From: Candidatus Neomarinimicrobiota bacterium
GTDB taxonomy: Bacteria > Fidelibacterota > Marinisomatia > Marinisomatales > S15-B10
Reading direction: 5' to 3'
NCBI GenBank assembly: GCA_030743815.1
Contig: JASLRT010000103.1
Coordinates: 1 to 44,805, forward strand
DNA length: 44,805 bases
In this document: positions 1 to 44,805 of the stretch, one piece after another
Layout: every line of letters begins with the position of its first letter
Position numbering within the stretch: the first letter of the stretch is position 1
Notes under the pieces: generated by a model
The model's input: the letters and a program-made list of their open reading frames with translations, nothing else
Database searches by the model: none
What the model was told of the DNA's origin: nothing
Position numbers and translations under genes: made by a program

Positions 1-42
1 ACGTCTCGCGGTGAGGGTGGCTTCGGCAGCACCGGTTCATGA
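1..42 (+). CDS. dut: dUTPase (dUTP diphosphatase), C-terminal end only
   Basis: Frame 1 is open from the window edge to a TGA at 40-42 and encodes 13 residues that contain RGEGGFGSTG. This is the conserved motif V of trimeric dUTPases, the flexible C-terminal arm that closes over the nucleotide in the neighbouring subunit's active site. dUTPase converts dUTP to dUMP and pyrophosphate, keeping uracil out of DNA. The rest of the gene lies upstream of the window. The stop overlaps the ATG of ahcY (ATGA), so the two are probably translated together. The motif is short but highly specific. Confidence 0.85.
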   Translation, partial: TSRGEGGFGSTGS

Positions 43-1319
43 GCAAAATTAAAGATAAGAAACTGACGCGGGAAGGCCGCCGGGCGCTAGAGTGGGCCAG
101 TGATAATATGCCTATTCTGGCGACGATTCGGGACCGGTTCGAAAAAGAGAAACCGCTGGCGGGAATAGCCGTCGGAGTGGCTATGCACCTGGAGCAGAAA
201 ACAGGTATTTTCCTGAAGACGCTTCAGGCCGGTGGGGCAAAGGTGTGTGCCGCTTCATGTAATCCCCTCACCACAGATGATGCTGTGGCGGCGGCCCTGG
301 CTGAGGAGATGGACGTCTTCGCGTGGTCGGGCCAGACAGATAAGGAATACTACGAATGCCTCGGCTTGGTTCTTGAGTCGGCGCCGATAATCACCATAGA
401 CGACGGTGGCGATCTTAACTTACTGCTCCATTCAGAATATCCTGATAATATGAAAGATATTATTGGCGGCTGTGAAGAGACGACCACAGGTGTTCTCCGG
501 CTGAAGGCCATGAGCGACGCGGGAAAACTTAAGATACCTATTCTGGCAGTAAACAACGCCTATTCCAAGTATCTTTTTGATAACCGTTATGGCACAGGCC
601 AGAGCGTTATCGATGCCATAGTATCAGCCACAAATAAGCTCATTGCGGGAAAGACGGTGGTTGTGGTTGGCTACGGTTGGGTGGGACGCGGCGTTGCTTT
701 ACGTCTGCGGGGAATGGGTGCGCGTGTCATCGTGGTAGAGACAGGTGCCGCTCTGGGCGAAGGTCCATCAGGCTATCACCGGGGCCTGGAAGCCCTCTAC
801 GACGGCAATTGGGTTATGTCAATGAAAGAGGCGGCACCACAGGGAGATATATTCATCACGGCCACTGGAAACAAGCATGTAATCTCTAAACAGCACTTTA
901 GCGCAATGAAAAACAATGCCATCCTTGCTAATGTGGGACATTTCAACCATGAGATCGATGTTGCATCTCTAGAGACAATAAGTAGTGAGAAGTCGGAGGT
1001 GATGCCGAATGTGGTGAAGTATCATCTGGAAAACGGCAACTGGCTGATGCTTCTGGCGGATGGACGGCTGGTCAATCTTGTGAGACCGGCAGGACGGGGT
1101 CATCCTGTTGAAATCATGGACGGGAGTTTTGCCGTCCAGGCCCTCTGTGCGGAATATCTAGCCGAGAAAAGTGAAGATCTAAAACCTGACGTCTACGATG
1201 TCCCTTCATCCATCGATGAAGAGGTCGCCCGCCTTGCTCTGGAGTCCCAGGGAATTTCTCTTCAGAAACCTACGCACCAACAGATTCAATATTCACGTTC
1301 GTGGAGAGAGGGTACTTGA
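39..1319 (+). CDS. ahcY: Adenosylhomocysteinase (S-adenosylhomocysteine hydrolase)
   Basis: The 426-residue product reversibly splits S-adenosylhomocysteine into homocysteine and adenosine using tightly bound NAD, removing the product inhibitor of methyltransferases. Family landmarks are NPLTTDDAVAAAL (about 76-88), DDGGDL (about 121), the EETTTGV substrate loop (about 145), the NAD-binding GYGWVG (211-216), NVGHFNHEID and GHPVEIMDGSFAVQ near the C-terminus. The length of about 420 residues is that of the shorter archaeal/thermophile-type enzymes rather than the roughly 470-residue form. The ATG overlaps the dut stop codon by ATGA, which fixes the start well. Confidence 0.96.
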   Translation: MSKIKDKKLTREGRRALEWASDNMPILATIRDRFEKEKPLAGIAVGVAMHLEQKTGIFLKTLQAGGAKVCAASCNPLTTDDAVAAALAEEMDVFAWSGQTDKEYYECLGLVLESAPIITIDDGGDLNLLLHSEYPDNMKDIIGGCEETTTGVLRLKAMSDAGKLKIPILAVNNAYSKYLFDNRYGTGQSVIDAIVSATNKLIAGKTVVVVGYGWVGRGVALRLRGMGARVIVVETGAALGEGPSGYHRGLEALYDGNWVMSMKEAAPQGDIFITATGNKHVISKQHFSAMKNNAILANVGHFNHEIDVASLETISSEKSEVMPNVVKYHLENGNWLMLLADGRLVNLVRPAGRGHPVEIMDGSFAVQALCAEYLAEKSEDLKPDVYDVPSSIDEEVARLALESQGISLQKPTHQQIQYSRSWREGT

Positions 1320-1362
1320 GGCAGCGGATGCACGCTTATCCCGCGTATCTATTATTACCTTC

Positions 1363-1389
1363 TTAGCACTCTCTAAAGCAGTCTGCTAA
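1363..1389. promoter_or_regulatory. CIRCE-like operator (HrcA site) upstream of groES
   Basis: TTAGCACTC (1363-1371), nine spacer bases, then GTCTGCTAA (1381-1389). The left arm and the 9-base spacing match the CIRCE consensus exactly. The right arm matches 7 of 9 positions of GAGTGCTAA. It lies about 95 bases before groES and just upstream of a candidate -35 box. CIRCE is the binding site of the heat-shock repressor HrcA, so HrcA control of groESL is inferred; hrcA itself is not in the window. Confidence 0.75.
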
Positions 1390-1396
1390 AAAAGTG

Positions 1397-1426
1397 TTGA
1401 CTTCAGCTTTCTCTGTATAGTAAATT
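1397..1426 (+). promoter_or_regulatory. Candidate sigma-70 promoter of groES-groEL
   Basis: TTGACT at 1397-1402 and TAAATT at 1421-1426 are separated by 18 bases. The -35 box matches 5 of 6 consensus positions and the -10 box 4 of 6. TATAGT at 1416-1421 is a better -10 hexamer, but only 13 bases from the -35. Position directly after the CIRCE-like element supports a regulated heat-shock promoter. Confidence 0.45.
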
Positions 1427-1484
1427 CCATGCTGAAATCAGGGGTAAATCAAAACTGATAACAATAGATAGGAGTTAAACGAAA

Positions 1485-1775
1485 ATGGCACTCAAGATTA
1501 AGCCTTTAGCTGACCGTGTAGTTGTTGAGCCCGCCGAGGCGGAAGATGTTTCCTCAGGCGGTATTATTCTACCCGATACAGCGCAAGAAAAGCCCCAGCA
1601 GGGGAAAGTGATGGCTGTTGGTCCCGGTAAGGTTAGTGATGCCGGAAATCTCATCAAACCTTCAGTGAAGACAGGTGATAAAGTTCTATATGGTAAATAC
1701 TCTGGAACTGAAGTTACAGTAGATAGCACTGAATATGTCATCATGAAAGAGAGCGATATCCTCGCAATCTTATAG
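1485..1775 (+). CDS. groES: Co-chaperonin GroES (Cpn10)
   Basis: This 96-residue protein has the normal GroES length. It contains [18 protein letters not shown] at the start, the mobile loop [16 protein letters not shown] (about 22-37) that docks on GroEL, the roof segment, and a C-terminal ESDILAIL. A heptamer of GroES caps the GroEL ring and encloses the substrate. A GGAG sequence precedes the ATG by about 10 bases. It sits 35 bases upstream of groEL behind a CIRCE-like site and promoter, so the pair forms the usual heat-shock operon. Confidence 0.98.
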
Positions 1776-1807
1776 CATAATCATAGTCAATTGAATAAGG
1801 AGATTGA

Positions 1808-3445
<1,638 letters not shown>

Positions 3446-3469
3446 TTCACCCGAATTACTTGTAATCAT

Positions 3470-3503
3470 AAAAGCCCTGTTCTTGTGAACGGGGCTTTTT
3501 TTT
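3470..3503 (+). terminator. Rho-independent terminator after groEL
   Basis: AGCCCTGTTC pairs with GAACGGGGCT (10 pairs, one of them T-G) around a 4-base loop, and an unbroken run of eight T follows. It ends 25-58 bases after the groEL stop and insulates groESL from the fol operon. Confidence 0.93.
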
Positions 3504-3533
3504 ACTCGGATAGCGTCACGGAACTTCTTAACC

Positions 3534-3562
3534 TTGCCTCTCCTTAATGGGACGCATAAATT
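3534..3562 (+). promoter_or_regulatory. Candidate sigma-70 promoter of the folB operon
   Basis: TTGCCT (3534-3539) and TAAATT (3557-3562) lie 17 bases apart between the groEL terminator and folB. The same TAAATT hexamer occurs in the candidate groES promoter. The predicted start would leave a leader of about 20 bases carrying the AGGAG of folB. Confidence 0.45.
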
Positions 3563-3588
3563 AAATAGTAAAAAGTAGGAGATTCTGA

Positions 3589-3960
3589 ATGGGAAAAATT
3601 CGTCTTAAAGATATGCTTTTCTACGGCTACCACGGCGTTGACGAATCAGAACAGAAGCGAGGCGGCACTTTTGAAGTGGATCTGGAAATGCGAAAGAACC
3701 TGTCTGAGGCTGTTACTTCAGATAGTCTTCATTCTACAGTAGATTATGCTGCCGTTTATCAAACTGTTCACAACTGTCTGACAGGTACTAAGTATTATCT
3801 GCTTGAAAGGCTGGCCGGTCACATCGCAAAGACGTTACTGGCAGATTTTGACCTTGACAGCGTTAAGGTTACAGTCAGGAAGAGGCATGCGCCGGTTCGG
3901 GGTGTCATGGGTGATGTAGAAGTTGAGATTGAGAGAAAACCCGAAGATTTCAATACGTAA
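3589..3960 (+). CDS. folB: Dihydroneopterin aldolase
   Basis: The 123-residue product has the family's usual length. It carries the signature LKDMLFYGYHGVDESEQKRGG (6-26), including the tyrosine and glutamate region of the active site, a STVDYAAVY segment (about 53-61) and LLERLAGHIA (about 77) that holds the pterin-binding glutamate. It cleaves 7,8-dihydroneopterin to 6-hydroxymethyl-7,8-dihydropterin and glycolaldehyde in folate synthesis, the step before FolK, which is the next gene and overlaps it. An AGGAG lies 8 bases before the ATG. folP and folE are not in the window. Confidence 0.95.
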   Translation: MGKIRLKDMLFYGYHGVDESEQKRGGTFEVDLEMRKNLSEAVTSDSLHSTVDYAAVYQTVHNCLTGTKYYLLERLAGHIAKTLLADFDLDSVKVTVRKRHAPVRGVMGDVEVEIERKPEDFNT

Positions 3961-4459
3961 GAAAATTTTCCTGAGTTTTGGGTCGAATATCAACGACCGA
4001 TACAGAAACTTACAGGAGGCAATTTCCCGGCTAGACGAGTCGGGTCATCTCGAAATCTGTGCTGTCTCGCCAGTGTATGAGACAGAGCCCCTCTACAACA
4101 CAGATCAGAAGGAATTTCTGAACTGCATGGTAGAGATCACGACTGACGGCTCCCCAGAGAATCTGCTTATGCTGTGCAAGCAGGTTGAGCAAGAAATGGG
4201 GAGGGAACCAGACAGTCAGAAGAATGAACCACGAGTCATTGATATTGATATAGTTTTTTTTGATGACAGGGTGATGCAGACAGAAAACCTAACAATACCA
4301 CACTCGAATTACAGCGAAAGAAAATTTGTTCTAGTGCCGTTATGTGATCTTGCTCCCCAATTTACTTGTCCCCTTTGCGGCGATTCCATCAGCGATATCC
4401 TGGCGCGATGTCCCGATACGTCACTGGTGCATCGCTACAAATTGGTGGAGACAGCTTGA
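3923..4459 (+). CDS. folK: 2-amino-4-hydroxy-6-hydroxymethyldihydropteridine pyrophosphokinase
   Basis: FolK transfers pyrophosphate from ATP to 6-hydroxymethyldihydropterin. The protein shows FLSFGSNINDRYRNLQEAI near the N-terminus, VYETEPLYNTDQKEFLNCMVE (about 52-72), EQEMGREP (about 90) and the metal-binding PRVIDIDIVFFDD (about 104-116), followed by LTIPHS and FVLVPLCDLAP. No ATG is available: the likely starts are TTG at 3923 or TTG at 3929, both inside folB. The gene therefore overlaps folB by about 30-38 bases, which implies translational coupling. The exact start is uncertain; identity is not. Confidence 0.93.
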   Translation: MRLRENPKISIRKKIFLSFGSNINDRYRNLQEAISRLDESGHLEICAVSPVYETEPLYNTDQKEFLNCMVEITTDGSPENLLMLCKQVEQEMGREPDSQKNEPRVIDIDIVFFDDRVMQTENLTIPHSNYSERKFVLVPLCDLAPQFTCPLCGDSISDILARCPDTSLVHRYKLVETA

Positions 4460-5097
4460 GAAACCTCTATTATGTAGCGATTGAAGGTGTTATCGGTGTC
4501 GGTAAGACGAGCCTGGCCGAACTCCTTGCCGATCATCTCAATGCAAGACTCATACTGGAAAAGTTCGAAGAGAACCCATTCCTGCCTGATTTCTATACCG
4601 ACCCTGACCGTCACGCCTTCCAGACACAGCTGTTCTTTCTGCTCAGTCGTTATCGACAGCAACAGGAACTGAGACAGACGGACGTCTTCCACCAACTCTA
4701 TATCACCGACTATATGTTCGTGAAAGATCGACTTTTTGCTTCTCTCAATCTCGATGAAAAGGAGATGTCGCTTTACGATTCAGTGGCAAGTATGCTGGAG
4801 CGGAATGTGCTCAATCCCGACATGGTCATTTATCTCCAGGCAGATACCGACCGCCTGATGCAGAGGATCACTTCACGAGACAGGGATTTCGAGAAAGGAA
4901 TTTCGCGAGATTATATCGACGCCCTTAACCAGGTCTATAATGAATATTTCTTCCGCTATCAGGAATCTCCTCTCCTTATCATCAATACGAATGATATCGA
5001 CTTTGTCCATAACCAGAAAGACCTGAAGGAAGTGATCCGCTATATACGTCAGCCTGTAAGTGGCACGAAGTTCTTCAATCCCGCCGCAAATCTCTGA
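4456..5097 (+). CDS. Deoxynucleoside kinase (dGK/dAK-type), first of two
   Basis: The 213-residue product belongs to the dNK/P-loop kinase family that phosphorylates deoxynucleosides for salvage. It has the P-loop EGVIGVGKTSL, then EENPFLPDFY, the TDYMFVKDRLFA segment containing the DR pair, LYLQADTDRLMQRI, and the arginine-rich lid RDRDFEKGI. The DYxFxKD form resembles Bacillus deoxyguanosine kinase, but substrate preference cannot be read off. The chosen start is TTG 4456, which overlaps the folK stop (TTGA) and has GGAG 5 bases upstream. An in-frame ATG at 4366 lies deep inside folK and would add 30 unrelated residues. A second paralogue is at 30723-31367. Confidence 0.9.
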   Translation: MRNLYYVAIEGVIGVGKTSLAELLADHLNARLILEKFEENPFLPDFYTDPDRHAFQTQLFFLLSRYRQQQELRQTDVFHQLYITDYMFVKDRLFASLNLDEKEMSLYDSVASMLERNVLNPDMVIYLQADTDRLMQRITSRDRDFEKGISRDYIDALNQVYNEYFFRYQESPLLIINTNDIDFVHNQKDLKEVIRYIRQPVSGTKFFNPAANL

Positions 5098-5282
5098 TGT
5101 TTAAGACAATTCTGATTTTCTTAATGGGTTACCTCTTTTACAGAGTAGTAAAAGGTCAACTTACGGTCAAGAAATCCCAATCCAGGTTCGAGAATGGATC
5201 AGAGCGGGAAGAGTCACTGGGAATTTCGGAAGAAGATATTCGGGACGCGAAATTTACTGATATAAACGAAGAGGAGAACTGA
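5097..5282 (+). CDS. Small single-pass membrane protein, function unknown
   Basis: This 61-residue protein has one hydrophobic N-terminal segment (about 2-18, LILF/MGYLFYRVV) and a charged tail ending in IRDAKFTDINEEEN. The ATG overlaps the upstream stop (TGATG) and its own stop overlaps the next start, so it is firmly embedded in the operon and very likely translated. Short proteins with an N-terminal anchor and a D/E-rich C-terminal DAxFxDI pattern recur in FCB-group genomes. I do not recognise a characterised family and assign no function. Confidence 0.72.
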   Translation: MFKTILIFLMGYLFYRVVKGQLTVKKSQSRFENGSEREESLGISEEDIRDAKFTDINEEEN

Positions 5283-5707
5283 TGCTGTCATCTATTGAGG
5301 TTCTGTATAAGAATCGCCTCGATTTCGGCCTGTTGCTTCTCCGCTCAGTATCAGGATACATGATCCTGGTGAATCACGGCTACAGCAAGATAACCGCCGG
5401 TGCCGAGAAATGGGAAAGACTGGGCGGCGCTATGACGAGGCTGGGAATCGATTTTTTTCCAACCTTTTGGGGATTTATGGCGTCCTTCTCGGAATCCTTC
5501 TGTGGGGCGTTCCTCATCCTCGGACTTTTCACTATTCCCGCATCATTTCTCCTCTCCATGACGATGTTCGTGGCCGCGTATGGACATCTGGTTACGGGAA
5601 GAGGGAGCCCTGAAATGGCGCTCATTTACGGGACAGTCTATCTCACCCTTCTTGTGATCGGGCCGGGCAGATTCAGCCTCGACTGGAAGCTATTTAAGCG
5701 AACGTGA
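5282..5707 (+). CDS. DoxX family membrane protein
   Basis: The 141-residue protein has four predicted membrane helices: about 15-35, the segment after GGAMTRLGIDFFPTFWGFMA (55-75), a LFTIPASFLLSMTMFVAAYGH helix, and a C-terminal LTLLVIGPGRFSLDW. The pattern RSVSGYMILVNHGYSKI, a small periplasmic loop with GGAMTRLGI, and the GPGRFSLD ending is typical of DoxX/DoxD-like proteins. These are related to the thiosulfate:quinone oxidoreductase small subunit and to redox-stress membrane complexes. The biochemical role here is unknown. Start and stop overlap neighbours by one to four bases. Confidence 0.87.
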   Translation: MLSSIEVLYKNRLDFGLLLLRSVSGYMILVNHGYSKITAGAEKWERLGGAMTRLGIDFFPTFWGFMASFSESFCGAFLILGLFTIPASFLLSMTMFVAAYGHLVTGRGSPEMALIYGTVYLTLLVIGPGRFSLDWKLFKRT

Positions 5708-6732
5708 TGAAAGCGGTACGGATCCACGAACACGGCGGGCCAGATGTTCTAAGATGGGAAGAGATAGCCGATCCTGAATGTCCGCCCGATAGGGTAATCC
5801 TCAGAATCAAGGCGAGTTCTATTAATCACCTCGATATCTGGGTTCGCAACGGCTTTCCCGGAATTCCGCTGCCTTTCATCCCGGGAAGTGACGGCAGTGG
5901 TGTCGTTCATGAAGTGGGGGCGGAGGTAAAGGATTGGGAGCCGGGAGATGAGGTGATGATTCAGCCGGGAACATACTGCAGTGAATGCAGATTCTGTCGG
6001 AGGGGGAAGGAGAATCACTGTATTACATTCGGTATCATGGGCGAATCTGAGGACGGTACCGATTGCGAGTATATGGTTATCGAGCCGAAGTATCTCGGCC
6101 GCAAACCGGAATCGCTCTCCTTTGAGGAAGCGGCGGCATTTCCACTCGTGTTTCTCACAGCCTACACCATGTTAGTGCGTCGGGCCCGAATAGAAGAGGG
6201 TGAAATCGTTCTGGTGCTGGGCGGAGCTTCGGGCGTCGGCAGTGCGGCGATTCAGATCGCAAAACTTTTCGGATCTACCGTGATTGCCACCGGCGGCAAT
6301 GAAGACAAACTGGCGCTGTCTACAGAATTAGGCGCAGACCACGTCATCAATCATTCAAAGGAAGTGATCCACGAGAGAGTTGGTGAAATCACCGACAGGT
6401 GGGGCGCCGACATTGTGTTCGAACACGTGGGGGAGGCAACATGGAATTCAAGTCTGCGGTCGCTGGCGAAGGGGGGCAGGCTGGTCACATGCGGCGCCAC
6501 TACCGGTCCCAAGGGCGCCGTCGATATGCGCCACCTTTTTTCCAAGCATCAGTCAGTGATGGGATCAACCATGGGCGATGCTGCTGCATTCACAGAGTTA
6601 CTCGCCCTCCTCAAGGAAGGACGACTGAAGCCTGTCCTCGACAAGACGTTCCCTATGTCTGAAATTGGCGAAGCTCACCGCTATCTGGAGAGCCGACAGC
6701 AACTGGGGAAAGTGGTTCTGGTTCCACGTTAG
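5707..6732 (+). CDS. MDR-superfamily NAD(P)-dependent dehydrogenase/quinone oxidoreductase-like protein
   Basis: The 341-residue protein is a medium-chain dehydrogenase. The N-terminal GroES-like domain keeps the four-cysteine structural zinc loop CSECRFCRRGKENHC. The usual catalytic zinc ligands are absent: asparagine stands where the first Cys is expected (SSINHLDIW) and the usual GHE is GSD. The Rossmann domain has GGASGVGSAAIQIAKLFG. It therefore resembles QOR-type reductases that have kept the structural zinc. The ATG at 5707 overlaps the DoxX stop (TGATG); a GTG at 5704 is the only alternative. Substrate unknown. Confidence 0.87.
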   Translation: MKAVRIHEHGGPDVLRWEEIADPECPPDRVILRIKASSINHLDIWVRNGFPGIPLPFIPGSDGSGVVHEVGAEVKDWEPGDEVMIQPGTYCSECRFCRRGKENHCITFGIMGESEDGTDCEYMVIEPKYLGRKPESLSFEEAAAFPLVFLTAYTMLVRRARIEEGEIVLVLGGASGVGSAAIQIAKLFGSTVIATGGNEDKLALSTELGADHVINHSKEVIHERVGEITDRWGADIVFEHVGEATWNSSLRSLAKGGRLVTCGATTGPKGAVDMRHLFSKHQSVMGSTMGDAAAFTELLALLKEGRLKPVLDKTFPMSEIGEAHRYLESRQQLGKVVLVPR

Positions 6733-6788
6733 ACGCCGTTGAATAAATGGAGAATCATCGTGTAATGTCGAACCTCTACGTCTAACAC

Positions 6789-7145
6789 ATGAAAGGTAAA
6801 TACGACCGACACATTTTCGTCTGTATCAACGATCGTCCCGAGGACAGTCCGAAAGAGTGTTGTGCTGCCAAAGGGGGAAAGAACATCCGTTTCGAGTTCG
6901 TCAAGCTCATCAGCCAGCACGGACTGAAAGGGAAAGTCAGGTCGAACAAATCGGGATGTCTTGATGCATGTGAGCTGGGACCCATAGTGGTAGTCTATCC
7001 CGAAGGCTTCTGGTACACTGGGGTGTCGCTGGAGGACGTGCCGGAAATCTTCGAAAAGTCTGTCCTCAAAGGAGAACCGATGGATAGATTGCTGGCGATG
7101 GAAAAGACTTGGCAGGAATTAGAGAGAATCAGGGATGGCAGTTAA
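6789..7145 (+). CDS. Thioredoxin-like [2Fe-2S] ferredoxin
   Basis: This 118-residue protein has cysteines at 12, 24/25, 57 and 61. That spacing matches the thioredoxin-fold 2Fe-2S ferredoxins such as the Aquifex and Azotobacter FeSII type and the NuoE C-terminal domain. The motifs are RHIFVCINDRP at the N-terminus and SGCLDACELGPIVVVYPEGFWY. It probably carries single electrons in the cytosol, partner unknown. It stands 56 bases after the MDR dehydrogenase on the same strand, so co-transcription is possible. The adjacent C24-C25 pair leaves it open which one binds the cluster. Confidence 0.9.
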   Translation: MKGKYDRHIFVCINDRPEDSPKECCAAKGGKNIRFEFVKLISQHGLKGKVRSNKSGCLDACELGPIVVVYPEGFWYTGVSLEDVPEIFEKSVLKGEPMDRLLAMEKTWQELERIRDGS

Positions 7146-7291
7146 CAGCTTCAATATGTGACGAATTCATTAAAGAGTACTCCTATCACAGACACCATCG
7201 ATAACCCAGCCAGCCAGAACAGTAGAGAATAGTGCAAGTAAAGACAGGGAACAAATTCCTCGAGGGCTCGCGATTTCACGAGCGGCGACCT

Positions 7292-8089
7292 TCACTTGAC
7301 GATCCCCAGTTCTTCTAGAACATTCTTTGTGATCTCAAGTCTCGGCTCCAGTATTTCAGTAAAATTTTGCCCTTCAATGTTGAGGGCAAAGAAATATACA
7401 TTATCACTCTTCTCAACATAGCCGACATACCAGCCCAGGGCCGCTCTCTGGTCTCCACCCATATTGCCGCCACCTGTTTTGGCGCTTAGTGTATAATCCT
7501 CTGTCTGTTCCTGAATCAATATGCTCTTAACTAATTTGATTGTTCTCGGAGAGACCTTCAGTTGACCATTATAGAACTTCTTCAAGAACTCTATCTGTTC
7601 CAATGCTGATATTCTAAGGCTGCCGTTTAACCAGAAATTATCGGTGCCGGATGAGATATCTCTGTTTCCATAATCAAAACTTGCCACATAGCTCTTCATC
7701 TTCTCACGGTCAATCTGTTTTGCAATATGGCGATAGACCGGCACTACTGAATACTTGATTGCACTCTTAAGATTATGCTCACCTCCCCATGTTTTCGGCC
7801 ACCAATCTTCTCTTGGATATGCTTGCTCATCCCATCGGACAATTTGATCTGTATCTGAAATGACTCTTGTTTCGAGTGCAATAATTGAATGAGGGATCTT
7901 ATAGGTTGAGAAGGGTGAATAGCGAGTCTTGGCTCTTTCCTCATTAAAGATTGTATAGATGTTAGATTTCTGATCATGAACAACGATTGTGCCCCGGAAG
8001 TTTTTGAAATGCTCATCCAGTTCGTTCTGGGCAGATAAAGCGGAGATCGAAGCCAACAGGACTAAAGATACTACACACATCTTATTCAT
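7292..8089 (-). CDS. Class D (OXA-type) beta-lactamase
   Basis: The 265-residue precursor starts with a Sec signal peptide (about 1-20, ending LSA-Q), so the enzyme is periplasmic. All class D motifs are present in order: S61-T-Y-K64 (nucleophile and the lysine that is carboxylated), S114-V-V, Y140-G-N, FWLNG with W153, and K204-T-G followed by GWYVGY. It should hydrolyse beta-lactams through an acyl-serine; spectrum cannot be predicted. A BlaR1-type sensor is unlikely because no membrane region accompanies the domain. A hand count over 7741-8040 gives about 41% GC against about 56% over 8521-8820 in proC, suggesting separate acquisition. No mobile element borders it. Confidence 0.93.
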   Translation of the reverse strand: MNKMCVVSLVLLASISALSAQNELDEHFKNFRGTIVVHDQKSNIYTIFNEERAKTRYSPFSTYKIPHSIIALETRVISDTDQIVRWDEQAYPREDWWPKTWGGEHNLKSAIKYSVVPVYRHIAKQIDREKMKSYVASFDYGNRDISSGTDNFWLNGSLRISALEQIEFLKKFYNGQLKVSPRTIKLVKSILIQEQTEDYTLSAKTGGGNMGGDQRAALGWYVGYVEKSDNVYFFALNIEGQNFTEILEPRLEITKNVLEELGIVK

Positions 8090-8266
8090 GAGTCAGTCGA
8101 TTGATTCTGACTTCTGACCACGTAATGAGTGAATCTACCGGCTTGTATTGTACGCCGTGGGCAACCTGATGCTTGCGCTTCAGTTCCGCCAAAGACGAGG
8201 ATGGAGAGAGTATGACGCGGTATTCCGATGTCATTTCCGTCGTTTGACCCCCGAGTGGAATTGTCT

Positions 8267-9094
8267 TCAGGACTTATACAGGCTGTCCGCCATCTCCGCC
8301 GAAGTCAGGATCCCCTTGATCATGGCAGAACTGAAGCCTTGATGCTCCATCTCGTTCAGCCCTGCGATGGTGCATCCTCGCGGGGTCGTCACCTTATCGA
8401 TCTCTGACTCGGGGTGTTCTTCCGCATCTAGGACGAGGGAAGCGGCGCCGAGGGCAGTCTGAGCGGCCAGCAGGAGAGCTTCGTGGGTGTGAAAGCCGAT
8501 CTCGATCCCCCCCTGAGATGCCGCACGGATAGACCTCAGGAAGAATGCTACACCGCAAGCTGCCAGCGCAGTGGCCGGAATCATGTGATTTTCATTGACG
8601 ACGAGTGTCTTACCGACGCTATCGAAGATGTGCTGGGCGTGCTCAAGTGTGGGACTGTCACCTTCTGCAGAGGCGAGACAGGTCATGGACTGGCATATAG
8701 CAATGGCGGTATTAGGCATAGCTCTCACAACGGGGACGCCGTTGCCCAACTGCTGACTGATCTCCGCGATGGTGACGCCGGTCACCACAGAAATTATCGT
8801 ATGCTTGTCCGCTTCTAGACTGTCTCTGATTTCTTCTAACAGAGCCACTAGCTGTTGCGGTTGAACAGCAATAACCACTACCTCAGATTCAGCAACAGCT
8901 TTGCTGTTATCGGCGTGAACCAGAAAACCGTTCTCCGCATAGTCATCGAGGAGTTTCGGATTTCTGCGAGTGATGGTTATCTGTGACGAAGGAAAATTCC
9001 CCGTTGCCACGAAACCTCTCGCCATGGCTGTCCCGATATTGCCACCCCCAAGAATGGCAATGCTTTCTGATTCTGCTTTCTTCTTTTTATTCAT
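8267..9094 (-). CDS. proC: Pyrroline-5-carboxylate reductase
   Basis: The 275-residue product catalyses the last step of proline synthesis, reducing pyrroline-5-carboxylate with NAD(P)H. It begins with the Rossmann motif ILGGGNIGTAMARGF (about 14-28), contains VVIAVQPQQL and VRAMPNTAIAI in the middle, and carries the ProC signature VTTPRGCTIAGLNEMEHQG near the C-terminus. A lysine-rich N-terminal extension of about 10 residues (MNKKKKAESES) precedes the fold. It stands alone between the beta-lactamase and the SDR gene, with gaps of 177 and 248 bases and no clear promoter boxes. Confidence 0.96.
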   Translation of the reverse strand: MNKKKKAESESIAILGGGNIGTAMARGFVATGNFPSSQITITRRNPKLLDDYAENGFLVHADNSKAVAESEVVVIAVQPQQLVALLEEIRDSLEADKHTIISVVTGVTIAEISQQLGNGVPVVRAMPNTAIAICQSMTCLASAEGDSPTLEHAQHIFDSVGKTLVVNENHMIPATALAACGVAFFLRSIRAASQGGIEIGFHTHEALLLAAQTALGAASLVLDAEEHPESEIDKVTTPRGCTIAGLNEMEHQGFSSAMIKGILTSAEMADSLYKS

Positions 9095-9342
9095 AATTGA
9101 TAGATCCCATGTTTGGTTAGCCCGAAAGTGTTTTTCAATCTGATATGGTAACAGGGAAGTTATTAGATATTTATCTTTTTTCAGTCATTCATTCAACTCG
9201 CAAATACGACTCGTTATACGTTTGTGAGATGGAAATAGTTGTCATCCCAGCCAGGCGGATGAAAAGTGCCGGTATGGTATCGGAGTGCAGTGGAACCTGC
9301 TTCATAAGTCAGGTGAAAACAAAGTTGACCAGACAGATCACA

Positions 9343-10125
9343 TTACAACGTCAGCAGTCGACCGCCGTCAATAGGAAGGTTGATTCCGTTGATGTAAGAT
9401 GCCGCCGGTGATGCGAGGAAGGCGATGGCGCAAGCGATCTCCTCAGGCTCCGCAATCCTACCTGACGGAATCTCCCTTTTCCACTCATCAGCGATGACGT
9501 CTGCGGATACACCCCGTCTGTCCGCCATTTCCTGAAAGAGTGAGAATAGGCGGGCGGTATTCGTTGTACCTGGGAGGATGTTGTTTACGGTGATCCCGAA
9601 TGGCGCCACTTCTCTCGACAGCGTTTTGGCCCAACTAGCGACAGCGCCTCGTGTGGTATTGGAGACGCCTAAGTTCGGAATGGGTTGTTTGACGGAGGTT
9701 GAAATAATGTTGATAATGCGGCCGTACTTTTCGCTTTTCATTCCCGGCAGAACCGCCTGGGCCATGATCTGGTTACAGAGGAGATGTCTTGAAAATGCCT
9801 TGAGGAACGCATCGCTGTCGGCGGCTGTGATCTCACCGGAAGGCGGTCCGCCCGAATTGTTCACAAGGATGTGGAACGGCCCGTTTTCTTCAATGTGAAC
9901 TGTGATTTTATGGCGCAAATTCTCACTTTCGTCGAAATCGGCACAGACAGTGTCGTGGCCGGCATCTCCCGGCAGCGAATCACGAACCTCCTTCAGCGAA
10001 GATTCATTGCGGGCCACAAGAGTGACGGCAGATCCTAAACTTGCCAGTTCCACGGCCGCTGCCCGGCCCATGCCCTGTGTGCTCCCGCAGACGATTGCCT
10101 TCTTGTCTGTCAAATTGAGATTCAT
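9343..10125 (-). CDS. SDR-family protein with non-canonical active site
   Basis: The 260-residue protein has a short-chain dehydrogenase fold: GSTQGMG cofactor loop (14-20), DFDE, NNSGGP, a catalytic-type serine in INIISTS, and a PGTTNT segment after the active site. The C-terminal SPAASYINGINLPIDGGR is typical of FabG-like members. When aligned with FabG through the AKTL/TKSL segment, the YxxxK motif reads S-N-T-T-R, so both catalytic Tyr and Lys are replaced. Activity may therefore differ from an ordinary ketoreductase. Pathway unknown. Confidence 0.85.
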   Translation of the reverse strand: MNLNLTDKKAIVCGSTQGMGRAAAVELASLGSAVTLVARNESSLKEVRDSLPGDAGHDTVCADFDESENLRHKITVHIEENGPFHILVNNSGGPPSGEITAADSDAFLKAFSRHLLCNQIMAQAVLPGMKSEKYGRIINIISTSVKQPIPNLGVSNTTRGAVASWAKTLSREVAPFGITVNNILPGTTNTARLFSLFQEMADRRGVSADVIADEWKREIPSGRIAEPEEIACAIAFLASPAASYINGINLPIDGGRLLTL

Positions 10126-10158
10126 TATGCAGCTTATCCTTTCTTAATTTCTAGCTGG

Positions 10159-10176
10159 GTGTAGGTCTACTTACAC
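10159..10176. promoter_or_regulatory. Imperfect palindrome between divergent genes
   Basis: GTGTAGGTCTACTTACAC pairs at 7 of 9 positions. It lies 34 bases upstream of the SDR start codon in the AT-rich 175-base gap between divergent genes, a location suited to a repressor or activator. No known operator is recognised. Confidence 0.25.
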
Positions 10177-10315
10177 TTAATTTTAATTTAGCTTCGCCTC
10201 ACGAATGGGAAAAGTAATTAGCGCAATTCGGTTTCCCCATTTCTTCCTTAACAATTTATCTGTAAATTTGCCATCGCTTTTAATAAATAGACATTAATGA
10301 GTGAGGTATAATTTC

Positions 10316-11968
10316 GTGCGAAAAGTCGTTTTAGCTCTCATTTTAGCTTTCTCTGTCAGTCACACTTCAACGCCCAGGGCGAAACTGGTTGTGTTCATTG
10401 TGGTGGATATGATGCGTGAAGACACGTTCGACCGCCTCGGCGATCTTTTCTCAGGCGGATTCAAATATCTTCAGGAAAGTGGCACTTATTTCAGTGAAGC
10501 GCGACATGGGATAGCCTATACTGTTACCGGTCCCGGTCATTTCATTCTCGGCTCAGGAAGAAATCCCAGCGCCAGCGGCATTGTGGGCAATTTCTGGTAT
10601 GATCGTTCCGCAAAGGAGCAAGTATACTGTGTGACCGATCCTGAGACAAAGCTCGTGGGTAACGGGAAATCTCCTGAGGGGAGGAAGGTTTCCTATCGCT
10701 ATGTGAACTCTGATGCACTGGGCGACTGGGTTAAATCAGCCAATGGTCAATCAAAAGTCTTCGCCGTTGCCGGAAAGGATCGATCGGCGATTCTGTTGGG
10801 AGGCAAGAATCCTGATGGTGTTTACTGGTTTAACTTTGACCAAGGTGAATTTATTTCTTCTGATTACTACGGCGCCGCATTGCCTGCGTGGCTCAATGAG
10901 TTCAACAGACAGCGTCATCCCGCCGCTTACTTCGGTACTGAGTGGAATCGCCTTCTAGCCGACGAGGCAGTCTATCTGAAGCATTCCAGGGAGGATGATT
11001 TCGCACCGGAACGAGACAAGAACGGAGGAGGGGACACAACTTTTCCACATCGTCTGCCGAAAGCGAAGGAGTTCATCAAGCCGGACTACAACCAGTTGTG
11101 GAGTTTCCCTTGGTTGGACGAAGTTACACTGAATCTCGCGAGGACCATCGTCGAAGAGGAAGAGCTCGGAATGGACGAAGCTCCGGATATTCTCTGCGTG
11201 GGGCTCTCAATCAACGACGGAGTAGGTCACCGTTATGGGCCCTTTAGTCAGGAGCAGATGGATGGATTCCTGAGGATGGACGGCTGGCTGGGCGAGTTCT
11301 TTGACGCAATTGATCATCGTGTCGGTCTGGACAATACTCTCATTGTACTCACCGCGGACCACGGCGCTACCATGATGCCGGAAATGGCACAGGACAGGGG
11401 CCTCGATGCCGGTCGATTTCGCAAACAATACAAGAACTTCGTTGCTGACTTCAATGCCGCACTGAGCCGGAAGTGGGGTGATGGTGACTATATCGAAGCT
11501 GTGGCCGGGTCAGCCATCTATTACAATTATGATCTCTTGAAACAAAAGGGAATTTCGTTGCAGGAGATGGATAGTTCCCTCTTGCCTCTACTTCGAGATC
11601 AGGTCTGGCTGGGAAAAGTCTATTCCCGTGCCCAACTTGCTGGCGATGAAGCTCTGGATCAAGCTGGCCTCTTCTGGCGCAACAATTTCCATTCCGAGAA
11701 CAGCGGCGATCTGTTTCTTGTACCAACGGAAAACTATATTCACATGGACTCGACCGGAACTACTCACGGCACAGCTCACGATTGTGACACGCACATTCCC
11801 CTTATCATCGCCGGCTCAGGGATAAAGAAAACTATGCGGCAAGACCCCGTCTGGACAGTTGATGTCGCTCCAACAGTGGCGGCATATCTCGGCATCTCCA
11901 CCCCCGATGATCTGGACGGGTCCGATCTTGGATTGAGAAGTTCCGTCGACAGCGTAACGACGCATTAG
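10316..11968 (+). CDS. Secreted alkaline-phosphatase-superfamily phosphohydrolase (PafA/NPP-like)
   Basis: The roughly 550-residue protein begins with a signal peptide (RKVVLALILAFSVSHTS). It shows the two-metal core of the alkaline phosphatase superfamily: VVDMMREDTFDR (first Asp), TVTGPGH with T71 as probable nucleophile, SINDGVGHRYGP (Asp/His), TADHGAT (Asp-His) and THGTAHDCDTHIPLII with the last His. It resembles PafA-type phosphatases and type I phosphodiesterases acting on phosphate esters outside the cytoplasm. GTG 10316 is preferred because GAGGT sits 8 bases before it; GTG 10301 has no ribosome site. Confidence 0.88.
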   Translation: MRKVVLALILAFSVSHTSTPRAKLVVFIVVDMMREDTFDRLGDLFSGGFKYLQESGTYFSEARHGIAYTVTGPGHFILGSGRNPSASGIVGNFWYDRSAKEQVYCVTDPETKLVGNGKSPEGRKVSYRYVNSDALGDWVKSANGQSKVFAVAGKDRSAILLGGKNPDGVYWFNFDQGEFISSDYYGAALPAWLNEFNRQRHPAAYFGTEWNRLLADEAVYLKHSREDDFAPERDKNGGGDTTFPHRLPKAKEFIKPDYNQLWSFPWLDEVTLNLARTIVEEEELGMDEAPDILCVGLSINDGVGHRYGPFSQEQMDGFLRMDGWLGEFFDAIDHRVGLDNTLIVLTADHGATMMPEMAQDRGLDAGRFRKQYKNFVADFNAALSRKWGDGDYIEAVAGSAIYYNYDLLKQKGISLQEMDSSLLPLLRDQVWLGKVYSRAQLAGDEALDQAGLFWRNNFHSENSGDLFLVPTENYIHMDSTGTTHGTAHDCDTHIPLIIAGSGIKKTMRQDPVWTVDVAPTVAAYLGISTPDDLDGSDLGLRSSVDSVTTH

Positions 11969-11993
11969 ACTCGAAGGGAGTGACATCTTAGTC

Positions 11994-14078
11994 ATGTGTA
12001 GAAAACAATCACTGATTTTGCTTGCCGGGATTCTGATCTCAAGCTGTGTTCCTCCTGTTGATGGACCGGTAGAGAGGAGACAGGGGAAGAAGGAGGAGAC
12101 CAATCCATTCTATTCCGGACCTAATCGTATAATCCCGTTTGCGGAATTAAGTGTAGGTGACATTACTGCGGCGACAGACAGGGCACTCGATGATGCGGAA
12201 CAGCTTCTGACGAGTATTGTTCGGGCAGAGCCAGAGGGGCGCACTTTTGCTAATACGATGCTGAAGCTGGATGATCTGACTGCAGTTATCTCAAGGGTTT
12301 GGAATCCGGCCTATTTGATGGGTGCGGTTCACGTTAATGAGAACATTCGCTCTGAAGCTGACAGCAGTCACGTCCGTTTCTCGAAGTTCGTGAACGAGAT
12401 GTCGGCGAACGAAGACCTGTACAATGCCGTGTTGACCTATTCCGAGACTGAAGAGGCTGAGAATCTTGAAGGAGAGAAGAGGAAATATTTGGAAGAGACT
12501 TTGCTTGGATTCCGTCGCAGCGGATTCGATCTGGGGCAGAAAAAGCGCGAAGAGGTAAAACGGATAAACAATAAACTGTCTGAGATTGGTCTCAAATTCA
12601 ACAGGAATATCGCTCAGTATCAGGACACACTCTTTGCAACCACGGCGGAAGTGGCAGGATTGCCGCAATCGTACGTGGAGTCTCGAATGCTTCCCGACGG
12701 CAAGTGCGCTATTGATATGTCTTACCCTTCATATTTTTCATTCATGGATTTCTCAGAATCCGACGATGCACGCCGCCGCCTGAGCTATAAATTCCTCAAT
12801 CGGGCGAGAGAGGAAAATCTGGCAGTGTTGGACGATATGATCCGTAATCGGCGTGAGTTGGTCGATGTTCTGGGATACGAAACTTTTGCCGATTATCAGA
12901 CCGAAGTCAGAATGGCCAAGGATGCGGAGTCTGTCTGGCAATTCGAGAACAATCTGAATTCGTCCCTGCGCCAGAAAGCGAATCGGGACTACGTTGAGAT
13001 GGTGGTGCTCAAGTCAGAGACGATTGGTCGGCAGGCGACACAAATCCAGCCGTGGGAGAAATACTATTACGACAAGAAGTTGCTGCGGGTGAAGTATCAG
13101 GTGGACGCTGAGAAGGTAAAAGAGTATTTTCCAATGGAAAGCGTGGTGTCAGGCCTTTTTGATCTGTATCAGGAACTCTTCGGGCTGGAGTTTAGAGAGG
13201 TGGAGAATCCATCGGTCTGGCACGAGGACGTCACCATGTATGAGCTGTACGATAACGCCAGTGGCAACCTGATCGGTCACTTCTATCTTGATCTATTCCC
13301 GCGGGCGAACAAATATCAGCACGCGGCACAGTTTGATGTCAGATCTGCAAAAATGTACCCCGCAGGACGGCAGACGCCGGTGGCGGTGCTGGTATGCAAT
13401 TTCCCGAAGCCCACCGCCGACGAACCGTCTCTTTTGCCTCACGACGATGTAGAAACATTCTTTCACGAGTTCGGTCATCTTCTCCATGCGCTGTTGAACA
13501 GAGGTGAACTGGAAGGTCTCTCAGTTCCGCGAGACTTTGTGGAAGCGCCGTCTCAAATGCTCGAAAACTGGGTGTGGCAGAAAGCGTCGCTGAAACGTTT
13601 TGCGAGACACTACCGAACAGGTGAAACGATCCCCGACGATCTGGTGGAGAGAATGATCGCCGCTAAAAACCTCAATTCAGGTGTGAATGCACTTCAGCAG
13701 GTGTATTATGCCATACTTGATCTTACGCTGCATGACGGCTACTCCCCCGATGACGACCGGTCTACGACTGATATCGTTCGCGATCTGCAGAATGAGATCA
13801 CGCTTTATCCCTACCAGGATGACACTCACTTCCAGGCGGCCTTTGGTCATCTTTACGGTTACGCAGCGGCGTACTACGGATATATGTGGTCAAAGGTATA
13901 TGCTCAAGACATGTTTTCAGTCTTTGAGGAAAATGGCATTCTCGATGAGGAGACAGGGATGCGGTATCGCAAAATAATCTTGGAGAAGGGGGGAACGGAG
14001 GATCCCCTTGAACTGGTGAAGGCGTTCTTGGGCAGGGAGCTGAACAACGAAGCATTTATGAGGAGTCTGGGACTCTAG
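11994..14078 (+). CDS. M3-family metallopeptidase, lipoprotein
   Basis: The 694-residue protein belongs to the thimet oligopeptidase/oligopeptidase A family. The zinc site is HEFGH (491-495) with a downstream glutamate in FVEAPSQMLENW. FYLDLFPRANKYQHAA and the C-terminal FGHLYGYAAAYYGYMWSKVYAQDMF are also typical of the family. The N-terminus is a lipoprotein signal with lipobox ISSC (Cys18), so the enzyme is membrane-anchored outside the cytoplasm rather than cytosolic like E. coli OpdA. It likely trims short peptides. It follows the secreted phosphatase by 25 bases, suggesting a shared transcript and envelope role. Confidence 0.94.
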   Translation: MCRKQSLILLAGILISSCVPPVDGPVERRQGKKEETNPFYSGPNRIIPFAELSVGDITAATDRALDDAEQLLTSIVRAEPEGRTFANTMLKLDDLTAVISRVWNPAYLMGAVHVNENIRSEADSSHVRFSKFVNEMSANEDLYNAVLTYSETEEAENLEGEKRKYLEETLLGFRRSGFDLGQKKREEVKRINNKLSEIGLKFNRNIAQYQDTLFATTAEVAGLPQSYVESRMLPDGKCAIDMSYPSYFSFMDFSESDDARRRLSYKFLNRAREENLAVLDDMIRNRRELVDVLGYETFADYQTEVRMAKDAESVWQFENNLNSSLRQKANRDYVEMVVLKSETIGRQATQIQPWEKYYYDKKLLRVKYQVDAEKVKEYFPMESVVSGLFDLYQELFGLEFREVENPSVWHEDVTMYELYDNASGNLIGHFYLDLFPRANKYQHAAQFDVRSAKMYPAGRQTPVAVLVCNFPKPTADEPSLLPHDDVETFFHEFGHLLHALLNRGELEGLSVPRDFVEAPSQMLENWVWQKASLKRFARHYRTGETIPDDLVERMIAAKNLNSGVNALQQVYYAILDLTLHDGYSPDDDRSTTDIVRDLQNEITLYPYQDDTHFQAAFGHLYGYAAAYYGYMWSKVYAQDMFSVFEENGILDEETGMRYRKIILEKGGTEDPLELVKAFLGRELNNEAFMRSLGL

Positions 14079-14091
14079 GAGGTACATGGAG

Positions 14092-15309
14092 ATGGCAAAA
14101 GCGAATAAACTGGCAATCCACGGCGGCACCCCAGTCAGGACCGAACCTTTTCCATCCTGGCCGCGCTCCACAACGGAGATGCGTGATAGTCTTGTCCATA
14201 CGCTTGAACATGAGAAGTGGGGCGTCGGCAGTGAGGCTGTAAAAAGATTCGAAGAGGAATTTGCAAAGTTTCACGACGCCCGGTTTGCCCTTTCAACCAA
14301 TTCGGGAACGGCCGCCCTCTGGATTGCTCTCAAGGCGGCAGGCGTGAAGGCCGGGGATGAAGTGATCATTCCCGCGTACACATTCATTGCCACCGCCTCA
14401 GCCGTCCTAATGGCGAATGCGATACCGGTATTTGTTGACATTGATGCCGAGACACTCAATATGGATCCCGATCTGATTGAAGGCGCCATCAGCGAAAAGA
14501 CGCGCGTTATCATGCCGGTTCACATCGCTGGCAATCCCTGTCATCTGACACGTATAGGAGAAGTCGCTGCACGTCACAGAATTGCAATGATCGAAGACGC
14601 GGCCCAGGCCCATGGAGCCGAATGGAGCGGAAGGAAAATCGGCGCTCTTGGATCCGGTGGAATCTTCAGTTTTCAGTCGACAAAGAATATGTCGGCGGGA
14701 GAGGGCGGCATCATTGTCTCAGATGATGAGGCATTCATCGATACCTGTTTCTCCTATCAGAACGCCGGCCGTGTGCGGAGTGGAGCGTGGTACGAACATC
14801 GCTATCTCGGGGGAAACTTCAGATTGTCAGCTTTTCCCGCCGCGCTCCTGCTGGCCCAGTTTGAAATGCTGGAATCAGATATGAATGTGAGGGATGCCAA
14901 CGCGGCAATGCTCGACGATGCTCTGGAGAAGATTCCCGGTTTGTCATGTCAGAGACGTTACTCTGAGACGACACGAGTATCCCATCACCTCTATATCGTG
15001 CTGTACGATAAGTCCGCATATGGGGACACATCGAGGGATGAGTTTATGAAAGCTGTTTCAGCGGAAGGGATTCCGGTCCATACCGGTTATAAGCCGATCT
15101 ACCGCGAGAAACTCTTCGATCTCGATGAAGAGGAATTTCCCTGGCTGAAAGAGACTGATTTTTCAGCTACAACACTCCCGGTAACTGAACGGGTGAGCGA
15201 TGAGGAGGCTATCTGGCTGAAGCAGAGTTGCCTGCTGGGGGGAAGCGAAGATACTCTTGATATCGTCCGTGCATTTGAGAAAGTAGCAGAAGTTTATTCC
15301 TCAGTATAG
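14092..15309 (+). CDS. DegT/DnrJ/EryC1/StrS-family PLP aminotransferase
   Basis: The roughly 405-residue protein is a fold-type I aminotransferase of the sugar-aminotransferase family. It shows TNSGTAALWIALKAAGVKAG (PLP phosphate contacts), DEVIIPAYTFIATASAVL, EDAAQAHGAEW with the Asp that pairs with the cofactor nitrogen, and FQSTKNMSAGEGG with K198 as the Schiff-base lysine. Members usually transaminate ketosugars for surface polysaccharides; the substrate here is unknown, and no sugar genes adjoin. AGGAGG lies 9 bases before ATG 14092 but only 3 before ATG 14086, so the second ATG is preferred. Confidence 0.92.
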   Translation: MAKANKLAIHGGTPVRTEPFPSWPRSTTEMRDSLVHTLEHEKWGVGSEAVKRFEEEFAKFHDARFALSTNSGTAALWIALKAAGVKAGDEVIIPAYTFIATASAVLMANAIPVFVDIDAETLNMDPDLIEGAISEKTRVIMPVHIAGNPCHLTRIGEVAARHRIAMIEDAAQAHGAEWSGRKIGALGSGGIFSFQSTKNMSAGEGGIIVSDDEAFIDTCFSYQNAGRVRSGAWYEHRYLGGNFRLSAFPAALLLAQFEMLESDMNVRDANAAMLDDALEKIPGLSCQRRYSETTRVSHHLYIVLYDKSAYGDTSRDEFMKAVSAEGIPVHTGYKPIYREKLFDLDEEEFPWLKETDFSATTLPVTERVSDEEAIWLKQSCLLGGSEDTLDIVRAFEKVAEVYSSV

Positions 15310-15396
15310 ATAGTCTCAGCGAAAAGAGAGTGCTTTTTCCCACAGTGAGGAGCAGATGTCTCCGCCTATCTTGCGGGCGATGTGAACATGGATGAG

Positions 15397-15480
15397 TGCC
15401 CGGAACAGGAATCGAACCTGCACCTCCTTACAGAGACATGGTCCTGAACCATGCGCGTCTACCTATTCCGCCATCCGGGC
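15397..15480 (-). tRNA. tRNA-Leu, anticodon CAG
   Basis: On the minus strand this 84-base class II tRNA has a 7-pair acceptor stem (GCCCGGA with TCCGGGC) and discriminator A. It has a D-loop with GGTAGAC, an anticodon stem CATGG/CCATG around TTCAGGA (anticodon CAG, complementary to 15444-15446), a long variable arm and a GGTTCGATTCC T-arm. The 3' CCA is not encoded: CTC follows the discriminator base. It reads CUG codons. It lies convergent to the aminotransferase and divergent from smpB. Confidence 0.96.
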
Positions 15481-15495
15481 AAAAAGCGGCACGAA

Positions 15496-15522
15496 ATTAT
15501 GTTCCGCACACACATTATTCAA
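15496..15522 (-). promoter_or_regulatory. Possible promoter of tRNA-Leu
   Basis: On the minus strand TTGAAT (complement of 15517-15522) and CATAAT (complement of 15496-15501) are separated by 15 bases and end 15 bases before the tRNA. The -10 matches 5 of 6 positions. The spacing is short, so the call is tentative. Confidence 0.35.
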
Positions 15523-15575
15523 GGATTAAGCTTGTAATCAGAAGGGCTCAAATCTAAATTCGCTGACCGTCTTGA

Positions 15576-16040
15576 ATGTCTGATGAAATCACAATCGTTA
15601 CCACTAACCGCAAGGCTTTCCACGATTTTAAAATCTTGGAAAAGTTTGAAGCAGGTATAGAACTCGTCGGAAGCGAAGTTAAAAGTCTGCGCGAAGGGAG
15701 GGCCAATCTTAAGGATGCCTACGCATCCTTACGTGAAGGTGAAGTGATGCTGGTTGGAATGCACATCGGTCCATATTCCCATACCAGCCATAGCGGACAT
15801 GAACCGTATCGAGATAGAAGACTTCTTCTTCATCGGCAAGAAATCCGAAAACTGAAGCGCAAGGTTTCAGCCAAAGGTCATACAATAGTTCCTTTAAAGG
15901 TATACTTTAATCGGAGCTGGGCAAAAGTAGAAATTGCGTTAGCTACAGGCAAGAGAAGTTATGACAAAAAAGCGGTAATTGCCCGGCGGGATCAAGAGCG
16001 GGCTTTGGAACGGGAACTGAGAAATAAACGTCGAGTGTGA
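15576..16040 (+). CDS. smpB: SsrA-binding protein SmpB
   Basis: The 154-residue product has the usual length. It shows TNRKAFHDFKILEKFEAGIELVG at the N-terminus, GSEVKSLREGRANLKDAYA, the GHEPYRDRRLLLHRQEI segment, and a lysine/arginine-rich tail (KRSYDKKAVIARRDQERALERELRNKRRV). SmpB binds tmRNA and places it in the ribosomal A site to rescue stalled ribosomes; the basic tail enters the empty mRNA channel. The tmRNA gene is not seen in the window. The stop overlaps the start of tyrS (TGATG). Confidence 0.97.
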   Translation: MSDEITIVTTNRKAFHDFKILEKFEAGIELVGSEVKSLREGRANLKDAYASLREGEVMLVGMHIGPYSHTSHSGHEPYRDRRLLLHRQEIRKLKRKVSAKGHTIVPLKVYFNRSWAKVEIALATGKRSYDKKAVIARRDQERALERELRNKRRV

Positions 16041-17254
16041 TGTCGAATTTTCCACCTATAAAAGAACAGATGAAACTCATCCGGCGCGGGGTGGATGAAA
16101 TCATTCCCGAAGAACAGTTGGAGAAGAAACTACAGCAAGTCGAGGATTCGGGTGAACCGCTCGTGGTGAAACTCGGATGCGACCCGAGCAGGCCCGATCT
16201 GCATATTGGTCACGCCGTCGTCTTGCGCAAACTGCGTCACTTCCAGGATCTTGGTCATCAGTCCGTGCTGGTCATCGGCGATTTCACCGCGCTCATCGGA
16301 GATCCTTCGGGGAGGAACAAGACTCGTCCTCAACTAACTGAACAGGAGGTAGCAGAATTCGGCAAAACCTATGTAGATCAGGCGTCCCATATTCTCGATC
16401 TTGATACACTGAAAATTGTACATAATTCAAAGTGGCTTAGTGCCATGAACTTCAATGATGTGATCCGCCTATCCAGTCGATACACTGTCGCCAGGATGCT
16501 GGAGCGCGATGATTTCGAGAAACGATATCGGAGTGAGGTGCCCATCTCCATTCATGAATTTATGTATCCGTTGGCTCAGGCGATGGACTCAATCCAGCTG
16601 AATGCCGATATTGAACTGGGGGGCACCGATCAGAAATTCAATTTACTGGTGGGGCGGGATCTGCAGCGGGATCACGGACAGGAGCCTCAGGTGGTAATCA
16701 CCACACCCCTGCTGGAAGGGACTGATGGTGTGCAAAAAATGTCTAAGTCTTACGAGAATTATATCGCCATTACCGACAGTCCAAAGGAGATGTACGGCAA
16801 GACCATGTCCATACCTGACAACCTCATGGAGACATATTTCGAGTTCGCTACAGATGTCCAAGGGAGTGAATTGACATCTATCCGGAAACAGCTTAAGGAT
16901 TCTTCTCTAAATCCGAGGGATTTGAAAAGACGATTGGCCCGCGATATTGTGACGCTCTACCATTCTGATGCAGCAGCAGAATCTGCCGAAAGGGAGTTCG
17001 ATACAATCTTTGTCAGGGATGAAGTCCCTGAAGATATGAAAACTTGGCATGCTGCCGGGAATCCAATCGGGATTCTGGAGCTTCTGGCAGAATCCGGCCT
17101 CGCCAGTTCCAAACGGGATGCCCGCAGGTTGATTGAGCAAGGAGCGGTCAGGGTGGACGGGGAGAGAGTCTCCGAGATTACGGCTGAGATTGATGTGGCG
17201 GAAGACCGCATCCTGAAAGTAGGCAAACGGAAATTTCTCAAAATTACAAGTTAG
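16040..17254 (+). CDS. tyrS: Tyrosyl-tRNA synthetase
   Basis: The roughly 404-residue class I synthetase has HIGH at 55-58, KMSKS at 233-237, a tyrosine pocket with LGGTDQKFNLLVGRDLQ, and a C-terminal S4 RNA-binding domain (LLAESGLASSKRDARRLIEQGAVRVDG). The KLGCDPSRPDLHIGH form belongs to the subgroup sometimes called TyrZ-like. It charges tRNA-Tyr in the cytosol. ATG 16040 overlaps the smpB stop; a GTG at 16037 is a weaker option. Confidence 0.97.
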   Translation: MSNFPPIKEQMKLIRRGVDEIIPEEQLEKKLQQVEDSGEPLVVKLGCDPSRPDLHIGHAVVLRKLRHFQDLGHQSVLVIGDFTALIGDPSGRNKTRPQLTEQEVAEFGKTYVDQASHILDLDTLKIVHNSKWLSAMNFNDVIRLSSRYTVARMLERDDFEKRYRSEVPISIHEFMYPLAQAMDSIQLNADIELGGTDQKFNLLVGRDLQRDHGQEPQVVITTPLLEGTDGVQKMSKSYENYIAITDSPKEMYGKTMSIPDNLMETYFEFATDVQGSELTSIRKQLKDSSLNPRDLKRRLARDIVTLYHSDAAAESAEREFDTIFVRDEVPEDMKTWHAAGNPIGILELLAESGLASSKRDARRLIEQGAVRVDGERVSEITAEIDVAEDRILKVGKRKFLKITS

Positions 17255-17399
17255 ATTCATACTGTATCACTTCTCTGTCAGGACGCGATTTGTCTACCGT
17301 TGCTTGTATTGTGCCTATCAACAATTGTGCACTCCAGAACTGAATCCCTGCCGATTGTAACTTTCTGCAGTTTGATGAATAACCGTACTCTTCCTATAT

Positions 17400-17427
17400 T
17401 TGACAGTTGGAAAAACGTTAATATAGT
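17400..17427 (+). promoter_or_regulatory. Sigma-70 promoter of trxA-trxB
   Basis: TTGACA (17400-17405) is a perfect -35 box and TATAGT (17422-17427) matches 5 of 6 -10 positions; the spacer is 16 bases. It ends 19 bases before the trxA ATG, giving a very short leader with GGAG at 17439-17442. This is the best promoter in the window and suggests strong constitutive expression. Confidence 0.75.
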
Positions 17428-17446
17428 TAACTGAAATGGGAGTATA

Positions 17447-17779
17447 ATGAGTAAAAACATAGGAGAATTAACGGATAACAATTTTAAGGCGGATGTTTTA
17501 CAGTCTGATCTGCCTGTTCTTGTGGACTTCTGGGCTGAATGGTGCGGTCCTTGTCATGCTGTTGCGCCTGTTGTAGAAGAAATCGCGGGGGAGTACGCGG
17601 GAAAGATAAAAGTGGGTAAAGTAAATGTTGATCATAATCCGGAGACGGCGATGAAATATGGCATAAGGAGTATCCCAAGCTTGCTTGTTTTTAAGGACGG
17701 TGATGTCTCTGATCAGATCGTCGGTGCAGTTCCTAAACAGAATATCACACAAGTGTTGGATAAAGTTCTGGAAGAGTAA
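17447..17779 (+). CDS. trxA: Thioredoxin
   Basis: The 110-residue protein has the redox site W32-C-G-P-C36 after VLVDFWAE, a buried Asp at 27, and the cis-proline loop [14 protein letters not shown]. It reduces disulfides in cytosolic proteins such as ribonucleotide reductase and peroxiredoxins and is recharged by the thioredoxin reductase encoded immediately downstream (one-base overlap, TAATG). A near-consensus promoter lies just upstream. Confidence 0.97.
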
Positions 17780-18705
17780 TGGTTAGAAAGGTCGTCATCA
17801 TTGGTTCCGGCCCCGCGGGGCTCACGGCAGCGCTCTATTGCGCTAGAGCAAATCTCGATCCGATTGTTCTTGAAGGTAATCAGCCTGGTGGTCAGCTGAC
17901 CATCACGACGGATGTGGAGAATTATCCCGGATTCCCGGAGGGAATCATGGGACCGGAATTGATGGACCTGTTCCGAAAACAGGCTACCAGATTTGGTGCA
18001 ACATGTGAATTCAAGCATGTCACTAAGGTAGACCTGTCCGAAAGACCCTTTAAGGTTTGGGTCGGTGAAGATGTTTATGAGTCTGAGGTTATAGTTATAT
18101 CCACGGGAGCATCTGCCAGACTGCTTGGTCTGGAGTCTGAAAAGAAGCTGATGGGGCACGGTGTTTCAGCCTGCGCAACGTGTGACGGCTTTTTCTTCAA
18201 GGATAAAGAAGTGATGGTTGTAGGTGGCGGTGACTCCGCCATTGAGGAAGCCAATTTCCTGACAAAGTTTGCCAGGAAAGTTACTGTTATCCACAGGCGA
18301 GATGAATTACGAGCCTCGAAAATCATGCAGAAGCGTGCCTTCGATAATCCTAAGATCGACTTTGCTTGGGATGCCGTGGTCGAAGATATATTAGGAGATG
18401 CGAAAAAGGGAGTGACTGGAGTTCGTCTGAAGGATACTGTGACGTTTGAAACACGCGAAGTTTCCTGTGACGGAGTATTTATGGCAATTGGTCATACTCC
18501 CAATACTTCTCTTTTCGAAGGACAGATTGAGATGGATGATAAAGGATATCTCATCACGCGGAACGGCTCGACTCAGACTTCAGTAGAAGGTGTTCTTGCT
18601 GCGGGTGACGTGCAGGATCATGTGTATCGTCAGGCTGTAACTGCCGCCGGCAGTGGCTGCATGGCAGCACTCGACGCAGAAAAATACCTGGAATCACTTC
18701 ACTAA
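17779..18705 (+). CDS. trxB: Thioredoxin reductase
   Basis: The 308-residue flavoenzyme has the FAD-binding [16 protein letters not shown] (about 9-24), [20 protein letters not shown], the redox-active C132-A-T-C135, the NADPH-binding [12 protein letters not shown], and a C-terminal FAD segment [23 protein letters not shown]. It transfers electrons from NADPH to thioredoxin and is of the low-molecular-weight bacterial type. It shares the trxA transcript. Confidence 0.97.
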
Positions 18706-18804
18706 ACCTCCCAACCACCTTACTCGGAACAGCGCCGGCCTAACTACGGACTGGAGAAAAATCCAGCCTTCTGTATGACTCAGTGAAGTCGAAAGGAGTG
18801 AATG

Positions 18805-19473
18805 ATGAATAGAATACAAGTTCCGATTTTTGAATTGGAGAACACGCGGGTTGATATTGGTGGAAGGTCGATCCTGAAAATAGGGAAGTTTCAATTCCAT
18901 CGGGGAACTATCTACGGTATTGTCGGTTCGGTAGGCGCTGGTAAGACGACACTGCTTAGTTTGCTTGCGGGAAGAATGGTCCCCACGGAAGGTTCCGTAT
19001 TATATGAGAAAGAACCGTTTGAGAAATCTTGGCTGGGTAAGCTTAAGGTACCGACGGATATATATATGCTTGATAATGAAGGTGCTGCCGCACAGGGTTC
19101 TGTCACAAGTTTCTTCAAACAAAGTGTGCCGCAACGGCTTGAATATATCCAGAGTCAATACTACTCCAAGCCGGCTTACGCTCAGGATTGGGAAATGGCG
19201 GTCAATAAATTGTCGCGCGGACAAGTCTACAGGATGAATATGATTGCTGCTATCGAATCTGATCCCAAGGTGCTCATCGCGGACGATTACGGTCTTCATT
19301 TCGACAAATCTATAAGCAGAGATTTCAACCGCCGTATCAATCATAGCGCTAAATCGAGAGGTACGACCGCAATTCTATCAAGCACAAGTATGTTTGATCT
19401 CAAGAGTGTAGCCGCAGTTGTGATAACGCTGGACAACGGTCACATTTCTCAAGTTCGCTCTCTGAAAAAATAG
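18805..19473 (+). CDS. Lone ABC-type ATPase domain protein with altered catalytic loops
   Basis: The roughly 222-residue protein is an ABC nucleotide-binding domain. Walker A is GSVGAGKT (41-48) and the signature is LSRGQ (136-140). Other motifs deviate: Walker B reads VLIADDYG, with Asp161 where the catalytic Glu is expected. The switch-His region reads ILSSTSMFD without His, and the Q-loop region (YMLDNEG) lacks Gln. No permease or partner gene adjoins, and there is no second domain. It may bind ATP and dimerise but hydrolyse slowly. AGGAG lies 6 bases before ATG 18805 and 3 before ATG 18802. Role unknown. Confidence 0.8.
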   Translation: MNRIQVPIFELENTRVDIGGRSILKIGKFQFHRGTIYGIVGSVGAGKTTLLSLLAGRMVPTEGSVLYEKEPFEKSWLGKLKVPTDIYMLDNEGAAAQGSVTSFFKQSVPQRLEYIQSQYYSKPAYAQDWEMAVNKLSRGQVYRMNMIAAIESDPKVLIADDYGLHFDKSISRDFNRRINHSAKSRGTTAILSSTSMFDLKSVAAVVITLDNGHISQVRSLKK

Positions 19474-19484
19474 AATCTTTTCTT

Positions 19485-20432
19485 GTGACGACAGGGATCG
19501 TATACTCGGAAAGATATAAGGACCACGTGACGGGCTCCTACCACCCGGAATCTCCTGCGCGTATGAGCGCTGTCATGGAAGGATTGAGAAACTCACCGCT
19601 ATGGACTTCTGTTAAACAGATTGATCCCATCCTCGCCGAGACAAAACTGATACAGTTGGTTCACCCCGAATCTCACGTCAGCAAAGTGAAGGACATCTGT
19701 CTCTCTGGTATTTCGTTGCTTGATGGGGGAGACACAACTGTATGTGAAGACTCTTATTCTATTGCGCTGCTGGCGGCTGGCGGTATTAAAGCCGGTGTTG
19801 ACGGTATTTTCTCGGAAGATATCCGCAACGCCTTCTGCGTGATCCGCCCGCCGGGGCACCATGCGGAACTGACTCAGTGCATGGGCTTCTGCCTGTTTAA
19901 TAATGCCGCAATCGCCGCTCGCTATGCTCAGCATCAATATGGGGCGGAAAAGATCTTCATCCTCGATTGGGATGTACACCACGGCAATGGGACTCAGCAT
20001 CTCTTCGAAAATGATGCTACTGTTTTCTATCTCAGTCTTCATCAGTTTCCCTATTATCCGGGGACTGGCGATTCATCAGAAACGGGACGCGGAGACGGTC
20101 TCGGAACTACCCGGAACTTCCCGCTGTCCACCGGTTCTGGTGATGAATCTTATCTCGATATTTTCGAGAATTCCATTCCTGAGATTATGACGTCTTTTTC
20201 TCCCGACTTGATCATTCTCTCCACTGGATTCGATGCCCATTTTCGCGATCCCCTGGCCAATATGAATGTCTCGACCGAAGCTTTTCACCGCATGTCGGAG
20301 GTGGTGGTCAGCCTGGCTGACGAAGTATGTAACGGAAGGATCCTCTCCATACTGGAGGGAGGTTATGATCCTGCGGCCCTTGCGAAAAGTAGTGAAGCTC
20401 ATGTACAGGCTCTAATGGCAGCCGGCGACTGA
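19485..20432 (+). CDS. Histone deacetylase-family (AcuC/acetylpolyamine amidohydrolase-like) hydrolase
   Basis: The 315-residue product has the arginase/deacetylase fold. Visible motifs are GSYHPESPARM, RPPGHHAE with the His pair of the charge relay, FCLFNNAAIAARYAQ, DWDVHHGNGTQ (zinc-binding Asp and His) and LSTGFDAHFRDPLANM (third zinc ligand Asp). Bacterial members remove acetyl groups from small molecules or proteins. The substrate is not determined. It starts at GTG 19485, only 12 bases after the ABC ATPase, and precedes gpmI by 10 bases, so it is part of the long + strand operon. Confidence 0.92.
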   Translation: MTTGIVYSERYKDHVTGSYHPESPARMSAVMEGLRNSPLWTSVKQIDPILAETKLIQLVHPESHVSKVKDICLSGISLLDGGDTTVCEDSYSIALLAAGGIKAGVDGIFSEDIRNAFCVIRPPGHHAELTQCMGFCLFNNAAIAARYAQHQYGAEKIFILDWDVHHGNGTQHLFENDATVFYLSLHQFPYYPGTGDSSETGRGDGLGTTRNFPLSTGSGDESYLDIFENSIPEIMTSFSPDLIILSTGFDAHFRDPLANMNVSTEAFHRMSEVVVSLADEVCNGRILSILEGGYDPAALAKSSEAHVQALMAAGD

Positions 20433-20442
20433 TCGAAAAGTT

Positions 20443-21984
20443 ATGGCAACAGCTAGGCAAAAGTTTATCCTCATTATTCTCGATGGTCTCGGATTACGGG
20501 ATGCGCGGGAAGCGAACGCCTTCGTTCTTGCAAGAACACCGATATTTGATCGCCTTTTCTCGACCTGTCCATGGACATCCATCGAGGCGTCCGGAGAAGC
20601 GGTGGGGTTGCCGACGGGCGTAATCGGTAATTCAGAAGTTGGACATACGACAATCGGTGCGGGGCGGATCGTCAAGCACGACCTGATCAGAGTAAACGAT
20701 GCTGTGGATGACAGGTCGCTTGGGAAGAGGAGTGAGTTTGCCGCCGTTATCGACTATGTGCGCCAAAAAGAGTGTTCACTCCATCTTATGGGACTTGTTT
20801 CAGACGGGGGTGTTCACAGTCATATTGATCATTGTCTTGAACTGCTCTCTGTTGTTAAGGAAACCGGCCTGGAAAATGTGTGCCTCCACGCCATCACGGA
20901 TGGCCGAGATACTTCACCTCGTGGCGGCAAGGATTATGTGAGACAGATTATTGACAGAATGAACGAACTTGAGCTCGGGGAAATATCTACCATTACAGGC
21001 AGATACTTTGCCATGGATCGAGACAAACGTTGGGACAGGACTGAGAAAGCTTACCGGGCTATGATGGCAGGTGAAGGTGAACCGGCATCAGACGCCATCA
21101 TAGCGATAGAGAAATCGTACGCCAACGGTGTTACAGACGAGTTTATCGAACCGATAATCGTAACGGACGACTCTGAAAAAATCTCAACTGTCGGCCCAGA
21201 TGATGCTCTCTTCTGTTTCAATTTCCGCGCTGACAGGATGAGGCAGATATGCCGTGCAATAGGCGACGAGCGGTTTGACAAATTCACTACGGTGCAGCAG
21301 CCGGTTTTTCTTACGAGCATGACCAGTTATGACAGTTCATTTTCCTTCCCGGTCATGTTCGAGCCAGTAGAGATTTCACAGCAGCTTGGCACCTTGTTGC
21401 AAGAAAGTGGGTATCGACAGCTTCGGGTGGCCGAAACAGAAAAATATGCTCACGTCACCTATTTCTTCAATTGTGGTGAAGAATCGCCATTTCCCAATGA
21501 GAAAAGGATTCTGGTGCAATCACCCAGGGTAGCCACATACGATCTGATGCCTGAAATGAGTGCCTACGGAATTCAAGATACAGTCCTGCGTGCCTTTGAT
21601 TCTGATCAATTCGACTGCGCTGTCATGAATCTTGCCAATCCTGATATGGTGGGTCATACAGGCAATCTTGAAGCGGCTGTAAGAGCGACAGAGGTGTCTG
21701 ATTCTGTTCTCGGAGAAGTGCTCGATGCTGTTATAGATTCTGGAGCGATGGCGATAGTTACGGCAGATCACGGCAATTGCGAAATGATGATTGATGAGCA
21801 GACCGGTGATGAGCACACCGCTCACACGATGAATCCTGTCCCATTTGTCCTTGTGAATGCTGATTCTTCCACGGGTCTGAGGCAGGGAGGCGGTCTGGCG
21901 GATGTAGCCCCCACAATACTCGATCTGCTGAATATTCCCGCGCCGGAGGAAATGACGGGGAGATCTCTTCTACTAAAACAATGA
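20443..21984 (+). CDS. gpmI: 2,3-bisphosphoglycerate-independent phosphoglycerate mutase
   Basis: The 513-residue enzyme interconverts 3- and 2-phosphoglycerate in glycolysis using two metal ions and a phosphoserine. Landmarks are LIILDGLGLRDAREANAF (metal Asp), GNSEVGHTTIGAGR with nucleophile Ser64, HAITDGRDTSPRGG, TITGRYFAMDRDKRWDR, NFRADRMRQI, AETEKYAHVTYFFNCG, ANPDMVGHTG, ADHGNCEMM and EHTAHTMNPVPF. Length and motif order are standard. It overlaps the heptose kinase gene by 4 bases (ATGA). Confidence 0.98.
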   Translation: MATARQKFILIILDGLGLRDAREANAFVLARTPIFDRLFSTCPWTSIEASGEAVGLPTGVIGNSEVGHTTIGAGRIVKHDLIRVNDAVDDRSLGKRSEFAAVIDYVRQKECSLHLMGLVSDGGVHSHIDHCLELLSVVKETGLENVCLHAITDGRDTSPRGGKDYVRQIIDRMNELELGEISTITGRYFAMDRDKRWDRTEKAYRAMMAGEGEPASDAIIAIEKSYANGVTDEFIEPIIVTDDSEKISTVGPDDALFCFNFRADRMRQICRAIGDERFDKFTTVQQPVFLTSMTSYDSSFSFPVMFEPVEISQQLGTLLQESGYRQLRVAETEKYAHVTYFFNCGEESPFPNEKRILVQSPRVATYDLMPEMSAYGIQDTVLRAFDSDQFDCAVMNLANPDMVGHTGNLEAAVRATEVSDSVLGEVLDAVIDSGAMAIVTADHGNCEMMIDEQTGDEHTAHTMNPVPFVLVNADSSTGLRQGGGLADVAPTILDLLNIPAPEEMTGRSLLLKQ

Positions 21985-22964
21985 AATCTGATCGATACAG
22001 AGAGCTGGAATCGCATTTTGAGTCGAAAAAGGTGCTAGTGGTAGGTGATCTTATGCTCGATAATTATCTGTGGGGTGACGCTGACAGAATTTCGCCTGAA
22101 GCGCCTGTTCCCGTGGTGAAGATCAGTTCTTCCAGTGCAAACCCTGGTGGTGCAGGCAATGTGGCTTACAACTTGAGTTCTCTTGGAGCGGATGCGCATC
22201 TAGTCGGCGTGGTGGGCGACGACAAGGACGGCACCACTCTTCACACAATCCTGAAGAATCTGAAGGTTAACGTGAACGGTATCATCGCAGATCCCGGCAG
22301 GCAAACTACGGTGAAGACGCGCATCATAGCTCATAGCCAGCAGGTCGTGCGGACAGATTGGGAAACTTCAGATTATGTGGCGGATGATTTGAAAGATCGA
22401 TTACTGGCGATAGTGAATGAAAAACTTGCCGTCTGTGACGCTGTTATTCTGCAAGACTACAACAAGGGTGTCCTTTCGCCACAGATGATTGAAGCAATTA
22501 TAAGCACCGCCCGGGAACAGAATGTTCCTATTTACGCGGATCCGAAGTTCGACCACTTTTTCAGCTATGCGAATGTTACTATGATGAAACCTAATCTCGG
22601 TGAGGCTTCTCAGGCTGCCGGCGTTGATCTGACGGCGGAAGGTATACTAGAACAGGAAGGGCCGAAACTTCGTCAAAAACTTGACTGTGAATTACTTCTC
22701 ATTACCCGTGGTGAAAAGGGGATGTCTCTATTCGATGGAACGGGGCATCGGGCAATCCCAACGAAGGCGAGGCAGGTACACGATGTATCCGGTGCCGGAG
22801 ATACAGTTATTGCAACCTTCAGCCTTTCTCATATCGCCGGTGGTTCACCCGATGAAGCAGCAGAAATCGCTATTTTTGCGGCTGGCGCCGTGTGTGAAGA
22901 AGTGGGTGTTGTACCCATTACAAAGGAGAATCTTCACGAAATCATCATTTCGGATAACGTGTAG
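21981..22964 (+). CDS. rfaE1: D-glycero-beta-D-manno-heptose-7-phosphate kinase (RfaE domain I)
   Basis: The 327-residue protein is a PfkB-family sugar kinase equal to the N-terminal half of HldE. It has VVGDLMLDNYLWGDADRISPEAPVPVV (substrate-site region), NPGGAGNVAYNLSSLGA and the catalytic DVSGAGDTVIATF. It phosphorylates heptose 7-phosphate at C1 in ADP-heptose synthesis for LPS inner core, implying a Gram-negative envelope. The nucleotidyltransferase domain is absent, so the cytidylyl/adenylyl transfer must be encoded by a separate gene outside the window. Confidence 0.93.
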   Translation: MKSDRYRELESHFESKKVLVVGDLMLDNYLWGDADRISPEAPVPVVKISSSSANPGGAGNVAYNLSSLGADAHLVGVVGDDKDGTTLHTILKNLKVNVNGIIADPGRQTTVKTRIIAHSQQVVRTDWETSDYVADDLKDRLLAIVNEKLAVCDAVILQDYNKGVLSPQMIEAIISTAREQNVPIYADPKFDHFFSYANVTMMKPNLGEASQAAGVDLTAEGILEQEGPKLRQKLDCELLLITRGEKGMSLFDGTGHRAIPTKARQVHDVSGAGDTVIATFSLSHIAGGSPDEAAEIAIFAAGAVCEEVGVVPITKENLHEIIISDNV

Positions 22965-24651
22965 CTCAATCCTATTCCGCCGCGTAAGGCCTCTCTCAGT
23001 TGTAGCCCTTTCATGCCTGACGAGCTTAATAGCTCAGAAGGATGTGCGCTACGATCCGTGGGATTGGATAACATATAAAAACAGCAACTTCGTTTCATCT
23101 ATTGCCGAGGGGCAGGAGTATATCTACTTCGGTACCAACGGCGGTGTCGTCCGCTATCACATTTTCGGCAAATTCTGGGACTTCCCCATCACACGCTCTC
23201 AAGGACTCCCTGATGATGAGATAACCGCCGTCTACTATGATTTGCAGACAGATATTCTTTGGGCTGCGTCAGAGACTACTTTGAGTCTCTCAATGGACGG
23301 AGGACGACTGTGGCATACGACTACTAAAGAAGAACTCGGCTTAAGACCAGCGGAAAGAATCATCAGACTTGGGTCGACATCCATTGATGTCTTGTGTGTC
23401 ACTACAGGCCAGATACTCAGGATAGACCGTCTCTCTGGATTCGTTATCTCTCCTTACGCTCAGATACCGCAGGAGGATGTAAACTGGGGAAGTCGACCGC
23501 AGACCGGGGCCGGGCGAGTGGAATCTGTACTGAACGATTTCACGGCGACACAGGGGTGGGTAAACGACTTGGGGATTTTTCATGGACCGGGGTTTCAGGA
23601 AGCAGCCGTTTCAACAATGCTTGTGGATCGGTTTGGCGATATCTGGGTCGGGACATGGGGAGGGCCCATCTTCTACGGCAATTTCCAGATGAGACTTCTG
23701 GAACCTCTTGAGTACGGTCCAACGCAGACCAATGCCGAGACTATTTTACCTTCAGCGGACGGTTTATGGACAGCGGGCGTTGCGGCAGGGAGTGACCGAT
23801 CGGGTATCACACTTTACGATCCCCGGCGCGGAATATGGGATTACTACCGGGACGGTACTGAAATAATGTTTGGTGAGGCCGACGTCCTGTGTGCGGTACT
23901 TGTGGAGCAAGAGTGGTGGTTCGGTACAACTTCCGGGATTCAGGTTTTTACGCCGGAGAAAGATTCGTGGTTTCTGATCTCGGAAGCGAAGGGGTTACCT
24001 GACATCCATGTTACCAGGATCGCCTATGACGGTCAATATGTTTATGCCGGGACACCCTCGGGAATCGTCAGAATCCAGCCGCTTACGAGAAAGCGAGTGC
24101 CGTGGGAACTGGCTGGAGCATTCAGGAATTTGCCTGTCAGAGAACTCCACTGGGATGGTGATTATCTGTGGCTTTCTAGCAGCTTCGATCTCTGGCGGTG
24201 GCAATCTTCCGCGGGTGAAAGCAGGAGGCTGGCGTTAACTAATTCAAGATTACCGGGTCTAACTGAAAAAGAGACAGGACTTCTCTCGCCTGTCAGCGCT
24301 ATTGCATCTTCTGATAGGATGGTTTATTTTGGCGATGAGTTTGGACTCCTCTCCTATGATAAAATCACTGGTAAATGGAGCAGATTTTCTGGCAAAGCAG
24401 GTCTCGTTGGTTTTGAGATACTGTCACTGGCGCTGAGCGGGAATCCGTCATCAGACGATGTCATCATCTGGATGGGAACCACAAAAGGTGTTATAGCCTT
24501 TAATAGTGCAACAGGATATGTCAGGCATTTTACAGAGAAAGACGGTTTGTCATCTGATAGAGTCCGTACAGTCATCATCGATGGAAAAACAGCGTGGTTC
24601 GGAACACCGGAAGGACTTGTTCGTTTTCAGTGGGAGGAGTATCTGAAATGA
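22906..24651 (+). CDS. Secreted beta-propeller protein (two-component-regulator-propeller type repeats)
   Basis: The protein of about 580 residues has a hydrophobic signal-like segment (VRPLSVVALSCLTSLIAQ) followed by repeats of the Reg_prop type: GLPDDEITAVYYD, DRFGDIWVGTWGG, KGLPDIHVTRIAYDG, YVYAGTPSGIVRI and DGLSSDRVRTVIIDG with AWFGTPEGLVRF. These form a seven-bladed propeller in hybrid two-component sensors, but no kinase domain follows here. The start is unclear: there is no ATG near the signal peptide, only GTG 22906 or TTG 22909 inside the heptose kinase gene. The stop overlaps the next gene (ATGA). Confidence 0.78.
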   Translation: MLYPLQRRIFTKSSFRITCSSILFRRVRPLSVVALSCLTSLIAQKDVRYDPWDWITYKNSNFVSSIAEGQEYIYFGTNGGVVRYHIFGKFWDFPITRSQGLPDDEITAVYYDLQTDILWAASETTLSLSMDGGRLWHTTTKEELGLRPAERIIRLGSTSIDVLCVTTGQILRIDRLSGFVISPYAQIPQEDVNWGSRPQTGAGRVESVLNDFTATQGWVNDLGIFHGPGFQEAAVSTMLVDRFGDIWVGTWGGPIFYGNFQMRLLEPLEYGPTQTNAETILPSADGLWTAGVAAGSDRSGITLYDPRRGIWDYYRDGTEIMFGEADVLCAVLVEQEWWFGTTSGIQVFTPEKDSWFLISEAKGLPDIHVTRIAYDGQYVYAGTPSGIVRIQPLTRKRVPWELAGAFRNLPVRELHWDGDYLWLSSSFDLWRWQSSAGESRRLALTNSRLPGLTEKETGLLSPVSAIASSDRMVYFGDEFGLLSYDKITGKWSRFSGKAGLVGFEILSLALSGNPSSDDVIIWMGTTKGVIAFNSATGYVRHFTEKDGLSSDRVRTVIIDGKTAWFGTPEGLVRFQWEEYLK

Positions 24652-25910
24652 ATCGGTTCTTAGTCTGGGTTACTTTTTTTGCCATTCTGCCGTCGATTGG
24701 TCTGTCTCAGAGGTTCAGATCGAAGCAGAAGACACTGGGCATCCCGTATTTCCAGGTTATCGTTCCCGGCTATCCTACCGCAAATCCTGATTCAGTGAGA
24801 ATTGACGTTATTGCGCGAGTCCCCTTCGACGCCATACAGTTTCTCAAGAAAGAGGGAACATTTGAGGCACAGTTTGAACTATCTATCGACATCCTCAATG
24901 AAGATGAAAAGAAGGTTAGCGGTAAGATTTCCAGCTACTCGGTCAACAGTAACGAATTCCGCCAGACGATTTCTCCGAAAAGCTACGAACTGGTGAGAGA
25001 GTCTTTTGTTGTTGCTACGGGTGAGTACAGTTGTGAAGTGTCGGTTACGGATAAGGATACGCACAAATCCGGCCACCAGACTATTAAACTTGATCTGATG
25101 CGTTTCGGCGAGGGAGTTGCATTGAGTGATTTACTATTGATCGATCCTCAAGACATGAGCGATTTGTCCGCGGGTGGAATTCCACGAATCCCGTATCATC
25201 TGACAGGAACTGATACGGTTTTCTATCTCTACTATGAAGCGCGAGTGACTCCAGGGGAATTTGAGCTTACAGTGGATATGATTACGGTGGATGACGAATC
25301 ACTGAGCAATGAGACATTGACCCGATCGTCAGGTGAAGGAGTCATGAGAGAAATACTCAAACTACTCAGGCCGGCCAGTGCCGGGAACAAGTTTAAGATT
25401 CAATTATCGCTTGCCCAGGGAGAGGAGAAATCGACTACAGATATCGTGGTTGAAAGCAGGTGGAGAGGTCTGACATCGCGTGTTTCGAATATGGAGGATG
25501 CTATTGAACAGGTCAGATATATCGCCACATCGAAAGAGTACAAAAAACTGAGGAAAGCAAAAAAAGACAAGAAAGAACAGTTCTTTAAGGAATTCTGGCA
25601 AAATAGAGATCCATCTCCCGAAACGCCCGAAAATGAACTGATGGATGAATACTATCGTAGAGTTCAATACTGCAACAACAAGTTCGGTTCATGGCAAAAC
25701 GGGTGGAAGACACCTATGGGAATGATATTCATTCTTTTCGGCCCACCTGACGATATTGAGATAAATCTCCACGCCAGGGACGGCCGCTCTTATCAGAGGT
25801 GGCACTATTATGCTATTAGCCGGTCGTTCCTCTTTGTCGATTTTAACGGTTTTGGCGATTACGAACTCGTGGAACCCTACAATTCTCCCTACGGTACACG
25901 CCGATTCTGA
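24648..25910 (+). CDS. GWxTD domain-containing secreted protein
   Basis: The 420-residue protein starts with a signal peptide (MNRFLVWVTFFAILPSIGLSQ). It contains two beta-rich regions and a C-terminal GWxTD-type domain: KKLRKAKKDKKEQFFKEFW, RDPSPETPENELMDEYYRRV, FGSWQNGWKTPMGMIFILFGPPDDIE and YQRWHYYA. The name-giving motif reads GWKTP rather than GWxTD. Such proteins are common in Bacteroidota and Marinimicrobia; their function is unknown. A GGAGG precedes the ATG, which overlaps the propeller gene's stop, so both may work together at the cell envelope. Confidence 0.88.
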   Translation: MNRFLVWVTFFAILPSIGLSQRFRSKQKTLGIPYFQVIVPGYPTANPDSVRIDVIARVPFDAIQFLKKEGTFEAQFELSIDILNEDEKKVSGKISSYSVNSNEFRQTISPKSYELVRESFVVATGEYSCEVSVTDKDTHKSGHQTIKLDLMRFGEGVALSDLLLIDPQDMSDLSAGGIPRIPYHLTGTDTVFYLYYEARVTPGEFELTVDMITVDDESLSNETLTRSSGEGVMREILKLLRPASAGNKFKIQLSLAQGEEKSTTDIVVESRWRGLTSRVSNMEDAIEQVRYIATSKEYKKLRKAKKDKKEQFFKEFWQNRDPSPETPENELMDEYYRRVQYCNNKFGSWQNGWKTPMGMIFILFGPPDDIEINLHARDGRSYQRWHYYAISRSFLFVDFNGFGDYELVEPYNSPYGTRRF

Positions 25911-25911
25911 C

Positions 25912-26976
25912 ATGGCCATGAAGCTAGCTGTTATCCCCGGAGATGGAGTCGGCCCAGAAATCGTAAACGAGGCGGTAAAACTTTTGAAAACGGTGGACGA
26001 ACTCAACAATCTCGGTATCGAAATGATGGAGTTTGATCTCAGCGCCAGTCATTACGCAGAAACGGGGCTGGCCCTTCCTAATACTGTCATTAAGACATTG
26101 TCAGAACAGGCGGATGCTGTCTTACTCGGTCCTCTTGGAGATCCCGCCATTTCAGATGGACGCTACGCCCGGGAGGTCGTTTCCGGGCTGGTAACAAACC
26201 TCAATTTTCCCATCGTCCTCCGCGAGGTGAAACTCCTGTCAGCTGATCTCTCTCCAATGACCACTCTTGCGGAAGGCGATCTCGATTTTTCACTGATTAC
26301 TGAGGGGACAACCGGTTTTCAGTCTAACTTGGGAGGGACTGTTGATGCGGGACACGAGAACGAGGTTGTAATAGAGCAGGAGGTCAATACCCGCCGCCGG
26401 ATTGAAAGGGCGGTACGCTTTGCATTTGACTGGGCAGTCAAACAGGAGCGAAACACGGTGACTATGGTCTACGGAGCGAAAACTCAAAAGTACAGTCAGG
26501 AATTGTGGCTGCGTATTTTCAAAGAGGTTGGTGAATCATTTGATAAAATATCCACTGTCACGATTCGCCCCGACGCTTTCATCCAGCGCTTCGTCAACAC
26601 TCCTGATCAGTTCGACGTGGTTGTCACTGAGCACACGTTTGGCTCGGTAATCTCTTCTCTCGCCACAGCGTTTGTCGGCGGTCACGGACTGGCTTCTGTG
26701 GCGCATGTCAATCCAGACGGGAAGGGTCTCTTCCGTCCACTGCATCCGCTTTCGACCAAGTATGCAGGCAAGGATTACGCTAATCCCATGGGCATCATGA
26801 TGGGGGTTAGTTTGCTCTTGAAGCTAGATGGGCATGCAGAAATCACCAGTTCTATTGAAGCTTCGCTCAAGAAAGCGGTGGAAAGCGGCTGGACCACTCG
26901 CGATTTAAGTGGGAGTATGGGAACAAGCGAACTGGGTGACTACATCTGTTCCTATTTGACAGAAAGACACGCATGA
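25912..26976 (+). CDS. Divergent isocitrate/isopropylmalate dehydrogenase-family protein
   Basis: The 354-residue protein has the family's N-terminal VIPGDGVGPEIVNEAVKLL, the DAVLLGPLGDP segment, and a C-terminal KDYANPMGIMMGVSLLLKLDG like the family's NP-x-A region. The metal site is changed: where LeuB has FGDILSDEA this protein reads FGSVISSLA, replacing both Mg-binding aspartates by Ser245 and Ser249. The LeuB/ICDH substrate loop (RELTGG or RENTEG) reads TEGTTG. No leu genes are nearby, so it should not be called LeuB. ATG 25912 is chosen over an upstream start inside the GWxTD gene. Confidence 0.82.
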   Translation: MAMKLAVIPGDGVGPEIVNEAVKLLKTVDELNNLGIEMMEFDLSASHYAETGLALPNTVIKTLSEQADAVLLGPLGDPAISDGRYAREVVSGLVTNLNFPIVLREVKLLSADLSPMTTLAEGDLDFSLITEGTTGFQSNLGGTVDAGHENEVVIEQEVNTRRRIERAVRFAFDWAVKQERNTVTMVYGAKTQKYSQELWLRIFKEVGESFDKISTVTIRPDAFIQRFVNTPDQFDVVVTEHTFGSVISSLATAFVGGHGLASVAHVNPDGKGLFRPLHPLSTKYAGKDYANPMGIMMGVSLLLKLDGHAEITSSIEASLKKAVESGWTTRDLSGSMGTSELGDYICSYLTERHA

Positions 26977-27776
26977 AACGTCCGTTTTCGCATTCCAGTC
27001 TTTCTTCCTTCGAACGGTGTCCTGCAAAGTACAAGTTTTATTATCTGGAAGGGATCGAGAAACCGCACGAAAGTGTAGAATCGTTTCTTGGGAGGCGTGT
27101 TCATGAATCACTCGAATTTCTCTACGGTGAGGTTGGTGACGGTAAGACACTGTTCTTTGATCATATCAGCGATCATTTTAGAAATTCGTGGGAGACCGCA
27201 TGGCATAAACATATCGTCATCGTTGATCCGCAACTGTCGCCCCGCGACTATTTCCAGATAGGTGAACAGTGCCTGGCGTGGTACTTTAGAACGTATCATC
27301 CGTTTGAAGAATCTGTTGAAGGGATCGAGGTAGAAATCGTCTTCAAACTGGCCGAAGATGATAAGTTCAAGATAAAAGGCATTATTGACCGTCTCGATAG
27401 AAATGACGGCAAATGGGAGATACACGACTACAAAACTTCCAAACGTGCAATGACTCAAGCCGCGGCCGATAAAGACAGGCAACTAGCCCTTTATCAGATC
27501 GGTCTTGAAAATCTGTACGATGAAGTTGAAGAGGTGGACCTTATCTGGCATTTTGTGAGGAAAGGTGATACCGTCCGAACTCGCAAGACCCCGCATCAGA
27601 TTGATGAGTTGAAATCTTCTATTCGTAAACTGGTAGCAAAGATTGAGGAGCGGATCGTGAGAGGAGGACCTTTTCTGCCACGACCGACACCGCTGTGCAA
27701 CTGGTGTTATTACTGGGATGAATGCCCCGCCAAGCGAGAGCATAATCCCTTTGTGAAAGCCGGCGCCACAGCCTAA
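26973..27776 (+). CDS. Fe-S PD-(D/E)XK nuclease (RecB/AddB/Cas4-like)
   Basis: The 267-residue protein has a complete RecB-type nuclease core: GRRVHESLEFL (His motif), IKGIIDRLDR (metal Asp), EIHDYKTSK (D-x-K) and DRQLALYQIG (QxxxY). Cysteine 16 (FERCPAKYKF) and C242, C245 and C251 (CNWCYYWDEC) match the 4Fe-4S arrangement of AddB and Cas4. It is a probable single- or double-strand DNA exonuclease. There is no CRISPR array or helicase beside it. It overlaps the preceding gene by 4 bases and precedes RNase H by 13 bases. Confidence 0.9.
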   Translation: MKRPFSHSSLSSFERCPAKYKFYYLEGIEKPHESVESFLGRRVHESLEFLYGEVGDGKTLFFDHISDHFRNSWETAWHKHIVIVDPQLSPRDYFQIGEQCLAWYFRTYHPFEESVEGIEVEIVFKLAEDDKFKIKGIIDRLDRNDGKWEIHDYKTSKRAMTQAAADKDRQLALYQIGLENLYDEVEEVDLIWHFVRKGDTVRTRKTPHQIDELKSSIRKLVAKIEERIVRGGPFLPRPTPLCNWCYYWDECPAKREHNPFVKAGATA

Positions 27777-27789
27777 TTTCTCCGCCGTT

Positions 27790-28356
27790 ATGATCCAGTT
27801 TTCCCGTCGAGAAAAAAATCTCCTGCAGCAACTGTTCGCGCCCGATTCCATAGAAAAATTGATGGAAATCGTCCCGGAGACCAACAAGAGCGACTGGGAA
27901 GCGCTGCGAGCTAAAATTGTCGGTGGTGAGGGGAAATCGATCCCACTGATACTTTATGTAGATGGTGCGGCAGATTTGAAGGCCAAAAACGCTGGCATCG
28001 GCGGCATTATTTTGCGCAATGATAATAGTAAAGAGGAGCTGTTCACTTTTTCTGATAACATTGGTCAGGCGACAAATAATGAAGCCGAATACAAAGCCCT
28101 CATTAGAGGACTCGAATATGCCGCTGAATTGAACGGAACAGACATTGTTGTTTACAGTGATAGTGAACTGATCGTCAATCAGGTGAATCTGGAGTACAAA
28201 GTCAAGAACAAGAGGATGTTATCGTTACACAGAAAGGCACGCTCAATTCTCGAAAAGTTCGGGTCGTGGCAGGTGCGGCACATTCCACGCGATGATAACC
28301 GGAAGGCAGACAGTCTCAGCAAGATGGCACTGGTAGAAGAACAGGTGAAGAGATGA
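27790..28356 (+). CDS. Ribonuclease HI-family protein with N-terminal extension
   Basis: The 188-residue protein carries an RNase H fold from about residue 53: YVDGAAD (D58), NNEAEYKALIRGLEYA (E98), YSDSELIVNQV (D124) and IPRDDNRKADSLS (D174), the complete DEDD set. It should cut RNA in RNA-DNA hybrids. The first roughly 52 residues form a charged helical extension that is not the usual hybrid-binding domain and that I do not recognise. It overlaps rmlA by 4 bases and follows the Fe-S nuclease. Confidence 0.9.
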   Translation: MIQFSRREKNLLQQLFAPDSIEKLMEIVPETNKSDWEALRAKIVGGEGKSIPLILYVDGAADLKAKNAGIGGIILRNDNSKEELFTFSDNIGQATNNEAEYKALIRGLEYAAELNGTDIVVYSDSELIVNQVNLEYKVKNKRMLSLHRKARSILEKFGSWQVRHIPRDDNRKADSLSKMALVEEQVKR

Positions 28357-29417
28357 AAGCATTGATTACGGCCGGTGGTCATGGAACGCGACTAAGGCCT
28401 ATCACTCACACCAAGAACAAGCATCTCATCCCGATAGCCAACAGACCGATGCTGGCTTACGCCCTGGAGTACGCACACAAGGCCGGTATCGAGGAGGTTG
28501 GGATCGTCGTCAACGAGGGTGATAAGGAGATCAGCGCTACGTTTGGCGATGGCAACGATCTGAACGTGAACATAACTTATATCGAGCAGAAGGCTCCCCT
28601 CGGATTGGCTCACGTGGTGAAAATAGCTGAATCGTACATCGATGGAGATGAATTCATCTTCTATCTGGGAGATAATATTCTTGTGGGCGGTATAAAGAAA
28701 TTCATCGATGAATTCCACGAGAATCGTTCGAGCTGTCACCTCGTTCTGAGCAAAGTCCCTGACCCGGAGCGGTTTGGTGTCCCAGAGATTAAGGTCAATC
28801 AGATCGTGGCGGTAGAGGAAAAACCGACATCACCCAAAAGCAATTATGCTGTCACCGGCATTTATCTTTACGACCAGAATATTTTTGAGGCGGTGAACAG
28901 TATTATACCTTCAGTCAGAGGTGAGCTGGAGATTTCTGACGCCCATCAGTACCTGCTTGATAAAGGACTGAGCGTTACATATTCCGAGATAACAGGGTGG
29001 TGGAAAGACACCGGCAAATCAGCGGACTTGTTGGAAGCGAACCGGCTAGTGCTTGACAATGTTGACGGTCCCAGCAGTGCTGAAATTGATAACCAGTCAA
29101 AAATGACTGGCCGCGTCGTGTCCGGCACCGGGACAAAAATCGTCCGCAGTACCATAAGGGGACCTGTCATACTGGGTCAAGATGTGATCGTGAAGAATGC
29201 CTACATTGGACCTTACACCTCCATCGGCGATCGTTGCAGTATCATCGGAAGTGAAGTGGAATACTCTATCTTTATGAGCGATTCACTGATAGAAGATGTG
29301 GGTGTCAGGATAGAAGCTTCCCTGGTGGGTCACGAGGTGAAAATTACGAATTCCAGTACCAGGCCGAAGACCCACAGACTGATGGTAGGAAATCAGGGTA
29401 AAATTGAGCTGGCCTGA
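28353..29417 (+). CDS. rmlA: Glucose-1-phosphate thymidylyltransferase, long form
   Basis: The 354-residue protein begins with the nucleotidyltransferase signature ALITAGGHGTRLRPITHTKNK and continues with PLGLAHVVKIAES, FIFYLGDNI (metal Asp), VEEKPTSPKSN and GWWKDTGKSADLLEAN. The C-terminal 110 residues form a left-handed beta-helix (GPVILGQDVIVKNAYIGPYTSIGDRC). This is the long RmlA/StrD type, which makes dTDP-glucose, or a related NDP-sugar, for surface polysaccharides. rmlB, rmlC and rmlD are not in the window. Confidence 0.9.
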   Translation: MKALITAGGHGTRLRPITHTKNKHLIPIANRPMLAYALEYAHKAGIEEVGIVVNEGDKEISATFGDGNDLNVNITYIEQKAPLGLAHVVKIAESYIDGDEFIFYLGDNILVGGIKKFIDEFHENRSSCHLVLSKVPDPERFGVPEIKVNQIVAVEEKPTSPKSNYAVTGIYLYDQNIFEAVNSIIPSVRGELEISDAHQYLLDKGLSVTYSEITGWWKDTGKSADLLEANRLVLDNVDGPSSAEIDNQSKMTGRVVSGTGTKIVRSTIRGPVILGQDVIVKNAYIGPYTSIGDRCSIIGSEVEYSIFMSDSLIEDVGVRIEASLVGHEVKITNSSTRPKTHRLMVGNQGKIELA

Positions 29418-30726
29418 GGAGAGAGAGGCGATTCACCCTTCCAGGCGTGTCGCTTTCTGCACGCTGGGATGCAAGCTAAATTTTTCCGAGTCGTCTACCG
29501 TGGCGCGCGACCTTTTTACAAATGGCTTCCACAAAGTTGATTTTGGCGAGAGGGCGGACCTTTATGTAATCAATACCTGTTCGGTGACGGATAACGCCGA
29601 AAGGAAGTGTCGCAAAGTGGTAAGGCAAGCTCTCAGAAGTTCACCGGATGCATTCATAGCGGTTATGGGATGTTATGCGCAACTGCGCCCCCGGGAAATC
29701 TCCAGAATTCCCGGCGTGGATATTGTGGTCGGCGCAGATGAAAAATTTAATCTTCCTGCCAGTCTGGATGATCTTAATAAGCGATCCATTCCCCAATACC
29801 ACAGTTGCGACATTGAGCAGGTGAACACATTTTTCCCTGCCTACTCCGTTGGTGAAAGGACGCGAGCGTTCCTGAAAGTTCAGGACGGGTGTGATTATAA
29901 CTGTTCTTACTGTATCATTCCCGAGGCAAGGGGCAGGAGCAGGAGTGGCACTGTCCTTCAGGTGATGGTGCAGGCGCGGCGACTTGCGCAGACTGGCGTG
30001 AGAGAAATTGTGTTGACGGGAGTTAACACAGGTGATTTTGGCACTTGGAACGGCGAATCGCTCCTTGACCTCATCCAGTCTCTCGATACCATTGATGGTA
30101 TCGACCGTTTCAGAATTTCGTCCATCGAGTCAAACCTCCTCAGCGATGCAATTATTGATTTCGTTGCCCGATCTGAGAGATTTGTACCTCATTTTCACAT
30201 CCCACTTCAGTCTGGATCGAACCGGGTTCTCAGCGCCATGCGCCGCAGGTACCATGCTGACCTCTACCGGGAAAAGGTAGCGACGGTAAAAGAGCGTATT
30301 CCAGACTGTTGCATCGGGGTTGATGTCATCGTTGGTTTTCCCAGCGAGAGTGAGCGTGATTTCCTGAAAACTTATGAACTCCTTTTGCAAGCGGATATCT
30401 CTTACTTGCATGTATTTACCTATTCGGAACGACCGAATACTGACGCGTTGAAGGTTTCCCCGGTTGTACCGCAAAAGGAACGTAGCAGGCGCAGCAAGAT
30501 ACTTCACACCCTTTCCAGTCAGAAGAAGGAGTCGTTTTACGATGATCACCGGGGAAGAACAATGCCGGTTCTTTTCGAGAAATATGATGCTGGAATTCTG
30601 TCAGGTATGACAGATAACTACATCCGCGTCGAAACGGTGGGAGAGGAACGGATGATCAATGAGATTAGAAAAGTTCATCTGCTTGAGCAAAAACGAGGAT
30701 TTTTAAGAGGAGAGCTCGCAAATTGA
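29404..30726 (+). CDS. mtaB: tRNA (N6-threonylcarbamoyladenosine-37)-C2-methylthiotransferase MtaB
   Basis: This 440-residue radical-SAM enzyme adds a methylthio group to t6A37 in tRNAs reading ANN codons. The N-terminal UPF0004 domain has FCTLGCKLNFSES, YVINTCSVTDNAERKCR and VMGCYAQLRP (three Cys for the auxiliary cluster). The radical-SAM core has CDYNCSYC, and a TRAM-like region closes the protein. CKLN separates MtaB from MiaB/RimO. No ATG exists near the start: TTG 29404 overlaps rmlA by 14 bases, and the best purine-rich ribosome site (GAGGAGAG) lies just after it. Confidence 0.92.
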   Translation: MSWPEEREAIHPSRRVAFCTLGCKLNFSESSTVARDLFTNGFHKVDFGERADLYVINTCSVTDNAERKCRKVVRQALRSSPDAFIAVMGCYAQLRPREISRIPGVDIVVGADEKFNLPASLDDLNKRSIPQYHSCDIEQVNTFFPAYSVGERTRAFLKVQDGCDYNCSYCIIPEARGRSRSGTVLQVMVQARRLAQTGVREIVLTGVNTGDFGTWNGESLLDLIQSLDTIDGIDRFRISSIESNLLSDAIIDFVARSERFVPHFHIPLQSGSNRVLSAMRRRYHADLYREKVATVKERIPDCCIGVDVIVGFPSESERDFLKTYELLLQADISYLHVFTYSERPNTDALKVSPVVPQKERSRRSKILHTLSSQKKESFYDDHRGRTMPVLFEKYDAGILSGMTDNYIRVETVGEERMINEIRKVHLLEQKRGFLRGELAN

Positions 30727-31367
30727 GTCGTCAACCTTTCGTTTCGGTAGCCGGAAACATTGCCGTTGGTAAAACGACCCTCACCACTATCATCGCCGAC
30801 CGTCTTAGCTGGCGACCATTCTTCGAGTCCGTGGAAGATAATCCATATCTGTCTGATTTCTACGGCGACATGAAGCGGTGGAGCTTTCACCTTCAGATCT
30901 ATTTCCTATCCAAACGGTTCATGACGCAGCGTGAGATGGCATCGGGCAATATACCGGCTGTGCAGGACAGAACGATCTATGAAGATGTGGAGATCTTTGC
31001 GCGCTCCTTATACGATATGGGAAACATGTCGGATCGGGATTGGCGGAGCTACAAAGATCTTTTTTATGAGATGACAAGTTATCTGGCGAAGCCGGCACTG
31101 ATTCTCTATCTCAAGGCGTCTACAGATACACTGATGACAAGAATGAAATCGCGGGGGAGGGATTATGAAAAGACGGTATCGCCAGAGTATCTCCACAGAC
31201 TAAATATGGCCTATAGCCGCTGGGTGGAAAGTGCAGAGGATGAACTGAACATCGTAACTGTTGAGACGGACGGTTTCAACGTCTATGAGGATGAAGATGG
31301 TGTCGAAAAAATCCTGGCAAAAGTGCGGCGGGAGTGTGGTTTGGAACAGGCTGAGACAGTCAGTTGA
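30723..31367 (+). CDS. Deoxynucleoside kinase (dCK/dAK-type), second of two
   Basis: The 214-residue P-loop kinase has VAGNIAVGKTTL, VEDNPYLSDFYGDMKRWSFHLQ, the DRTIYEDVEIFA segment, LYLKASTDTLMTRM and the lid RGRDYEKTVS. The DRxIYED form resembles the deoxyadenosine/deoxycytidine kinases of Bacillus and Lactobacillus, whereas the paralogue at 4456 has the KDR form, so the pair may split substrates. It starts with TTG overlapping the mtaB stop (TTGA), the same junction type as the first kinase. Confidence 0.9.
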   Translation: MSRQPFVSVAGNIAVGKTTLTTIIADRLSWRPFFESVEDNPYLSDFYGDMKRWSFHLQIYFLSKRFMTQREMASGNIPAVQDRTIYEDVEIFARSLYDMGNMSDRDWRSYKDLFYEMTSYLAKPALILYLKASTDTLMTRMKSRGRDYEKTVSPEYLHRLNMAYSRWVESAEDELNIVTVETDGFNVYEDEDGVEKILAKVRRECGLEQAETVS

Positions 31368-31437
31368 CGCGTGGGAATGACTGTTTGATTTAGCAATGAT
31401 TATTGCGAACTTTAATAAAGCATAACGGAGCAAGCAG

Positions 31438-32193
31438 ATGCAGCTTCGACATTTGATATATTTATTCTTCTTCCTCGGTCTAACACACTTTCTTTCTGCC
31501 GGAGATTCCGAGCCGGGAGTTGTTTTCTCAAATGTTTCTCTTACCCGGAGTCAGGACGGGATGATCTATGTAATCATCGATTCAGAGGAGGATATTGCTG
31601 CACTGCAATTCTCTCTAGAATATGACCATAATAAAGTTATGATGGGAAAGCCGGCTTTCTTTCCGGACAATCAGCATTTTTCCATTGAAACCGGAGGCGA
31701 TTCAAGTCTTATGAAAGTTATCGCCTTCAGTCTTGGCGGCAGACTGCTGGATACGAGCGATCCCGTTCTGAAGATTCCTCTCTCTGCTCTCGGTGATTTC
31801 GAAGGGGCTATTCCCCTTAACGTGAGGGAGTTTATCGCGTCAGATCCCAACGGAAATAAAGTAAATCTTAAGGTTTCAGCGGGAAAAGTTTTCATTGTGC
31901 CGACATTACCAAGGAAGCTCAATTTCAGTCAGAATTTTTCGAGCTTTTCCAGGGGCGAGCCGGTTATCAAACTTGATTTGCCTGAAGCCGCCCTGGTGAA
32001 TCTCGCCATTTACGATGTCAAGGGGAAAAAGGTACGGATGATCGAAGAGAGGGAGATTCTGGAAGCGGGATTCCATTCCATCACCTGGGATGGGACAGAT
32101 GCGGAGGGACAACCGGCTTCCGCTGGAGAGTATGTATGTTCTCTCAAGGTAGGCGCCAATTTGCACACTATGAAGATGGTGCTGTTAAGGTAA
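31438..32193 (+). CDS. Secreted cohesin-like/FlgD-Ig-like protein with C-terminal sorting-type domain
   Basis: The 251-residue protein has a signal peptide (HLIYLFFFLGLTHFLSAG). It continues with a cohesin-like beta domain (about 28-150, IAALQFSLEYDHNKV) and a FlgD/Por-secretion-like C-terminal domain (VNLAIYDVKGKKV, GFHSITWDGTDAEG, PASAGEYVCSLKVG, ending HTMKMVLLR). The last domain is the type that directs cargo to the type IX secretion system or similar in FCB bacteria. A small extracellular or surface role is inferred. It lies alone between the kinase and trkA. Confidence 0.83.
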   Translation: MQLRHLIYLFFFLGLTHFLSAGDSEPGVVFSNVSLTRSQDGMIYVIIDSEEDIAALQFSLEYDHNKVMMGKPAFFPDNQHFSIETGGDSSLMKVIAFSLGGRLLDTSDPVLKIPLSALGDFEGAIPLNVREFIASDPNGNKVNLKVSAGKVFIVPTLPRKLNFSQNFSSFSRGEPVIKLDLPEAALVNLAIYDVKGKKVRMIEEREILEAGFHSITWDGTDAEGQPASAGEYVCSLKVGANLHTMKMVLLR

Positions 32194-32276
32194 GCTTTAT
32201 ATATGGCAGTCTACCGGTGATAAACAGAGCATATGTTTTGAACGTAATCACACATACCATTAAGGATTAGATCGTC

Positions 32277-33617
32277 ATGAGAATTGTTGTCATCGGCGCC
32301 GGCGAAGTCGGCTATCAGCTTGCCAAAGGTCTCAGTGAGGAAAACCTCGATATTACCATTATAGATATCAATCCTGATAAGGTACATCGTGCCATGGATA
32401 CTCTGGATGTTATCGCCTTACAGGGAGACGGAGCCAGTCAAGAAGTTCTGAAAGAGGCGCGAGTTCAGGAGGCAGATATTGTTGTGGCTGTGACACGGAT
32501 TGATGAGGTTAACCTGATTGCCTCGCAACTGTCACATGAATTGGGTGCGCGCAAGATTATTGCCCGGCTAAGAAACACCGATTACAGCAAAAAAGATACC
32601 ATAATTCATCCTGAAAAATTTGGCATCGATAAGGTAATCCACCCGGAAATGGCAGCAACGGATGAAATCATTCGCCTTGTCATGCAAACAGCGGCCACCA
32701 GCGTAGATGATTTCGAAGGCGGGAAGCTTCAACTGATTGGACTTCGACTTAGCAACGGTTGTCCTGTCATCGGAAATGTGTTGGTAGAAATTCGGCAGGA
32801 GAATCCCGATTTTGCCTTTAATGCAGTGTGCGTTCTGCGGGGGAATAGAACCATCGTTCCACACGGAGATTCAGTCTTTGAACCGGGCGATATATGGTAC
32901 TTTCTGGTGAAAAAGGAGCGAGTGGAAAACCTTCTGAAGGTTCTCGGGAAGCATATAAAAGAGACTCAGAATGTGATAATCCTCGGCGGTGGTAAGATCG
33001 GCAGGACAGTAGCCCGTTTACTTCAAGACAAAATTGACGTAAGACTCATTGATTCAAATCAGAAGAAGGCGGAAAAGCTGGCCCAGGAACTGGAGAAAAC
33101 ATTGATCCTCCACGGTGATGGTACGGATATCGAGTTCCTCAGGTCTGAGAGTATCGAGGATGTGGACAGTTTTATTGCAGTGACACAGAACGAGCAGACA
33201 AACCTTCTTTCGGCCCTTCTTGCGAAACATCTCGGTGTGAGGCAGAGCCTCGTCCACGTATCAACTACTGAGTATATACCTGTCATGAAGGTGATCGGTA
33301 TGGACAGCGTTGTAAGCAAGAATATGTCAACTGTGAAGGAGATACTCGAATACATCAAGAGTGATGAAAAAATCATAGTCACAGATTTCGAAGACGTTGA
33401 CGTGGAGGCAATTGAGTTCAGTCCTCAGCCAGGCTGCAAGGCGACACGAAATATTCTAAGTGAGATCAAATTTCCCTCCGATTGTGTTGTGGGTGCTGTG
33501 AATCATCACGGTCACATTTCAATTGCACAGGGTGATACTCAGCTCAGTGAAGAAGATATTGTCCTCGTATTCGTCATGCCGGCAGTCCTTCCTAAGATCG
33601 AAAAACTTTTCTCATAG
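32277..33617 (+). CDS. trkA: Trk potassium uptake system, NAD-binding subunit TrkA
   Basis: The 446-residue protein is a duplicated RCK unit: Rossmann motif G7-A-G-E-V-G12 with a TrkA-C domain, then a second Rossmann motif GGGKIG (about 237-242) with a second TrkA-C domain. TrkA binds NAD(H) or ATP on the cytoplasmic face and gates the TrkH channel encoded 5 bases downstream. The start is the only ATG in place (MRIVVIGAGEVG). Confidence 0.96.
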   Translation: MRIVVIGAGEVGYQLAKGLSEENLDITIIDINPDKVHRAMDTLDVIALQGDGASQEVLKEARVQEADIVVAVTRIDEVNLIASQLSHELGARKIIARLRNTDYSKKDTIIHPEKFGIDKVIHPEMAATDEIIRLVMQTAATSVDDFEGGKLQLIGLRLSNGCPVIGNVLVEIRQENPDFAFNAVCVLRGNRTIVPHGDSVFEPGDIWYFLVKKERVENLLKVLGKHIKETQNVIILGGGKIGRTVARLLQDKIDVRLIDSNQKKAEKLAQELEKTLILHGDGTDIEFLRSESIEDVDSFIAVTQNEQTNLLSALLAKHLGVRQSLVHVSTTEYIPVMKVIGMDSVVSKNMSTVKEILEYIKSDEKIIVTDFEDVDVEAIEFSPQPGCKATRNILSEIKFPSDCVVGAVNHHGHISIAQGDTQLSEEDIVLVFVMPAVLPKIEKLFS

Positions 33618-33622
33618 CTTCA

Positions 33623-35098
33623 ATGCACGTCCGGAGCATTCTGAATGTACTATCCGCTTTAGTTGCACTCCTTGGGTTCACAATGCTGCTGCCGGCGGTG
33701 TGTTCATTGTTCTACGGTGAATCCGATCTCGAAGGAATTCTGATCTCAGCCGGGATTACACTGGCTGTTACGCTACCGGTCTGGTTTTTCACAAGAGGCG
33801 AAGTACAGCTGGGGATCAAGGACGGTTTTGCCATTGTTACACTGACGTGGACATGTGTAGCAGCTTTTGGCGCTCTGCCATTCATTCTTACGGGTGCCAT
33901 CCCAAATATCACGGACGCATTCTTCGAATCGATGTCCGGTGTAACGACAACAGGTGCCTCCATCATTGGAAACATCGCCACACTCCCTCACCTGTCAAAC
34001 GGAGTTGAAAGTCTGCCACACGGTGTTCTCTTCTGGCGTAGCTTCATCCAGTGGATCGGCGGCATGGGAATCATCGTTTTCAGCATTGCCATCCTGCCTC
34101 TCTTGGGTGTAGGCGGCGTGCAGCTTTTCCGAGCCGAAGTTCCCGGTCCTGTACCTGATAAAATCAAACCCCGGGTGCAAGAAACGGCGAAAATTTTGTG
34201 GCTTGTCTATTGCGGAGTGAGCTTGACAGAGATGATTCTTCTGGCACTCGGGGGCATGTCCATTTTTGACGCCATGTGCCATACATTTACCACCATGGCT
34301 ACGGGAGGTTTTTCAACGAAAAATATTAGCATCGGCTATTTCGACAGTTCTTATATCCATTACGTCATCACTTTCTTCATGTTTCTGGCGGGAGTCAATT
34401 TTACTCTGCACTGGAGAGCGCTCACGGGCAACATCAAAGAAGGCTATTTCAAAGACGGTGAATTCAAGTTTTACGGTGGTCTGATTCTCCTCTTCACACT
34501 ATTTGTAATAATCAATAATGTGATCCAGCACGGTACTGTCGGCCACGCTCTTTTCAGAGATTCACTATTTCAGGTTGTCTCTATCATCACCACGACCGGA
34601 TACGGGACAGCGGACTACACGCTCTGGGGGCCGTTCTCACAGATCGTTTTTCTTCTCCTGATGTTTTTTGGTGGCTGTGCCGGGTCGACTGGAGGAGGGA
34701 TGAAAATGGCTCGCATCATGGTGGTGACTAAGTACAGCCTCTCAGAAGTGAAACGTCTGCTTCATCCACGAGCCGTCATACCCGTCCGGGTGGGGCGGCG
34801 AATGATTGCCGATGAAGTGATCCGTAATACTCTTGGTTTTGTACTGTTTTATGTTTCAATCTTTGTAGGCGTATCGGTGGTGCTCACGGCCATGGGTTTC
34901 GATCTTGTATCTGCCCTTGGGGCTACAGCGGCATCGATTGGCAATGTAGGACCGGGACTCGGATCTGTGGGACCGTCAGCAAACTATGCCCATTTCCCCG
35001 ATCTGGCCAAGTGGCTTCTCTGTTTATGCATGCTTCTCGGGAGGCTGGAAATCTTTACTGTCATTGTCTTATTCAGCCGATCATTCTGGAAACGGTAG
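33623..35098 (+). CDS. trkH: Trk potassium uptake system, membrane subunit TrkH
   Basis: The 491-residue membrane protein contains four pore loops typical of the SKT superfamily: SGVTTTGAS, MATGGFST, ITTTGYGTAD and SIGNVGPGL, each with the selectivity glycine. FGGCAGSTGGGMK is also diagnostic of TrkH. It imports potassium through the inner membrane with TrkA as gating ring and supports osmotic balance. It is co-transcribed with trkA. Confidence 0.96.
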   Translation: MHVRSILNVLSALVALLGFTMLLPAVCSLFYGESDLEGILISAGITLAVTLPVWFFTRGEVQLGIKDGFAIVTLTWTCVAAFGALPFILTGAIPNITDAFFESMSGVTTTGASIIGNIATLPHLSNGVESLPHGVLFWRSFIQWIGGMGIIVFSIAILPLLGVGGVQLFRAEVPGPVPDKIKPRVQETAKILWLVYCGVSLTEMILLALGGMSIFDAMCHTFTTMATGGFSTKNISIGYFDSSYIHYVITFFMFLAGVNFTLHWRALTGNIKEGYFKDGEFKFYGGLILLFTLFVIINNVIQHGTVGHALFRDSLFQVVSIITTTGYGTADYTLWGPFSQIVFLLLMFFGGCAGSTGGGMKMARIMVVTKYSLSEVKRLLHPRAVIPVRVGRRMIADEVIRNTLGFVLFYVSIFVGVSVVLTAMGFDLVSALGATAASIGNVGPGLGSVGPSANYAHFPDLAKWLLCLCMLLGRLEIFTVIVLFSRSFWKR

Positions 35099-35108
35099 AG
35101 GCGCTAAA

Positions 35109-35648
35109 ATGTCAACGGTACTGAAAGAAGCCAAAGAGAGATGTGGCGTCATTACCGTCAACAGGCCCGAGGTCCTCAATGCCGTGAATCAGAAAACAAT
35201 GGAAGAATTGAAAGACGCGTTTATGGACTTCCGCCGTGACAGCGGAGTGGGTGTTATTATTCTCACTGGCGCAGGTGAAAAGTCTTTCATAGCGGGGGCG
35301 GATATTACTGAGATGTCATCGGCCAGCGCTACGGAAGCCGTCGAACTCATCACCGGTGGTGAAATGATTTCGACACAGGAAGCGGAGGAGATGGGACTTG
35401 TGAACCACGTGGTGCCGCCGGAGGATTTGATGCCTAAGGCGATGGAGATAGCCAATTCCATTCTGAGCCGCGGCCCGGAAGCGGTGAGACTCTCCCTTGA
35501 AGCAATTCAGCACGGAATGGAAATGACCCTGGCCGAAAGACTGGATTACGAAGCCAACCTCTTAGGTATTGTTTTCAGTACGGAGGACAAAGATGAGGGG
35601 ACTACGGCCTTCATGGAGAAGAGAAAGCCGAAGTTTCAAGGCAAGTAG
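35109..35648 (+). CDS. Enoyl-CoA hydratase/crotonase homologue with internal in-frame deletion
   Basis: The 179-residue product is clearly crotonase-like: GVITVNRPEVLNAVNQKTMEEL, FIAGADITEM (first oxyanion-loop, 60-69), then EMISTQEAEEMGLVNHVVPPEDL and a C-terminal STEDKDEGTTAFMEKRKPKF. Family members are about 260 residues. About 80 residues are missing between residues 75 and 82 (35331-35354). That removes the second oxyanion-hole strand (NGxALGGGxELxLxCD) and the catalytic glutamates. The reading frame is intact, so it may be a recent deletion or an assembly artefact. As written it should not hydrate enoyl-CoA. It follows trkH by 10 bases and precedes an aldehyde dehydrogenase by 12. Confidence 0.85.
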   Translation: MSTVLKEAKERCGVITVNRPEVLNAVNQKTMEELKDAFMDFRRDSGVGVIILTGAGEKSFIAGADITEMSSASATEAVELITGGEMISTQEAEEMGLVNHVVPPEDLMPKAMEIANSILSRGPEAVRLSLEAIQHGMEMTLAERLDYEANLLGIVFSTEDKDEGTTAFMEKRKPKFQGK

Positions 35649-35660
35649 GAGAATCTTACT

Positions 35661-37214
35661 ATGAATGAGAGCGAAACAATTTCTTCTTCAGAACGAGCTT
35701 CAGTCTATTCGCAGACTGCTGAAACCAGTGTCTTCGAGAACGGTCTCTTGCGCTGTATTAATCCGGCTACTATGGAGACCATCACGAAATTGAATATTTC
35801 CACAGAAAAAGAAATCAGGGAGAAAATTGACAGCCTGAAAGAGGCTCAACAGGAGTGGAGTGCCCTATCATCAAAAGATCGTGCTAAAGTTCTCAAGAAA
35901 ATGAGGAAACATCTGGTGGAACGGATGGACGAGGTGATGGAGGTGATTCTAAAGGAGACAGGTAAAACGGACTTTGACGGCATTATTGAGATACTGACCA
36001 CCGTCGAAATCATGCGCTTTGTTTCATCTGCCGGTCCCCGGACACTTGCTTCAGAGAAGCGTTCCATGGGAATCGTCATGAAGACAAAGCGCGGCTCGGT
36101 TCAGTATCTTCCCTTCGGTATCGTAGGGATCATATCACCGTGGAACTATCCGTTGATTCTGTCGGCAAGTCCTGTGGTTCAGGCGTTGATGGGAGGCAAT
36201 GGTGTGTTGTTGAAGCCGTCCGAATACACGCCCCTCACTGCTCTGAAGATGAAGGAAGTTTTTGACGAAGGCGGATTGCCTGCCGGTCTGTTACAGGTGG
36301 TGATCGGCGGTGGTGATCTGGGCGAGGCGATTGTTGCATCTCCTGACACGGATCTGATTTGTTTCATCGGCAGTGTTAAGGTTGGCAAGCTGATAGGTGT
36401 TGCCTGCGCAGAACAGATGAAACCTGTTATTCTGGAACTAGGCGGAAAGGATCCTCTGATTGTGCTTGCCGATGCCAATATTGAGCGTGCGGCACGTGCC
36501 GCCGTCTGGGGCGGCTTTCACAATGCTGGACAGACTTGTATTTCCGTGGAACGCGTGTATGTGGAAGAGGCCGTGGCTGATCAATTCATTGAAAGAGTAT
36601 CACAGCTTGCGATAGAAACGCAAATGGGGTCTCAGCAGTCGACATGCGATCTCGGGAGTATGACGACCAATCCTCAGGCGGCGAAGGTTTTAGCACAGAT
36701 CGCCGATGCCAGAAAACGCGGCGCAAATATTATGGTTGGTGGCCAAGAACTTCCAAACCGTGAAGGCCACTTCATTCAGCCTACTGTCGTAGTAGATGTG
36801 GATGAGACGATGGAGTTGATGAATCGCGAGACATTCGGGCCGGTAATAGCCATATCGAAGGTCAAGGACGCAGACGAGGCGGTAGACAGGTCGAATTCAC
36901 TGAGTTACGGTTTGAATGCATCCATCTTCACACAGGATTTGAAGAAGGCGCGGGAGCTGTCGAAACGCATTCAAGCCGGAAACATTTGCATTAATGATGT
37001 GGAATCCAACTATCTCTGCGTCAGTCTACCTTTTGGTGGGACTGGTTCCAGCGGGTACGGACGTCTGCAAGGTGTGGAAGGCATCAAGGCTTTTGCTCAG
37101 GTGCAAGCCGTTTGCGAAGACCGTTTTGGGCTGAAGAGGGAGCTGTGGTGGTTTCCTGTTTCCGACGGCGTGAAGAAGCTGTTCCGGGCGCTAATCAAGA
37201 TCTTGTACGGATAG
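35661..37214 (+). CDS. NAD(P)-dependent aldehyde dehydrogenase
   Basis: The 517-residue enzyme has all catalytic residues: N162 (SPWNYPL), E259 (LELGGKDP) and C293 (GQTCIS), with NRETFGPV and the C-terminal LPFGGTGSSGYGRLQG. It oxidises an aldehyde to an acid. The sequence resembles succinate-semialdehyde/broad-substrate dehydrogenases, but substrate is not assigned. About 35 extra N-terminal residues and a hydrophobic, aromatic C-terminal tail (ELWWFPVSDGVKKLF) suggest membrane association. TAGGAG precedes the ATG. Confidence 0.92.
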   Translation: MNESETISSSERASVYSQTAETSVFENGLLRCINPATMETITKLNISTEKEIREKIDSLKEAQQEWSALSSKDRAKVLKKMRKHLVERMDEVMEVILKETGKTDFDGIIEILTTVEIMRFVSSAGPRTLASEKRSMGIVMKTKRGSVQYLPFGIVGIISPWNYPLILSASPVVQALMGGNGVLLKPSEYTPLTALKMKEVFDEGGLPAGLLQVVIGGGDLGEAIVASPDTDLICFIGSVKVGKLIGVACAEQMKPVILELGGKDPLIVLADANIERAARAAVWGGFHNAGQTCISVERVYVEEAVADQFIERVSQLAIETQMGSQQSTCDLGSMTTNPQAAKVLAQIADARKRGANIMVGGQELPNREGHFIQPTVVVDVDETMELMNRETFGPVIAISKVKDADEAVDRSNSLSYGLNASIFTQDLKKARELSKRIQAGNICINDVESNYLCVSLPFGGTGSSGYGRLQGVEGIKAFAQVQAVCEDRFGLKRELWWFPVSDGVKKLFRALIKILYG

Positions 37215-37361
37215 GTCGTTACTCTCACCTGACTGCTTTGTAATCAAGTGAGCAGAAGATTCTAGGCTATTGATTTCTCTCCGGCGGAGGGAAGACGAAT
37301 AAGAGGGGGGCAAGGGGTTTCACTCACAACAGACCAATAATCGCAACAGTGGAGAGCAGTG

Positions 37362-38510
37362 GTGAAACAGCGTTTCTTTGAAGGTCTTTTTGGAAGATAC
37401 ATTCTTCCAGGCGTCATAATGCAGTCCGTTCTCATCGGAGGGGGATATGCCACTGGCAGGGAGATCGTTGAGTACGGCGCCCGCTTCGGTTCTCTCGGAT
37501 GGATATCCGGACTCACGATATTCCTCGGTCTTGCATTTCTCAGCTTTCTTACTTTTGAGCTGGCACGGACCTTTCAGGCCTACGACTACCGTTCGCTTGT
37601 GAAACAGGTGGCATGGAGGTTCTGGTTTCTCTACGAGATTGTCTATGTGGTTTTGGGGATCATCGTAATTGCCGTCATGGCGTCCGCCACAGGTGAGATC
37701 GTACAACAGACACTGGGACTGAACTACTGGATGGGAGTTGCAGCCATTACCCTGGTGGTAGGTATTTTGAACTTTTACGGCCGCCATCTGATCGAGCAAT
37801 TCAAGACGTTCGGCACAGCGGCGCTCTATCTTGGCTACATCCTCTTTTCCGTTCTCGTGCTCTCCAGCAAATGGAAGGCGGTGCAAGCCACGCTCGCCAA
37901 TGGCGACACCTCTTATTCATCGCAACCAGTCACCGCGGCGACTGCCGTTGCTGTGGGGATCGTATATGTGGGGTACAATCTTGTCTTTGCGCCGGCACTC
38001 TTCACGCTGAGGCGGCAGTCGACACGTAGAGAGACGTTTCTGTCGGGAATGATCGCCGGACTGCTCATGACACTGCCTTGGTTTCTTACCTACTTTTCTC
38101 TCATGGCGTTCTACCCAGATCCTGAAGTTCTCGGCGCCACGGTACCGTGGCTAGTGATGCTAGAGAAGATAGGAGGTACTGCAGTAGTCACGCTCTTCGG
38201 TTTTGTGGTAGGGTGGACTTTGATCGAGACCGCCACAGGGATTGTTCATGCCATTATTGAAAGAATGCGAACCCACGCTATCGAAGCCGGCCGCCACCCG
38301 TTGACATCTTCACAAAATGCACTCTTTGCCACGGGTATGCTGATTTTATCGGTAGGACTGGCGCGCATCGGAATCGTTGATCTTATTGCTAAAGGGTACT
38401 CAGCCATGGCATACGGGATGATTCTCGTATATATTATTCCGCTGATGACGGTTGGTGTCTTTCGTATTATGAAGCCGGGATGGAAACGCGAATTCTGGGC
38501 GAAAGCGTGA
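37362..38510 (+). CDS. YkvI-like membrane transporter of the APC superfamily
   Basis: The protein of about 382 residues has about ten hydrophobic helices and opens with PGVIMQSVLIGGGYATGREIVEY, resembling the first unwound helix of LeuT-fold transporters. Helical stretches run through IFLGLAFLSFLTFELA, YVVLGIIVIAVMASATG, ALYLGYILFSVLVL and MILVYIIPLMTVGVF. It matches the uncharacterised YkvI group in overall pattern. A solute, possibly an amino acid, is inferred from fold and from neighbouring DUF1611/epimerase genes. Start is GTG 37362 (GGAG 7 bases upstream) or the adjacent GTG 37359. Confidence 0.78.
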   Translation: MKQRFFEGLFGRYILPGVIMQSVLIGGGYATGREIVEYGARFGSLGWISGLTIFLGLAFLSFLTFELARTFQAYDYRSLVKQVAWRFWFLYEIVYVVLGIIVIAVMASATGEIVQQTLGLNYWMGVAAITLVVGILNFYGRHLIEQFKTFGTAALYLGYILFSVLVLSSKWKAVQATLANGDTSYSSQPVTAATAVAVGIVYVGYNLVFAPALFTLRRQSTRRETFLSGMIAGLLMTLPWFLTYFSLMAFYPDPEVLGATVPWLVMLEKIGGTAVVTLFGFVVGWTLIETATGIVHAIIERMRTHAIEAGRHPLTSSQNALFATGMLILSVGLARIGIVDLIAKGYSAMAYGMILVYIIPLMTVGVFRIMKPGWKREFWAKA

Positions 38511-38634
38511 TGTTAAGTAGTGGAATTCTCTTGTAAGATTGATGCTAACTCCTTAGCGTTTGTGTCATCAGTTAGGCATTACAGACTGTGATTTATGATT
38601 CAATTAGAAATGCCGATTAAGTAGGAGCTAATCT

Positions 38635-39666
38635 GTGAATAAATATGCAATTCTTGTAGAAGGCGAGTTCAACTATCTATATGCCAAGACAGCCAATGCC
38701 ATCCTCCGTTACTGTCCGGAAGAGGTGGTCTGCATTATCGATTCAACCAACGTCGGCAAGACATCGAAAGATGTAATCGGATATGGCGGCGATCTTCCCA
38801 TTGTGGCCAGTGTGGATGATGCCCTCGCCTACGAACCACGCAAACTGTTGATCGGAATAGCTAATCCCGGCGGTATTCTTCCCGATTCATGGCGACAATC
38901 TATCGTCACAGCTATCGAGAGTGAGCTCGAAGTCATCTGCGGGCTTCACTTTTTTCTCAACGATGATCCGGAATTCTCGCGCCTGGCGAAAAAGCATGGA
39001 GTGAAGCTCACCGATCTGCGCCGCCCGCCTTCGCCGCTACCTTTTTCTAAGGGGACATGGCAGACCCGCAAGACGCCTGTCCTCCTGACGGTGGGGACCG
39101 ACTGCGATACCGGAAAGATGACAGCGGCATGGGAGCTGAAGAATCTGCTGGAGGAGAAGGGTAAGACGGCGGCATTCGTTGGCACAGGACAGACAGGAAT
39201 TCTGTTGGGAGGGTACGGAGCGGCAGTGGATGCGGTAGTAAGTGATTTTGTAGCTGGTACTATCGAAGCTGAGATTGATAAGGTCGGCGAAGATTACGAC
39301 TTGATTATCGTAGAGGGGCAAGGGAGCATCACTCATATGGCTTACTCAGGGGTAACTCTCGGTCTCCTGCACGGGACAATGCCAGATTTTATGCTTATGG
39401 GTCATGAAGAGGAGCGGGAGATGGATACTTTCGACTACCCTATGATAGACTTTGATACAATCATGGATCTTTATCTCAGACTGGTGAGGGTGTTCAAACC
39501 GTGCGAAGTGGTGGGGATCGGTCTGCTGACACATCTCCTTAATGAAGAGAAGGCGAAGGCAGCCGTCAGGAAGTATGAAAAGAGATACGGCATCCCGACT
39601 ACCGATTTTATTCGTTTTGGTTCCAGGGATGTTTTGAATAATATCCTGTCCAAGTTGAGGGATTAA
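38635..39666 (+). CDS. DUF1611 (DgcN-like) P-loop protein, possible D-glutamate N-acetyltransferase
   Basis: The 343-residue protein has the two DUF1611 domains: an N-terminal Rossmann-like part (LIGIANPGGILPDSWRQ) and a P-loop part with VGTDCDTGKMTAA (153-165), FVGTGQTGILLGGYG and DLIIVEGQGSITHMAYSGVTLGLLHG. DUF1611 includes DgcN, described as a D-glutamate N-acetyltransferase that works with the enolase-superfamily protein DgcA. The next gene here is enolase-superfamily. Function is inferred from family and neighbour. GTG start with AGGAG 7 bases upstream. Confidence 0.85.
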   Translation: MNKYAILVEGEFNYLYAKTANAILRYCPEEVVCIIDSTNVGKTSKDVIGYGGDLPIVASVDDALAYEPRKLLIGIANPGGILPDSWRQSIVTAIESELEVICGLHFFLNDDPEFSRLAKKHGVKLTDLRRPPSPLPFSKGTWQTRKTPVLLTVGTDCDTGKMTAAWELKNLLEEKGKTAAFVGTGQTGILLGGYGAAVDAVVSDFVAGTIEAEIDKVGEDYDLIIVEGQGSITHMAYSGVTLGLLHGTMPDFMLMGHEEEREMDTFDYPMIDFDTIMDLYLRLVRVFKPCEVVGIGLLTHLLNEEKAKAAVRKYEKRYGIPTTDFIRFGSRDVLNNILSKLRD

Positions 39667-39682
39667 CCTGACCGGGTTGACA

Positions 39683-40696
39683 ATGGAATTCCATTACTCT
39701 ACTTACCGGCTCGAACTGAAACACACGTTTACCATCGCCCGCGGTTCGGAGGATGCGGCTGATATAGTGCTGGTCTATTTCACAAAGGATGGAATTACAG
39801 GTGTGGGCGAGGCAGCGCCGTCAGATCGCTATGATGAAGACTGCTTCTCCATCGTGAAGCGGATCAACAGGCTCACTTTCGATGATATCCCCGACGGTGG
39901 GACACTCGATGAATGGCTTGATGCCGCTCTGCCCAAGGCCGGCGGTATGCGCTCTCTGGAGACTGCTTTCGATCTCGCTCTTCATGATCTCTATGGCAAG
40001 CTGAACGATATCTCCTTGTCAGATTATTTTGGTGCCAATTCGAAGAAGGGATGTATGACCTCCTTTACTATCGGTATTGATGAGAAAGATAAGATCCGCG
40101 CCAAGGTGCTAGAAGCTGAGCAATATCCGCTTCTCAAAATTAAATTGGGAAGTGACTACGACAGAGAGATCATCAACACCATTCGGGATGTGACCGATAA
40201 GCCCGTCCGGGTGGATGCCAATGAGGGGTGGAACCTGGAGCAAGGCAAGAAAATGTGTGATTGGCTGGCGCAGCGAAACGTAGAATTTGTAGAGCAGCCG
40301 CTACCAGCGGACGATCTTGACGATACGGCCAGGCTGCGGGAAGTGTCACCACTGGAGCTGATAGCGGACGAGAATTGTATCGACTCAAAAAATATCCCCG
40401 ACATCGCCTACGCTTTTGACGGTATTAATATTAAACTGATGAAATGTGGCGGGTTGCGGGAAGCCCATAGAATGATCCAGATGGCGAAGGAGCACGAGTT
40501 GAAAATTATGCTGGGATGCATGGTGGAGACGTCTGTAGCAATCACCGCCGCCGCCCATCTTTCGCCTCTGGTGGACTATGCCGATCTGGATGGCAATATT
40601 CTTACCAGCAATGATCCATTCGACGGCGTTAAAGTAGAGGACGGTATGCTTATTCTTCCTGACGGTCCTGGATTAGGAGTGGAATTGCATCGATGA
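39683..40696 (+). CDS. Enolase-superfamily epimerase (dipeptide epimerase or DgcA-like)
   Basis: The 337-residue protein is a muconate-lactonizing-type member with K152-x-K154, metal ligands D178, E204 and D229, and the opposite-face K251. LGCMVETS and ADLDGNILTSNDPF at the C-terminus are typical of L-Ala-D/L-Glu epimerases. Such enzymes epimerise dipeptides from murein. The closely related DgcA acts as an N-acetyl-D-glutamate racemase next to DgcN, and adjacency to a DUF1611 gene favours a D-glutamate role. ATG 39683 is used; TTG 39677 is the alternative. It overlaps the next gene by ATGA. Confidence 0.87.
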   Translation: MEFHYSTYRLELKHTFTIARGSEDAADIVLVYFTKDGITGVGEAAPSDRYDEDCFSIVKRINRLTFDDIPDGGTLDEWLDAALPKAGGMRSLETAFDLALHDLYGKLNDISLSDYFGANSKKGCMTSFTIGIDEKDKIRAKVLEAEQYPLLKIKLGSDYDREIINTIRDVTDKPVRVDANEGWNLEQGKKMCDWLAQRNVEFVEQPLPADDLDDTARLREVSPLELIADENCIDSKNIPDIAYAFDGINIKLMKCGGLREAHRMIQMAKEHELKIMLGCMVETSVAITAAAHLSPLVDYADLDGNILTSNDPFDGVKVEDGMLILPDGPGLGVELHR

Positions 40697-41097
40697 GAGT
40701 TCTCGGTATCGAACATATCGCCATCGCAACAGATGACCTCGACCGGGATGCGCCGTTCTGGTGCCATGTTCTGAATATCCCGCATCGCACTACGGAAGGT
40801 GTATCGGCTGAAGGGGTGATCACTGATATCTACGATACGGGACGAGGCAAGGTTGAACTACTATCGGAACTTGGGGAAGACTCACCCATCCGAAAGTTCC
40901 TGGAGAAGCGGGGAAGAGGGATTCATCACCTCTGTCTTGAAGTTGAGAAACTGGACGAGGCAGTTGCTGAGCTGAAGGCCAACGGCATCCGTCTTGTTTC
41001 TGATGAGCCGAGCATCGGAGCCGAAGGCTATAGAATCATCTTTGTGCATCCTGAGAGCGCCGGCGGGGTGCTGGTAGAACTGGCTGAAAAGCCGTAG
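40693..41097 (+). CDS. mce: Methylmalonyl-CoA epimerase
   Basis: The 134-residue vicinal-oxygen-chelate protein has GIEHIAIATDDLDRDAPFW, SELGEDSPIRKFLEKRGRGIHHLCLEV and a C-terminal FVHPESAGGVLVELAE. These patterns supply the His and Glu metal ligands of methylmalonyl-CoA epimerase, which interconverts the (R) and (S) forms in propionate metabolism. A broader glyoxalase-family role is possible. methylmalonyl-CoA mutase is not in the window. It overlaps the upstream epimerase gene by 4 bases. Confidence 0.88.
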   Translation: MRVLGIEHIAIATDDLDRDAPFWCHVLNIPHRTTEGVSAEGVITDIYDTGRGKVELLSELGEDSPIRKFLEKRGRGIHHLCLEVEKLDEAVAELKANGIRLVSDEPSIGAEGYRIIFVHPESAGGVLVELAEKP

Positions 41098-41158
41098 CAC
41101 TATCTCACAACATATATAGTCGGGTAAGTTTGACCATGTGCTCAGTCATGCTGATATA

Positions 41159-41713
41159 CTACGAGAGATAGATTGACTTCAGCTCATCCTTGAGTCCGAG
41201 CAGGTATTCGATCTTCTCCAAACCTATAGATTCCTCATTCACCCTTTGAAACTCACGTTTTAGTTTGGACTGATCTTCATGAGTAAGACGACTGTCCGCC
41301 ATGGGGTAGAGGATGTTATTTTCCTTATAGATATGATCTCTCAGCAGATAAACAAATCCTCGGGCATTGTCCACGAAGGTTGGGATTACCTTGTGATCAC
41401 CTTCCCGGTACGATGTAGCAGCTTCTGCCATTTTCTTTACATAATCCCGTCCTACAGTATGTTCCGACAGCATAACAGCAATAGGGCCTTCTTCCGTGGA
41501 AAAACCCGCTTCTTCCATGGTGGAGAAAAGGAGATCCTCCTCCTTTCCGTGATGGCATCTGTCTGCAAATTCTCTGATGAATTCTACAATCTGTTCAAGA
41601 TGATCTGAAGGGACTTCCTGGCCGGATTCAAGATTGTCACAAACCTTGGCAGTGATGTCAAGCATAGCTGTTATGGACTCGTGTTCATCAACAAGTTGTT
41701 CTGTCGGTTTCAT
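41159..41713 (-). CDS. Hemerythrin-domain protein
   Basis: The 184-residue helical protein has the HHE pattern: DEHESI (His11), CHHGKEEDLLF, LSEHTVGRDYV and RDHIYKENNILYPMAD, supplying the His and Glu ligands of a di-iron site. Such proteins sense or store O2 or NO, or take part in iron-sulphur repair. It is the last gene of the minus-strand run, convergent to mce with a 61-base gap and no strong terminator. An AGGAAA-type ribosome site precedes the ATG. Confidence 0.92.
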   Translation of the reverse strand: MKPTEQLVDEHESITAMLDITAKVCDNLESGQEVPSDHLEQIVEFIREFADRCHHGKEEDLLFSTMEEAGFSTEEGPIAVMLSEHTVGRDYVKKMAEAATSYREGDHKVIPTFVDNARGFVYLLRDHIYKENNILYPMADSRLTHEDQSKLKREFQRVNEESIGLEKIEYLLGLKDELKSIYLS

Positions 41714-41838
41714 TGGGGATTTCCTTTCTGTATAATTGTTAGAAATCAGCGTAGATCATTATTTAAATCTTGGCGGAAAATAGCTATACCTCCGTCATCA
41801 GACAAGCTGAACCGTCTCCCTCGGATTAGAGTTATAGA

Positions 41839-42306
41839 CTACGGCGTAACGGTAACAATTTCACCATCTAGAGTTGCGCTGTACTCCTTAAGCGGTTCAG
41901 TAGCCGGCCCGTTTATGACACTGCCTGATGTGTTGAATCTGCTGCCGTGACACGGGCAGATGGAAACGCCATTCTTGAATTTTTCTATGACACAACTTTG
42001 GTGAGTGCACTCGCGGCTGTATGCATTGACGGTTGTTTCGCTGTCACGGTACAGTAAAATGCCTTTCTCGTCAAGGTCGTTTGCACTCAGCGCAAGGGAA
42101 CCGCCTACTGAGGCGAGAGCCTGATTTTCCGGCAGGGAGAGGTCAATCGTGATTTTCACATCCTCTGAAGAGCCGGTTGGGCCGTCGTCTGAGCATCGCA
42201 CCGTGAAGATCAGAGTGTAGCTGCCGAGAGCGATGCCGCCAATGCCGTAGAGGGATTTTTCCAGAAAATTTCGACGAGAGCAACGGTCAGTTTCTTTCGC
42301 AGTCAT
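41839..42306 (-). CDS. Rieske [2Fe-2S] protein with Tat-type signal
   Basis: The roughly 155-residue protein has a twin-arginine signal (SRRNFLEKSLYGIGGIALG) and the Rieske motifs CTHQSC and CPCHGSRF, which hold the cluster through two Cys and two His. It should be folded in the cytosol and exported. No cytochrome b gene adjoins, so it is not clearly part of a bc complex; a dedicated electron-transfer role is possible. ATG 42306 is preferred. A TTG at 42360 would overlap the FAH gene and add 18 residues. Confidence 0.9.
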   Translation of the reverse strand: MTAKETDRCSRRNFLEKSLYGIGGIALGSYTLIFTVRCSDDGPTGSSEDVKITIDLSLPENQALASVGGSLALSANDLDEKGILLYRDSETTVNAYSRECTHQSCVIEKFKNGVSICPCHGSRFNTSGSVINGPATEPLKEYSATLDGEIVTVTP

Positions 42307-42334
42307 TTCTGTTTCACAAGCGCCGATCTCTGAG

Positions 42335-42946
42335 CTACTCAGCAATCCAAATCTGTTCAACTAAAAGATCGTCCTCACAGAGGATTCGGCCGGTGAACTG
42401 GTCGTCCTTTATGAATTCACCTACGCCTTCTGGTGTGCCTGTCATCAGAATATCTCCGTCCTCCAAGCTCAGGAAGCTCTTCGCCTCGTGGAGGAGTTCT
42501 TCCGGTTTGTAGATCATCAGTTCAATGCCGCCACGCTGCACCACAGTACCGTTTATCAACAGTTCCATGCTCAAAGTCGACAGCGGACTCTCGATCACTA
42601 CGAAATCGCTAAAGACGGCCGCACCGTCAAAAGCCTTTGATTTCTCCCACGGTAATCCTCTTGATTTCAGCTTCGATTGAAGAGATCGCTTGGTGAGATC
42701 AAAACCTATACCAACGCCGGCTAAATTCTCATCTTGCACGATAAAGGATATTTCAGCTTCAAAGTGAAACCTATCATCATCCGCTGACCGAATATTATCG
42801 CTGATGGCCGAATTGGGCTTCAGGAAGATGACGGGCTCGGACGGCATTTGACTCTCCAATTCCCGTACGTGCTCCACGTAGTTCATGCCGACGCAGACGA
42901 TCTTTGAGGGTACAATCTGATGCGAATCAAATGTGACGTTGTTCAT
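42335..42946 (-). CDS. Fumarylacetoacetate hydrolase-family protein
   Basis: The 203-residue protein is a short FAH-fold enzyme. Metal-binding residues lie in HFEAEISFIV. GFDLTKRSLQ, LPWEKSKAFDGAAVFSDFV and EDGDILMTGTPEGVG are family signatures. Members hydrolyse C-C bonds of acylpyruvates or decarboxylate oxaloacetate; the exact substrate is unknown. It lies between the gamma-glutamylcyclotransferase-like gene and the Rieske gene on the same strand. Confidence 0.93.
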   Translation of the reverse strand: MNNVTFDSHQIVPSKIVCVGMNYVEHVRELESQMPSEPVIFLKPNSAISDNIRSADDDRFHFEAEISFIVQDENLAGVGIGFDLTKRSLQSKLKSRGLPWEKSKAFDGAAVFSDFVVIESPLSTLSMELLINGTVVQRGGIELMIYKPEELLHEAKSFLSLEDGDILMTGTPEGVGEFIKDDQFTGRILCEDDLLVEQIWIAE

Positions 42947-43020
42947 CGAAATCTCTTTCCAGGAGAAGTCAGTCAGTTTCTTATATCAAAGCGATGTTCG
43001 GTTCCGCCGTATGTGATACC

Positions 43021-43452
43021 TTAATCCTCTTCAAATATATTACGCCGCTCTTCTACAAAACTACGCATAAATCGCTCTATTCCCTCATCGAGAAAAGTTC
43101 CGATATCCCACACTTCATCGGTGAGAATTTTCTCTTGATCCTCACGAATACAATAGGTGAATGCCTTTTCTGCCATTCCATCCATTCTGAAGATGGTCAC
43201 TTCATTCCTGAAATACTGATCGCCCTCGAAATGATCGAGCGTCCTTAGAATCTCGTCACTGATGTCATAGTAGACAATACCCCTGACGATTCCCTCCTTC
43301 TTGGGAATGATGCCAGGATAATCTGTTCCACTCACACGGAAGATGCCGTAATTGTGTAGTTCAGCTTTTGTCCCATTGAACTTGTGACCTGTGACTGCTC
43401 GGATTACCTCGGGTGACTGGAGTGTGCCGTAGCAGAAGAGAGAATTACGCAT
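43021..43452 (-). CDS. AIG2/gamma-glutamylcyclotransferase-like protein
   Basis: The 143-residue protein begins MRNSLFCYGTLQSPEV, the substrate-binding YGTL motif, and contains RTLDHFEGDQYFRNEVTIF with the catalytic glutamate. These proteins release pyroglutamate from gamma-glutamyl compounds. ATG 43452 is chosen because GGAG lies 5-8 bases upstream on this strand; an upstream ATG would add eight unrelated residues. The substrate is not defined. Confidence 0.9.
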   Translation of the reverse strand: MRNSLFCYGTLQSPEVIRAVTGHKFNGTKAELHNYGIFRVSGTDYPGIIPKKEGIVRGIVYYDISDEILRTLDHFEGDQYFRNEVTIFRMDGMAEKAFTYCIREDQEKILTDEVWDIGTFLDEGIERFMRSFVEERRNIFEED

Positions 43453-43537
43453 GCATGATCTCCATATCAGCATCATACTGTGCTACCAATGCTACGCGCT
43501 GTGCCAGACCATAGGCGTTGATGGCTTCGGACTTCAT
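43445..43537 (-). CDS. Possible 30-residue leader or coupling ORF
   Basis: A short reading frame (MKSEAINAYGLAQRVALVAQ...) begins with an ATG overlapping the preceding stop as ATGA. It ends within the first codons of the gamma-glutamylcyclotransferase-like gene. It lacks its own ribosome site and resembles no known protein. It could carry ribosomes from the DUF4287-like gene to the next gene, or be chance. Confidence 0.25.
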   Translation of the reverse strand: MKSEAINAYGLAQRVALVAQYDADMEIMHA

Positions 43538-43704
43538 GGTGTCTTAGGCCAAGTTTGATCGGCCTTGAGGTGTTTAATGATGTCCATGTGCTTTTCTTCA
43601 CCACTTTTCTCCGCTACGGCCAGCCAGTAATCCAGCGGAGGACTGGTCCTTTCCTCAAGATTGTTGAGCATGGCGGCCATCATTTCGTGTGGACTCTTGG
43701 GCAT
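43534..43704 (-). CDS. 56-residue DUF4287-like small protein
   Basis: ATG 43704 has a perfect AGGAGG 5 bases upstream and encodes 56 residues ending TWPKTP. The middle, NNLEERTSPPLDYWLAVAEKS followed by GEEKHMDIIKHLKAD, resembles the first part of the DUF4287 domain (EEWxALVKxSG..KHxEIVxWLK). The second half of that domain, GLGHGYANAIV, is missing, so this may be a shortened form or a frameshifted relic. The cupin gene stops 15 bases upstream, indicating co-transcription. Function unknown. Confidence 0.6.
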   Translation of the reverse strand: MPKSPHEMMAAMLNNLEERTSPPLDYWLAVAEKSGEEKHMDIIKHLKADQTWPKTP

Positions 43705-43719
43705 GGCGACCTCCTCGTG

Positions 43720-44097
43720 CTATTTGTCTTCGATAATTTCAATCCTGTCTGAAATGTTCGGCACAACGCAGAGAAACTCGAAGGGTCGATCACCTTCTGT
43801 TCGGTACCAGTGGGGAGTTCCCGCCGGTATAAGCAAAACGTCCCCCGCCTCTACGCTGTACACTTTTTCGCCTATTCCTACCTTCGCTCGCCCCGTCAGG
43901 ACATACTGCTCATGTTCAACAGCGTTGGTGTGTTTCGGCATCCCGCCGCCCGGTTCCATTGTGAATTTCCTCATGGCGAAGTTTGGGGCGTCCTCCGGTC
44001 CAATAAGTACCTGTATCGTCGTCTTCTTCCCCGATTTTACAGTCATGCCTTGGAAGGAACCACTGGGCGCGACCCGAGGTTTGAATTCAGACTTCAT
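43720..44097 (-). CDS. Cupin-domain protein
   Basis: The 125-residue protein is a single small cupin barrel with the two family motifs: GGGMPKHTNAVEHEQYVLTG (metal-binding His and Glu) and GDVLLIPAGTPHWY. The metal ligands appear intact. Small cupins of this type may act as dioxygenases, isomerases or small-molecule sensors; no role can be assigned. It heads a group with the DUF4287-like gene 15 bases downstream. Confidence 0.9.
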   Translation of the reverse strand: MKSEFKPRVAPSGSFQGMTVKSGKKTTIQVLIGPEDAPNFAMRKFTMEPGGGMPKHTNAVEHEQYVLTGRAKVGIGEKVYSVEAGDVLLIPAGTPHWYRTEGDRPFEFLCVVPNISDRIEIIEDK

Positions 44098-44145
44098 GAT
44101 AACTGTGATGCTAACGAGGCGGGTTTATTGTGACTTCGCATGTGT

Positions 44146-44517
44146 TCAAGTCGTGGTCCGAGAGTCTCCTTTCGATCTCCAGGTGACGAATAGATACAGC
44201 AGGGCGGGGATAATGGTCACAAGAAAGAATTTTACCATAGGCTCGCCCATTGTGATTATGAAGAAGGCAAAGGCGGCGAAGATGATGAGGCCACTTCCGG
44301 CCACTTCCCACTTTAGCGCCACGATGAAGCCCGACAACATGGCTAGGTGCAGCGCCAGCGCGATCCAGACTTTGAGGGGAGGTGATTCTGAGGAGGGGGC
44401 GATGATCCATTCAGATACATGATCGACAAAGAATGCACCCCAGAATAGGAAAATTCCTACACCTGAGATGCGCGCCGTCCACCGGATAATGCTCATGCTC
44501 AGTTTTGTGTCAAACAT
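44146..44517 (-). CDS. Four-helix membrane protein, function unknown
   Basis: The 123-residue protein has four hydrophobic segments: ISGVGIFLFWGAFFV, VWIALALHLAMLSGFIVAL, GSGLIIFAAFAFFIIT and FFLVTIIPALLYLFV, with a polar loop HVSEWIIAPSSESPP after the first. I do not recognise a characterised family. It lies 48 bases upstream of the cupin gene on the same strand. Confidence 0.7.
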   Translation of the reverse strand: MFDTKLSMSIIRWTARISGVGIFLFWGAFFVDHVSEWIIAPSSESPPLKVWIALALHLAMLSGFIVALKWEVAGSGLIIFAAFAFFIITMGEPMVKFFLVTIIPALLYLFVTWRSKGDSRTTT

Positions 44518-44568
44518 GGATGTGGTTCAGGGAGCCGCCCTCACAGATAGGAACTATCCGAACATCAT

Positions 44569-44805
44569 CTATTTGCTCAGGATAAGTATCTTGATATTTC
44601 GGAATTCAACAGGATGACTTTCGGCTTGGAAGGCGATATAGCCACTGTTTAGTATTTTATCATCCCTGGCCAGTTTTTTAGCGTCAGGGTCATTTTCGTC
44701 AAGCTGAGGTTCAGTATACTCTAATACGATCTCCCCGTTAACCTTGTGTTTGATCCCGGTGCTGCCCCTGACTTCCACTTCTATCTTTACCCACTGGTCA
44801 CCGTG
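44569..44805 (-). CDS. DUF1080/3-keto-disaccharide hydrolase-like protein, C-terminal part
   Basis: The open frame runs off the window's right edge, so only the last 78 residues are seen. HGDQWVKIEVEVRGS, KVNGEIVLEYTEPQLDEND and GYIAFQAESHPVEFRNIKIL match the C-terminal strands of the LamG-like DUF1080 domain. That domain is now associated with 3-keto-glucoside/disaccharide hydrolases, usually secreted. The catalytic part and signal peptide lie outside the window. Confidence 0.88.
   Translation of the reverse strand, partial: HGDQWVKIEVEVRGSTGIKHKVNGEIVLEYTEPQLDENDPDAKKLARDDKILNSGYIAFQAESHPVEFRNIKILILSK

Follow-up and report, generated by a model that had tools for sequence, protein, structure and literature searches.

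The trkH-ALDH interval

The window is a stretch of 44,805 nucleotides (positions 1-44,805 of contig JASLRT010000103.1) from the assembly GCA_030743815.1 of a Candidatus Neomarinimicrobiota bacterium, hereafter G000. Between trkH and an aldehyde dehydrogenase (ALDH) gene it carries a crotonase gene with an internal in-frame deletion (Table 1). The original prediction had called such a deletion at this locus; the open reading frame lies precisely there, and its product matches Pfam and PDB crotonases in two pieces. With no stop upstream until within the 3' end of trkH, the crotonase frame forms an ORF of 220 codons (34986-35648), although the natural start is probably 35109. Elsewhere in the window (38635-41097), DgcN-like and DgcA-like genes are followed by a glyoxalase-family gene; the first two match N-acetyltransferase and N-acetyl-D-Glu racemase models, below the NCBIfam cut-offs. 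A literature search by titles found none on this crotonase gene.

Table 1. Features of the crotonase locus (coordinates refer to the window)
Feature	Position	Strand	Remarks
trkH, upstream neighbour, fixing the orthologous slot	33623..35098	+	gene order
Crotonase (enoyl-CoA hydratase family) gene with internal in-frame deletion	35109..35648	+	179 codons plus stop
Retained N-terminal 75 codons, including the first oxyanion-hole motif AGADI	35109..35333	+	alignment to orthologues
Deletion junction; 79 codons (237 bp) absent relative to G002 and G005	35333..35334	+	position uncertain by a few bases
Retained C-terminal 104 codons and stop	35334..35648	+	alignment to orthologues
Aldehyde dehydrogenase (ALDH), downstream neighbour	35661..37214	+	start 12 bases past the crotonase stop

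The missing segment

The window protein scores 136.5 bits with the PF00378 (ECH_1) profile, whose cut-off is 27, in two separate stretches. Both this profile and the crotonases of the PDB align to two parts of the protein, approximately residues 3-79 and 74-179, and about 80 profile positions between these parts have no counterpart; in the best PDB match (5z7r), window residues 3-79 and 77-174 correspond to chain positions 5-81 and 158-255. Comparison with the 258-codon orthologues that occupy the slot after trkH in G002 and G005 shows that 79 codons are gone after residue 75, which bears out the predicted loss of about 80 residues at this point. The invariant residues that fall in the lost part include L107, G108, G109, G110, E112, G129, E132, G136 and G140 (G002 numbering). 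Two of these, E112 and E132, are conserved without exception across all 31 aligned rows and lie 20 residues apart, as do the catalytic glutamates of the rat enzyme, Glu144 and Glu164. Hence, as had been claimed for the second oxyanion strand and the catalytic glutamates, alignment to the orthologues leaves the window protein devoid of the second oxyanion-hole glycines and of both catalytic-glutamate positions, and because of these losses the 179-residue product is predicted to be very unlikely to possess hydratase activity. An AlphaFold2 model of the window protein has a mean pLDDT of 71.3, with residues 59-84 below 50, although such models are weak for deletion variants; the intact G002 protein, modeled as a control with the same relatives as input, reaches 95.2. 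The result agrees with a broken core but would, by itself, be weak evidence.

The slot in related genomes

We surveyed 10 genomes of the family and 130 of the order. As befits a pseudogene, intact orthologues are found in the slot of relatives: in G002 and G003 the crotonase directly follows trkH with ALDH next, and in G005 it directly follows trkH on a contig that ends soon after the gene, so that the ALDH side is unseen. No orthologous ALDH was seen in G004 and G007, which therefore offer no comparable slot. Judged by gene order, the window gene is a positional orthologue rather than a paralogue.

In G001, the sole other surveyed genome of the window genus and an N-gapped draft that is 75% complete, the slot crotonase keeps its middle but is broken by two single-base indels, a loss near codon 32 and a gain in the middle. 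Both sites are free of N, and the gene has stops inside it. All 11 other shared genes found on this contig are in a single frame. In G008 and G009 the slot is devoid of a crotonase, with trkH and ALDH separated by 76 and 79 bases, respectively. An identical 8-codon reading frame, MTNEKSNL, lies at the crotonase's place in both of these gaps (L174 and L175). It contains a 12-base near match with p = 0.008 against the tail only of the best-fitting relative and p = 0.09 against its whole gene; this frame may be a scar of the crotonase, a weak match that is suggestive at most.

The close spacing of the crotonase stop and the ALDH start raises the question of whether an in-frame lesion was favored by avoiding polar effects on ALDH. 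The in-frame nature of the window deletion and the possible 8-codon remnant in G008 and G009 would fit such a scenario; however, the G001 gene has stops inside it, chance alone yields an in-frame deletion one time in three, and the remnant match is weak on the above values. We consider this account very improbable.

Assembly fault versus genuine lesion

One alternative is that the genome contains a full-length gene, two pieces of which were wrongly joined by the assembler. G000 is a draft of 123 contigs, and the look of such faults is illustrated by a contig of another family member, G006 (L037, contig C21, positions 1-7455), which holds no N. Within its 7.4 kb, 4 neighboring genes have either changed frame or lost between 11 and 25 residues, the hallmark of gaps closed wrongly in that assembly. 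One of these genes is the slot crotonase, from which 25 codons (75 bp) are absent in frame; as the three other genes on the contig likewise lack pieces or change frame, it was rejected as a second natural deletion and plays no part in the argument. For the same reason, a Fisher test of broken versus intact genes inside and outside the family (p = 0.0003), which counts G006 as broken, is not reliable.

We scanned G000 for comparable faults with ORFs from relatives that are at least 120 residues long, retaining alignments of 45% identity or more, which covered 105,905 of 179,363 bases in nine stretches, the window included. The crotonase was the only gene of G000 split around a missing piece, and no loss of 8 or more residues within a single alignment was found in the covered bases. 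That no other gene in these aligned bases lacks a comparable piece argues against an assembly fault. Further, the missing segment was not recovered from the rest of the G000 assembly by a protein search or by a DNA search, the latter run with no positive control; the surroundings of the junction show no sequence of at least 13 bases that is repeated in the window; and the gene is also broken in G001 of the same genus. Taking these findings together, we regard misassembly as unlikely.

The same scan returned four further split rows with G001 as the query and, with G002, one split row and one with 17 extra residues. The split rows include frame changes with no missing stretch in L216 (near 10985) and in L217 (near 15700-15790, a non-coding-looking region); the remaining ones are an antisense frame and a tandem-paralogue match. 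In G002, what looked like an insertion in a downstream gene proved to be an N gap. Of thirteen places checked in G001, 10 hold N, in one case only 2; the three without N are both crotonase sites and a site in the stretch that looks non-coding. Thus, the G001 frameshifts are specific to the crotonase among the genes seen. One further G001 row, with 11 extra residues, lay beyond these 13 places. Thus, a scan of neighboring genes separates an assembly artefact (G006) from a probable real lesion (G000 and G001).

Short forms and repeats

Outside the family, once distant paralogues and multifunctional fusion proteins were excluded, we counted 73 matches in the order at an identity of 45% or more. 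Of these, 66 are full length, and the 7 partial ones all lie at or nearly at a contig end. Matches with a "stop inside" in G037, G040 and G124 turned out to be natural gene ends. Among the 80 loci compared, three apparent natural short orthologues (L078, L084 and L096, with spans of 514 to 574 bp) each consist of the end of one crotonase and the start of the next. A family of naturally short orthologues with the same junction, which the original prediction had allowed for, did not turn up: among the matches listed from 100 other genomes, no row is continuous across the junction.

These observations bear on the proposal that the shortened protein was kept for another role, e.g., as a noncatalytic subunit or a regulator. 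Its open frame, its conserved ends and the low dN/dS between G000 and G001 (see below) would be in keeping with retention. Against this, none of the listed matches shares the junction, the apparent short relatives are mis-joined tandem crotonases, the G001 orthologue is frameshifted, and the predicted model is poor at the junction; we therefore consider retention very improbable. Even as a single broader proposition, namely, that a non-enzymatic short crotonase was kept or that the in-frame form was selected for the sake of ALDH translation while the hydratase was discarded, the chance is but a shade better and still very small.

The deletion had also been ascribed to recombination between short direct repeats at the breakpoints. 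In none of the five relatives that keep the segment does an exact 8-mer recur at a distance of 237 bp. That mechanism hence lacks direct backing, and one may infer a few bases of microhomology at best.

Divergence, timing and a model of gene loss

The codons compared between G000 and G001 number 172 in the crotonase, of which 48 differ synonymously and 34 nonsynonymously; the corresponding figures are 172 and 39 among 491 codons of trkH and 151 and 63 among 517 codons of ALDH. The nonsynonymous share is higher in the crotonase than in trkH (Fisher test, p = 8e-5) and does not differ significantly from that in ALDH (p = 0.054). The dN/dS values on the shared tip are 0.124 for the crotonase, 0.054 for trkH and 0.101 for ALDH; the deep and outer branches are saturated, and as a consequence no single branch can be blamed for the dN/dS. 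Thus, most of the crotonase divergence appears to have built up under constraint, including that of G001, whose gene is plainly broken. As the constraint spans most of the divergence and the G001 gene is nevertheless broken, the lesions of both G000 and G001 would most simply be recent.

Of the three origins initially offered, a lineage-specific deletion is best supported; assembly collapse is unlikely, and a non-catalytic paralogue is left unsupported by the positional orthology. We propose that this is probably an ordinary loss-of-function deletion in a gene that is being lost from the family. Several points count against this proposal: the frame is open across the junction with no further stop accumulated, the nonsynonymous share is not significantly different from that of ALDH, G001 is an incomplete draft, and the dN/dS of 0.124 is as low as in a conserved gene. 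The last of these fits loss if both lesions are recent, although it is no proof of decay.

In the proposed course of events, a 237-bp in-frame deletion would have removed the catalytic core of a crotonase resembling short-chain enoyl-CoA hydratase. Slippage, or an illegitimate joining that needed scarcely any homology or none, is the probable mechanism. The deletion is likely to postdate the divergence from G001 and to be so recent that both ends still look conserved. The crotonase would be dispensable in this family and in the course of being lost by different routes: the deletion in G000, two frameshifts in G001 and the empty slot in G008 and G009. G000 keeps genes for thiolase and acyl-CoA dehydrogenase, as well as further crotonases on contig C55 that might include a backup for the lost enzyme; one of these crotonases is closest to cyclohexa-1,5-dienecarbonyl-CoA hydratase, below the cut-off of that model. 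For annotation, G000 should not be credited with an enoyl-CoA hydratase on the strength of the window gene. The trkH-ALDH slot offers a small example of one gene lost by several routes within a family.

Comparison with known systems

Like short-chain enoyl-CoA hydratases (crotonase superfamily, PF00378), the window protein aligns over the full length of both of its ends and keeps AGADI; it differs from them in the absence of the 79 codons that hold both catalytic-glutamate positions and the glycines of the second oxyanion strand. Bacteria also carry pseudogenes that arose through internal deletions. In contrast to these, the window gene still has an open frame, with no added stops and no clear relaxed selection yet, but it resembles them in having intact positional orthologues, in the disappearance of its essential residues and in the presence of independent lesions in a sister species.
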